Shown here one piece after another: positions 1 to 46,300 of a DNA stretch of 46,300 nucleotides. Source of the stretch: Alistipes sp. (GTDB taxonomy: Bacteria; Bacteroidota; Bacteroidia; Bacteroidales; Rikenellaceae); assembly GCA_017531305.1 (NCBI GenBank), contig JAFXLG010000026.1, forward strand, positions 1-46,300, read 5' to 3'. The position numbers were made by a program, and so were the translations under genes. The notes beneath the pieces were generated by a model. That model ran no database searches. It was not told the origin of the DNA and was given only the letters and a program-made list of their open reading frames with translations. Numbering within the stretch: the first letter of the stretch is position 1; each line of letters begins with the position of its first letter.

Positions 1-132
1 AATATGTCTCAAAAATATGTGGAAATTTGGGAACCATCAAAAAGCAGTCTGAAAGTGTTAAATTTTAGAATATACTGATAATTAAAGGTTTATACTTGGT
101 TATTTCTGAATAGTTTTGGTTGTTTGGGACTT

Positions 133-1128
133 CTAAATACATGAAAAGAATGCTGCTTCTCCAATTGATGTAACACCGTCAGGAATATTGATGTCTGTAA
201 GGTTCAAACATTCTTTGAATGCTTCATTTTCAATCGAAGTAACGCTGTCGGGTAGATTGATTCTTTTAAGATTCGAACAACCATAGAATGCACAATATCC
301 GATTGAGGTAACATTGTCGGGTATGGTGTATTCTGTGAGTTCTGTAGAAGCAAAGGCATGGAACACGCCATCAACGATCAGGCATTTTCCATTATCCGAA
401 GCAAACTTGCCCCTAAATTCTGTAAGACTTGGACAAGCGGCAAATGCTCCCTCGCCAATCGAGGTAACACTTTGGGGAATAGTGACACTCTCCAGACTCA
501 AACAGCCATAGAATGCCATTTCTCCAATCGAAGTAATACTGTCGGGAATAGTGATGCTCTTAAGTTTTGGACAATGAAAGAATGTGCGATTTCCAATTGA
601 AGTGACACCGTTGGGTATGGTTATGTTCCTGAGTTTTGGACAGTTTCTGAATGCTTGATCTCCGATCGATGTAACGCTGTTGGGAATCTCGACAGTCTTA
701 AGTATCGAACACATAGATAATGCTTCCTCTCCAATCGTGGTGACGCCGTTAGGAATGGTGATGCTCGCAAGGCTTGAACAAAAACGGAATGCTTTATCTC
801 CAATCAAAGTGACGCTGCTTGGAATAGAGATGCTCGCAAGAGTTGAACAACTACGGAATGCTTCATTGCCGATTGAAGTGACAGCATCGTCAAAAACAAG
901 TACACCCTGACCATCCGCATAGGTGTTGGATACGAGGGATGCACCAAAACAAGAAGTTTCTGTTTGGCTGGGGGTAAGCTTTTTGCCATCACTTGTCGTG
1001 TAGTAGATGCAGTTTGATGGTTGCTCGGTTTTGTCGTTGGTTGAGATGTTGTCAGTCTCGCTCTTCTGACAACTTACAACCAAAAATGTCGCAAGCACTG
1101 CAATAATTATGAGAAGTTTTTTTATCAT
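133..1128 (-). CDS. BspA-like leucine-rich-repeat lipoprotein, probably 3'-truncated
   Basis: The ATG at 1128 is chosen because it opens a lipoprotein signal peptide: a basic start (MIKKLL), a hydrophobic core and a lipobox ending at Cys20 (VVSC). The upstream in-frame extension has no signal-like features. From about residue 90 the protein is built of 23-residue repeats of the type 'SVTSIGxxAFxxCxxLxxITIPN', the LRR_5/BspA (Treponema pallidum-like) repeat, reflected at DNA level as 69-bp tandem repeats. Such proteins are surface or secreted adhesin-like proteins in Bacteroidales. The ORF ends in the middle of a repeat (...AAFFSCI, stop), and the bases beyond the stop do not continue the repeat, so the C-terminus looks lost or recombined. 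It lies 41 bp downstream of the C_GCAxxG gene on the same strand and may be cotranscribed. The ligand is unknown. Confidence 0.85.
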   Translation of the reverse strand: MIKKLLIIIAVLATFLVVSCQKSETDNISTNDKTEQPSNCIYYTTSDGKKLTPSQTETSCFGASLVSNTYADGQGVLVFDDAVTSIGNEAFRSCSTLASISIPSSVTLIGDKAFRFCSSLASITIPNGVTTIGEEALSMCSILKTVEIPNSVTSIGDQAFRNCPKLRNITIPNGVTSIGNRTFFHCPKLKSITIPDSITSIGEMAFYGCLSLESVTIPQSVTSIGEGAFAACPSLTEFRGKFASDNGKCLIVDGVFHAFASTELTEYTIPDNVTSIGYCAFYGCSNLKRINLPDSVTSIENEAFKECLNLTDINIPDGVTSIGEAAFFSCI

Positions 1129-1169
1129 GGTATTTATTATTTTTCGGAGATAAGCCTCCAGATTTTTCT

Positions 1170-1634
1170 TTATTCCATCGAATTGATCTTTTCGCCCACT
1201 ATGCGAGCTGCTATCTCTACATACTCGGCGCAAGGGCGGCGTTTGTAATACTCCTCAGTGCGCTCCGAAGGAGTGGGGTTATCCTTCTGAGTTGCCAAGC
1301 CGAGCAATTCGCGACACACGATATAACCATTCTCTGCTCGGAATCGTTCTGCCAGATCTTGCACAGCTGCGTATGTTGCCTTTTTGCGAGGTGTGTCGTT
1401 GGGTTGAGAATTAGGGTATAACATACCTGCTACCATGGTCATTCCACTGACAGCACCACATACCTCCCTCAGACGTCCCATGCCACCACCAAATGGGGCA
1501 GAGATTGTCGCCGCCAATTCCGATTCCATGCCGACCACATCGGCGTAAGCCAAAAATACAGATTGTGCACAATTATAACCTTCGAGGAATAGCTCTTTGG
1601 CTCGTGTGGCTCTCTCTTGAGGATTTACTTTCAT
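1170..1634 (-). CDS. C_GCAxxG_C_C family redox-type protein
   Basis: This 154-residue cytoplasmic protein has the family's cysteine pattern: 'GYNCAQSV' near residue 21, a glycine-rich 'APFGGGMGRLREVCGAVSG' around residues 47-64, then single cysteines in 'YIVCREL' and 'RRPCAEYV'. The family (Pfam C_GCAxxG_C_C, putative redox-active protein) is common in anaerobes and thought to bind a metal or redox centre, but its substrate is not established. Length is usual for the family. A TAATTTTG motif (minus strand, 1674-1667) could be the -7 promoter element; the matching -33 box is weak. The LRR lipoprotein gene follows closely downstream. Confidence 0.85.
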   Translation of the reverse strand: MKVNPQERATRAKELFLEGYNCAQSVFLAYADVVGMESELAATISAPFGGGMGRLREVCGAVSGMTMVAGMLYPNSQPNDTPRKKATYAAVQDLAERFRAENGYIVCRELLGLATQKDNPTPSERTEEYYKRRPCAEYVEIAARIVGEKINSME

Positions 1635-1766
1635 TTTGGGTAAAATTTGTCGTTACTTTAATACTACAAAATTAGTAATTTTATTCCTCAATAACATAAG
1701 ATTCCGTATATTTGTATGATTTTAGCCCGAAGATGGCGTTTTTTGTATTAAGAAAAATTTACACAC

Positions 1767-3794
1767 ATGCACGATTATGCGTATTTAACTCCCGAGAGTC
1801 AGATCAACCACCACTTTATGCAGCACCGAATCCATAAGATACTTCTGGTCTGTTGCACGTACGATGGATATATACTTGAAGAGGACGGTCATATCGAATC
1901 TCAGATCAATCGTGAATATATGGAGCTTAATATGAGTAATCCGCCTTCACTTACGCGTGTGGAGTCAACCTCTCAGGCTTTGGAGTTGCTTGCCCAGCGT
2001 AATGATTTCGACTTTGTGCTGACCATGTATAATGTAGGTGAGCCTAATGTCTTCGATTTTGCCCGCAAGGTTAAGCAGATTAATTCAAAGCTGCCTGTGG
2101 TGCTGCTCACCAGCTTCTCGAAGGAGATCTATCGCCAGATTGATGAGCAGAAATGCGATGCCATCGACAATATCTTTTGTTGGCATGGTAATACCGATCT
2201 TATCATCGCCATCATCAAGCTCATGGAGGATAAGCTCAACGCCGAGTCTGATATCCTGGAGGGCGGTGTGCAGGCTATCTTGCTTGTGGAGGACTCAATT
2301 CGTTTCTATTCTACATATCTGCCTGAGTTGTATAAAATCATCCTTTTGCAGAATAGTGAATTCCTGAAGGATGCCTACAACGAACAGCAGCAGATCTACC
2401 GTAAAAGAGCCCGCCCAAAGGTCTTACTTGCGACCAATTATGAGGAGGCAATGAGTATCTATGAACGCTACAAGGGTAATATGTTGGGCGTAATCTCCGA
2501 TGTCGGGCTTGTGATGAAGCATGGTGACAATAGCGAGGATGAAAACCCCGAGGCAGGAATCGAGATCTGCCGCCGAATTAAAAGCGAAACCCCATGGATG
2601 CCCGTGTTGATGCAATCTTCGCAGAACTCGTTGGCGGCGGTAGCAGAGCAGATCGGTGCAGGATTTATCTCCAAATCTTCGCAGACTCTGCTTCAGGAGT
2701 TGCAAGATGTTGTCTTGCGTGAGTTCGGCTTTGGCGACTTCGTATTCCGCGATCTTGAAAGTGGGACGATAGTGGGTCAGGCTAAGGATCTTTCGCAGAT
2801 GCAGGAGCTGATCGCTACGGTGCCTGATGATATGTTGGAGTACCACCTCTCGCAGATGCATCTGTCTAAGTGGTTGTATGCTCGAGGAATGTTTCCTCTG
2901 GCAAAGGTGTTGCGTAGCATCAACAGTAGCCACTTTAACTCTACGGCTGAGCACCGCGCCGCATTGGTTGGTATGTTCAAGGATTACCGCACAATGCTCG
3001 GACAGGGTGTTGTCGCTCAGTTTGACGAGGAGACCTATAGCGATGCTATCGGTTTTGCCCGATTGGGTGAAGGCTCTATCGGAGGTAAGGCACGAGGCTT
3101 GGCATTTATGAATAGTATGTTGTCTAAGTACAATCACTATTACAAATACCCAAATGTGCGAATCATGATCCCTCGCAGTCTGGTTGTAGCTACCGACTAT
3201 TTTGATGAATTTATTCGCTTGAATGGTCTTAAATATGTTATTTCTCAGGAGGCGGATGATGATACAGTGTTGTCGGAATTCCTGAATTCGGTGCTGCCGA
3301 TTGATCTGTATAACAAACTGAGTGTCTTTGTCAAAACTTGCCGTAAGCCTCTGGCGATACGATCTTCTTCTAAGCTTGAAGATTCGCATTATCAGCCATT
3401 TGCAGGTATCTATTCTACCTATATGATTCCTCGATGCGAGGATGATGATCAGATGCTCAGGATGTTGGTTCGTGCCATTAAGAGTGTCTATGCTTCGGTA
3501 TATTATACTTCATCGAGAGCCTATATCCAATCTTCTCAGAATCTTATTTCGGAGGAGAAGATGGCAGTCTTGATTCAGGAGGTGTGCGGTACCGAGGAAG
3601 ATGGCTATTTCTTCCCTACCTTGTCGGGCGTGGCACGCTCACAGAATCTCTATCCGCTTGGCTATGAGAAGGCTGAAGATGGTGTGTGCAATATCGTGAT
3701 GGGCTTGGGTAAGGCTGTGGTGGATGGTGGCAAGAGCTTACGCTTTTCGCCTGCATATACGACAAGGCGTTGCAAACTTCTACTTTGGAACTGA
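1767..3794 (+). CDS. REC/PEP-pyruvate-binding-domain protein, N-terminal part (frameshifted)
   Basis: This is the first 660 or so residues of a protein of about 990. Residues ~20-150 and ~170-330 resemble two response-regulator receiver-like domains ('AILLVEDS', 'LGVISDVGL', 'WMPVLMQSS'). From about residue 430 a PPDK_N (PEP/pyruvate-binding, ATP-grasp-like) domain begins: 'GSIGGKARGLAFM' and 'LAIRSSSKLEDSHYQPFAGIY'. The PPDK_N reading stops making sense after 'SLRFSPAY' near base 3758 and the frame then ends at 3794 with unrelated residues; the family sequence continues in another frame (next feature). One missing base near 3758/3759 restores the expected spacing. Such proteins are frequent in Bacteroidales and their physiological role is unclear. 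A TATATTTG motif at 1707-1714 is a plausible -7 element. Confidence 0.85.
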   Translation: MHDYAYLTPESQINHHFMQHRIHKILLVCCTYDGYILEEDGHIESQINREYMELNMSNPPSLTRVESTSQALELLAQRNDFDFVLTMYNVGEPNVFDFARKVKQINSKLPVVLLTSFSKEIYRQIDEQKCDAIDNIFCWHGNTDLIIAIIKLMEDKLNAESDILEGGVQAILLVEDSIRFYSTYLPELYKIILLQNSEFLKDAYNEQQQIYRKRARPKVLLATNYEEAMSIYERYKGNMLGVISDVGLVMKHGDNSEDENPEAGIEICRRIKSETPWMPVLMQSSQNSLAAVAEQIGAGFISKSSQTLLQELQDVVLREFGFGDFVFRDLESGTIVGQAKDLSQMQELIATVPDDMLEYHLSQMHLSKWLYARGMFPLAKVLRSINSSHFNSTAEHRAALVGMFKDYRTMLGQGVVAQFDEETYSDAIGFARLGEGSIGGKARGLAFMNSMLSKYNHYYKYPNVRIMIPRSLVVATDYFDEFIRLNGLKYVISQEADDDTVLSEFLNSVLPIDLYNKLSVFVKTCRKPLAIRSSSKLEDSHYQPFAGIYSTYMIPRCEDDDQMLRMLVRAIKSVYASVYYTSSRAYIQSSQNLISEEKMAVLIQEVCGTEEDGYFFPTLSGVARSQNLYPLGYEKAEDGVCNIVMGLGKAVVDGGKSLRFSPAYTTRRCKLLLWN

Positions 3795-4738
3795 CCATAC
3801 AAGATGCTCAGACCGAGGTTATGGCAATGAGCCTTGATCCAGCGCGTTTCCGTTCTTCGACCGATGATGCGATCAATATCGAGCGTATTCCTGTTTCGAA
3901 AATCGCCAAATTCCGTAATGCTAAATATACCTGTTCATATTACGACTATCTGAACAGCCGTATCAGCGAGAGTCCTACGCTTTCGCGTTATTTCAGGGTG
4001 ATTACTTTTAATCGCATCTTGAAATATGGCTCGTTCCCATTGCCCGACATCATCAAAGATATGTTGCGAATGGGTGAGGAGGAGATGCGTTGTCCTGTTG
4101 AGATTGAATTTGCAGTAAATATGGATGTAGAGCCTGGGCAGCTGCAGGTCTTCAACCTTCTGCAAATCCGTCCTATCATACGCAACGAGGAGAGTGCCAA
4201 GCTCGATTGGTCTAAGGTCGATACTTCGGGCGCAATAGTCTTCTCGGAGAGTGCTTTGGGCGTGGGTCTGATGCGCGATATTAGGCGAGTGGTGTATATG
4301 AAATTCGATGCCTTCTCTTCGCTCAAGACTCAAGCTATTGCCGATGAGTTGTTTGAGATAAACAAGCGTATGTTGCAGGATTCTCAAGAGTATGTCTTGG
4401 TCGGCACGGGTCGTTGGGGATCGTCTGATCCAAATTTGGGAGTGCCAGTGAAGTGGGCTCATATCTCTCAGGCTCGTGTCATAGTGGAGTCGGCATTGCC
4501 TAATTTTAATATAGAGTCAAGTCAGGGTACTCATTTCTTCCAGAACGTAACTTCGCTCGGAGTGGGCTATCTCTCGCTCAATCCTTCGGCAGGCGATGGT
4601 GTGTTGGATGTGGAGCAACTTGATGGGCAGAAGGCGATATTCGATGGCGAATATCTCAGATGTGTGGAGTTTGATAAACCTCTCTATATCTATGTAGATG
4701 GACAATCGAAAAAGGGTATAGTGAAAGTTCAAGAATAA
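3770..4738 (+). CDS. REC/PEP-pyruvate-binding-domain protein, C-terminal part (frameshifted)
   Basis: This frame carries the rest of the protein begun at 1767: 'LQTSTLELTIQDAQTEVMAM' resumes directly after the break, followed by 'VFNLLQIRPI' (typical of PPDK_N C-terminal regions), 'LVGTGRWGSSDP' and 'SSQGTHFFQNVTS', all recognisable from intact members of the family. The given start is a TTG only because the frame opens there; the first ATG is at 3821, and no promoter or ribosome site is evident, so it is unlikely to be an independent gene. It is either the downstream half of a broken gene or the product of a sequencing error in an intact one. It ends 47 bp from the convergent sialidase-like gene, with a shared terminator between. 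Confidence 0.8.
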   Translation: MQTSTLELTIQDAQTEVMAMSLDPARFRSSTDDAINIERIPVSKIAKFRNAKYTCSYYDYLNSRISESPTLSRYFRVITFNRILKYGSFPLPDIIKDMLRMGEEEMRCPVEIEFAVNMDVEPGQLQVFNLLQIRPIIRNEESAKLDWSKVDTSGAIVFSESALGVGLMRDIRRVVYMKFDAFSSLKTQAIADELFEINKRMLQDSQEYVLVGTGRWGSSDPNLGVPVKWAHISQARVIVESALPNFNIESSQGTHFFQNVTSLGVGYLSLNPSAGDGVLDVEQLDGQKAIFDGEYLRCVEFDKPLYIYVDGQSKKGIVKVQE

Positions 4739-4741
4739 TAA

Positions 4742-4785
4742 GAATTCCGAAAGATCATGCGCTTATCTTTCGGGATTCTTTTTCT
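4742..4785. terminator. bidirectional hairpin terminator
   Basis: A 14-bp stem with one G-U pair (arms 4742-4755 and 4765-4778) is followed by a T-rich run. It sits between the convergent PEP-binding-domain gene and the sialidase-like gene. Confidence 0.8.
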
Positions 4786-5889
4786 TTATTCTAACTCTTT
4801 TATCTTTCCTGTTACGCTCCAAATGCCGCCTTGTTTTACTCCACCGACCGACATTATGGCTATCACACTTTGATCATCTATCTGACACAGGGAATTCCAA
4901 AGTGCGTTGCCGTTTTGTGGCAATGATGGCATAGGCGTAGAACGGTTGCTAAAATTGCGAGCATCTCGGTCACCTACATATACCTGCATATTGGCTTTAC
5001 GCTCATTCGTGCCGCTGCGTCCTTCGGTAGATTGAACCGAAAGCAAGGTGTGATCTTTGCCCAAGCGGATCAGATATGGCGCACCAGCATATACCGTATC
5101 ATGAACCTTAGAATCGGGCGTTAGAGCCTCTTCACGTCTAAGGTCAGATCTTAAAACGGGAGCATCATTCCAATTATTCGCCGAGCGCACAATCACAGGC
5201 TTGAAACGACCTCTAATGCCATTGTCTTCTATGGCTACGGCTATCTCCTTGCTGTGAGGTAGATATATCGGCACAGGCATACCATCGCGGCTATTTGTGC
5301 TGAATGATATCTTTTCGGCTTCGCTCCAACTCTCGGCATTATCCTTCGAACGCATCATGCTGATCTCCTGCTCTGAAGATGATTTATAAGGAAACTCGTT
5401 GGCAAAATACAACTGAATCTCTCCATCGGGGAGTTGCATGGCTACAGGCTCCCAACAACCATCTTGAAATTTGGTACTTGCCGTATAGAGTGTCTTTTCC
5501 TCCCAGCTCTTACCATCGTCATCAGATATGGCTACCATAATTTTATAGGGCAGTGAATCCACACGTGGGCGTGCATTCCACATATAAAGCAGTCGCCCGC
5601 TTTTTAGACGCAAAATTTCGCTGTTGGCGTAGTTGTATCCCTCGGCGCGTGCTACAAGTTTTTCTTCGCTCCATGTTTGGCATTTGTCATTGCTGCGGCG
5701 AATCCACGCTCCACTCGCCCTTTCATACACCAGTGCAAACTCTCCATTACCTATGTCGTGAACGCGGGCATATCCTCCAGCAGTTACAAACTTAAGCGAA
5801 GATTGATCCCACTCGATTGTTATGTTTTTCTTGCTGCAAGCGCAAAAGATAGATGTTGCAATGATGCAGAGAATAAAACTCTTTTTCAT
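4786..5889 (-). CDS. sialidase-family (BNR/Asp-box) lipoprotein, possible glycoside hydrolase
   Basis: The ATG at 5889 gives a lipoprotein signal (MKKSFILCIIATSIFCAC, lipidated Cys18). The mature part of about 350 residues has three Asp-box-like motifs of the beta-propeller sialidase fold: 'SNDKCQTW', 'SDDDGKSW' and 'SKDNAESW'. 'GCWEPVAMQLPDGEIQLYFANE' resembles exo-acting five-bladed propeller hydrolases of the GH93 (exo-arabinanase) type as well as sialidases, so the substrate is not decided. It probably works at the cell surface or in the periplasm. It is a single gene between convergent and divergent neighbours, with no SusC/SusD pair nearby. The longer frame start upstream adds residues before the signal peptide and was rejected. 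Confidence 0.75.
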   Translation of the reverse strand: MKKSFILCIIATSIFCACSKKNITIEWDQSSLKFVTAGGYARVHDIGNGEFALVYERASGAWIRRSNDKCQTWSEEKLVARAEGYNYANSEILRLKSGRLLYMWNARPRVDSLPYKIMVAISDDDGKSWEEKTLYTASTKFQDGCWEPVAMQLPDGEIQLYFANEFPYKSSSEQEISMMRSKDNAESWSEAEKISFSTNSRDGMPVPIYLPHSKEIAVAIEDNGIRGRFKPVIVRSANNWNDAPVLRSDLRREEALTPDSKVHDTVYAGAPYLIRLGKDHTLLSVQSTEGRSGTNERKANMQVYVGDRDARNFSNRSTPMPSLPQNGNALWNSLCQIDDQSVIAIMSVGGVKQGGIWSVTGKIKELE

Positions 5890-5968
5890 GTCGGAACTAT
5901 TTTTGTTGCTCAAAATTAATATTTTGTAAAGTTTAATGCAAATAAACCCAAAAATAGTACGGCGCAAT

Positions 5969-6000
5969 CTTGTGAAAAACCCTTTTGTTAGTTATATTTG
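5969..6000 (+). promoter_or_regulatory. Bacteroidota-type promoter of the AsmA-family gene
   Basis: CTTG (5969-5972), a 20-base spacer, then TATATTTG (5993-6000), fitting TTTG-N19..21-TAnnTTTG. The start codon is 28 bases downstream. Confidence 0.65.
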
Positions 6001-6028
6001 TAAGGAGTAAAATAATATATAAGTATAT

Positions 6029-8569
6029 ATGAAAAAATTAGTGAAAGTTACGAGCGTTACGCTGTGCGTGATTCTTGTTGTGCTGATGGTTGCACCATTG
6101 GCATTTAAGGGGAAGATAGAGTCTTTGATTAAGAGCGAGGGAAACAAATTGCTCAACGCTCAGTTTGATTTCGAGAGCCTTGATATCAGTTTGATTAAGA
6201 ATTTTCCGCAGGCTTCGGTCTCTCTTAACGATTTCTATCTCAAGGGTGTAGGTTCTTTCGATCAGGATACGTTGGTCTATGCTGGAGAACTTACTGCTGC
6301 GGTGAATCTGATGTCGCTTTTTGGCGATCAAGGCTACGAGATTTCAAAGGTTGTGGTAGATGATACACGCCTCAAGGCTATCGTTTTGGAGGATGGTCAG
6401 GTGAATTGGGATATTATGAAACCTACCGATCAGGTCGAAGAGGCTCAGGATGAGGCTACGGAGTCAGCTCCTTTTAAAATTTCGCTCAAGAAGTTGACCG
6501 TAGATAACCTGACGCTCATCTATGATGATCGCATGGGCGCAATGTATGCCGAGGTGGTAGATTTGGATGCTGCTTGTTCGGGAGATATGACAAGCGATAA
6601 TACAACTCTCAGGCTCAAGGCTCAAACTCCTGCCGTAACTTTCCGCATGGGTGGCGTTCCGTTCCTCAATCGTGCCGAGATCAAGGCTGATATGGATGTA
6701 GATGCCGACCTGAAGAATATGAAGTTTACGCTTCGTGATAATCATCTGCAGCTCAATGCTATCGAGGCTTCTGTTGACGGTTGGTTGGCAATGCTCGAGA
6801 ACGGCATGGATATGGATCTTAAGCTCAACACCAACGAGATTGGCTTTAAGGAGATTCTTTCTTTGATCCCTGCCATCTATGCTAAGGATTTCGCAGGTCT
6901 TAAGACCGATGGCAAGGCAACACTTAATGCCTATGCTAAAGGTCGTATGGAGGGCGAGAGTCTTCCGCAGTTTGACCTGAATCTTAAGGTGGATAATGCC
7001 ATGTTCCGTTACCCATCTTTGCCCGCAGGTGTCGATGCTATCAATATCGTGGCTAAGGTGAGCAACCCTGGTGGTGCTGCCGATGCGACCACAGTTGTTG
7101 TAAATCCATTCAACTTCACTCTGGCAGGCAATCCATTCTCTATTAAGGCAGATGTCAAGACTCCTGTTAGCGATCCCGACTTTAACCTTGCAGCTCAGGG
7201 AAAGCTCGATCTGGGCAAGATCAAGGATGTCTATCCGATGGAAGATATTTCGCTCAATGGAGTTGTTGATGCAGATATGAGCGTTGCAGGTCGTCTTTCG
7301 TATGTGGAGAGTGAGCAGTATGACAGAGTGCAGGCTTCGGGTAGTGTGACGCTTAGCGATATGAAACTCAATATGACCGATCTGCCCGATGTCGATATCC
7401 AGCGTTCGGTGTTGAGTTTCTCGCCACGATATGTGGAGCTGAGCCAGACAAAGGTAAATATCGGTAAAAATGATATCACGCTCGATAGCCGCTTCGAAAA
7501 TTATCTCGGCTTCGTGTTTAAGGGCACTACTCTCAAAGGTACGCTCAATGTGGCAAGCCAGATGTTTAACCTTAACGATTTTATGAGTGAGGATAGTGCT
7601 TCAGAACAAGCATCTCCAGCCGAGCAGGCAGAGACTTCGCAGCCTGAGACTGAGTCGAGTGGTGCTATACGAGTGCCAGAGAATATAGACTTCCGTATGC
7701 AGGCAGACTTCAATAAGGTATTGTTCGATAAGATGACATTCTCTGATTTGAAGGGTTTGCTTGTTATTAAAGATGGCAAGGTAGATATGCAAAATCTTTC
7801 GCTCAACACAATGGGCGGTGGAGTAGTGGTCAATGGCTCTTATGCTACTCAGGGTAGCGCATTGCCTCATCTGAATGCTGGCTTTGCGCTGAATAATATC
7901 TCGTTTGCTCAGGCTTATACCGATCTGGATATGGTGCAGAAATTGGCTCCTATCTTCTCTAATCTTAAGGGCGATTTTTCGGGAAGCGTTAAGGTCGATA
8001 CCGATTTGGATCAGCAGATGAGTCCTGTGCTGCAGAGTCTTAATGGTAGTGGCTCGCTCTCGACTAAAGATTTGAGTCTGAGTGGCGTGAAGATCATTGA
8101 TCAGATTGCCACTATCGTGAAGAAACCTGCCCTGAAGGAGACTAAGGTTAAGGATCTTAAAATCGACTTCGCCATCAAGGATGGTCGCGTTACAACCAAG
8201 CCGTTTGCTCTGAAGATAGGTGATTATGTGATGAATCTTTCGGGCTCTACAGGTTTGGATCAGACTATCGACTATAGGGGTAAAATTGCTATCCCTCAGT
8301 CTGTTGGTCAGGTTGCTAAGTTGGGTGAGGTGGATATGACTATCGGAGGTACATTCTCTTCTCCTAAGGTGGGTATCGATATGGAGAGTCTTGCTAAGCA
8401 AGCTGCCAAGGAGGCTACCAAGAGCCTTGCCAATAAATTGCTCGGCGGTGGTAGCTCTGAGTCAAGTGGTGAGCCTGCCGACTCTACCGCTACATCCACT
8501 CAAGCCGACAAGGTCGATAAAGCCAAAGAGTTGGTAAAGGGTATCGGTAATTTATTCAAGAAGAAGTAG
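6029..8569 (+). CDS. AsmA-family inner-membrane/periplasmic protein
   Basis: An 846-residue protein with an N-terminal membrane anchor (residues ~7-27) followed by the AsmA opening: a short helix ('GKIESLIKSEGNKLLNAQFDFESLDISLIKNFPQ' region) and then long repetitive beta-strand-rich sequence. The C-terminal part ('NLKGDFSGSVKVDTDLDQQMSPVLQSLNGSGSL', then 'GVKIIDQIATIVKKPALKETKVKDLKIDFAIKDGRV') is typical of AsmA-like C-terminal domains. The family is related to chorein/VPS13-like bridging proteins and is implicated in outer-membrane lipid homeostasis; the role of this member is inferred. A low-complexity Ser/Glu-rich linker lies near residues 515-545 and a charged Ser/Thr tail at the end. It has its own promoter and a strong terminator, so it is monocistronic. 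Confidence 0.85.
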   Translation: MKKLVKVTSVTLCVILVVLMVAPLAFKGKIESLIKSEGNKLLNAQFDFESLDISLIKNFPQASVSLNDFYLKGVGSFDQDTLVYAGELTAAVNLMSLFGDQGYEISKVVVDDTRLKAIVLEDGQVNWDIMKPTDQVEEAQDEATESAPFKISLKKLTVDNLTLIYDDRMGAMYAEVVDLDAACSGDMTSDNTTLRLKAQTPAVTFRMGGVPFLNRAEIKADMDVDADLKNMKFTLRDNHLQLNAIEASVDGWLAMLENGMDMDLKLNTNEIGFKEILSLIPAIYAKDFAGLKTDGKATLNAYAKGRMEGESLPQFDLNLKVDNAMFRYPSLPAGVDAINIVAKVSNPGGAADATTVVVNPFNFTLAGNPFSIKADVKTPVSDPDFNLAAQGKLDLGKIKDVYPMEDISLNGVVDADMSVAGRLSYVESEQYDRVQASGSVTLSDMKLNMTDLPDVDIQRSVLSFSPRYVELSQTKVNIGKNDITLDSRFENYLGFVFKGTTLKGTLNVASQMFNLNDFMSEDSASEQASPAEQAETSQPETESSGAIRVPENIDFRMQADFNKVLFDKMTFSDLKGLLVIKDGKVDMQNLSLNTMGGGVVVNGSYATQGSALPHLNAGFALNNISFAQAYTDLDMVQKLAPIFSNLKGDFSGSVKVDTDLDQQMSPVLQSLNGSGSLSTKDLSLSGVKIIDQIATIVKKPALKETKVKDLKIDFAIKDGRVTTKPFALKIGDYVMNLSGSTGLDQTIDYRGKIAIPQSVGQVAKLGEVDMTIGGTFSSPKVGIDMESLAKQAAKEATKSLANKLLGGGSSESSGEPADSTATSTQADKVDKAKELVKGIGNLFKKK

Positions 8570-8591
8570 GTGCTAAATCCCATAAAAAGAA

Positions 8592-8626
8592 AAATCTGGA
8601 ATCCTGAGTGGATTCCAGATTTTTTT
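8592..8626 (+). terminator. rho-independent terminator of the AsmA-family gene
   Basis: A perfect 11-bp stem (ATCTGGAATCC with its complement) and short loop, followed by seven T. It lies between the AsmA-like gene and the convergent tRNA-Pro. Confidence 0.85.
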
Positions 8627-8627
8627 G

Positions 8628-8702
8628 TCGGGATGACAAGATTCGAACTTGCGGCCACACGCCCCCCAGACGTGTACTCTAACCGGGCTGAGCTACATCC
8701 CG
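8628..8702 (-). tRNA. tRNA-Pro (anticodon GGG)
   Basis: The reverse complement folds as a cloverleaf: acceptor CGGGATG/CATCCCG, D arm, anticodon arm CACGT-CTGGGGG-GCGTG (anticodon GGG), variable loop TGGCC, T arm GCAAG-TTCGAAT-CTTGT and discriminator A. It is 75 nt; the CCA end is not encoded. It lies downstream of tRNA-Met on the same strand. Confidence 0.95.
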
Positions 8703-8717
8703 AGCTCTTGAAACGAA

Positions 8718-8743
8718 AAAAGGATTTCTCGAGAAATCCTTTT
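8718..8743 (-). terminator. 26-bp perfect palindrome between two tRNA genes
   Basis: A perfect palindrome centred on CTC/GAG (13 bp per arm). In the minus direction it ends in a T run, so it could terminate tRNA-Met transcripts before tRNA-Pro or act as a processing hairpin. Confidence 0.65.
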
Positions 8744-8749
8744 GCTTCG

Positions 8750-8823
8750 TAGCGAGAGAGAGACTTGAACTCTCGACCTCATGATTATGAATCATGCGCT
8801 CTGACCAGCTGAGCTATCTCGCC
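8750..8823 (-). tRNA. tRNA-Met (anticodon CAT)
   Basis: Cloverleaf on the minus strand: acceptor GGCGAGA/TCTCGCT (one G-U), anticodon arm CATGA-TTCATAA-TCATG (anticodon CAT) and T arm GAGAG-TTCAAGT-CTCTC. It is 74 nt, CCA not encoded. It lacks the three G-C anticodon-stem pairs of initiator tRNA, so it is probably elongator Met; a tRNA-Ile2 whose C34 becomes lysidine cannot be excluded. Confidence 0.93.
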
Positions 8824-8841
8824 ATTGCGTTATTGCGAGTG

Positions 8842-8872
8842 CAAAGATAAAGCAATTTTTCAATCATGCAAA
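8842..8872 (-). promoter_or_regulatory. promoter of the tRNA-Met/tRNA-Pro pair
   Basis: On the minus strand TTTG (8872-8869), a 19-base spacer and TATCTTTG (8849-8842): an exact Bacteroidota sigma-ABfr-type promoter 18 bases before the tRNA 5' end. The rest of 8824-8993 is AT-rich and shows no gene. Confidence 0.75.
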
Positions 8873-8993
8873 ATATTTTTAAGAAAATTTACTTTTTTTT
8901 CACATGTTTCTCTCCTGTGGGCAAAAGTATTCTCTTTTTTGCACGTGGATATGCGGCACAGCTTTTGCGATACTGAACGAAAAACGTATCTAT

Positions 8994-9677
8994 ATGAGTA
9001 ATTTTAAAGGTCTGAGTGGAGCTATTAACCTCATTGCAGGTATAGCTTTGATAGTAGGAGTCTCAATCGAAGTCTTGACGGGCGATCACCTTAGCTATTC
9101 TGAGTGGTATATGTGGTTGCAGTTGGCAGTTTGTGTGATATTTATGATTGACTTTGCTTCGGCGATGCTCTCAAGCGATGATACCGACCGTTATTTTTGG
9201 TTTAATCTGCTGTTTTTCTTGCTCTCGATCCCTTATCTTAACATTTTGGGGTGGATGGATGTCGAGCTTGGTCGCGGCTGGAGTGTGGTGATGGCGGCTT
9301 TGCCTCTGTTGCGTGCATTTGTAGCTATGGGGATTGTCGTACGTTGGTTTGTGGCAGGCGGAGTTAGTAGGATATTTTGGGCATATATATTTACGGTGGT
9401 ATGTTTTACCTATCTGGCAGCATTGATGTTCTACGATTACGAAGTGATGGTAAACGATAAGTTGCATGGTTTCGGGAATGCTTTGTGGTGGGCATGGATG
9501 GGCGTGACTACTGTCGGTGCAGCAATCTTCCCCGTAACGACTATCGGTAAGGTCTTGGCAGTTCTGTTGCCAGGGTTGGGGATGATGTTTTTCCCGATAT
9601 TTACCATCTATGTCACCAATCTTTATGTCAAGCAACCAGAGCAAGGTGCGGATTCTGCGGGCGGCGATAAAATCTGA
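8994..9677 (+). CDS. ion-channel-like membrane protein (potassium-channel family fold)
   Basis: Start at 8994 (MSNFKGLSG); the longer frame upstream has no hydrophobic or conserved content. The 227-residue protein has about five or six hydrophobic segments: a voltage-sensor-like set at residues ~8-150 and a final pore helix pair. The pore region reads 'GFGNALWWAWMGVTTVGAAIFPVTTIGK', with the pore helix and TTVG of potassium channels, but the usual YGD after TVG is replaced by AAIFP. The last transmembrane segment is 'VLAVLLPGLGMMFFPIFTIYVTNLY'. The fold is supported; ion selectivity is not. It is a single gene followed by the CocE/NonD hydrolase, which has its own promoter. Confidence 0.7.
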   Translation: MSNFKGLSGAINLIAGIALIVGVSIEVLTGDHLSYSEWYMWLQLAVCVIFMIDFASAMLSSDDTDRYFWFNLLFFLLSIPYLNILGWMDVELGRGWSVVMAALPLLRAFVAMGIVVRWFVAGGVSRIFWAYIFTVVCFTYLAALMFYDYEVMVNDKLHGFGNALWWAWMGVTTVGAAIFPVTTIGKVLAVLLPGLGMMFFPIFTIYVTNLYVKQPEQGADSAGGDKI

Positions 9678-9703
9678 GTAACGCGTTTTTCTTCACGCTC
9701 CGA

Positions 9704-9734
9704 GTTGATATATCTTGTTAAATGTGTATCTTTG
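9704..9734 (+). promoter_or_regulatory. promoter of the CocE/NonD hydrolase gene
   Basis: GTTG (9704-9707), a 19-base spacer and TATCTTTG (9727-9734), 24 bases before the ATG at 9759. Confidence 0.65.
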
Positions 9735-9758
9735 TGAGTAATAATTTGCAATGCAACC

Positions 9759-11633
9759 ATGAAGAGATATATCATTTCGATAACACTCCTTTTTTCGCTC
9801 GTTTTTCTTGCGACAGAGGCTTTATGTGCTAAACCTGCCAAGAGTAAGAAGGAGGATCAGACCGCGGAGGCAATTGACGCCAAGTGGCTTAAGGCAAACT
9901 ACGCCAAAGCCGAGTATATGATCCCGATGCGAGATGGCGTGAAACTCTATACCGCAGTCTTCGCTCCTAAGGATAAGCGCGCGAAGCATCCTGTGCTTTT
10001 CACTCGCACCCCTTATGGATGTCATCCTTATGGCAAAAAGCAGTTGGATCGACTTTTGGCGGAGATTTATGAGAATTATTTGCGTGCAGGGTATATCCTT
10101 GTTTTTCAGGATGTGCGAGGTCGTTATATGAGTGAAGGCGATTTTGTCAATGTGCGCCCGTGGGCTGAAGGTGGCGTGGATGAATCAACCGATGCTTATG
10201 ATAGCGTGGAGTGGTTGTTGCGTAAAATCAAAAATCACAACCATCGTGTAGGATTCTATGGATGTTCCTACGATGGATTCTACGCCATCATGGCTGCGGC
10301 AAGTGCGCACCCTGCCATCAAGGCTGTCTCTCCGCAAGCACCCGTTTTTGATTGGTTTGTGGGCGATGATTTTCATCATAATGGAGCATTCGCGCTTATG
10401 GATGCAGTCTCATTTCTCCCAAATTTCGGCTTAGCTACACGCGAAAAACCCTCTGCTGAAAGAGCTGTGTTTGAGTCCTTGGTAAAGGGGCGAAGTTGGG
10501 ACTTTTATATGAATAATCGCATATCTGATATAACCTCCCAGCTCTCAGGTCGCGTTCCTTTTTGGGATGATATGGTCAATCATCCCGATTATGACGCTTG
10601 GTGGCAAAGTCGCTCGGCTCGTAAGGCTGTGGAATCCTTGCAGCGTGGAGAGGTGCCTATGCTATTGGTTGGTGGAATGTATGATGCCGAGGATAGCTAT
10701 GGCACTTGGACTGCGTATCACACTATGCGAAAAGTAAATCCCGATTCCGATTGTCGCCTTGTCGTTGGTCCATGGTCGCACGGTGCGTGGCGTGGCAATG
10801 GTGCGGCAAACTCGCTTGGAGATGTGACCTTTAGCGAGGATTCGTTGTCGGTGTTTTATCGCGATGAGGTGGAGTTTCCGTTCTTCGAGAAGTTTTTGCG
10901 TGATTCGGGTGATGGTGGAGTCTCGGAAGCGGGCAGATTGATATTCTTTGGCGGGGAAAATTGTTGGCGCGAGATGGATGATTGGCGTGCGTCAGGAGAT
11001 ACAATCCAGACTCTTTATCTTGCCGAAGAAGGCGTTTTGTCTAAGGATAAACCATATTTTGCAGACTCCTACTCATCATACACATCTGACCCCAAAAATC
11101 CCATTCCATATTATCACAATGTCGATGGAGCGCGTGCCGCAGAGTATATGGTCGCTTCGCAGAGTTTTTTGCAGGGTAGGGATGATGTGCTGGAGTTTGT
11201 GTCGGCACCTTTGGAAGAAGATGTAACGGTGGCTGGTGCTATTAAGGCTCATCTTTTCGCTTCAATCTCCTCGACTGATGCCGATTTTGTAGTTAAGGTT
11301 ATTGATGTAGGTCCTGAGGGCGAATATGAAATGTTGGTGCGAGGAGATATCCTTCGTGGTCGTTATCGTAAGAGTCTCGCTGATCCCGTAGCTTTTACAC
11401 CCGAAAAGATAGAAGAGGTGACTATCTCTTTGGTGGATGTCGCTCACACTTTTATGGCAGGGCATAGAATCAAGGTGCAGGTACAGAGTTCGTGGTTTCC
11501 ACTATTTGATATGAATCCTCAGCAATTTATCAATCCATATAAGGCTGGTGCTTCGGATTTTATTTCTTGTCAAGTTAAGATTTTTCACGACTCGCAACAC
11601 TCTTCAAGGGTTGAGTTGCCCATAATGCAATAA
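9759..11633 (+). CDS. secreted CocE/NonD-family serine hydrolase (X-Pro dipeptidyl-peptidase S15 type)
   Basis: A 624-residue protein with a Sec signal peptide (residues 1-23, ending ATEALCA). The alpha/beta-hydrolase domain starts with 'MIPMRDGVKLYTAVFAPKD', a hallmark of the CocE/NonD and S15 families. The nucleophile elbow is 'GFYGCSYDGFYAIMAA' (GxSYxG, Ser near residue 171). 'MLLVGGMYDAEDSYGTW' supplies the acid residue and 'VVGPWSHGAW' the histidine. The C-terminal third is the jelly-roll domain of the family (PepX_C), with 'AGHRIKVQVQSSWFP' near the end. Members are esterases, glutaryl-7-ACA acylases or X-Pro peptidases; which activity applies here is not visible. It stands alone between its own promoter and a strong terminator. 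Confidence 0.88.
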   Translation: MKRYIISITLLFSLVFLATEALCAKPAKSKKEDQTAEAIDAKWLKANYAKAEYMIPMRDGVKLYTAVFAPKDKRAKHPVLFTRTPYGCHPYGKKQLDRLLAEIYENYLRAGYILVFQDVRGRYMSEGDFVNVRPWAEGGVDESTDAYDSVEWLLRKIKNHNHRVGFYGCSYDGFYAIMAAASAHPAIKAVSPQAPVFDWFVGDDFHHNGAFALMDAVSFLPNFGLATREKPSAERAVFESLVKGRSWDFYMNNRISDITSQLSGRVPFWDDMVNHPDYDAWWQSRSARKAVESLQRGEVPMLLVGGMYDAEDSYGTWTAYHTMRKVNPDSDCRLVVGPWSHGAWRGNGAANSLGDVTFSEDSLSVFYRDEVEFPFFEKFLRDSGDGGVSEAGRLIFFGGENCWREMDDWRASGDTIQTLYLAEEGVLSKDKPYFADSYSSYTSDPKNPIPYYHNVDGARAAEYMVASQSFLQGRDDVLEFVSAPLEEDVTVAGAIKAHLFASISSTDADFVVKVIDVGPEGEYEMLVRGDILRGRYRKSLADPVAFTPEKIEEVTISLVDVAHTFMAGHRIKVQVQSSWFPLFDMNPQQFINPYKAGASDFISCQVKIFHDSQHSSRVELPIMQ

Positions 11634-11667
11634 AATAAATCCTCGGAAATTTCCGAGGATTTATTTT
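11632..11667. terminator. bidirectional terminator
   Basis: A perfect 36-base palindrome (18 bp per arm, GC core CCTCGGAAA/TTTCCGAGG flanked by A and T runs) between the convergent hydrolase and the biotin-dependent carboxylase subunit. Confidence 0.85.
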
Positions 11668-11684
11668 ATTGTTATTTTCGTCTG

Positions 11685-13583
11685 TTATTCGATCTCGATC
11701 ATTGCTGCATTAGCTGCAACTGCCTCACCTTCCGAAATCAGGATCTGCTTAACCTTGCCGTGGTAGTTCGAAGTGATAGAGTTCTCCATCTTCATCGCCT
11801 CCAAAACAACAACCGCTTGTCCGATCTTGACCTCATCGCCAACCTTGACAAGTATCTCAAGAATGCGACCTGGCAGTGGAGCCTCCACAACATTGCCTGT
11901 GATAGGCTGAGCTACCACTTTGGCTGCTTCTGCAGCCTTTTTAGCCTCGGCTGCCTTAGCCTGCTCAGTAGCTTTTACCTTCTCCTGCTCTGCTTGCTCG
12001 GCAGCTACCTTAGCCTCGTATGCCTTTTTCTTGACATTTGTGAGATAGTTCTTTGCTACAAGTGGGAACAACTCCAACAAAAGCATCTCTTTCTCATTCT
12101 CTGCCAACCTCACGCCACCTGCCTCTTCGAGGATAGGGTTAGGCTGCATCGTATATTTGGATGTGTCGTATGGAATCTCCTCTCTCACACCACAAATCTT
12201 GAAGCGGAACTCTGGGTCAATCTTTACTGGCGTGTGACCATATTCACCCTTAACCAAGCCTACGAACTGAGAACTCTTGTTGGTGTACATCTCACGACCA
12301 GCCTTCTCGTCCAAAGCGCAGTTTACAGCCTGAGCACCTACAATCTGAGAAGTAGGAGTTACAAGTGGTGGCAAACCTGCCGAAAGGCGTACTGATGGAA
12401 TCAACTCCATTGCGCGTGGCAAAATATCCTCAGCCTTGAGCTGCTTGAGCTGTGCAACCATGTTGGAATACATACCACCGGGGATCTCAGCCTTCTGTAC
12501 CAACTCATTAGGAGCAGGGAATCCGAAGTGAGCCTCGATAGCTTGACTATACTGAAGCAATGCATCGAAATCCTCTGCCTTAGCAGCCTTCACCGCATCG
12601 TTAAACAATGCATCTACTTCTGCTGAGAGTGGTGCAAGTGGATCGAAAGGCTTGTGGAGTGGCTTCTCTACGCCGAATACCGACAACTCCAACTCTTTGC
12701 GGATAACCTTTAGTTGCTCGTTGATCTTGGCTACAGCCTCCATATTAGCACCGACCTCGATGCCCATTTTCTTACAGAAGATATACACCAACTCCAACGC
12801 AGGTGCTCCTGTACCGCCACCAAACCACCAGCAGTTGGTATCTACAACATCAACTCCCGCTGCAATAGCTGCATAAACCGAAGCCAAACCATAACCAGGC
12901 GTAGAGTGAGTATGGAAGTCAACAGGCAGATTGATATGTTGCTTGAAGAGCTTGACGAGCTTAGAGATACGCTGAGGTGGGATCAAGCCCGACATATCCT
13001 TCAGCGTGATCATATCTGCACCGAGAGCAGCCATCTGCTTTGCTTTGTCGAGGAAATACTCATCTGTAAATACAGGCTGTGGAGCCTTCTTACCCATCAG
13101 ACGCTGCCAGAAAGTAGGTTGTGGGTATTTAGGATCGACAGTATAACATACCGCACAATCGGCAATACCTCCATACTGCTTAACATACTTGATGGTTGAC
13201 TTTACGTTATCCACATCGTTCAAGGCATCGAAGATACGCATGATACCCAAACCACTCTGGATTGCATTGCGGCAGAAACCGTCAATAATCTCATCTGTAT
13301 ATGGCGCGTAACCGAAGAGGTTGCGACCACGTGAAAGAGCTGTAAGTTTAGAGATATCACCTATCTCTTTATGGATTGACTCCAAACGAGTCCAAGGGTT
13401 CTCGCCCAAATAACGCATCACAGAGTCGGGTACGGCACCGCCCCATACCTCCATGGCGTAAAATCCTGCATCCTTATAGTAGGGTAGGCAACGATTTATC
13501 TGCTCCTGTGTCATACGAGTGGCAAACGATGACTGTTGACCATCTCGCAATGATAGATCTCTGATTTTTAACACTTTAGCCAT
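11685..13583 (-). CDS. oxaloacetate decarboxylase alpha / pyruvate carboxylase subunit B type biotin protein
   Basis: The start is the ATG of MAKVLKIRD; the frame extends two residues upstream only through a TTG. Residues ~5-290 form the carboxyltransferase TIM barrel ('RDLSLRDGQQSSFATRMT', 'MEVWGGAVPD', 'LKDMSGL', 'DFHTHSTPG', with metal-ligand Asp and HxH). The conserved PycA/OadA region follows to ~520 and includes 'PGGMYSNMVAQL'. An Ala/Lys/Glu-rich coiled-coil-like linker (~530-570) leads to the C-terminal biotinyl domain with 'VLEAMKMENS', whose Lys carries biotin. It moves CO2 between oxaloacetate or methylmalonyl-type substrates and biotin, or carboxylates pyruvate with a separate biotin carboxylase. 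Neither the membrane beta/gamma subunits nor a biotin carboxylase is encoded next to it, so the exact reaction is open. A TATATTTG motif (13678-13671) may be its -7 box. Confidence 0.85.
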   Translation of the reverse strand: MAKVLKIRDLSLRDGQQSSFATRMTQEQINRCLPYYKDAGFYAMEVWGGAVPDSVMRYLGENPWTRLESIHKEIGDISKLTALSRGRNLFGYAPYTDEIIDGFCRNAIQSGLGIMRIFDALNDVDNVKSTIKYVKQYGGIADCAVCYTVDPKYPQPTFWQRLMGKKAPQPVFTDEYFLDKAKQMAALGADMITLKDMSGLIPPQRISKLVKLFKQHINLPVDFHTHSTPGYGLASVYAAIAAGVDVVDTNCWWFGGGTGAPALELVYIFCKKMGIEVGANMEAVAKINEQLKVIRKELELSVFGVEKPLHKPFDPLAPLSAEVDALFNDAVKAAKAEDFDALLQYSQAIEAHFGFPAPNELVQKAEIPGGMYSNMVAQLKQLKAEDILPRAMELIPSVRLSAGLPPLVTPTSQIVGAQAVNCALDEKAGREMYTNKSSQFVGLVKGEYGHTPVKIDPEFRFKICGVREEIPYDTSKYTMQPNPILEEAGGVRLAENEKEMLLLELFPLVAKNYLTNVKKKAYEAKVAAEQAEQEKVKATEQAKAAEAKKAAEAAKVVAQPITGNVVEAPLPGRILEILVKVGDEVKIGQAVVVLEAMKMENSITSNYHGKVKQILISEGEAVAANAAMIEIE

Positions 13584-13787
13584 AGTCAATATGTATTAAT
13601 ATAAATAAATATCATTTCATATCCATATCCCTTGTTCACGTGTGGTGCGCTAAGGAAATATTCCGCAACACAAATATATTAAATTTATTTATTATGTTAT
13701 AATTTTTGTGGCGAATTATTAACTTTGTGCGGTAAAAAACTCCGTCAGGGGAGAATATCTCTTTCCTGAAAGTTAAAATGATCGGTA

Positions 13788-15245
13788 ATGTCACCTTATA
13801 TTATATTATTAACGCTTGCTCTCTATCTGCTTTTGCTCTTTGCGCTAAGTTATTTTTCATCACGCAAGGCTGATAATGCGGGATTCTTTATCGGGAATCG
13901 CCGTACGAGTTGGTATATGGCAACCTTAGCAATGATCGGCGCAGCGATGTCGGGCGTTACGTTTATTTCCGTCCCTGGATCGGTGGCTACCGATGGCTTT
14001 TCATATATGCAGATGGTCATTGGCTTTACCATAGGACAGATGATCGTTGCTTTTGTGCTTATACCTCTATTTTATAAGCTCGGCATAGTCTCGCTTTATG
14101 AATATCTCGATTCTCGCTTTGGCGTTATGACTCATCGCGCTGGAGCGTGGTGTTTTCTTGTGGCTAAGGTTATAGGAGCATCATTAAAATTATATGTGGT
14201 ATGTCTTGTAATGCAATTACTTGTGTTTGATCATATCAACCTTCACTTTATCTGGAACGTAACATTAACCATGCTCGTGGTATATCTCTATACCTGTCGT
14301 GGCGGAGTGCGTTCTCTGATTATTACCGACACTTTGCAATCTTTATGCCTTGTGGCGAGTGTCGCTATCGTTATCTGGTTTATTTGTAAGCAGATGGGGC
14401 TTACATTTGAAAGTTCATATGAACTGATCTCAACGTCACAATATTCACAAATATGGCATTTCGATGATCCCTCTTCTAAATACTATTTCTGGAAGATGGT
14501 TGCTGGTGGTGCGCTCTGCTTGGTCGCAATGACAGGTTTGGATCAGGATATGATGCAACGTAATATGAGTTGTCGCTCGGTGCGTGATTCTCAGATCAAT
14601 ATCGTGCTGACGGCTTTGTGTCAGATAGTGGTTATAGCGATGTTTCTGGCACTCGGTGCGTTATTGTATGAGTATATCGAATTTCGAGGGCTAACTATAC
14701 CACAGCGAGGTGATGATGCCTTTGCTTTGGTGGCAGTGAACGGTGGACTACCGTTAGTTGTTGGTATTGTGTTCGTTGTGGGACTTATCTCAAGTACATA
14801 TTCAGCTGCAGGGTCGGCTTTGACCTCGCTTACAACATCGTTTACGATAGATATTTTGGATGCCCAACATAAACTATGTGACAAGGCGTTAAAACGCCTG
14901 AGAGGTGTGATTCACCTGAGCATGGCAGCAGTTATGGCTATTGTGATAATTTTATTTGAATATTTTGCCTCTCAAAGTGCCATTAATCTGATATTTAAGT
15001 TGGCGGGATACACCTATGGACCTATCTTGGGTATGTTTGTATATGGCATGATCTCGAAACGTAAGATCAAAGAAAAGCTTTTGCCGATTGTGATTTTAGC
15101 CTCTCCAGCGCTTAGTTATCTTCTGCAGTGGTGCATGGCTGCAAAATATGATTATCACATAGGATTTGAGCTCTTGGGTTATAACGCATTATTTACTATC
15201 TTTGGACTAATTTTAATTTCCAAACCAAATGAAGATAACGCTTAA
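13788..15245 (+). CDS. sodium:solute symporter (SSS family)
   Basis: A 485-residue polytopic membrane protein with about 13 hydrophobic segments. 'FFIGNRRTSWYMATLAMIGAAMSGVTFISVPG' near residues 33-65 is the conserved SSS N-terminal region containing Na+-site positions, and 'GLISSTYSAAGSALTSLTTSFTIDI' near 345-370 is the second conserved part. The substrate is not predictable from sequence. A TAACTTTG motif at 13720-13727 is a likely -7 box. It overlaps the following secreted amidase-like gene by 17 bp, so the two are translationally linked, and the BASS transporter follows 11 bp after that. The set may process and import a cell-wall-derived compound (inference). Confidence 0.88.
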   Translation: MSPYIILLTLALYLLLLFALSYFSSRKADNAGFFIGNRRTSWYMATLAMIGAAMSGVTFISVPGSVATDGFSYMQMVIGFTIGQMIVAFVLIPLFYKLGIVSLYEYLDSRFGVMTHRAGAWCFLVAKVIGASLKLYVVCLVMQLLVFDHINLHFIWNVTLTMLVVYLYTCRGGVRSLIITDTLQSLCLVASVAIVIWFICKQMGLTFESSYELISTSQYSQIWHFDDPSSKYYFWKMVAGGALCLVAMTGLDQDMMQRNMSCRSVRDSQINIVLTALCQIVVIAMFLALGALLYEYIEFRGLTIPQRGDDAFALVAVNGGLPLVVGIVFVVGLISSTYSAAGSALTSLTTSFTIDILDAQHKLCDKALKRLRGVIHLSMAAVMAIVIILFEYFASQSAINLIFKLAGYTYGPILGMFVYGMISKRKIKEKLLPIVILASPALSYLLQWCMAAKYDYHIGFELLGYNALFTIFGLILISKPNEDNA

Positions 15246-18234
15246 AAATATACTACACATTGCGGCTCTGTTTGTTGCCTTGTTTATCTCAACCTCTGCT
15301 TCATCACAAGTGCTTTCATCCGATGCGCGTGAAGAGGTGTCAGAATTGCTGACTCGCATTGTTCAGCGAGAAATTTTAGGAGGCTCAGCGAAGGTTGATC
15401 GCACAAAAATATATGGCGACAGAGTAGAGATTCATGCCTCTATCGGATTGTCATACTATCCATTCCGCGAAGATAATGTGCGCGCTATATATGATTCGGT
15501 GCGTATGATTCTGCCCGAAAAGTATGCTTCACGCAAAATTGAGATCTACACCGATCGTCACCGCATTGAGGATCTTATACCATTATATTATCGTACCACC
15601 AAACGAGGCGATGTGACTTTTACCAACAGATCATCTCATCCGCTTGTGACTCATCTTTCGGAGGTAAGTCATCCGACCGAAGGTCTTGCGGGGCGACATA
15701 TAGCCATGTGGCAGAGTCATGGTCGATATTTTGAGCAGAAGGAGAATATCTGGCGTTGGCAACGCTCGCGTCTATGGGAGACGGTGGAGGATCTCTACAC
15801 ACAAAGTTACGTCCTGCCATATCTTGTACCGATGTTGGAGAATGCTGGAGCAAATGTATTGTTGCCCAGAGAACGCGACACTCAGAAACATGAACTGATA
15901 ATCGACAACGATGAGTCGCTTGCTTCGGGACGCTATCAGGAGCAAAATGGTAAGCAAAAGTGGGAAAGTGGAGGAGTTGGCTTTGCTCATAAGCGAGAAT
16001 TTTACCTTACGGGGCAAAACCCGTTTAAGGATGGTACAACGAGAGTTACTGAGAGTATCGAGAACGGCAAGGAGAGCGTAGCCGAATGGCATGGCTCGGT
16101 GGCGGAGAATGGTACGTATGCCGTTTATGTTTCGTATGAGAGCTTTGGCGACAAGAGTGCGAAGGACGCCAAATATACGGTGCATCATGCTGGTGGCGAG
16201 AGCCATTTTGCGGTGAATCAGTCGATGGGTGGCTCGATGTGGGTATATTTGGGCGATTTTGAATTTTCGGCTGGCAAGGAACGTCTGCTCGTTTCGTTGA
16301 GTAACGTAGGCTCTGAGGCTGGCAAAAAGATCTCTGCCGATGGCGTAAAGATTGGTGGTGGCTATGGAAATGTAGCCCGAATGGTTGGAGAACATCTGCA
16401 GAAGGATGATATTGACTATGAGCCTATGGTAAGCGAGTACCCTCGATTCTGTGAAGGTGCGCGTTATTGGTTGCAATGGTCTGGTTTCGAGGAGGATGTA
16501 TATACTCCAAAAGAGAATAAGGATGATTATAAGGACGACTATATGAGCCGCGCTCATTGGGTTAATGCCTTGATGGGTGGAAGTGAGCGTCTGCCTAAGG
16601 AGAAGGGCAAAAATATCCCTCTGGATTTGGCTTTTGCGTTCCATTCCGATGCAGGTGTAAGACTCAATGATGATATAATCGGCACGCTCGGAATCTACTA
16701 TACCAAAGATAATAAAGGTCGCTTTGAAGGTTGCGCAGATCGTCATCTGTCACGCAATTTGACCGATTTGGTAATGACGCAGATTGTGGGCGATATACGT
16801 TCAACTTATGAGCCCAACTGGAGCAGACGAGGCATGTGGAATCGTTCATATTATGAGGCTCGCGTGCCTGCTGTGCCTACCATGCTTTTGGAGCTTCTAT
16901 CGCATCAGAACTTTGCCGATATGCGATATGGTAACGATCCACGATTTAAGTTTTTGGTCAGCCGAGCCATATATAAAGGAATTTTGCGTTACCTGTCGAG
17001 TCAATACAATCAGCCTTACACCGTGCAGCCTTTGCCTGTGGAGAGCTTCAGCGTGGAGTTTGCGGATGAAGCCTCGGCGGATGTGGTGTTGAGTTGGCAG
17101 GCGGTAAAGGATGAGTTGGAGCCTTCGGCAGATGCAGAGTATTATATCGTATATACGCGCAAGGACGATGGTGGTTTCGATAATGGACAAAAGGTTACGG
17201 CAACCACTATCAAACTGAAGCAGACTCCAGGGCATATCTACAGCTACAAGGTTACTGCTGTAAACAAAGGTGGTGAGAGTTTTCCAAGTGAGATCCTATC
17301 CTCAAGTAAAGCTAAAGATGAACGCGGCAAGGTGCTTGTAGTCAATGGCTTTGATAGAGTAAGTGCTCCGATAAGTTTTCAGGGTGATTCGATTGCTGGA
17401 TTCTATAATAATTTGGATTCGGGAGTGGGTTATCTGAAGGATATCTCGTTCATTGGCGAACAACGAAATTTCGATCGCCGCGAGTCGCGTACCGAGAATG
17501 ATAACTACGCGCTTGGCTCATCGTATAGCGATTATGAGAGCGAGGTTGTAGCTGGCAATAGTTTCGATTACCCATCGTTGCATGGTAGATCTATTGTCGC
17601 AGCAGGATTTTCATTCTGTTCGGCGAGTGTGAAGTCTGTTGAGCAGGGTAGCGTCAAGTTGGAGAAGTATCCGATCACTGATTTTATCTTCGGTAAGCAG
17701 CGTTCTACGAAAATCGGCAGAGGTTGCGCAGATACTGATTTTGAGCTATTTAGTGAGGAGTTGCAGGATAAAATCAGAGAATATACCGAGCAGGGTGGAG
17801 CCATATTTGCTTCGGGATGCTATGTGGCAAGCGATCTGTGGCATGGTGTGGAGTCTGATGGCGAGGATAGAGGTTTTGCGCGAAGTGTGCTACATTATTC
17901 TTTTAATGGAGATATGGCTACTCGCCGTCATGTGGCTCGCGTGGTGGCATCACCGATGAAGATGGCGCGTCAGGATGTCAGATTCAATAAAGAGCCTTCT
18001 GAGAAGTGTTATGGCGTTGAGTCACCGGGGTCGATTGTCCCTTACGGGAAGGATGCATTTATTGCAATGAGATATATTACCAACAACCAGTCGGCTGCGG
18101 TGGCGTATAACGGCACAAAATATCGTACATTCGTGATGGGATTTCCGTTCGAGACAATCATGGATGAGGCTGAGCGTCATTCATTGATGCGCGGCGTGCT
18201 GAACTATCTCTCGGAGCGTAAAAGTGAAAAATAA
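15229..18234 (+). CDS. secreted N-acetylmuramoyl-L-alanine amidase-like protein with golvesin-type insert and FN3 domain
   Basis: A 1001-residue protein with a Sec signal (residues 1-27). After an N-terminal domain, an amidase_3-like start appears near residues 152-220 ('GRHIAMWQSHGRYFE', 'MLENAGANVLLPRERDT'). It is interrupted at ~225-385 by a golvesin/xanthan-lyase-type beta-domain ('ESVAEWHGSVAENGTYAVYVSYE', 'GGSMWVYLGDFEFSAGKERLLVSLSN'). The amidase resumes at ~465 ('DLAFAFHSDAG') and ends at ~550 ('PTMLLELLSHQNFADMRYG'). His~162, His~470 and Glu~554 could form the zinc/catalytic set. An FN3 domain covers ~604-698 and an unassigned C-terminal domain 700-1001. Related Bacteroidales proteins are often labelled 'xanthan lyase', which the sequence does not support here. 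It overlaps the symporter gene upstream. Confidence 0.75.
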   Translation: MKITLKNILHIAALFVALFISTSASSQVLSSDAREEVSELLTRIVQREILGGSAKVDRTKIYGDRVEIHASIGLSYYPFREDNVRAIYDSVRMILPEKYASRKIEIYTDRHRIEDLIPLYYRTTKRGDVTFTNRSSHPLVTHLSEVSHPTEGLAGRHIAMWQSHGRYFEQKENIWRWQRSRLWETVEDLYTQSYVLPYLVPMLENAGANVLLPRERDTQKHELIIDNDESLASGRYQEQNGKQKWESGGVGFAHKREFYLTGQNPFKDGTTRVTESIENGKESVAEWHGSVAENGTYAVYVSYESFGDKSAKDAKYTVHHAGGESHFAVNQSMGGSMWVYLGDFEFSAGKERLLVSLSNVGSEAGKKISADGVKIGGGYGNVARMVGEHLQKDDIDYEPMVSEYPRFCEGARYWLQWSGFEEDVYTPKENKDDYKDDYMSRAHWVNALMGGSERLPKEKGKNIPLDLAFAFHSDAGVRLNDDIIGTLGIYYTKDNKGRFEGCADRHLSRNLTDLVMTQIVGDIRSTYEPNWSRRGMWNRSYYEARVPAVPTMLLELLSHQNFADMRYGNDPRFKFLVSRAIYKGILRYLSSQYNQPYTVQPLPVESFSVEFADEASADVVLSWQAVKDELEPSADAEYYIVYTRKDDGGFDNGQKVTATTIKLKQTPGHIYSYKVTAVNKGGESFPSEILSSSKAKDERGKVLVVNGFDRVSAPISFQGDSIAGFYNNLDSGVGYLKDISFIGEQRNFDRRESRTENDNYALGSSYSDYESEVVAGNSFDYPSLHGRSIVAAGFSFCSASVKSVEQGSVKLEKYPITDFIFGKQRSTKIGRGCADTDFELFSEELQDKIREYTEQGGAIFASGCYVASDLWHGVESDGEDRGFARSVLHYSFNGDMATRRHVARVVASPMKMARQDVRFNKEPSEKCYGVESPGSIVPYGKDAFIAMRYITNNQSAAVAYNGTKYRTFVMGFPFETIMDEAERHSLMRGVLNYLSERKSEK

Positions 18235-18245
18235 TTTAGCTTAAG

Positions 18246-19151
18246 ATGATAACACAATTCTCCTTCAGATCATTGTCGATGCCACTTGGAATGGTTGTCG
18301 GAGCCTTGTTTTGTCGTCAGATTACATGGTTGGACGGGATGTCGCAAGGTATGTTGACGCCGATCTTTATCTTTACCATGCTGTTCTTCACCTTTTGCAG
18401 GGTAGATGCTCGTAAAATACGTTTCTCGATGATGCACCTTTGGCTGATTCTCTTTCAGCTGGTGGTAGCATTTGGGGTATATTATGCTTTGGCGTGGGCT
18501 GATGTTGTGGTGGCACAAGGTGCTATGATATGTGTATTGGTTCCCGTTGCTATGGCAGCTGTGGTGATTGGCGGTATGTTGGGTGCTAATGTGGAGACTA
18601 TGGCTGCTTACAGCCTTTTGTGCAATCTGGTGATAGCTATTGTTGCGCCATATATGTTGCACGCCTATGGTAATGGAGAGTGTACCATGATACAAATTCT
18701 GCAAAAGGTGTCTCCTCTGTTGATTGCCCCGTTTGTGGCTGGACAATTATGCCGTTTCGCCCTGCCAAAGGTGTCGCAATGGGTGGCAGATCATAGTCAG
18801 ATTTCATTCTATGTGTGGTTGCTTTCGTTGGCAGTGATTGTTGGCAAGACGACTTCGTTTTTGCTCGATACGGATGCTGATCTAATACTTGAGATTACAC
18901 TTGCAACATCTTCATTTATAATATGTTTACTGCAATTTAAAGTAGGAAGAATAATCGGTCGCCGATATGGAGATGCTGCGGCTGGTGGTCAATCATTGGG
19001 ACAAAAAAATACGGTGCTTGCGGTATGGATGTCGCAGTCTTTTTTGGATCCGATAGCATCGGTCGCACCTACCGCCTATATCGTGTGGCAAAATATCGTC
19101 AACTCGTATCAAATCTACCGAATGGAGTCTGCCAAAAAGCGCAGATCATAG
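18246..19151 (+). CDS. bile acid:sodium symporter (BASS) family transporter
   Basis: A 301-residue membrane protein with about nine or ten hydrophobic helices. 'LTPIFIFTMLFFTFCRVD' near residues 38-55, 'VLVPVAMAAVVIGGMLGANVETMAAYSLLCNLVIAI' near 97-132 and 'NTVLAVWMSQSFLDPIASVAPTAYIVWQNIVNSYQIY' near the C-terminus match BASS (SBF/ASBT-fold) proteins. The family imports organic anions with sodium; bile acids are only one possible substrate. It starts 11 bp after the amidase-like gene and is probably in the same transcript. Its last 37 bases overlap the convergent YiiX-like gene. Confidence 0.8.
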   Translation: MITQFSFRSLSMPLGMVVGALFCRQITWLDGMSQGMLTPIFIFTMLFFTFCRVDARKIRFSMMHLWLILFQLVVAFGVYYALAWADVVVAQGAMICVLVPVAMAAVVIGGMLGANVETMAAYSLLCNLVIAIVAPYMLHAYGNGECTMIQILQKVSPLLIAPFVAGQLCRFALPKVSQWVADHSQISFYVWLLSLAVIVGKTTSFLLDTDADLILEITLATSSFIICLLQFKVGRIIGRRYGDAAAGGQSLGQKNTVLAVWMSQSFLDPIASVAPTAYIVWQNIVNSYQIYRMESAKKRRS

Positions 19152-19771
19152 CTCCAAATTCTCTTTAAATTCCTATTTTGACTAATGTCTGATGGTATTA
19201 TCACAGGCTCTTTGGCAAGTGGTAGTGTGCGGTTGCGATTCTCGCTGAGCGATATGTTTATAGCGTTGAAAAGCACTTCGATTAGCTCGGTACAATACAT
19301 TTTTGAGTTATCTGACTGCTGATAATCGTGATCGAAAGTAATACTTGAGTTAAGCAATTCAATAGCTTTGTTTTTCAGCATGTTAATCTGTGTTGAATCT
19401 AATCCGTCATACCTCATAATCGTGCCTGCAATAGCCTTTTGGGAATTAAAAAAGTTGCTGACACTTTGCGCCTTGATTTGCTCGGACTCTTTATCGGTTG
19501 AAGGTTCAATATCTACGACAATCATTCCCGAATCGCTCTCGATAAGCAGACCGATATGTGAATAGCGATTATCTGACTCCCCTCCACGCGCAATCAGATC
19601 ACTTTCGATGCTACGTCCAAGTCTCAGAGCGAGGTCGGCTGAACGAAAATCAGCTTCTGGAATTTGGATTGTAGGGTAGGTCTTGGATGCGCGAGTGGCG
19701 CATCCTATTAATAGAGATAAAATAATGAAAAATAGCGATTTGCAGATGTTATTTCGAGCTGAGATTGACAT
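19115..19771 (-). CDS. YiiX/YebB-like permuted papain-fold (NlpC/P60-type) lipoprotein
   Basis: A 218-residue protein with a lipoprotein signal ending 'LSLLIGC' (Cys24). The circularly permuted papain-like fold of YiiX/YaeF (C92) proteins is recognised by the early 'DLALRLGRS...' segment, His72 in 'NRYSHIGLLIES' and Cys160 in 'SKMYCTELI', the presumed catalytic pair in permuted order. Members probably cleave amide bonds in peptidoglycan or lipids; the activity is not established. It overlaps the upstream DUF4878 gene by 23 bp and is cotranscribed with it, and it overlaps the convergent BASS gene by 37 bp. Confidence 0.8.
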   Translation of the reverse strand: MSISARNNICKSLFFIILSLLIGCATRASKTYPTIQIPEADFRSADLALRLGRSIESDLIARGGESDNRYSHIGLLIESDSGMIVVDIEPSTDKESEQIKAQSVSNFFNSQKAIAGTIMRYDGLDSTQINMLKNKAIELLNSSITFDHDYQQSDNSKMYCTELIEVLFNAINISLSENRNRTLPLAKEPVIIPSDISQNRNLKRIWSYDLRFLADSIR

Positions 19772-20147
19772 CTAATAACCATTTTTTATCGTGAAGAGTC
19801 ATATTGCAACACTCCTCTTGGGTAGAACCATCCTTGTAGTTAATTACCACTACAACTGTCGCTTTGTCGGGAGTTTCGGCAGAACGATTTTCGCTAACGA
19901 TCTTCACGCTCTGGATTCCACCTTTTTCTGCGATAGATGCCTGCTGCTTCTGCATGATGGCATAATATAACTCAAGATCCTCCTCGGGATTCAGTGTAGT
20001 AAACTCCACCGCACGCTGATAGTCGCTCGCCTCAATAGCTTCAAAGAAGTTTTTAGCCGATTTTTGAGGAGAGCGGGCAGCGTTGCATCCTGCAAGAAGT
20101 AGCATGCAGCAAACAAGTAATGCGATATGTGATAGTTTTTTGACCAT
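19749..20147 (-). CDS. DUF4878-type lipoprotein
   Basis: A 132-residue lipoprotein: signal MVKKLSHIALLVCCMLLLAGC with lipidated Cys21, then a small NTF2-like domain with 'SAKNFFEAIEASDYQRAVEF' (helical start) and beta strands ending 'KKWLLDVNL'. This is the pattern of DUF4878/lumazine-binding-like lipoproteins. No enzymatic residues are recognised; a ligand-binding or envelope role is inferred. It heads a two-gene unit with the YiiX-like lipoprotein. The promoter's -7 element ends four bases before the ATG, implying a leaderless or nearly leaderless mRNA. Confidence 0.8.
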   Translation of the reverse strand: MVKKLSHIALLVCCMLLLAGCNAARSPQKSAKNFFEAIEASDYQRAVEFTTLNPEEDLELYYAIMQKQQASIAEKGGIQSVKIVSENRSAETPDKATVVVVINYKDGSTQEECCNMTLHDKKWLLDVNLSSK

Positions 20148-20151
20148 GAGA

Positions 20152-20183
20152 CAAAGGTAGCGGTTTTCGAGTCAATTAGCAAA
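20152..20183 (-). promoter_or_regulatory. promoter of the DUF4878/YiiX-like pair
   Basis: On the minus strand TTTG (20183-20180), a 20-base spacer and TACCTTTG (20159-20152): an exact consensus match. The ATG begins at 20147, so transcription should start at or next to the start codon. Confidence 0.75.
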
Positions 20184-20198
20184 TTTTAGTTATATTTG
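20166..20198 (+). promoter_or_regulatory. promoter of ybaK
   Basis: TTCG (20166-20169), a 21-base spacer and TATATTTG (20191-20198), with the ATG at 20203, only four bases away. It overlaps the divergent DUF4878 promoter. Confidence 0.6.
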
Positions 20199-20202
20199 CA
20201 CT

Positions 20203-20700
20203 ATGGCAAAGCAAAAAATAGAAAAGACCAATGCGGCACGATTGCTCGATCGGGCTAAAATCAAATATGAGTTGATCCCATACCTTGTCGATGAGAACGA
20301 TTTGGCAGCAGGACACGTTGCCGAGCAGCTCGGGGAGGATATCGAGACTGTGTTTAAGACTTTGGCGTTGGTGGGCGACAAATCGGGATATATAGTCTGT
20401 GTGGTGCCTGGCAACCATGAGGTGGATTTGAAATTGGCAGCTAAGGCTTCGGGAAACAAGTGGGTGGAGATGATTCCTATGAAGGAGTTGTTGGGTGTGA
20501 CGGGGTATATCCGTGGCGGATGTTCGCCCATAGGAATGAAAAAACGATTCCCGACATACATTCACCAGAGTTGCATGGAACACGATGCAATATATATAAG
20601 CGCAGGCGTGCGTGGCTTGCAGATTCGCATTGCTCCTGTGGACCTAATATTATTTGTCGGTGCCGAGGTGGGGGAGATAAGCCGAGAGATGGAGAAATAG
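20203..20700 (+). CDS. ybaK: Cys-tRNA(Pro) deacylase, YbaK/EbsC family
   Basis: A 165-residue cytoplasmic protein matching YbaK along its whole length: 'TNAARLLDRAKIKYELIPY' at the start, 'VFKTLALVGDKSGYIVCVVPGNHEVDLKLAAKASG' in the middle with the conserved lysine for tRNA binding, and 'GVTGYIRGGCSPIGMKKRFPTYI', a family hallmark, near residues 99-121. YbaK hydrolyses Cys-tRNA(Pro) mischarged by prolyl-tRNA synthetase. It is divergent from the DUF4878 gene and monocistronic; a tRNA-Lys gene follows. Confidence 0.93.
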   Translation: MAKQKIEKTNAARLLDRAKIKYELIPYLVDENDLAAGHVAEQLGEDIETVFKTLALVGDKSGYIVCVVPGNHEVDLKLAAKASGNKWVEMIPMKELLGVTGYIRGGCSPIGMKKRFPTYIHQSCMEHDAIYISAGVRGLQIRIAPVDLILFVGAEVGEISREMEK

Positions 20701-20762
20701 AATTTGCGCGAGTATCTTTTTGCTCTTTTTCATTCAAAAACGGAGAGGATAAGATATAAAGA

Positions 20763-20794
20763 TTTGCTAAATAAAAAAATTATATATACATTTG
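20763..20794 (+). promoter_or_regulatory. promoter of tRNA-Lys
   Basis: TTTG (20763-20766), a 20-base spacer and TACATTTG (20787-20794): an exact consensus match, 39 bases before the mature tRNA. Confidence 0.75.
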
Positions 20795-20833
20795 CACCAC
20801 CAAAATCGAGGGTAACCTATTTTGGCGAGCGTT

Positions 20834-20906
20834 GATCCTGTAGCTCAGCAGGTAGAGCACAACACTTTTAATGTTGGGGTCCCGGGTTCGAGCCCCGGCG
20901 GGATCA
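20834..20906 (+). tRNA. tRNA-Lys (anticodon TTT)
   Basis: 73-nt cloverleaf: acceptor GATCCTG/CGGGATC, anticodon arm CAACA-CTTTTAA-TGTTG (anticodon TTT), T arm CCGGG-TTCGAGC-CCCGG and discriminator A. CCA is not encoded. Confidence 0.96.
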
Positions 20907-20914
20907 CGGAAGAG

Positions 20915-20945
20915 ACGGTAATCTGAAAAGGTTACCGTTTTTTTG
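20915..20945 (+). terminator. terminator of tRNA-Lys
   Basis: A 7-bp stem ACGGTAA/TTACCGT with a 10-base loop, followed by a run of T, a few bases after the tRNA. Confidence 0.75.
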
Positions 20946-21050
20946 TTTGTTTTCGGGTGTATTGAAGGGGTTAATTACTTTTATAGCATGCTGACGTGTT
21001 GATAGTTTCAGTGATTTTTTGTATTTTCGCATTGGATTGAGTTTTTGGGT

Positions 21051-22106
21051 ATGCAGAAAATTTATAAAATAGCGGCGGCACATGGCATTACGGCTGTGGT
21101 ATGGGATTATATGCAACAGGCGAAGGCTGGTGACGAATCGGCTCATCAAGGGCAACCTCTATCGAAAGCAGAGATGATTAAGTGGATGGTTACTGTAGAG
21201 CAGATAGAGCGTAAGTATGAGCATCAAAAGAGTGTTATCGCGAAGCTGGCGAAGTTTTTTGCGCAGCATGGTATAAAGATGATGATTCTGAAGGGCTATG
21301 GCTTGAGCTTGAATTATCCAGTGCCGAATCATCGCCAATGCAGTGATATAGATGTTTGGCTATTTGAGGAAAAACTCACTGAAGATGGGGGTGTTGAACG
21401 TCTGGGAGTGCAGCAAAAAGCAGATATGTTGTTGCATGAACATTATAATATCCCAATTGATAATGGGAAACATCACCACACGGTATTTTATGTGGATGGT
21501 GTGATGGTTGAGAATCATTACGATTTTCTAAATATCCATGCTCATCGTTCCAATCGCGATATTGAGGCTCGGTTGTGGCAATTGACACGCCAACCTATGG
21601 AGGTGGTGGAGGTAGATGGTGCAGAGGTATATCTCCCTTCGCCTGATTTTCACGCGTTGTTTATATTGCGTCATTCAGCATCGCATTTTGCTGCCGAAAG
21701 AATCGGGATACGTCATTTGTTGGATTGGAAGTTTTTTGTCGAGCGATATTTTGAAAAGATTGATTGGAAGGGGTTGTTTGTTTTTGCCGAGCAGATGAAC
21801 ATGCATAGATTTTTGAATGCGATGAACGCAATATGCATAGATAAATTAGGCTTACCCGTGAGGTGTGTGCCTGAGTTTAATCGTGAGGAGAAGTTGACAG
21901 TGCGTGTATGGAATGAGATTATGCAGCCTGAATTCAATGAAACGCAGCCGAGGAATGTCGGATATTTGAAATCATGGGCTTATATGTTCCGCCGTTGGTG
22001 GGCTAATCGTTGGAAGCATCGCATAGTCTATCGTGAAACATTGCTGAGTACCTTCTTTGTTCAGATTTGGAGCCATATGCTTAAGCCTAAGTCGCTTAAG
22101 TTATAA
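21051..22106 (+). CDS. NTP_transf_5-type putative nucleotidyltransferase
   Basis: About 351 residues; ATG at 21051 preferred over the in-frame TTG two codons upstream. 'MMILKGYGLSLNYPVPNHRQCSDIDVWLF' near residues 80-108 is the core motif of the NTP_transf_5 family (nucleotidyltransferase fold), with the D-x-D pair in 'SDIDVW' as likely metal ligands. A conserved 'VENHYDFLNIH' and 'LILRHSASHFAAERIGIRHLLDW'-type segment follow. Members are often found in capsule or polysaccharide loci, but here the gene stands alone between tRNA-Lys and the retron. The substrate is unknown. A weak TATTTTCG motif at 21022-21029 may serve as the -7 element. Confidence 0.75.
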   Translation: MQKIYKIAAAHGITAVVWDYMQQAKAGDESAHQGQPLSKAEMIKWMVTVEQIERKYEHQKSVIAKLAKFFAQHGIKMMILKGYGLSLNYPVPNHRQCSDIDVWLFEEKLTEDGGVERLGVQQKADMLLHEHYNIPIDNGKHHHTVFYVDGVMVENHYDFLNIHAHRSNRDIEARLWQLTRQPMEVVEVDGAEVYLPSPDFHALFILRHSASHFAAERIGIRHLLDWKFFVERYFEKIDWKGLFVFAEQMNMHRFLNAMNAICIDKLGLPVRCVPEFNREEKLTVRVWNEIMQPEFNETQPRNVGYLKSWAYMFRRWWANRWKHRIVYRETLLSTFFVQIWSHMLKPKSLKL

Positions 22107-22153
22107 CATAGAGTCAAATAGTCGTATCCTGTAATAAATATGCGTATAAAGTT

Positions 22154-22184
22154 TTTGAAAATTCAGTATTAACGAGTAATTTTG
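22154..22184 (+). promoter_or_regulatory. retron promoter
   Basis: TTTG (22154-22157), a 19-base spacer and TAATTTTG (22177-22184): an exact Bacteroidota consensus. It predicts a transcript 5' end at about 22188-22191, at the start of the a1 arm of the retron RNA. Confidence 0.75.
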
Positions 22185-22187
22185 AAT

Positions 22188-22321
22188 GCCTGTCGGAAGA
22201 TTGATTTTCGCTGTATTCTTGCGGCGAGTATTGAAACGTCAGAAGATGTTTGTCCGCTTTGTTCGCAGTCGTTCTCGATGAGCGCATGCGTTCTTCACTT
22301 TAAGTAGAATTTCCGACAGGC
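22188..22321 (+). ncRNA. putative retron msr-msd RNA
   Basis: Bounded by an 11-bp perfect inverted repeat, arm a1 GCCTGTCGGAA (22188-22198) and arm a2 TTCCGACAGGC (22311-22321), which lies 15 bases before the RT start codon. Inside, an msr-like stem-loop TCGCTG-[8 nt]-CGGCGA occupies 22208-22227. A longer msd-like region follows, where GAAGA (around 22242-22246) can pair with TCTTC (22292-22296), flanked by AAA/TTT. This is the standard retron order a1-msr-msd-a2-RT. The branching guanosine and the exact msDNA ends were not determined; the fold was examined by eye only. Confidence 0.75.
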
Positions 22322-22336
22322 TTTTTATTTTTCAAG

Positions 22337-24064
22337 ATGGATGGTTTTGATTCTAATATGATTGAATTTTGCGAGATCGACAGCCGCCGTGATCTGGCTG
22401 CATATTTAGGGTGCCAATATAAGGATTTGATATACAACCTGTTCGTCTTGCCTGATGATAAACGGTACAAAAAAATACAGATACCCAAGCGCAATGGCGA
22501 CACACGTGATATATTAGCCCCATCATCGGGAATTAAGCGTGCTCAACGCATGCTGGCAACAATCTTATCTGATCTGTATAAACGTAAATCATGTGTTCAC
22601 GGATATGTGAAAAAACATAGTATTCTGACTAATGCAAGTGTGCATAAGAATAAACGTATAGTTATTAATATTGATCTGAAAGATTTCTTCCCCTCGATTA
22701 ATTTCGGAAGAGTTAGGGGCTTGTTTTTAAATCCTCCATTTTCTTGCTGTGAAGAGGTCGCAACCTTCATGGCGCAAATATGTTGTTTTGATGGTGTACT
22801 ACCACAAGGAGCACCGACATCACCGATAATATCTAACTATATTTGTCGCAGTTTAGATAATGAACTATTAAAATTTGCTCGTAAATATAGACTTGATTAT
22901 ACTCGTTATGCTGATGATATAACATTCTCGACAAATTTGAGAGAGATTCCCAGTCGGTTAGGTGTAATTCAAGAAAACAAACTTGTCTTATCAGAATATT
23001 TTACATCCATAATAGAGGAGAATGGTTTTAAGATAAACCCCTCGAAAGTTCGCTATTCTTACCATACGGGACATCAGGAGGTTACTGGTTTGGTTGTAAA
23101 TAAGATCGTTAATGTTCATAGAAAATATGTCAAGCGTATCAGAGCTATGATTCACGCATGGGAAAAATATGGACTCACAGCAACGGCAAATGAACATTTT
23201 GAGAAGTATAATTATAAACATAGATTACCTGAATCGCCCGATTACGCCTTTAAATTGGAGTTGCAGGGTATGATGGGATTCTTGGCAGCGGTAAAAGGGA
23301 AAAATAATCAAGTTTATGCTCGACTCTACGAAAGACTAATTCTTCTTGATAAACATACCATACTTCAGCCACCTCTGAGAATTACTGCTCCTAGAGATTC
23401 TGTTGTGATATATGGCGAGGGTAAGACCGATGTAGTACATCTTGCTGCTGCATACAGACATTTTCAGCAGCAAGGTGAGTTCCTCGGGTTGAAACTGCAT
23501 TTTCATCGTTGGGGAAACCATGATGTTAATAATGAATTTGTGTATAATATGTGTCGTACTCGATCAGAGAGCAAGGAGAACGACAATCTTGAGATCTATA
23601 TTTTTGATCGTGATGTCGCCCGATATGTTAAAGATACAACGGAGAATGGAAAAGGTTTTAAGCGATGGAGCGACCGAGTCTATTCCGCAGTCTTGCCTAT
23701 CCCTCCACATCGTGATTTTAATGATATATGTATAGAGCATTTTTATTCCGATCAGGATCTCGCCAGACGAGATAAGTCTGGTCGCAGAATCTATACAAGT
23801 TTTGATTTCAATCCGCAAAGTGGAAATCTAAAGGACTCTAATGATATTTATTATCCTTATAGACAAGAGTTAAAAAGAACATATCCTAAAATTATTGATG
23901 ATAAAGTGATGAGGATTAGCTCAGGCGAGAATATAGCATTGTCAAAAAACAATTTTGCATTGTACATATCTCGTGGTATAGGAGAATTTGCAGATGTGGA
24001 TTTTGAGAATTTTCGTCCGATATTTAAATTGATAGAAGAGATTGTCCATAATAGTATGCGATAG
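22337..24064 (+). CDS. retron reverse transcriptase fused to a TOPRIM domain (Ec67/Eco2-like)
   Basis: A 575-residue protein. The RT part (1-340) has the retron-specific NAxxH motif as NASVH near residue 98, RT motif 3 'INIDLKDFFPSINF', 'LPQGAPTSPIISNYIC', the catalytic YADD at ~191-194 and the retron VTG motif ('HQEVTGLVVNK') near 249. The C-terminal part (350-575) begins 'DSVVIYGEGKTDVVHLAAAY' and continues 'LEIYIFDRDVARYV': Glu361 of GEGKTD and Asp424/Asp426 of DRD are the acidic residues of a TOPRIM nuclease fold. RT-TOPRIM fusion is the arrangement of retron Ec67/Eco2, where the fused domain is the defence effector. The RT would copy the upstream RNA into msDNA and hold the TOPRIM part inactive until phage triggers it (inferred from that family). 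The DNA is more AT-rich than the neighbours, which suggests transfer. Confidence 0.92.
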   Translation: MDGFDSNMIEFCEIDSRRDLAAYLGCQYKDLIYNLFVLPDDKRYKKIQIPKRNGDTRDILAPSSGIKRAQRMLATILSDLYKRKSCVHGYVKKHSILTNASVHKNKRIVINIDLKDFFPSINFGRVRGLFLNPPFSCCEEVATFMAQICCFDGVLPQGAPTSPIISNYICRSLDNELLKFARKYRLDYTRYADDITFSTNLREIPSRLGVIQENKLVLSEYFTSIIEENGFKINPSKVRYSYHTGHQEVTGLVVNKIVNVHRKYVKRIRAMIHAWEKYGLTATANEHFEKYNYKHRLPESPDYAFKLELQGMMGFLAAVKGKNNQVYARLYERLILLDKHTILQPPLRITAPRDSVVIYGEGKTDVVHLAAAYRHFQQQGEFLGLKLHFHRWGNHDVNNEFVYNMCRTRSESKENDNLEIYIFDRDVARYVKDTTENGKGFKRWSDRVYSAVLPIPPHRDFNDICIEHFYSDQDLARRDKSGRRIYTSFDFNPQSGNLKDSNDIYYPYRQELKRTYPKIIDDKVMRISSGENIALSKNNFALYISRGIGEFADVDFENFRPIFKLIEEIVHNSMR

Positions 24065-24097
24065 GCATCTTCAGAGATGATAGTTTGTTGATTGATG

Positions 24098-24128
24098 GTT
24101 GTCGGTTGAATATTAAACATTAACTTTG
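24098..24128 (+). promoter_or_regulatory. promoter of the M28 peptidase gene
   Basis: GTTG (24098-24101), a 19-base spacer and TAACTTTG (24121-24128), 28 bases before the ATG. Confidence 0.65.
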
Positions 24129-24156
24129 TGTAATTATAAAACTAATACACCGAATT

Positions 24157-25410
24157 ATGAAGAAATTATTTGTTATCATCATTGCGCTTGTGGCATTACA
24201 GGTCGAGGCACAGGATTTGGCGCATTACAAAAAAATAGTGAAGGAATTAAGTTCTGCCAAATATCAGGGGCGTGGCTATGCCTACGATGGGGCGAATAAG
24301 GCTGGACGATATTTGGCGAAGGAGCTTGGTAGGGCAGGTGTCGATGAGGTGCAGTGTCAGCCATTTAAGATGAATATCAATACCTTCCCTGGTAAAATGT
24401 CGCTCAAGGTGGATGGGCGAGAGTTGACCCCGGGTATTGATTTTAATCTTAGAGAGTTTTCACCAGGTGTGAAGGGTAGTTATAAATTATATTATATCGA
24501 TACGCTCAATTATGATTCAAAGCGTATTTTTGCCGATCTGGAGAAGCCTGAGTATAAGGACGCATTTGTGGTTTGTGACTTTTGGTTTAGCTACAAGCAT
24601 GGAGCTGATTTCAAACGTCTGCAGAGCAAGGGTGGTGCTACAAATCGTGGAATTATTTTTACATGGAATGAGCCTTTGAAGTTTTATAAGGCATACGGCG
24701 AGAGGGTGGCTGATAAGCCTGTGATTTGGGTATCATCAACATTCCCCAATGATGCTGACCGAGTCGATGTGGATATCGAAAACAGGTTTTTGGAGAATTA
24801 CGAGTGTTTTAACGTGATTGCAAAGGTCGAGGGTGAGCGACATGACGAGTGTTACGTCTTTACGGCTCATTATGACCATCTGGGTAATCTCGGCAAGAAA
24901 ACCTTTTATGCAGGTGCGCACGACAACGCATCGGGTACGGCAGCCATTGTGACTTTGGCGGCATATTACGCTAAGCATCGCCCAAAATATGATATCTATT
25001 TTATAGCTTTTTCGGGTGAAGATGCCTATTTGCGAGGCTCGGAGTGGTATGCTGAGCATCCTGTAGTGCCGCTAAAGCAGATACGATACCTCTTTAATCT
25101 GGATATGATCGGCGACAACAATCCTGTGCAGTATTGCGAGGTGAGCGATCCTGGAGAGCAGGGATACAAACTTTTTGAGAAGATAAACGCCGAGAAAAAA
25201 TATTTTAAGTCTCTTAATCGCGGTAAGTTGGCGGGCAATAGCGACCACTATCCATTTGCGCAGCGTGGCGTACCATGTATCTTCCTCGAGAACGAGGGTG
25301 GCGATGCATTCCAATACTATCATACGCCGCTGGATACATGGGAGAGAGCAATTTTCGATAGCTACGAGCCAACATTCAAGTTGGTAAGAGATTTTGTGGA
25401 ACAATACTAA
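24157..25410 (+). CDS. secreted M28-family metallopeptidase (aminopeptidase type)
   Basis: 417 residues with a Sec signal peptide (MKKLFVIIIALVALQVEA). The M28 zinc site is complete: 'FTAHYDHLG' (first His), 'AGAHDNASGTAAIVTLA' (bridging Asp), 'FIAFSGEDAYLRGSEWYAEH' (catalytic Glu-zinc Glu/Asp), 'NLDMIGD' (Asp) and 'YYHTPLDTWE' (last His). Members release N-terminal amino acids or dipeptides in the periplasm or outside the cell. It is followed after 11 bases by the ketopantoate reductase gene, probably on one transcript though functionally unrelated. Confidence 0.9.
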   Translation: MKKLFVIIIALVALQVEAQDLAHYKKIVKELSSAKYQGRGYAYDGANKAGRYLAKELGRAGVDEVQCQPFKMNINTFPGKMSLKVDGRELTPGIDFNLREFSPGVKGSYKLYYIDTLNYDSKRIFADLEKPEYKDAFVVCDFWFSYKHGADFKRLQSKGGATNRGIIFTWNEPLKFYKAYGERVADKPVIWVSSTFPNDADRVDVDIENRFLENYECFNVIAKVEGERHDECYVFTAHYDHLGNLGKKTFYAGAHDNASGTAAIVTLAAYYAKHRPKYDIYFIAFSGEDAYLRGSEWYAEHPVVPLKQIRYLFNLDMIGDNNPVQYCEVSDPGEQGYKLFEKINAEKKYFKSLNRGKLAGNSDHYPFAQRGVPCIFLENEGGDAFQYYHTPLDTWERAIFDSYEPTFKLVRDFVEQY

Positions 25411-25421
25411 AGAATGATTTT

Positions 25422-26426
25422 ATGCGTGTAGCAATTTATGGAGCAGGGTCGCTCGGCACAATTTTAGGTGCATATATAACTCGTGCGGGAGAGAAGATTG
25501 AACTTATTAACCGTAACAAAGCTCATGTGGAGACTTTGCAGACTGCTGGCGCACAGGTGGTTGGAACAGTGCAGTTTACGCAACAGGTTACGGCATACAC
25601 CCCAGCTGAGATGAGTGGCGAATACGATATCATCTTCCTTATGACCAAACAGCAGCACAATGCCGAAGTTGTGGCTATGTTGAAGGATTATTTGGCGGCA
25701 GATGGTGTGCTTGTGACATTTCAGAATGGATTGCCTGAGGTGGAGATCGCCGAGGTTCTGGGGCAGGAACGAGTGTTAGGTTGTACGGTAGCTTGGGGCG
25801 CAACGATGCAGAGCGCAGGAGTGTGTGAGTTGACAAGTTCGCCTGACGCCTTGTCGTTCTCGTTGGGATCTATTTCGACTAATCGCAGCAAACACTTCGC
25901 AAAGGTAAAACAGTTGCTGGAGTTGATGGGCGAAGTTGATATGGAGGATAATTTCATCGGTACACGTTGGAGCAAACTGCTGATTAATGCTTCGTTCTCG
26001 GGTATGAGTGCCGTGCTTGGTTGCACGTTTGGTGAGGTAGCCAAGCCACTCGCTTCGCGCAGAATTGTGCAGGCTTTGATTAAGGAGTGCATTGATGTTT
26101 GCAAGGCTGGAGGTATCCGTATTGAGCCTGTGCAAGGTAAAGATATCGTAAAACTGCTGGATTATTCTAACCCTATTAAAAAGACTTTTTCATCATTCAT
26201 TATACCAATAGCAATACGTAAGCACGCTAAATTAAAGGCAAGCATGTTGCAGGATATCGAGAAAGGAAAAGCTACCGAGGTAGATGCCATAAATGGTGCA
26301 GTGTCGGCATACGGCAGAAGAGTGGGATGTCCTACCCCGATGAATGATCGGGTGGTGGAGATCATTCATCGCATTGAGCGAGGTGAGCTTAAGCCAAATT
26401 TCGATAACTTGAGATTTTTCGAGTAG
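25422..26426 (+). CDS. panE: 2-dehydropantoate 2-reductase
   Basis: 334 residues. The N-terminal Rossmann domain starts 'MRVAIYGAGSLGTILGAYI' (GxGxxG for NADPH). 'DIIFLMTKQQHN' and 'LVTFQNGLPEVEIAEVLGQERVLGCTVAWGA' are the ApbA/PanE signature. The C-terminal helical domain contains 'RWSKLLINASFSGMSAVLGCTFGEV' with the catalytic lysine region and 'KASMLQDIEKGKATEVDAINGAV' near residues 267-289. It reduces ketopantoate to pantoate for coenzyme A synthesis. The sequence is somewhat longer than E. coli PanE, and paralogues acting on other 2-keto acids exist, so the pantothenate role is likely but not certain. Confidence 0.82.
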   Translation: MRVAIYGAGSLGTILGAYITRAGEKIELINRNKAHVETLQTAGAQVVGTVQFTQQVTAYTPAEMSGEYDIIFLMTKQQHNAEVVAMLKDYLAADGVLVTFQNGLPEVEIAEVLGQERVLGCTVAWGATMQSAGVCELTSSPDALSFSLGSISTNRSKHFAKVKQLLELMGEVDMEDNFIGTRWSKLLINASFSGMSAVLGCTFGEVAKPLASRRIVQALIKECIDVCKAGGIRIEPVQGKDIVKLLDYSNPIKKTFSSFIIPIAIRKHAKLKASMLQDIEKGKATEVDAINGAVSAYGRRVGCPTPMNDRVVEIIHRIERGELKPNFDNLRFFE

Positions 26427-26445
26427 TTTTATATAAGAAGCTGTC

Positions 26446-26547
26446 TAAGAAGGTGATTTTGGCGTCACGCTCGCCCCTAAAATCCTCACATACGCTTAGT
26501 ATGCTGCGGTTTTAAGGGCTTCGCAGTCCTAAAAATCCCTCTTCTTA
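26446..26547. repeat. nested imperfect inverted-repeat element
   Basis: The outer arms TAAGAAGGTGATTTTGG and the complement of CTAAAAATCCCTCTTCTTA enclose an inner imperfect hairpin (26474-26518: CCCCTAAAATCC... against ...GGTTTTAAGGG) around a TATG/CATA-like tip. No ORF lies in it. It looks like a non-autonomous dispersed repeat or structured 3' element. The whole gap 26427-26822 contains only this element, the following terminator and the promoter region of the sugar operon. Confidence 0.6.
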
Positions 26548-26562
26548 TACAACTTTAAAGCA

Positions 26563-26605
26563 AAGAGGTTGTCCTTCAAAAACTTGTTGGACAACTTCTT
26601 TTTTG
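26563..26605 (+). terminator. rho-independent terminator after panE
   Basis: A 12-bp stem AAGAGGTTGTCC (26563-26574) pairs with GGACAACTTCTT (26589-26600, one G-U), followed by a T run. Confidence 0.8.
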
Positions 26606-26674
26606 TTGAGTCGAAAAATGTTAGGATGCAGGTTAAAAGATGTGTTGCAATGATCTACTTAGCGTACAGACAAC

Positions 26675-26755
26675 TATAACGACCTCGTTAGAGCTGGGAT
26701 TTAAGAAACTTTTTCGTATTTTTGTACATATACCTAAAACACAATTTATAACGAC
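26675..26755 (+). promoter_or_regulatory. control region of the L-galactose-type operon
   Basis: The nonamer TATAACGAC occurs twice in direct orientation (26675-26683 and 26747-26755), flanking a TATTTTTG -7-like box at 26717-26724; the -33 box is poor, which fits an activator-dependent promoter. The leader to the first ATG (26823) is about 95 bases. The regulator is not encoded nearby. Confidence 0.4.
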
Positions 26756-26822
26756 ATGGATTAAGGTGTCTCGCTATGTTTTGGTTGTAACACTATCGCT
26801 AACCTTTAAATGATTTTAGACA

Positions 26823-27755
26823 ATGGAATATCGTGAGTTAGGCAAGACAGGACTTAAAGTCCCAGTATTAAGTTTTGGCGCATCTTCATTGGGCGGAGTT
26901 TTTCATTCTATCAAGGAGGCAGAAGCTATAAATGCCGTATTTACGGCGGTGGAAAACGGATTGAATTTTATTGACGTTTCTCCATATTACGGGCACTATA
27001 AAGCTGAAACCGTATTGGGTAAAGCTCTCAAAGAGTTGCCTCGTGAGTCTTTTACCCTGTCAACCAAAGTGGGCAGATATGGTAAGGATGGCGTCAACAC
27101 ATGGGATTACTCGGGTAAACGTGCCGTGGAGAGTGTCTATGAAAGTATGGAGCGTCTGAATATAGACTATATTGATCTTATCAACGTGCATGATATTGAG
27201 TTTTCGGATCTGAATCAGATTGTGAATGAGACTTTGCCTGCATTGGTTGAACTGCGCGATAAGGGTGTGGTAGGGCATGTCGGCATTACCGATTTGCAAC
27301 TCGAAAACCTCAAATGGGTTATAGATCACGTGGCAGATGGGACTGTTGAGAGTGTGCTCAATTTCTGTCATCATACGTTGAATGATGATAAGTTGGTGGA
27401 TTTTCTTGATTATTTCGAGCAGAAGGGTATCGGCATTATCAACGCTTCTCCATTTGCGATGGGACTGCTGACGCAACGCGGCATTCCTGATTGGCACCCA
27501 GCTCCAAAGCCTTTGGTGGAGGCATGCGCTAAGGCTGCTAAGTATTGTGCAGAGCAGGGTTATCCAATAGAAAAACTTACCTTGCAGTTCTCGGTGAGCA
27601 ATCCGCGCATCCAGACCACTCTATTCAGCTCGGCAAGACCAGAGAGTGTGCTTCAGAACATTAAGTATATCGCCGAACCGATTGACTGGAGCCTTGTGGA
27701 GAAGGTTAAGCAGATCATCGGTGATCAGCAGAGAGTAAGTTGGGCTAATTCATAA
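26823..27755 (+). CDS. aldo/keto reductase, L-galactose 1-dehydrogenase-like
   Basis: 310 residues with the AKR barrel and the catalytic tetrad Asp51, Tyr56, Lys82 and His123. It resembles plant L-galactose dehydrogenase closely in several stretches known from that family: 'ELGKTGLKVPVLSFGASSLG', 'VHDIEFSDLNQIVNETLPAL' and 'GIINASPFAMGLLTQRGIPDWHPA'. The expected reaction is oxidation of L-galactose to L-galactono-lactone with NAD(P)+; L-fucose, which differs only at C6, is an alternative substrate. It is the first gene of a six-gene operon whose later steps fit degradation of L-galactonate, which supports the assignment. The lactonase gene starts 10 bases after its stop. Confidence 0.8.
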   Translation: MEYRELGKTGLKVPVLSFGASSLGGVFHSIKEAEAINAVFTAVENGLNFIDVSPYYGHYKAETVLGKALKELPRESFTLSTKVGRYGKDGVNTWDYSGKRAVESVYESMERLNIDYIDLINVHDIEFSDLNQIVNETLPALVELRDKGVVGHVGITDLQLENLKWVIDHVADGTVESVLNFCHHTLNDDKLVDFLDYFEQKGIGIINASPFAMGLLTQRGIPDWHPAPKPLVEACAKAAKYCAEQGYPIEKLTLQFSVSNPRIQTTLFSSARPESVLQNIKYIAEPIDWSLVEKVKQIIGDQQRVSWANS

Positions 27756-27765
27756 ATTAAGTGTT

Positions 27766-28686
27766 ATGATGACAATCATTGACGCACATTCACATCTCTG
27801 GTTACATCAAGATACCGAGGTTGATGGATTGAAAATTAAGACTACCGAGAATGGTCAATCATTGTTTATGGGCGAGCTTCGGCAGATGCTCCCGCCGTTT
27901 ATGATTGATGGCAGAAATAGTGCCGAGATCTTCTTGGCAAACATGAATTATGCTCAGGTCGGTGGAGCCGTTGTTACGCAGGAGTATATTGATGGTATTC
28001 AGAACGATTATCTGCTCGAAGTGATGAATAAGTATCCAGATCGCTTCTTTGTTTGCGCAATGTGCGAATTCCGTAAGCCCGGTTTCTTGGAGGAGGCAAA
28101 GGCGTTGATCGACAAGGGCTTCAAGGCTATAAAGATCCCTGCTCATCGCCTTCTTCTGAAGGAGGGTAGAGTCTATCTGAACTCTTCGGAGATGATGCAG
28201 ATGTTTCATCTGATGGAGAAAGAGGATATAATCCTTTCAATCGACATGGCAGAGGGCAACACACAAGTGGGCGAGCTTGAGGAGATTATTTCGGAATGTC
28301 CCAACCTGCGAATCGCCATAGGTCACTTCGGAATGGTCACCAAGCCCGATTGGAAGAAGCAGATTCTTTTGGCAAGAAACAAAAATGTCATGATAGAGTC
28401 GGGCGGCATCACATGGCTTTTCAATGATGAGTTTTATCCTTTCAATGGCGCGATAAAGGCTATTCGCGAAGCAGCCGATCTGGTAGGATACGATAAACTG
28501 ATGTGGGGATCGGATTATCCTCGAACCATCACAGCCATCACATACAAGATGTCGTACGACTTCGTCTTAAAGTCAAAAGAGATAAGCGATAGCGACAAAA
28601 GAAAGTTTTTAGGCGAAAATGCAAAGGCATTTTATGGTTTTAAGAATTTACCAGAGTTACCATATATCAAAAACATGTCAGAATGA
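27766..28686 (+). CDS. amidohydrolase-family protein, probable sugar-acid lactonase
   Basis: 306 residues (an ATG one codon further is also possible). It is a metal-dependent amidohydrolase (Amidohydro_2/COG2159-COG3618-like TIM barrel): HxH motif 'IDAHSHLW' at residues 5-12, Lys in 'KGFKAIKIPAHR', His in 'RIAIGHFGM' and Asp in 'LMWGSDYPRTI'. COG3618 members include L-fucono- and galactono-lactonases. Between a sugar 1-dehydrogenase and an aldonate dehydrogenase its likely job is hydrolysis of L-galactono-lactone to L-galactonate (inference from context). Its last four bases overlap the next gene's start (ATGA). Confidence 0.8.
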   Translation: MMTIIDAHSHLWLHQDTEVDGLKIKTTENGQSLFMGELRQMLPPFMIDGRNSAEIFLANMNYAQVGGAVVTQEYIDGIQNDYLLEVMNKYPDRFFVCAMCEFRKPGFLEEAKALIDKGFKAIKIPAHRLLLKEGRVYLNSSEMMQMFHLMEKEDIILSIDMAEGNTQVGELEEIISECPNLRIAIGHFGMVTKPDWKKQILLARNKNVMIESGGITWLFNDEFYPFNGAIKAIREAADLVGYDKLMWGSDYPRTITAITYKMSYDFVLKSKEISDSDKRKFLGENAKAFYGFKNLPELPYIKNMSE

Positions 28687-29942
28687 AAAAGAACAAATAC
28701 TTAATTCCGCTTACACTCATTTTTAGCCTCTTCTTCCTGTGGGCAATCAGTAGCAATCTTCTGCCTACGATGATCCGTCAGCTGATGAAGACATGTGAGT
28801 TGAATGCTTTTGAAGCTTCATTTACCGAGGCAGCATATTGGATGGCATACTTTATTTTCCCAATCCCAATAGCCATGTTCATGAAGCGATTCAGCTATAA
28901 ATCGGGTATTATCTTCGGTTTGGTGCTGGCGGCTATGGGTGGCTTGTTGTTCTTTCCTGCTGCTGCGATAAAAGAGTATTGGGCATATCTTGTGATCTTC
29001 TTTATTATCGCTACAGGAATGTGTTTCCTCGAAACAGCCGCAAACCCTTATGTGACTGCTTTGGGAGATCCAGAGACTGCGTCCAGACGTTTGAATCTGG
29101 CACAGTCGTTCAATGGACTTGGAGCCTTTATCGCTGCAATGTTTCTCAGTAAATTGGTCTTGACAGGTTATAACTACACGCGTGAGACCCTGCCTGTTGA
29201 TTACCCCGGTGGATGGGAAGGGTACATCCAGATGGAGACCGACTCGATGAAGCTCCCATATCTGATGCTTGCAGGATTGCTCATCTTGATAGCTGTAATT
29301 TTCATCATCTCAAAGTTCCCTAAAATTGCAGATGAAACTGCGGAGCATAAGAGCGATGAGAAGCTGATAAACTTCGGAGTGTTGAAAAGAAAACATCTTC
29401 GTTGGGGTGTCATAGCGCAATTCTTCTATAATGGAGGTCAGACTGCTATCAATAGTCTCTTCCTCGTATATTGCTGTATGTATGTGGGATTGCCTGAGGA
29501 TCAAGCCACTACATTCTTTGGATTGTATATGCTTGCATTTCTTGCTGGTAGATGGATAGGTACAATGCTTATGGCAAAGTTCCGTCCTCAGGATATGCTG
29601 TTGGTTTATGGTATTGCCAATATCATACTTTGTGGTGTAATCGTAATTTATGGCGGCATGGTTGGTCTTTATGCTATGCTTGGTGTATCGTTCTTCATGT
29701 CGATTATGTATCCAACGCAGTTCTCGCTTGCAATACGTGACTTGGGCGAAGACACAAAGAGTGGCTCGGCATTCCTCGTTATGGCGATTGTCGGCAATGC
29801 ATGTGTGCCTCAGTTTACGGCGTATGTGATGAACCACAATGTGGAATTCTATCAGGTGGCATACGTCATACCTCTTGTATGCTTCTTCTTTATCGCATAT
29901 TACGGCTGGAAGGGATACAAGATCGAGAACGAGAAAAACTGA
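28683..29942 (+). CDS. FucP-type sugar MFS transporter
   Basis: 419 residues with 12 predicted transmembrane segments. 'LIFSLFFLWAISSNLLPTMIRQL', 'ASFTEAAYWMAYFIFPIPIAMFMKRFSYKSGIIFGL' and 'GMCFLETAANPYVTALGDPETASRRLNLAQSFNGLGAFI' are the conserved regions of the L-fucose:H+ symporter (FucP) family. L-galactose is 6-hydroxy-L-fucose, and FucP of E. coli is known to accept it, so uptake of L-galactose fits both family and operon. It overlaps the lactonase gene by four bases (ATGA) and precedes the zinc dehydrogenase by 28 bases. Confidence 0.9.
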   Translation: MKKNKYLIPLTLIFSLFFLWAISSNLLPTMIRQLMKTCELNAFEASFTEAAYWMAYFIFPIPIAMFMKRFSYKSGIIFGLVLAAMGGLLFFPAAAIKEYWAYLVIFFIIATGMCFLETAANPYVTALGDPETASRRLNLAQSFNGLGAFIAAMFLSKLVLTGYNYTRETLPVDYPGGWEGYIQMETDSMKLPYLMLAGLLILIAVIFIISKFPKIADETAEHKSDEKLINFGVLKRKHLRWGVIAQFFYNGGQTAINSLFLVYCCMYVGLPEDQATTFFGLYMLAFLAGRWIGTMLMAKFRPQDMLLVYGIANIILCGVIVIYGGMVGLYAMLGVSFFMSIMYPTQFSLAIRDLGEDTKSGSAFLVMAIVGNACVPQFTAYVMNHNVEFYQVAYVIPLVCFFFIAYYGWKGYKIENEKN

Positions 29943-29970
29943 TTCTGAAAACAAATTAAAAAATAAACGA

Positions 29971-30987
29971 ATGAAGGCTCTGCAAATTACTCAAGCGGGC
30001 AAGGTCAAAGTGACCCAAGTCGATAAGCCAACGCTTGGCGCAGGAGAAATTTTGCTTCGTGTGAAGTATGTCGGATTTTGTGGCTCAGACCTAAATACTT
30101 TTTTAGGCAAAAACCCGATGGTAAAGTTACCTGTAATCCCTGGGCATGAGGTGGGTGCTATCATAGAAGAGGTAGGCGAGGAGGTCCCCGCGGGTTTTGT
30201 AAAGGGAATGGCTGTAACGGTCAATCCATATACAAATTGCGGAAAGTGCGCCTCTTGTCGCAATGGACGCGTAAATGCGTGCGAGCATAACCAGACACTT
30301 GGCGTTCAGCGCAACGGCTCGATGCAGGAATTTATCGCCTTGCCATGGACTAAGGTGATCCCTGCCGTGGGTCTTACGGATAAGGAGTGTGCATTGATCG
30401 AGCCGATGAGTGTGGGCTTCCATGCTGTATCGAGGGCTCAGGTGACAGATATAGATACTGTGGCGGTTATTGGTTGTGGTATGATCGGTCTTGGCGCAAT
30501 AGTCAGAGCGAGTCTGCGCGGAGCAAAGGTTATTGCCATTGATATTGATGACGAGAAGTTGGCTCTTGCCAAACGACTTGGTGCGGCTATGGTGATTAAT
30601 TCAAAAACCGAGGATACGGTTGCCAGAGTTAGCGAGATGACCGATGGATATATGGCAGATGTGGTTGTCGAGGCTGTGGGTAGCCCCATAACATACGTTA
30701 CAGCCATAGATTTGGTTGGTTTTACGGGACGAGTGACTTGTATTGGTTATGCCAAGAGCGAGGTGTCGTTCCAGACCAAATACTTTGTACAGAAGGAACT
30801 TGATATACGTGGCTCGCGCAATGCAATGCCCGAAGATTTTCGTGCCGTCATACAATATCTGCAAAGCGGGAAATGTCCTATGGATGAGTTGATTTCGGCT
30901 GTGATTAAACCTCATCAGGCGCAAGAGACCTTGCAGAGATGGGCAGAGAATCCAGGCAAGGTATTTAGAATATTGGTTGAATTTTAA
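29971..30987 (+). CDS. zinc-dependent alcohol dehydrogenase, L-galactonate 5-dehydrogenase (LgoD)-like
   Basis: Start at 29971 (MKALQITQAG); the open frame upstream only covers the permease's 3' end. 338 residues. Catalytic zinc ligands Cys37, His59 and Glu60 ('GFCGSDL', 'PGHEVG'); structural zinc ligands Cys90, Cys93, Cys96 and Cys104; nucleotide-binding 'VIGCGMIGLGAIV' near residues 163-176. The C-terminal 'IRGSRNAMPEDFRAVIQYLQSGK' resembles the corresponding part of E. coli LgoD (YjjN), which oxidises L-galactonate at C5 to D-tagaturonate. That product is the substrate of the next gene's enzyme. Related sorbitol/threonine-type dehydrogenases cannot be excluded by sequence alone. Confidence 0.82.
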   Translation: MKALQITQAGKVKVTQVDKPTLGAGEILLRVKYVGFCGSDLNTFLGKNPMVKLPVIPGHEVGAIIEEVGEEVPAGFVKGMAVTVNPYTNCGKCASCRNGRVNACEHNQTLGVQRNGSMQEFIALPWTKVIPAVGLTDKECALIEPMSVGFHAVSRAQVTDIDTVAVIGCGMIGLGAIVRASLRGAKVIAIDIDDEKLALAKRLGAAMVINSKTEDTVARVSEMTDGYMADVVVEAVGSPITYVTAIDLVGFTGRVTCIGYAKSEVSFQTKYFVQKELDIRGSRNAMPEDFRAVIQYLQSGKCPMDELISAVIKPHQAQETLQRWAENPGKVFRILVEF

Positions 30988-30998
30988 CTTCTCGCAAA

Positions 30999-32441
30999 AT
31001 GAAAGCATTAAACAGTAAGACTGCGACAAAAATAGTCCGCACGGAGCGTATCATCCAGTTTGGCGAAGGAAATTTCCTACGTGCATTTGTTGACTGGATT
31101 ATCTCGAATATGAACGAGAAGACCGATTTCGATAGTAGTGTTGTTGTAGTGCAGCCTATCGAAAATGGAATGATAGATGTGCTTAACTCTCAGGATTGTC
31201 TATATCACGTAAACCTGCAGGGCTTGAACAATGGCGAGGTGATTAACTCTTTCAGGATGATAGATGTGATCAGCCGAGGACTTAACCCATATAAGGATTT
31301 TGATGCATTTTTGGCTCTTGCAGAGCAGCCCGAAATGAGGTTTGTTATATCCAACACCACCGAGGCTGGTATTAATTTCGATCCAAGGTGCAAGATAGAT
31401 GATGCTCCTGCGAGTTCATACCCCGGCAAACTCACACAACTGCTTTACCACCGCTTTAAGCACTTTGCGGGCGATATGTCAAAGGGACTTATCATTTTCC
31501 CTTGTGAACTTATCTTCCTGAATGGTCATAAACTCAAAGAGACGATATATCAGTATATTGAATTATGGGAGCTTGGCGCAGGATTTAAGTCTTGGTTCGA
31601 GACGGCTTGTGGCGTATATGCTACGTTGGTGGATCGTATTGTCCCAGGATTTCCCCGTAAGGATATTGACCAAATCAAGGCTAAACTTGGCTACGATGAT
31701 AATCTTGTCGTGCAGGGCGAAACATTCCATTTGTGGGTGATCGAGGCTCCAGAATCTGTGGCAGAGGAGTTCCCTGCCAATAAGGCTGGTTTGAATGTTT
31801 TGTTCGTTCCATCAGAAGAGCCATACCATGAGCGCAAGGTTACACTTTTGAATGGACCTCATACGGTATTGTCGCCTGTAGCATTCCTATCGGGTGTAAA
31901 TATCGTAAGAGATGCTTGTCAGCATGAGCTTATAGGCAAGTACATACATCGTGTGATGTTTGATGAACTGATGGAGACTCTGAATCTTCCAAAAGATGAG
32001 CTAAAGAAGTTCGCTGAAGATGTTCTCGAACGCTTCAATAATCCGTTTGTTGATCATCAGGTAACTTCCATAATGCTCAACTCATTCCCCAAATATGCCA
32101 CTCGCGACCTCCCAGGCGTTAAGGAATACCAAAAGCGTAAGGGTGTGCTTCCCGAAGGTCTTGTTTTGGGCTTAGCGGCGATTATGGTGTATTATCGAGG
32201 CGGTAAACGTGCCGATGGGGTAGATATTGTACCTAATGACGCGCCTGAAATTATGTCGATGCTTACTCAGTTATGGAATGAAGGATCGGTTGAGAATCTG
32301 GTAAAGAGAGTTCTTGCTACAACGTCAATTTGGGGCGAGGATCTCAATGCAATCCCAGGATTTGCGGATCGAGTAATCTATTATGTCGATAAGATCCTGA
32401 GCGTGGGCATGATAGAGTGTGTTAAAGAACTTGTAGAGTAG
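30999..32441 (+). CDS. uxaB: tagaturonate reductase
   Basis: 480 residues, member of the mannitol dehydrogenase/UxaB family. The N-terminal NAD site is 'RIIQFGEGNFLRAFVDWII' at residues 17-35. 'FVISNTTEAGINF' near 110, 'GLIIFPCELIFLNGHKLKETI' and 'KVTLLNGPHTVLSPVAFLSG' near 278-297 with catalytic Lys/Asn/His are the UxaB hallmarks. The enzyme reduces D-tagaturonate to D-altronate with NADH. No glucuronate isomerase (uxaC) is present here, which argues that tagaturonate comes from L-galactonate and not from galacturonate. It lies 11 bases after the LgoD-like gene and 23 before uxaA. Confidence 0.92.
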   Translation: MKALNSKTATKIVRTERIIQFGEGNFLRAFVDWIISNMNEKTDFDSSVVVVQPIENGMIDVLNSQDCLYHVNLQGLNNGEVINSFRMIDVISRGLNPYKDFDAFLALAEQPEMRFVISNTTEAGINFDPRCKIDDAPASSYPGKLTQLLYHRFKHFAGDMSKGLIIFPCELIFLNGHKLKETIYQYIELWELGAGFKSWFETACGVYATLVDRIVPGFPRKDIDQIKAKLGYDDNLVVQGETFHLWVIEAPESVAEEFPANKAGLNVLFVPSEEPYHERKVTLLNGPHTVLSPVAFLSGVNIVRDACQHELIGKYIHRVMFDELMETLNLPKDELKKFAEDVLERFNNPFVDHQVTSIMLNSFPKYATRDLPGVKEYQKRKGVLPEGLVLGLAAIMVYYRGGKRADGVDIVPNDAPEIMSMLTQLWNEGSVENLVKRVLATTSIWGEDLNAIPGFADRVIYYVDKILSVGMIECVKELVE

Positions 32442-32464
32442 GGTTGTAATAAAGATAGCTGGTT

Positions 32465-33952
32465 ATGACTGAATATATCCAAATAAATCCTTTGGATAAT
32501 GTTGCTGTTGCTTTGCGTCCTTTATTAAAGGGTGGGGTGATTGAAATCAATGGCGAAGAGATTGTACTCATAGAGGATATTCCTGCTGGGCATAAAATTG
32601 CTTTAAGGGATTTTGCCGAAGGAGATATTGTTATAAAATACGGATCGCCAATCTCTCATACTACGCAGTGCGTTAAAAGGGGAGGATTGCTTGACGAGAA
32701 TAAGGTTAAGACCAATCTTTCGGGACTGAGCGAATATACCTATACTCCCAAGTTCGAAGAGCAGACATTTAAGAATGAGAACCGTACATTTAGAGGGTAT
32801 CTTCGTGCAAATGGCGAGGTGGGCATACGTAATGAGATATGGGTTATACCTACGGTTGGATGCGTGAATGGCGTGGCAAATCAGCTCGCTGAAAAGCTCC
32901 GCACAGAGACCAATTGCGAGGGCGTTGACGCTATTGTCGCCTTCCCTCATAACTATGGTTGTTCTCAGTTGAGTGATGATCACGAGAATACTCGTAAGAT
33001 ATTGCGCGACATGATTTTACATCCCAATGCAGGTGGTGTGCTTGTCGTTGGTTTAGGTTGTGAGAACAATCAGCCAGAGGCTTTGCGGGAATTCTTGGGC
33101 GAATATGACGCGCAGAGAGTTCGCTTCATGGTATCCCAGCAGGTCGAGGATGAGATAGAGGTGGGCATGGCGCTACTTCGAGAGATTTATCATATCGCGA
33201 AGTGTGACAAACGCGTGGAAGTCCCTTTGTCAAAGTTGCGAGTAGGGTTGAAGTGTGGTGGCTCCGATGGATTTTCGGGTATCACTGCCAATCCGTTGCT
33301 TGGTGTTTTGTCGGATTATATCGTGGCTCAAGGTGGAACAACCATCCTTACAGAAGTCCCCGAGATGTTTGGCGCAGAGACTTTGTTGATGAATCGCTGT
33401 CGCACAGAGGAGATCTTCGATAAGACGGTTAAGATGATCAACGACTTCAAAAACTACTTCATCCGCAACGAACAGCCCATCTACGAAAATCCATCCCCAG
33501 GCAATAAGGCTGGTGGAATCTCTACGCTTGAGGAGAAGTCGTTGGGATGTACTCAGAAGGCGGGTTGTTCGATGGTAGAAGATGTATTAGAGTATGGCGA
33601 ACGTGTCTCTACCCACGGTCTTAATCTGCTGAGTGCCCCGGGGAATGACCTTGTGGCAAGCACAGCACTTGCTGCGGCAGGATGCCATATAGTATTGTTT
33701 ACCACAGGTCGCGGAACACCATTTGGCACGTTTGTGCCTACGGTGAAGATCTCGACAAATACTCCGCTTTACGAGCAAAAGCACTCGTGGATAGATTTCA
33801 ACGCTGGTACATTAATCGAGGGCGAAAGTATGGCTGCGTTAAGCAGTAGTTTTATCGACTATGTTATTGATGTGGCGAGTGGCAAATCAGCCCTTAATGA
33901 GCAGAAAAATTATCGCGAAATAGCAATCTTCAAACAAGGCGTGACGTTGTAA
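32465..33952 (+). CDS. uxaA: altronate dehydratase
   Basis: 495 residues. The N-terminal SAF domain (residues ~1-70: 'MTEYIQINPLDNVAVALRPL', 'DIPAGHKIALRDFAEGDIVIKYG') is followed by the UxaA catalytic part: 'FRGYLRANGEVGIRNEIWVIPTVGCVN', 'FPHNYGCSQL', 'GLGCENNQPE', 'KCGGSDGFSGITANPLLG', 'EKSLGCTQKAGCSMVEDVLEYGE' and 'FTTGRGTPFG'. Conserved Cys and His residues bind the iron. It dehydrates D-altronate to 2-keto-3-deoxy-D-gluconate. It is the last gene of the operon and is followed by a strong terminator. The KDG kinase and aldolase needed next are not in this window. Confidence 0.94.
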   Translation: MTEYIQINPLDNVAVALRPLLKGGVIEINGEEIVLIEDIPAGHKIALRDFAEGDIVIKYGSPISHTTQCVKRGGLLDENKVKTNLSGLSEYTYTPKFEEQTFKNENRTFRGYLRANGEVGIRNEIWVIPTVGCVNGVANQLAEKLRTETNCEGVDAIVAFPHNYGCSQLSDDHENTRKILRDMILHPNAGGVLVVGLGCENNQPEALREFLGEYDAQRVRFMVSQQVEDEIEVGMALLREIYHIAKCDKRVEVPLSKLRVGLKCGGSDGFSGITANPLLGVLSDYIVAQGGTTILTEVPEMFGAETLLMNRCRTEEIFDKTVKMINDFKNYFIRNEQPIYENPSPGNKAGGISTLEEKSLGCTQKAGCSMVEDVLEYGERVSTHGLNLLSAPGNDLVASTALAAAGCHIVLFTTGRGTPFGTFVPTVKISTNTPLYEQKHSWIDFNAGTLIEGESMAALSSSFIDYVIDVASGKSALNEQKNYREIAIFKQGVTL

Positions 33953-33972
33953 GCGTAGGATAATAAACGAAA

Positions 33973-33996
33973 AAGCGACTGAAAATTCAGTCGCTT
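33973..33996. terminator. bidirectional terminator between uxaA and tRNA-Asp
   Basis: Inverted repeat AAGCGACTGA/TCAGTCGCTT (perfect, with a short AT loop). The minus side ends in a run of five T and should terminate tRNA-Asp; the plus side terminates the sugar operon. Confidence 0.8.
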
Positions 33997-34003
33997 ATTT
34001 CTG

Positions 34004-34077
34004 CGGTGCGTAGGGGACTCGAACCCCTGACCCCGTGCGTGACAGGCACGTATTCTAACCAGCTGAACTAACGCACC
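34004..34077 (-). tRNA. tRNA-Asp (anticodon GTC)
   Basis: 74-nt cloverleaf on the minus strand: acceptor GGTGCGT/ACGCACC, anticodon arm CGTGC-CTGTCAC-GCACG (anticodon GTC), T arm AGGGG-TTCGAGT-CCCCT, and the discriminator G expected for tRNA-Asp. Confidence 0.96.
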
Positions 34078-34094
34078 ATTGCTGATTGCGAATG

Positions 34095-34125
34095 CAAAGG
34101 TAGTACAAAAATCTGAATCTGCAAA
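34095..34125 (-). promoter_or_regulatory. promoter of tRNA-Asp
   Basis: Minus strand TTTG (34125-34122), a 19-base spacer and TACCTTTG (34102-34095), 17 bases before the tRNA. Confidence 0.75.
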
Positions 34126-34170
34126 TTTCTGACCAGAAAATTTATATATTATTTTAAAATATGCGATCTT

Positions 34171-34704
34171 CTACTTCTCGAAGAATGAAAATTGCACACT
34201 ACCATAGCTTCGCAACTGCTTAAAGTGGGGATTTTGGCTGAAATCCTTACCCTTCGAATGTTCAAAAATCAGCACTCCGTCATCCTTAAGCAGCCCCTTC
34301 TCAAATACCAACTTAATCACCTCTTCACTACCCTCAAGGTCGTATGGAGCATCCGAAAAGATCAGATCATATTGCTTGGCGCAACTCTTCAGATAGAGAA
34401 ATACATTAGCCTTCACGGGGTGTAGATTATCCATGCCGAAGCTTTTGGCTGTCGCGCGTATGAAGTTATAATGCACAGCATTAATCTCGACAGAAGTCAC
34501 CGAGCGTGCACCTCTTGAGGCAAACTCGTAACTGATAGAGCCTGTGCCAGAGAAGAGATCCAGCACATCGAGATCTTCGAAATCCAAAAGATTATTCAGC
34601 ACATTAAACAGATTCTCCTTCGCAAAGTCTGTGGTGGGGCGCGCCCTCAGATTCTTAGGTGGGTTAATCATTCTGCCACCGCATTTGCCACTGATGATTC
34701 TCAT
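34171..34704 (-). CDS. rsmD: 16S rRNA (guanine(966)-N2)-methyltransferase
   Basis: 177 residues. 'MRIISGKCGGRMINPPKNLRARPTTDFAKENLFNVL' is the RsmD N-terminus with the RPT..KE..FN..L signature. The SAM-binding motif is 'VLDLFSGTGSISYEFASRGA' near residues 49-68, followed by 'VTSVEIN'. The catalytic NPPY-type motif appears as 'SDAPYDL' near residue 118. It methylates G966 of 16S rRNA on the 30S particle. It is a single gene on the minus strand; a hairpin terminator separates it from the membrane-anchored protein gene upstream. Confidence 0.9.
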   Translation of the reverse strand: MRIISGKCGGRMINPPKNLRARPTTDFAKENLFNVLNNLLDFEDLDVLDLFSGTGSISYEFASRGARSVTSVEINAVHYNFIRATAKSFGMDNLHPVKANVFLYLKSCAKQYDLIFSDAPYDLEGSEEVIKLVFEKGLLKDDGVLIFEHSKGKDFSQNPHFKQLRSYGSVQFSFFEK

Positions 34705-34739
34705 TATATATTATTATATATAAGGTATGGGATAAAAGA

Positions 34740-34766
34740 GATCCACCCCAAAAGATAGGGTGGATC
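34740..34766 (-). terminator. terminator after the membrane-anchored protein gene
   Basis: A 9-bp perfect stem GATCCACCC/GGGTGGATC around a 9-base loop. In the minus direction a TCTCTTTTAT run follows. It lies between the gene at 34793 and rsmD. Confidence 0.65.
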
Positions 34767-34792
34767 ATAAAATTCAAAGACCTGTGTAAGGA

Positions 34793-35425
34793 TTACTCCC
34801 AGTTACCAGCCTCGTTGTTGCTACCCTCCATTGAGCCGAACTTCAAACCTGCGTACTGACCGAAGTTGTTAACCTTGTCATCGATGAGGTTGATGATGTT
34901 CTGACGGAACTCAACTGTGTCGAGGTACATCTTATAAGGTGCGCGGCACTCAACAACAGGGATCTCTACATTAGCAGCTGTAGTAATCATTGCAGCGTCA
35001 AGAATAAACTCTTTCTTGTCGGTGAATGGCATATAGCGAAGATCCTGAACCTGCTCCTTAGAAAGCTTGCGTGGAGAGAAGATAGTGTCGATAACAGCGA
35101 TGTTGAACTTCTCGATGTTCTTCTTACCAGCCTTCTTAAGCTGAGCCATAGCAACAGAGTCATCCTCATCAACGAACTTACGCTCCATCTCCAAAGAGTC
35201 GTTCAACACGAAGTGGATCAAAGAGTCGAAGTTGTTAGTGAAACGCTGGTACTTGCTCTTGTAAGCACGCTCAGCAGCACGAATGTCCTTCAACTTAACG
35301 ATCACCTCTGCGTTACGCTCCTTGACCTGCTTCTCGAAGCTCAGAGGATTGTGGATCTGCATAGTGATAACATAGATCAAAGCTATGATCACCAAACCAA
35401 GAAAAATTTGTATTCCCTTTTTCAT
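34793..35425 (-). CDS. membrane-anchored protein of unknown function
   Basis: 210 residues, not recognised as a named family. One N-terminal transmembrane segment (residues ~5-23, 'IQIFLGLVIIALIYVITMQIH') is followed by a charged helical stretch 'SFEKQVKERNAEVIVKLKDIRAAERAYKSKYQRFTNNFDSL' that looks like a coiled coil and resembles the N-terminal region of pilin-like or type II secretion-like proteins. The rest is mixed and ends 'GSNNEAGNWE'. It probably faces the periplasm. It is divergent from the RecD-like helicase gene. The TAAATTTG motif on the minus strand (35461-35454) may be its -7 box. G+C at third positions is high relative to the intergenic DNA, suggesting good expression. Confidence 0.8.
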   Translation of the reverse strand: MKKGIQIFLGLVIIALIYVITMQIHNPLSFEKQVKERNAEVIVKLKDIRAAERAYKSKYQRFTNNFDSLIHFVLNDSLEMERKFVDEDDSVAMAQLKKAGKKNIEKFNIAVIDTIFSPRKLSKEQVQDLRYMPFTDKKEFILDAAMITTAANVEIPVVECRAPYKMYLDTVEFRQNIINLIDDKVNNFGQYAGLKFGSMEGSNNEAGNWE

Positions 35426-35483
35426 TTTTTATTAATTGTTATTAAGTTTGTATCAAATTTAAGTAGTAAAAAACCGCGACACT

Positions 35484-36899
35484 ATGCTTAATCATTATAT
35501 CGCACGCCAAATTTACGCAAAATTATCGTTCGAAGCAACACTTAGTCAGAAAAAAGTTATAGAAAAGTTGTCAGAATGGCTAACTTCATGCGATTCCACC
35601 TCTATTTTTGTATTAAATGGCTATGCAGGCACAGGAAAAACCACTTTGGTCTCGGCTTTGGTGGAGGTTTTTCGGGAGGTGGGTATGCGCTCGGTATTGA
35701 TGGCTCCAACGGGACGTGCCGCCAAGGTGCTTTCGCGTTATTCATCTCATCAGGCTTATACTATTCACAAGAAGATCTACCGCGAGAGAACCAACGCCGC
35801 TTATGAATCGAAATTCTCACTTGATCTGAATAAGGAGCGAGATGCGATTTTTATAATTGATGAGGCTTCGATGCTCTCGGATAGTTCGGGCGAAGGTCAG
35901 GTTTTCGGTAGCGGGTCGTTGTTGGATGATTTGGTTAAGTATGTGCGTAGTGGTCGAAATTGCCGTTTGATGCTCATCGGAGATAACGCCCAGCTACCAC
36001 CAGTCGGCTCGGATTTCAGCCCTGCGCTGGATGAAAATGTGATGAGCCGCTATGGCGAAGTGATCTATGCTTCGATGGATGATGTGGTGCGCCAGAGTGC
36101 CGAGTCGGGAATTTTGTTTAACGCCACACTCGTGCGTTGTATGCTCGAAAATGGGATATGTGAAACGCCACGCTTCCGTCTTGATTTTCCCGACATAGAA
36201 TCCATCAGCGGTGGAGAAGTGATGGAGAAGGTAGAAGAGTGCTATCACAAATATGGTAAAGACGAAACTATTGTCATCACTCGCTCAAACAAACGTGCCA
36301 ACAGATATAATGAAGGTATCCGCCGCTACAACCTCTCTGCCGAGGAGGCAATCGAAAGTGGAGATATGTTGATGGTGGTCAAAAATAACTATTTCTACAC
36401 CGAGCGTATAGAGAATTGTCCTGTGGGATTTATTGCCAATGGTGATATCGCCCGACTGAAGCGAATCCGCCGATTCGAAGATTTCTACGACTTTCACTTT
36501 GCCAATGCCGTGCTGTCATTTCCCGATTATGACGATATGGAGATTGAGTGTAAAATTCTGCTCGATACCATCTCTTCTGAGTCACCATCGCTCACCTACG
36601 AGCAGAGTCGCCACCTCTTTGAGCAGGTTGAGCAAGACTATCTCGATGTCAAGAGCAAGCTCAAACGCCTGAAGGAGATCCGAGAGAATCCTCACTACAA
36701 TGCCATGCAGGTGAAATTTGCTTATGCCGTAACGTGCCATAAGGCTCAAGGTGGTCAGTGGAGTGCTGTATTTATAGATAGGTGTATCTTCGGCGATGAG
36801 CCAATGTCGCGAGATATGTTGCGCTGGCTCTATACGGCACTGACTCGTGCTACCGAGAAACTCTATTTGGTAAATTTTGACGACTCATTTTTTGAATAG
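35484..36899 (+). CDS. RecD-like superfamily 1 DNA helicase / AAA ATPase
   Basis: 471 residues. Walker A 'LNGYAGTGKTTLVSAL' near residues 45-60, motif Ia 'VLMAPTGRAAKVLSR', Walker B 'FIIDEASML', motif III 'LMLIGDNAQLPPVGSDFSPAL', motif V/VI 'YAVTCHKAQGGQWSAVFID' and 'RWLYTALTRATEKLYLVNF' form a complete SF1B helicase core. It is much shorter than RecD2 and lacks the long N-terminal region. Members are commonly annotated as ATP-dependent RecD-like or PIF1-like exonuclease-V alpha helicases, and the role in repair or recombination is inferred. It sits immediately upstream of mutS, which has its own promoter overlapping this gene's stop codon. Confidence 0.88.
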   Translation: MLNHYIARQIYAKLSFEATLSQKKVIEKLSEWLTSCDSTSIFVLNGYAGTGKTTLVSALVEVFREVGMRSVLMAPTGRAAKVLSRYSSHQAYTIHKKIYRERTNAAYESKFSLDLNKERDAIFIIDEASMLSDSSGEGQVFGSGSLLDDLVKYVRSGRNCRLMLIGDNAQLPPVGSDFSPALDENVMSRYGEVIYASMDDVVRQSAESGILFNATLVRCMLENGICETPRFRLDFPDIESISGGEVMEKVEECYHKYGKDETIVITRSNKRANRYNEGIRRYNLSAEEAIESGDMLMVVKNNYFYTERIENCPVGFIANGDIARLKRIRRFEDFYDFHFANAVLSFPDYDDMEIECKILLDTISSESPSLTYEQSRHLFEQVEQDYLDVKSKLKRLKEIRENPHYNAMQVKFAYAVTCHKAQGGQWSAVFIDRCIFGDEPMSRDMLRWLYTALTRATEKLYLVNFDDSFFE

Positions 36900-36922
36900 T
36901 AGCTTTTTTAAAGCTATCTTTG
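36891..36922 (+). promoter_or_regulatory. promoter of mutS
   Basis: TTTG (36891-36894), a 20-base spacer and TATCTTTG (36915-36922), 18 bases before the ATG. The -33 box lies in the last codons of the helicase gene. Confidence 0.75.
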
Positions 36923-36940
36923 TAGGATAAAACTAACAAG

Positions 36941-39622
36941 ATGGCTGTAGAGAAGAAATATGTTGAGACCCCCTTGATGAAACAATACTACGAGATCAAG
37001 GCGGTACATCCCGATGCTATACTACTTTTCCGTGTGGGAGATTTCTATGAGACCTTTGGCGATGATGCCATAAAGTCAAGTTCTATATTGGGAATCACCC
37101 TTACTCGGCGTGCCAATGGATCAGCTTCGAGCGTAGAGCTTGCGGGCTTCCCTTACCATGCTTTAGATGTCTATCTGCCCAAGCTGGTCAGAGCAGGCGA
37201 GCGTGTGGCAATATGTGAGCAGTTGGAAGATCCCAAGATGGTCAAAGGCTTGGTTAAACGAGGTGTTATAGAACTTGTAACACCGGGCGTAGTTTTGGGC
37301 GACAACAATACTCTGCCCAATAAGGAAAACACATTCTTGGCATCGGTATATTTCGGAGAAAAGAGTACAGGAGTAGCTTTCTTGGATATCTCTACAGGCG
37401 AATTTTATATGGCTCAAGGCGATGATCGCTACATCGACAAACTCTTGTCAAGCCTATCGCCTAAGGAGGTGCTGTATCAGCGAGGTGCTGAGGATCGCTT
37501 CGAAGGAGCATTCGGTAATCGTTACTACACCTATCGCCTCGATGCGTGGATCTTCTCTTCAGATTTGAATTATGATAAGCTCTGTAAGCAGTTCTCTACC
37601 AAATCGCTCAAAGGCTTCGGTGTCGAGGGCTTGAAGGATGGTATCGCCGCAGCGGGAGCAATCCTCTACTATCTGGAGTTTACCGAGCATCGTGAAATTT
37701 CTCATATCGCCTCGATCTCGCGTCTTGATCAGAAGGATTATGTCTGGATCGACAAATTTACTATCCGTAATCTTGAACTCTTTTCGGGCGCAGGCTCAGA
37801 GAAGAGTAGCTTTGCCGATGTGATTGATCGCACGCTCACCTCTATGGGTGGTCGTCTGCTCAAGCGTTGGATTGCTATGCCACTGTTGGATGTGGAGCGT
37901 ATCTGCCGCCGACAGGATGTTGTGGAGGCTTTGTGTAAGGACTCGGAGTTGGCATCTGCGCTCAGAGAGCAGATCTCGCAGATCGGAGATTTAGAGCGCC
38001 TTTCATCGCGTATTGCTGCTTCGAAGGTTCTGCCACGAGAATTGGTCCAGCTCAAAAATTCACTTTCGGCAGTAGAGAATCTTAAGGCTCTGTTGGAATC
38101 TACCGATGTGGATTGTCTGCATGAGATTGCCGCTAAAATTGATCCGCTAACTCATGTGCGTGATCGTTTGGCTCAAGATATATATCCCGATCCTGCCAAC
38201 AATCAAATCCAGAAGGGTGGAGTTATTGCCGATGGTGTATCTGCCGAATTGGATGATTTAAGACGTATAGCCATGCATGGCAAGGATGTCTTGCAGCAGA
38301 TCGTGCAGCGCGAAAGCGAGATTACAGGCATCCCATCGTTGAAGATCAGCTACAATAATGTCTTTGGCTATTATATCGAAGTTCGCAACACGCATAAAGA
38401 CAAGGTGCCTGAGGGTTGGATCCGTAAGCAGACTTTGACCTCTGCCGAGCGATATATCACCGAGGAGTTGAAGGAGTACGAGGAGAAAATTCTCGGAGCG
38501 CAAGATCGAATACTGAGCTTGGAGCAGGAGATTTATGCCCAGATTTTGGCGTTCGTGTCGCGTAATCTGAAGACTATATTGAGTGATGCTGCCGCCATAG
38601 CCCGCATAGATTGTTTGCAGTCGTTTGCCAAGATGGCAGTTGAGTGTAGATATGTACGCCCAACGCTCGATGATGGTACGGTGATAGATATTCGCGATGG
38701 ACGTCATCCTGTCATCGAACGCTTGATGGCAGTAGGTGAGGAGTATATCCCAAATGATGTGTTGCTTAACGATACGGAGCAGCAGATTATGATGATTACG
38801 GGTCCAAATATGTCGGGTAAGTCGGCTCTTTTGCGTCAGACAGCACTGATTATCCTGATGGCGCAGATGGGATCGTTCGTGCCAGCACAGAAGGCTCATA
38901 TCGGAGTGGTGGATAAAATTTTTACACGTGTAGGTGCTTCCGACAATATCTCACAGGGTGAGTCAACTTTTATGGTCGAGATGTTGGAGTCGGCAAGTAT
39001 TCTAAACAATATCTCCAACCGCAGTTTGATTCTTCTGGATGAGATTGGTCGAGGTACAAGCACTTATGACGGTATCTCGATTGCTTGGGCTATGGTGGAG
39101 TATATCCACAACTTCCCTAAGGCTCATGCCAAAACACTCTTCGCCACTCACTACCACGAGCTGAACGAGATGGAGCAGCTCTTCCCTCGTATTAAGAATT
39201 ACCATGTGTCGGTGAAGGAGATTGATAAGACAATCGTATTCCTGCGTAAGTTAGCGCGAGGTGGCACAGAACACTCATTTGGTATCCACGTAGCACGTAT
39301 GGCAGGTATGCCTCAGTGCATTGTGAAGCGTGCTACTGATATTTTGAATAACCTTGAGACCGTATATGGCTCCAACGAGCAGGCTATAGCATCCTCATCC
39401 GAGAAGATTCTCTCACCATCACGCCGCCGCAAGAGTCAACCTTCGGCAAAACAAGTGGCAGATGTAGCACAGCAGGGTAGTATACAACTTTCGATGTTCC
39501 AATTGGATGATCCTGTCTTGATTCAGATCAGAGATCAGATTAAAGACTTGGATATCAACTCGTTGACGCCGTTAGAAGCACTCAATAAGCTCAACGAGAT
39601 AAAACGCATAACTGGTTTGTAA
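36941..39622 (+). CDS. mutS: DNA mismatch repair protein MutS
   Basis: 893 residues, usual length for MutS1. The N-terminal mismatch-binding domain has '[34 protein letters not shown]' with the Phe-x-Glu wedge (FYE). The connector, core and clamp regions follow. The ATPase domain has Walker A '[15 protein letters not shown]' near residue 630, '[13 protein letters not shown]', Walker B '[22 protein letters not shown]' and '[12 protein letters not shown]'. The C-terminal tail ends in a helix-rich dimer/tetramer segment. It recognises mispairs and recruits MutL. The mntP gene begins in the last base of its stop codon, so the two are translationally coupled. Confidence 0.97.
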
Positions 39623-40188
39623 TGGGATTTCTCGAGTTCCTCATAATCGCAGTAGGTTTGGCAATGGATGCTTTCGCGGTATCTATTGGCAAAGGACTTT
39701 CGGTGCGTAAGATTCAGCCGCGCCACACGATGAGTGTCGGGCTGTGGTTTGGAGGATTTCAGGCTCTGATGCCTTTGGTGGGTTATATGCTCGGAATGAG
39801 CTTCGCCTCGTTGGTAAAGAATATAGACCATTGGATTGCCTTCATATTATTGGCATTTATCGGAGTGAATATGATTCGCGAGGCTATGCAATCTGGGGAT
39901 GAGTGTTGCGAGAATACAAAACCTAATTTTTCTGTACGCGAGATGCTGACTATGGCAATCGCTACAAGCATTGACGCCTTGGCGGTGGGAGTGTCGTTAG
40001 CATTCTTGGGTGTGAACATCTGGGTGGCAGTTGCTGTTATCGGAGTTGTGACGATGATACTTTCTATGATAGGGTTAAAGATCGGTAATATTTTCGGTTG
40101 TCGCTACAAATCCAAAGCCGAGATTTTCGGAGGCGTGATCCTGATTCTTATCGGTCTGAAGATTCTCTTCGAGCATTTGTCGGAATAA
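39622..40188 (+). CDS. mntP: manganese efflux pump MntP
   Basis: 188 residues, six transmembrane helices in two similar halves: 'AVGLAMDAFAVSIGKGLSV' (residues 10-28) and 'AIATSIDALAVGVSLAFLG' (~112-130). These DxxxxxxxxG/S motifs with the paired Asp residues in membrane helices are the MntP hallmark. It exports Mn(II). It overlaps mutS by one base (TAATG). The yybP-ykoY manganese riboswitch that often precedes mntP is not present, as the gene follows mutS directly. Confidence 0.93.
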   Translation: MGFLEFLIIAVGLAMDAFAVSIGKGLSVRKIQPRHTMSVGLWFGGFQALMPLVGYMLGMSFASLVKNIDHWIAFILLAFIGVNMIREAMQSGDECCENTKPNFSVREMLTMAIATSIDALAVGVSLAFLGVNIWVAVAVIGVVTMILSMIGLKIGNIFGCRYKSKAEIFGGVILILIGLKILFEHLSE

Positions 40189-40226
40189 AACGGTATTATA
40201 TAGATTAATGTTACTAAAGTATAAAA

Positions 40227-40254
40227 TAAGGCTGAAGCATAAACTTCAGCCTTA
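40227..40254. terminator. bidirectional terminator between mntP and udk
   Basis: A perfect 11-bp stem TAAGGCTGAAG/CTTCAGCCTTA with a 6-base loop. The minus side has the better T run, for udk. Confidence 0.8.
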
Positions 40255-40275
40255 TACCCTCCCTTACTTCTCTGA

Positions 40276-40893
40276 TTATATGAGTGATTTGATGTTGTGT
40301 ATCAACATATCCACCGCCACCGAGTTGAAACCGCCTTCGGGGATAATCACATCGGCATACTTCTTCGAAGGCTCGACAAACTCCTCGTGCATGGGCTTCA
40401 CTGTCGAGAGATATTGATCTATTACAGACTGCATGCTGCGACCTCTCTCGCACACATCTCTTAGGATGCGGCGTGCCAATCTCACATCGGCATCGGTATC
40501 TACATATACCTTGATATCCATCAGGTTTCTCAACTCCTTATTCTCAAAGATCAAGATGCCGTCAATAATAATTACCTTCGATGGTTTCACGGGTACGCGT
40601 TCCGCCATACGATTATGCTCCACAAAAGAATATACGGGATGCTCAATCGGTACATTATTTTTAAGAGCCTTGATATGCTCAACCATCATATCAGTATCGA
40701 AAGCCTGCGGATGGTCATAATTGAGCTTCGTGCGCTCTTCATACGTAAACTCAGAGTGTGCCTTATAATAATAGTCATGGCAAAGCGTAGCCACATCATC
40801 ACCCTGAAATGCCTCCTGCAACTTCTTAACCAGTGTGCTTTTACCCGATCCGCTACCACCTGCGACTCCAATTATCGTAATTTTATCAGTCAT
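40276..40893 (-). CDS. udk: uridine kinase
   Basis: 205 residues. The P-loop is 'IGVAGGSGSGKSTLVKKL' at residues 8-25; 'CHDYYYKAHSEFTYEERTKLNYDHPQAFD' and 'VEHNRMAERVPVKPSKVIIIDGILIFENKELRNLMDIKVYVDTDADVRLARRI RDV'-type sequence, ending 'RGRSMQSVIDQYLSTVKPMHEEFVEPSKKYADVIIPEGGFN', are diagnostic for Udk. It phosphorylates uridine and cytidine with ATP or GTP in pyrimidine salvage. A terminator separates it from gyrB, and no clear promoter was found for it. Confidence 0.95.
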   Translation of the reverse strand: MTDKITIIGVAGGSGSGKSTLVKKLQEAFQGDDVATLCHDYYYKAHSEFTYEERTKLNYDHPQAFDTDMMVEHIKALKNNVPIEHPVYSFVEHNRMAERVPVKPSKVIIIDGILIFENKELRNLMDIKVYVDTDADVRLARRILRDVCERGRSMQSVIDQYLSTVKPMHEEFVEPSKKYADVIIPEGGFNSVAVDMLIHNIKSLI

Positions 40894-40916
40894 AATTTCT
40901 CAGTTGTTATACAAAA

Positions 40917-40950
40917 AGAGGATTACCACATCTCGGGGCGGTAATCCTCT
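40917..40950 (-). terminator. terminator of gyrB
   Basis: An 11-bp perfect stem AGAGGATTACC/GGTAATCCTCT with a 12-base loop; in the minus direction five T follow. Confidence 0.8.
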
Positions 40951-40964
40951 CATTTGATAAATGA

Positions 40965-42929
<1,965 letters not shown>

Positions 42930-42962
42930 TTAGTATCTTAACATTTCCTTAGTAAAAACGTA

Positions 42963-42994
42963 CAAAAATAGGATTTTTTATCGACTTTTCCAAA
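42963..42994 (-). promoter_or_regulatory. promoter of gyrB
   Basis: Minus strand TTTG (42994-42991), a 20-base spacer and TATTTTTG (42970-42963), 36 bases upstream of the ATG. Confidence 0.75.
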
Positions 42995-43034
42995 TCGGAG
43001 AATCAAAGATTCTACCTATTTTTTCATTATGCGG

Positions 43035-43760
43035 CTACAAAAACATCTTTTCCACATCTATCTCCGAGATTTTACCCTTCGAGAACATAATCGTGCGCGC
43101 GGGATATTGCTCTATGAGGGCTGTATTGTGGGTGGACATAATGATGGCGCAACCCTTGGCTGTGATCTCCTTAAAAAGCTTCATAATCTCGTCTGCCGAT
43201 ACTGGATCAAGATTACCCGTAGGCTCATCAGCCAGAATAAGTCGAGGTGAATTTACCAACGCTCTGGCTATAACCAATCGTTGTTGCTCACCACCCGAAA
43301 GTTCGTGCGGCATTTTGTAGGCTTTGTTTTCCAACCCCACAAGCGTAAGCACCTCGTCTATTCGGCGGCGAATATCACTATCCTTTTTCCATCCCGTAGC
43401 CTGCATTACATCGTATAGATTGTAGAATGCGTTCCTATCATCGAGGAGCTGATAATCCTGAAAAACGATACCCATTCTACGGCGCAGATAGGGGATATGT
43501 TTGCGCTTCAAGTGTCGTAGATTCATACCTACCACTTCGCCCTTACCCTCAAGCAGTTGCACCTCGGCATATAAAGTTTTGAGTAAGGTGCTTTTCCCGC
43601 TTCCTACTCGCCCGATGAAATAGACCATTTCGCCCTCTGCAACCTCAAGATTTACATCCGAAAGCACCAACTCGCTATCCTTGCGCGAGCCTTTGTTTTC
43701 ATCCTCGGTGTGATATATCGAAACACCTTGCAGAGAGACTACGATGTTGCTTTTATTCAT
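43035..43760 (-). CDS. ftsE: cell-division ABC transporter ATP-binding protein FtsE
   Basis: The ATG at 43760 ([10 protein letters not shown]) is preferred; the longer frame would need a TTG. 241 residues of a typical ABC ATPase: Walker A '[13 protein letters not shown]', Q-loop '[20 protein letters not shown]', signature '[17 protein letters not shown]', Walker B '[14 protein letters not shown]' and H-loop 'IMSTHN'. 'DRNAFYNL' and the overall similarity to FtsE suggest pairing with FtsX to control peptidoglycan hydrolases at the septum. A short insert rich in charged residues (~14-24) precedes the first strand. No ftsX lies beside it in this window. LolD-type paralogues are a less likely alternative. 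Confidence 0.85.
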
Positions 43761-43786
43761 AAAATAATCGATAAATTCCAATCATA

Positions 43787-43818
43787 CAAATATAACACTT
43801 TTAGACAAATCATACAAC
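43787..43818 (-). promoter_or_regulatory. promoter of ftsE
   Basis: Minus strand GTTG (43818-43815), a 20-base spacer and TATATTTG (43794-43787), 26 bases before the ATG. Confidence 0.65.
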
Positions 43819-43929
43819 TCAAAATAGCCCTTCAGACAATAAATAATGCCATAATTTTTATGCAATACTGTTTTTGGGGTTGTATATACCCTCAAATTAC
43901 ATATCTTTGCGCGTAGAAAGTGACATTAT

Positions 43930-44571
43930 ATGAAATATAATACTATACAAACTCTTCGCTCAACACTTCTTTCGGGTGTGGCTGTCGGCATTGCAGGATG
44001 GGGTTATCTTGCCACCATGAACATCATTGGAGCTATATTGTTCTCATTCGGACTACTTACAGTTGTAAACTATAAACTTTTGCTTTACACAGGTACTGCT
44101 GGCTTTATTGATATTCGTAATTATCATGGTAATATAGTATTACATACCTCAATTAAAGGATTGCTTGAGATACTTGCTGGTAACATATTAGGCTGCCTAC
44201 TTGTCGCCTTGTTAACTCGCATTAGCCCAATGGATTTATCCACCTCAGCTCAACAAATACTTCAATCCCGACTCGACATCGGTCCAATCAGAGGTGGTCT
44301 TTTGGCTATAGGATGTGGATTTATCATGACTACAGTTGTAACATTTGCTCGTCAGGGCAAAATGCTTCCCATGTTGTTTGGCGTGCCGTTGTTTATCACT
44401 TGCGGATTTCCGCACTGTGTGGCAGATGCATTCTATTATCTTGCTACGCCATTGGAGTTCTGGGCAGAGAATTGGGGCGATATATTGATTTTCTACTGCT
44501 CAATTGTCGCAGGAAACTTCATTGGATGTAACTTCTATCGCCTTGTAATGGTACACACGCAAGAGGATTAG
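43930..44571 (+). CDS. formate/nitrite transporter (FNT) family-like membrane protein
   Basis: 213 residues, about six transmembrane segments. The N-terminal 'TLLSGVAVGIAGWGYLATMNIIGAILFSFGLLTVVNYKLLLYTG' resembles the FNT start (AGxxIG...G...FsxGLixv...LFTG), and 'MLFGVPLFITCGFPHCVADAFYYLATP' near residues 155-182 corresponds to the CGxEHxxANM motif with the central channel histidine retained as 'PHCVADAF'. It is shorter than canonical FocA/NirC (about 260-285). The transported ion is unknown. A TATCTTTG motif at 43912-43919 is a likely -7 box, placing the transcript start within about seven bases of the ATG. Confidence 0.7.
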   Translation: MKYNTIQTLRSTLLSGVAVGIAGWGYLATMNIIGAILFSFGLLTVVNYKLLLYTGTAGFIDIRNYHGNIVLHTSIKGLLEILAGNILGCLLVALLTRISPMDLSTSAQQILQSRLDIGPIRGGLLAIGCGFIMTTVVTFARQGKMLPMLFGVPLFITCGFPHCVADAFYYLATPLEFWAENWGDILIFYCSIVAGNFIGCNFYRLVMVHTQED

Positions 44572-44780
44572 CAAAAATTCACCCGTTACGCCTGCACCGA
44601 GCGGTTTTGGCGCTACCTTTTTGGCGGCAAAAGGTGGCAGAAACGAATGTTTGGAAGCGAGATAAGACCTGTGTTGTTCTAATAGATGGCGAGCTTCACA
44701 CGCTATAAAAGAGTGTAGAGATGCCAATCAGCACTCGCTTTGCTCGGCTGTGGCATGACGTACTAAATAAGGTAAAAAAG

Positions 44781-44820
44781 GAGCCTGCCTAACATTTTGC
44801 ATTGTTAGACAGGCTCTTTA
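44781..44820 (+). terminator. terminator-like hairpin after the FNT-like gene
   Basis: A 14-bp stem with one mismatch (GAGCCTGCCTAACA at 44781-44794 with TGTTAGACAGGCTC at 44803-44816), then TTTA. Upstream, 44572-44780 shows no convincing gene; a minus-strand reading contains 'FAAKKVAPKPLGAGVTGEF', which looks like a remnant or dispersed repeat. Confidence 0.65.
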
Positions 44821-44822
44821 GG

Positions 44823-45006
44823 GGGTGTGATCAAATACGACTTTTTGATGGCGGAATCTCCGATTCCGATGTCATATCCCATCAATAAAATCATTCGCCA
44901 ATAAAGTAAAAAAAGTCCTCTTCTACGGAAGAGGAGGATTTAGGAGGTGTGATCGAACATGACTTTTTGATGGCGGAATCTTTGATTCCGAAGTCATATC
45001 CCATCA
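44823..45006. repeat. pair of near-identical 62-bp direct repeats with internal inverted repeats
   Basis: Copies at about 44824-44885 and 44945-45006 share GGTGTGATC, GACTTTTTGATGGCGGAATC, GATTCCGA and GTCATATCCCATCAA, differing at a few positions. Each copy holds nested inverted repeats TTGATGG/CCATCAA and CGGAATC/GATTCCG. A hairpin precedes each (44781-44816; CCTCTTC/GAAGAGG near 44917-44935). The second copy abuts the 3' end of tmRNA. No coding sequence was found here. Confidence 0.65.
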
Positions 45007-45011
45007 AAAAG

Positions 45012-45411
45012 TGGAGATGGCGGGAGTCGAACCCGCGTCCAAACCTGGAACCCAAAAGCTTTCTACACGTTTATTCTGTGATTAATCCTCTTGCGCAGGA
45101 TGGTCACAGACAACCTAACCTTTTGCCGCAGTCTCTAAAATTTCGCACGATAACCGAGACACATATCGCACTATCCCTTAAAAGATGATACCCCATATGA
45201 ACAACAACTAAAGGGCGCAGCCGCCATTCGGGATACTCGTCTGCAAGCCGCCTTGGGCTCGCGGATTAAGCCAATTTTCCTTGAAAATTAGGCAGCGAGT
45301 GCATAGCTATTATTGCCATTTGTAGTTTGAGTGTTGCGATTTACGAGACCCCACACAAAGCTCGACGTGCTTACGATCAAATCCTGCAAGCTGTCAAAAC
45401 CGGTCATCCCC
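45012..45411 (-). ncRNA. ssrA: transfer-messenger RNA (tmRNA)
   Basis: 400 nt on the minus strand. The 5' end GGGGATGACCGGTTTTGACAG and the 3' end (T arm CGCGGGTTCGACTCCCGC, then CATCTCCA) pair to form the tRNA-like acceptor (GGGGATG/CATCTCC). The tag frame reads NGNNSYALAA followed by TAA (coding bases 45320-45291), the ALAA ending being the degradation signal recognised by ClpXP-type proteases. CCA is not encoded. The exact resume codon was not fixed. It rescues stalled ribosomes together with SmpB. Confidence 0.95.
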
Positions 45412-45424
45412 ATTTTGAACGGTG

Positions 45425-45456
45425 CAAAAATAGTGAAAATAATTCGTTCTACCCAA
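45425..45456 (-). promoter_or_regulatory. promoter of ssrA
   Basis: Minus strand TTGG (45456-45453), a 20-base spacer and TATTTTTG (45432-45425), 13 bases before the tmRNA 5' end. Confidence 0.65.
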
Positions 45457-45473
45457 TTTTGTTTATAACTTTG
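45443..45473 (+). promoter_or_regulatory. promoter of lrgA-lrgB
   Basis: TTCG (45443-45446), a 19-base spacer and TAACTTTG (45466-45473), 24 bases before the ATG. It overlaps the divergent ssrA promoter. Confidence 0.55.
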
Positions 45474-45497
45474 TGAGGATTTTTAAATCAAAAGGCT

Positions 45498-45833
45498 ATG
45501 ACTGGTATCTTGATAATCCTTGTTTGTTGGTGTGTGGGGAATCTGCTTGGTACGCTTACGGGTGGATATGTGTCGGGCAATGTTATCGGCATGCTTCTGC
45601 TCTATGCTGCTCTACATTTCCGCCTTATTAAAGCCGAAAAGGTCGCTCCGACAGCCAAATTTCTGCTTGGCGTGATGGCTATATTCTTTGTTCCATTTGG
45701 TGTGGGTCTGATGGAATCGTATGAGGTGCTGGCTGATAGTTGGCTCGCGATAGTGGTTTCATGCGCCCTTAGCACATGGATCGTGATTGCCACCGTAGCA
45801 TTTATCTATCAAAAACTCAACAAACGCTCATGA
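45498..45833 (+). CDS. lrgA: CidA/LrgA family holin-like protein
   Basis: 111 residues with four hydrophobic segments. 'GNLLGTLTGGYVSGNVIGMLLLYAALHFRLI' corresponds to the conserved 'P.PGSVIGLLLLFLLL' region of CidA/LrgA, and 'FLLGVMAIFFVPFGVGLM' to 'LL..M.LLFVPAGVGLM'. The family forms membrane oligomers linked to murein hydrolase export and to transport of organic acids such as pyruvate or glycolate. It overlaps lrgB by four bases (ATGA), so both are cotranslated. It is divergent from ssrA. Confidence 0.88.
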   Translation: MTGILIILVCWCVGNLLGTLTGGYVSGNVIGMLLLYAALHFRLIKAEKVAPTAKFLLGVMAIFFVPFGVGLMESYEVLADSWLAIVVSCALSTWIVIATVAFIYQKLNKRS

Positions 45834-46300
45834 TACAAGAATTTCTATCCTCTCAGCTGTTTCTGCTGATGCTTACCGTAGCCTTTTACTCGGGCGGCAT
45901 GGCGATATATAGGCGTACGCGCACTGCGTTGTTGCATCCTGTGGTGTTGACATTCCTTGCCATGATTGCGTTTTTGTCGATATTTAATATCCCTTATTCA
46001 ACCTACCGCGAAGCCACACAAATCCTCGACTTTGGATTGGGCATGTCGGTTGTAGCTTTGGGATATCTGCTCTATGAACAGGAGCAGCGCATGAAAGGTC
46101 ATGTCGTTGAGATTCTGACCGCAGTCGGTGTCGGCTCGGTGGTAGGGGTTCTTAGCGTGGTATATATCGCCAAATGGCTGGGTGCAGATCGGCTCATACA
46201 AGACTCTATCGCCATGAAATCAGTCACAGTCCCCATTGCAGTTGGCATTTCGGAGCGTATTGGTGGCGACTTGGCTATCAGCTCGGTAGTTGTCTTTGTA
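45830..46300 (+). CDS. lrgB: LrgB family protein (partial, runs off the window)
   Basis: The ATG at 45830 overlaps the lrgA stop codon. The 157 residues seen start MIQEFLSSQLFLLMLTVAFYSGG and contain 'HPVVLTFLAMIAFLSIFNIPYSTY' and the LrgB signature 'SIAMKSVTVPIAVGISERIGG' near residues 130-150 (family: PKSVTTPIAMxIS). About 75 further residues are expected beyond the window. LrgB is the multi-spanning partner of LrgA in the holin/antiholin-like or organic-acid transport complex. Confidence 0.9.
   Translation, partial: MIQEFLSSQLFLLMLTVAFYSGGMAIYRRTRTALLHPVVLTFLAMIAFLSIFNIPYSTYREATQILDFGLGMSVVALGYLLYEQEQRMKGHVVEILTAVGVGSVVGVLSVVYIAKWLGADRLIQDSIAMKSVTVPIAVGISERIGGDLAISSVVVFV

Follow-up and report, generated by a model that had tools for sequence, protein, structure and literature searches.

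A predicted self-contained RT-Toprim (type I-C) retron in Alistipes sp., in a branch separate from Ec67/Eco2

The closest described system to the locus reported here is retron Eco2 (Ec67), a type I-C retron in which a reverse transcriptase (RT) is followed by a Toprim domain in one protein, and the RNA, with its inverted repeat a1/a2, lies just 5' of the gene; the Alistipes locus has the same arrangement. According to PMC12405507, the Eco2 Toprim is required for defence, in line with a first-pass annotation that had named this domain as the anti-phage effector. The same paper describes the isolated Toprim as a toxic RNase and the msDNA-bound protein as restrained in the form of a trimer. Phages that escape Eco2 carry denB mutations, which implicates a phage nuclease as the trigger. 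Toprim domains in other defence systems differ in target: a Toprim cuts DNA in Gabija (PMC12405507), and AriB of PARIS, a Toprim with an ATPase partner, cuts tRNA-Lys and tRNA-Thr (PMC12409363). A literature search, made mostly outside subscription papers, found no experimental study of the RT-Toprim branch considered below. Retron type names follow PADLOC and the cited papers.

The window analysed here is a stretch of 46,300 nucleotides of Alistipes sp. DNA, and the retron features within it are collected in Table 1. The promoter, the 11-bp repeat bounding 134 nt and the 575-residue RT with its motifs lie, to the base, where the first-pass annotation had placed them, as does the spacer of 15 bases between a2 and the start codon. 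The reading frame runs through 575 codons without a stop. A T-rich run follows a2. The promoter pattern, which we take to be the Bacteroidota consensus, occurs nine times in the window versus 0.69 expected from shuffles, and is thus a genuine motif of this genome, though not peculiar to the retron locus. The RNA 5' end is predicted to fall exactly at a1 (22188). This coincidence had been called an independent check on the RNA boundary; it is no more than suggestive.

Table 1. Features of the retron locus (positions are those of the window)
Feature	Position	Strand	Basis or remark
Promoter, Bacteroidota-type: TTTG (22154-22157), 19 bases, TAATTTTG (22177-22184)	22154-22184	+	exact match to TTTGN{19,21}TANNTTTG
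Retron non-coding RNA (msr-msd), a1 to a2, 134 nt	22188-22321	+	
Arm a1, GCCTGTCGGAA	22188-22198	+	perfect 11-bp complement of a2
Candidate branching G (G of TTGATTT, 5' of msr hairpin)	22203	+	inferred
Conserved msr hairpin, stem 22208-22214 with 22221-22227	22208-22227	+	covariation; matched by model R1
Presumed msd template of about 70 nt with uncertain limits	22240-22310	+	assigned by its place between the msr hairpin and a2
Arm a2, TTCCGACAGGC	22311-22321	+	perfect 11-bp complement of a1
RT-Toprim fusion gene, 575 aa	22337-24064	+	ORF; PADLOC RT-Toprim_I-C
RT domain and connector, aa 1-340	22337-23356	+	Pfam RVT_1; motifs
RT motif NASVH, aa 99-103	22631-22645	+	
RT motif YADD, aa 191-194	22907-22918	+	
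RT motif VTG, aa 249-251	23081-23089	+	
Toprim effector domain, aa 341-575	23357-24061	+	conserved residues; AlphaFold2 model
Toprim motif GEGKTD, aa 360-365	23414-23431	+	
Toprim motif FDRD, aa 423-426	23603-23614	+	
Toprim position CIE	23729-23737	+	
Toprim position Lys537	23945-23947	+	

The a1/a2 pair scored 29.5 in an upstream-repeat test devised for this analysis. None of 100 shuffles reached this value (largest 28.5), nor did any of 28 further ORF starts in the window (at most 25.5) or of 300 positions drawn at random from it (at most 29.0). The fold of 22186-22325 is unusually stable (z -4.81; 0/200 shuffles as good). The first-pass annotation had staked its reading on conservation of the repeat together with the RT in related genomes. 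This held throughout the first choice of loci, namely the window and nine other RT loci picked from 78 collected loci (10/10), in which the arm sequences vary; in seven of the nine no shuffle out of 100 equalled the repeat score, with 2/100 doing so in L063 and 1/100 in L056. It held less well in five loci taken later, where one scored 28.0 (L113) and four were weak (L171, 23.0; L062, L040 and L041, 20-20.5), that is, below the best of the 28 control starts, the L062 stretch being badly framed. L171 is 55% identical over 128 aa and ends at a contig edge, and its repeat is unconvincing. With 28.0-29.0, L113, L063 and L052 score no higher than the best of the 300 random window positions.

Between the arms, the relatives have TTGATTT and a 7-bp hairpin in common. 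In eight sequences 100% of the cells of this msr hairpin are paired, with two-sided changes in four of the seven pairs and 0/500 shuffles as good; in a model-fitted alignment of 11 distinct sequences 98.7% of the cells pair. Counts of further pair types did not beat the shuffles (482/500 and 493/500 as high in two alignments). A retron covariance model had been suggested as a check on this RNA, and the outcome was favourable: R1, trained on seven relatives with the Alistipes window left out, found its best window match at 22199-22235 (E 2.7e-4), the second having E 4.3 with filters off. R1 was run on 68 sources, the window plus 67 of the 78 collected loci, and gave 13 matches, each just 5' of a same-strand RT; nine of these comprise the training set of seven and its copies, and the new ones are L062, L041, L040 and the window. 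No match was obtained in the RT-less Toprim loci, in four Ec67-type loci (L055, L056, L011 and L042) or in viral-contig RT loci (best 80 of 388), and from the last we regard the RNA model as narrow. Rfam has no retron family in the window at the gathering threshold, and nothing in 22100-22420 up to E 10.

The candidate branching G at 22203 is kept in 10 of the 11 distinct sequences, with T in Herpetosiphon. In Eco2 the branching rG15 is followed by A16-U19 and then a stem (PMC12405507), and the Alistipes RNA has the same G-AUUU-hairpin layout. Because of this conservation and the placement like that of rG15, 22203 appears a likelier branch point than the second candidate, G 22199, which adjoins a1.

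PADLOC RT-Toprim_I-C models PDLC02965 and PDLC02968 match nearly the whole protein (648.9-653.6 bits), the latter with 653.6 bits over aa 18-573 (E 6.4e-197); given this near full-length match and a Toprim fused C-terminally, the protein belongs to RT-Toprim type I-C. Both models also match proteins of Herpetosiphon, Salinibacter, Lutibacter and Pleurocapsa. The NAxxH, YADD and VTG motifs of retron RTs are present as NASVH, YADD and VTG, and among NCBI models those for retron RTs score best. The best sequence match in the PDB is Ec67/Eco2, over the RT part only (phmmer). RT and connector also score highly with the PADLOC models of retron types XI (RT-protease) and XII (RT-TIR), whereas the Alistipes effector is a Toprim. 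Pfam returned RVT_1 only (E 5.2e-20, aa 49-251), its Toprim model leaving the C-terminal domain undetected. Pfam also gave Mfa2 for the C-terminal piece, but weakly (E 0.00067) and below the cut-off of that model, and we took this match as chance.

In the C-terminal Toprim domain, the E, D, FDRD and E residues and the K do not vary among 18 aligned sequences including Alistipes, with Ser or Cys before x-E. Eco2 has the catalytic residues E374/D378, D460/D462, S513/E515 and K562 (PMC12405507), and the positions match in Alistipes, the counterparts being E361/D365, D424/D426, C465/E467 and K537. Of these, E361/D365 and K537 were aligned to Eco2 by MAFFT, which did not align the DxD and S-x-E positions with the Ec67 types; DxD and C/S-x-E were aligned only by profile-profile comparison with the Ec67-type set. 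The Toprim subfamily profile reaches the Eco2 Toprim in the PDB (E 6e-5), and hhalign of this profile against the Ec67-type Toprim alignment gives a probability of 98.4% (E 6e-15) at 24% identity. The AlphaFold2 model of aa 330-575 has a pLDDT of 90.4, and an Eco2 chain (E 1.3e-4, TM 0.52) is the sole PDB entry that it matches at E <= 0.001; a chain of the PARIS complex (8ux9_A) is a weak match (E 0.36, TM 0.27). For the full-length protein the model is of modest quality (pLDDT 76.8, pTM 0.43), and its top PDB match is again Eco2 (E 9e-33), with a modest TM of 0.42 and an rmsd of 13.3.

We propose, with a probability of about 0.78, that this locus is a self-contained RT-Toprim (I-C) retron of a branch separate from Ec67/Eco2, whose Toprim RNase would be restrained by msDNA and freed on infection. 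The locus contains a structured 134-nt RNA bounded by a1/a2, with a clade-specific msr hairpin, and encodes an RT whose catalytic motifs and a fused Toprim whose conserved residues are, as far as sequence tells, intact. That it is a complete one-gene retron with its RNA, as first annotated, is borne out by the PADLOC match, the R1 match, the Toprim motifs and the Eco2 fold match, and it is probably functional as an anti-phage system. Homology and the intact residues suggest that its mode of action is most likely like that of Eco2. The RT would prime on the branching G, probably 22203, and make msDNA from about 70 nt of the RNA. It would remain bound to this msDNA, and the RT-msDNA complex would hold the C-terminal Toprim nuclease in check. 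Once a phage function attacked or bound the msDNA, the Toprim would be freed and would cut RNA, so that translation and phage growth stop.

In another reading, the locus is a retron with a Toprim that cuts DNA, as Gabija or OLD nucleases do. The DNA-cutting Toprim of Gabija offers a precedent (PMC12405507), and domains of the Alistipes subfamily follow AAA_21/AAA_15 ATPases, as in OLD proteins. We nevertheless consider a DNA target unlikely, as the closest solved structure is the Eco2 Toprim, described as an RNase in PMC12405507, and the AriB Toprim of PARIS cuts tRNA (PMC12409363).

A second alternative is that the locus is a true orthologue of the Ec67/Eco2 family. The domain order is identical, Eco2 is the best whole-protein fold match and the Toprim profiles are homologous. 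The protein, however, scores 378.8 bits with the NCBIfam Ec67 family NF038237, under its cut-off of 450, and over aa 10-379 only, and so falls outside the family by this test; the positive cases from E. coli (L055) and Enterococcus (L056) reach 702.4 and 665.9 bits, respectively. Placed in a phylogeny, as the first-pass annotation had advised, the Alistipes RT has as its sister that of Lutibacter (L057; 48% RT identity, support 99/97), with other near kin in Salinibacter, cyanobacteria and a Herpetosiphon plasmid. In trees of 24 and 48 rows it groups with the Lutibacter, Salinibacter and cyanobacterial RTs, apart from the Ec67 types, which form a clade of their own (support 100/99). In AU tests, whose groups were named after the first tree was seen, a clade of the Alistipes RT and the Ec67 types alone was rejected (p 0.02), whereas one uniting all window-type with all Ec67-type RTs was not (p 0.126). 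Monophyly of the six window-type RTs was marginally rejected (p 0.043), and for this reason we do not claim a single fusion event. With R1 finding no match in the four Ec67-type loci as well, orthology appears improbable. The first-pass description of an Ec67/Eco2 architecture thus stands for the domain order and fails for the family, from which score, RT clade and a missing trimer loop set the protein apart.

The points against a plain copy of Eco2 are the loop, one residue of the RT and the msd. The Eco2 trimer loop Asp331-Arg332-Tyr333 falls in a gap of the Alistipes protein in the MAFFT alignment, from which we suggest that the assembly may differ. An Ec67-family protein of Enterococcus also has no Asp-Arg-Tyr loop. 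At the position of Eco2 F46 the Alistipes RT has Ile47, where 11 of 13 aligned RTs have Phe; loss of the aromatic residue is harmful in Eco2 (F46) and in Eco1 (Y51), according to PMC12405507. Nor is a long msd hairpin predicted, in contrast to Eco2: under the chosen limits (22232-22310) no stable msd DNA hairpin was found, and the DNA strand, complementary to this stretch, has no unusual fold (z -0.28, 77/200 shuffles as good).

Ile47 and the weak msd hairpin, together with the lack of a second full-length copy in 180 genomes of the genus, could also mark a decaying retron, intact in sequence and no longer producing msDNA. Against this, the frame is uninterrupted, the RT and Toprim motifs, a1/a2 and the msr hairpin are all intact, and the Alistipes stem is still paired where both partners of one pair have changed (C-G at columns 35/49), so that we give decay little credence. 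Least probable by far is that the RNA and its repeat are an ordinary leader or terminator, as the T-rich run after a2 might suggest, and that the RT acts without msDNA in the manner of a DRT, since hairpin and repeat recur 5' of related RTs with differing arm sequences, and the best DRT model reaches 28.8 bits, with retron RT models scoring best among those of NCBI.

As a locus, the Alistipes retron is ordinary and well formed; its class is known, its branch rare and little studied. A match at E <= 0.001 occurs in 18 of 180 genomes of the genus (G016 by its Toprim part only), and none besides the source genome has a full-length copy. Of 395 genomes drawn evenly from the class, the source genome alone passes E 1e-90, and a draw of 395 genomes of the phylum added one full-length match (L039). 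The figures of this match are those of Salinibacter altiplanensis (L059), of a genus placed by GTDB within Bacteroidota, which lends indirect support to Bacteroidota as the phylum of the source genome. Full-length copies of this RT-Toprim branch are therefore rare. Six RTs of the genus that were placed in the tree fall in another clade, three of them on long branches, and vertical descent within the genus is unlikely, given these placements and the lack of another full-length match in the 180 genomes. Rarity and kinship point to a horizontal gain.

The flanking genes are themselves found in relatives: among 61 genomes, source included, the M28 peptidase gene occurs in 10 (E <= 1e-80) and the nucleotidyltransferase gene in 23 (E <= 1e-40). 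Some 1.5 kb of flank was compared in 12 relatives, nine by the peptidase and three by the nucleotidyltransferase. Homology ends near the gene ends, and no other tested window gene lies in these flanks; accordingly, no insertion limits were drawn.

For a retron branch that has database models and for which the literature search found no experimental study, the RNA is now fixed, and its covariation-supported msr element can be used to find further members. Comparison of this branch with Eco2 may reveal which among the trimer loop, the aromatic residue and the msd hairpin are needed to restrain and release a fused Toprim.

The Toprim also occurs in other settings. Single-sequence protein scans of genome and viral contigs gave no relative; alignment-based scans found 15 loci in the genome contigs (84,980 species) and seven in the viral contigs. 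Toprims of the same subfamily are fused to an RT in L057, L059, L061 and L063 and split from it in L062 and L067. They stand behind an AAA_21/AAA_15 ATPase (Pfam) in L058, L064, L066, L071, L072, L073 and L078, before NB-ARC-TPR-SEC-C in L060, alone in L065, and after a stretch with no Pfam match in L074 and, judging by length, in L075. Close kin of the RT carry other effectors, namely Mrr_cat in L040 and AAA_5 in L054. As in PARIS, a sensor would control the Toprim effector of the Alistipes system, and Toprims of its subfamily stand behind ATPases resembling AriA and PtuA; the Alistipes sensor, in contrast, would be RT-msDNA.

We tentatively suggest, as a possibility still on the doubtful side, that the RT is a platform that swaps effectors (Toprim, Mrr-type endonuclease and AAA+), that its Toprim nuclease module is shared with OLD/PARIS-like ATPase and NB-ARC-TPR loci, and that the lineage is distinct from Eco2. 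One common module that cuts RNA would then be released by three unrelated sensors, and in this branch the msDNA would detect infection by way of an assembly differing from the Eco2 trimer. With such a module one could examine whether one and the same nuclease activity is under the control of different immune sensors. Outside the Pfam scan, loci L068-L070, L076 and L077 resemble the ATPase-Toprim loci in length or layout.

The Toprim subfamily represented by the C-terminal domain of the window protein is also found on proteins that lack a reverse transcriptase (RT). At loci L058, L064, L066, L071, L072, L073 and L078 a Toprim of this subfamily follows an AAA_21/AAA_15 ATPase similar to PtuA, AriA and OLD, and L064 and L072 are also matched by the fused AriAB model. 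In Bacterium UASB270 (DF820472.1; locus L060) it forms the N terminus of a 1017-amino acid NB-ARC-TPR-SEC-C protein, which looks like a sensor of the STAND type whose effector is the Toprim. A genome of the same genus as the window, G016, contains a match to the Toprim part only (26% over aa 355–567) within an open frame of 631 amino acids, possibly an ATPase-Toprim protein.

Among the related RTs, one of 574 amino acids with the Toprim motifs EGVTD, FDRD and ICIEH lies on an IMG/VR contig (L113), which is that of a Mu-like phage with portal- and head-like ORFs, as judged by eye. PADLOC scored this RT at 580 bits with RT-TIR_XII and at 424 with RT-Toprim_I-C, the type matched by the window protein. 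Since a type XII model ranks first here, and the XII models also match the RT-less Toprim proteins of L058 and L060, these models may include Toprim proteins. The NCBI TIR-retron model ends at aa 342 in L113 and aa 349 in the Lutibacter RT-Toprim fusion (L057), and extends to aa 413 in the Herpetosiphon plasmid retron (L051). Other related RTs are fused to different putative effectors (see table).

Locations of features in the window and in related loci
Feature	Location
Codon of RT residue 47	window 22475-22477
tRNA-Lys(UUU) gene	window 20834-20907
Promoter match	window 20763-20794
NB-ARC-TPR-SEC-C protein with Toprim	L060:3986-7036
Match to Toprim part only	G016:C3:102282-102917
Phage-borne RT with Toprim motifs	L113:2962-4686
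Related RT fused to putative Mrr_cat endonuclease effector	L040:967-2571
Related RT fused to putative AAA_5 ATPase effector	L054:2471-4729
Related RT of a more distant clade fused to putative HisKin-conflict domain effector	L044:1327-3345

Retron-like RTs are present in other genomes of the genus as well (L002–L008); the six placed in the tree fall in a clade other than that of the window RT, and retron content therefore varies within the genus.

Residue 47 of the window protein is Ile, and the Herpetosiphon RT has Leu at this position, which is occupied in 11 of 13 aligned retron RTs by Phe, the template-stacking residue. The RNA upstream of the Herpetosiphon RT (L063/L051) has TTTATTT in place of the element TTGATTT. 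Because it lacks the otherwise conserved G, this retron may prime at another site or be inactive.

A tRNA-Lys(UUU) gene, accompanied by a promoter match, lies approximately 1.3 kb upstream of the window retron. The PARIS Toprim is described in PMC12409363 as targeting tRNA-Lys; the closeness of gene and retron is probably a coincidence.
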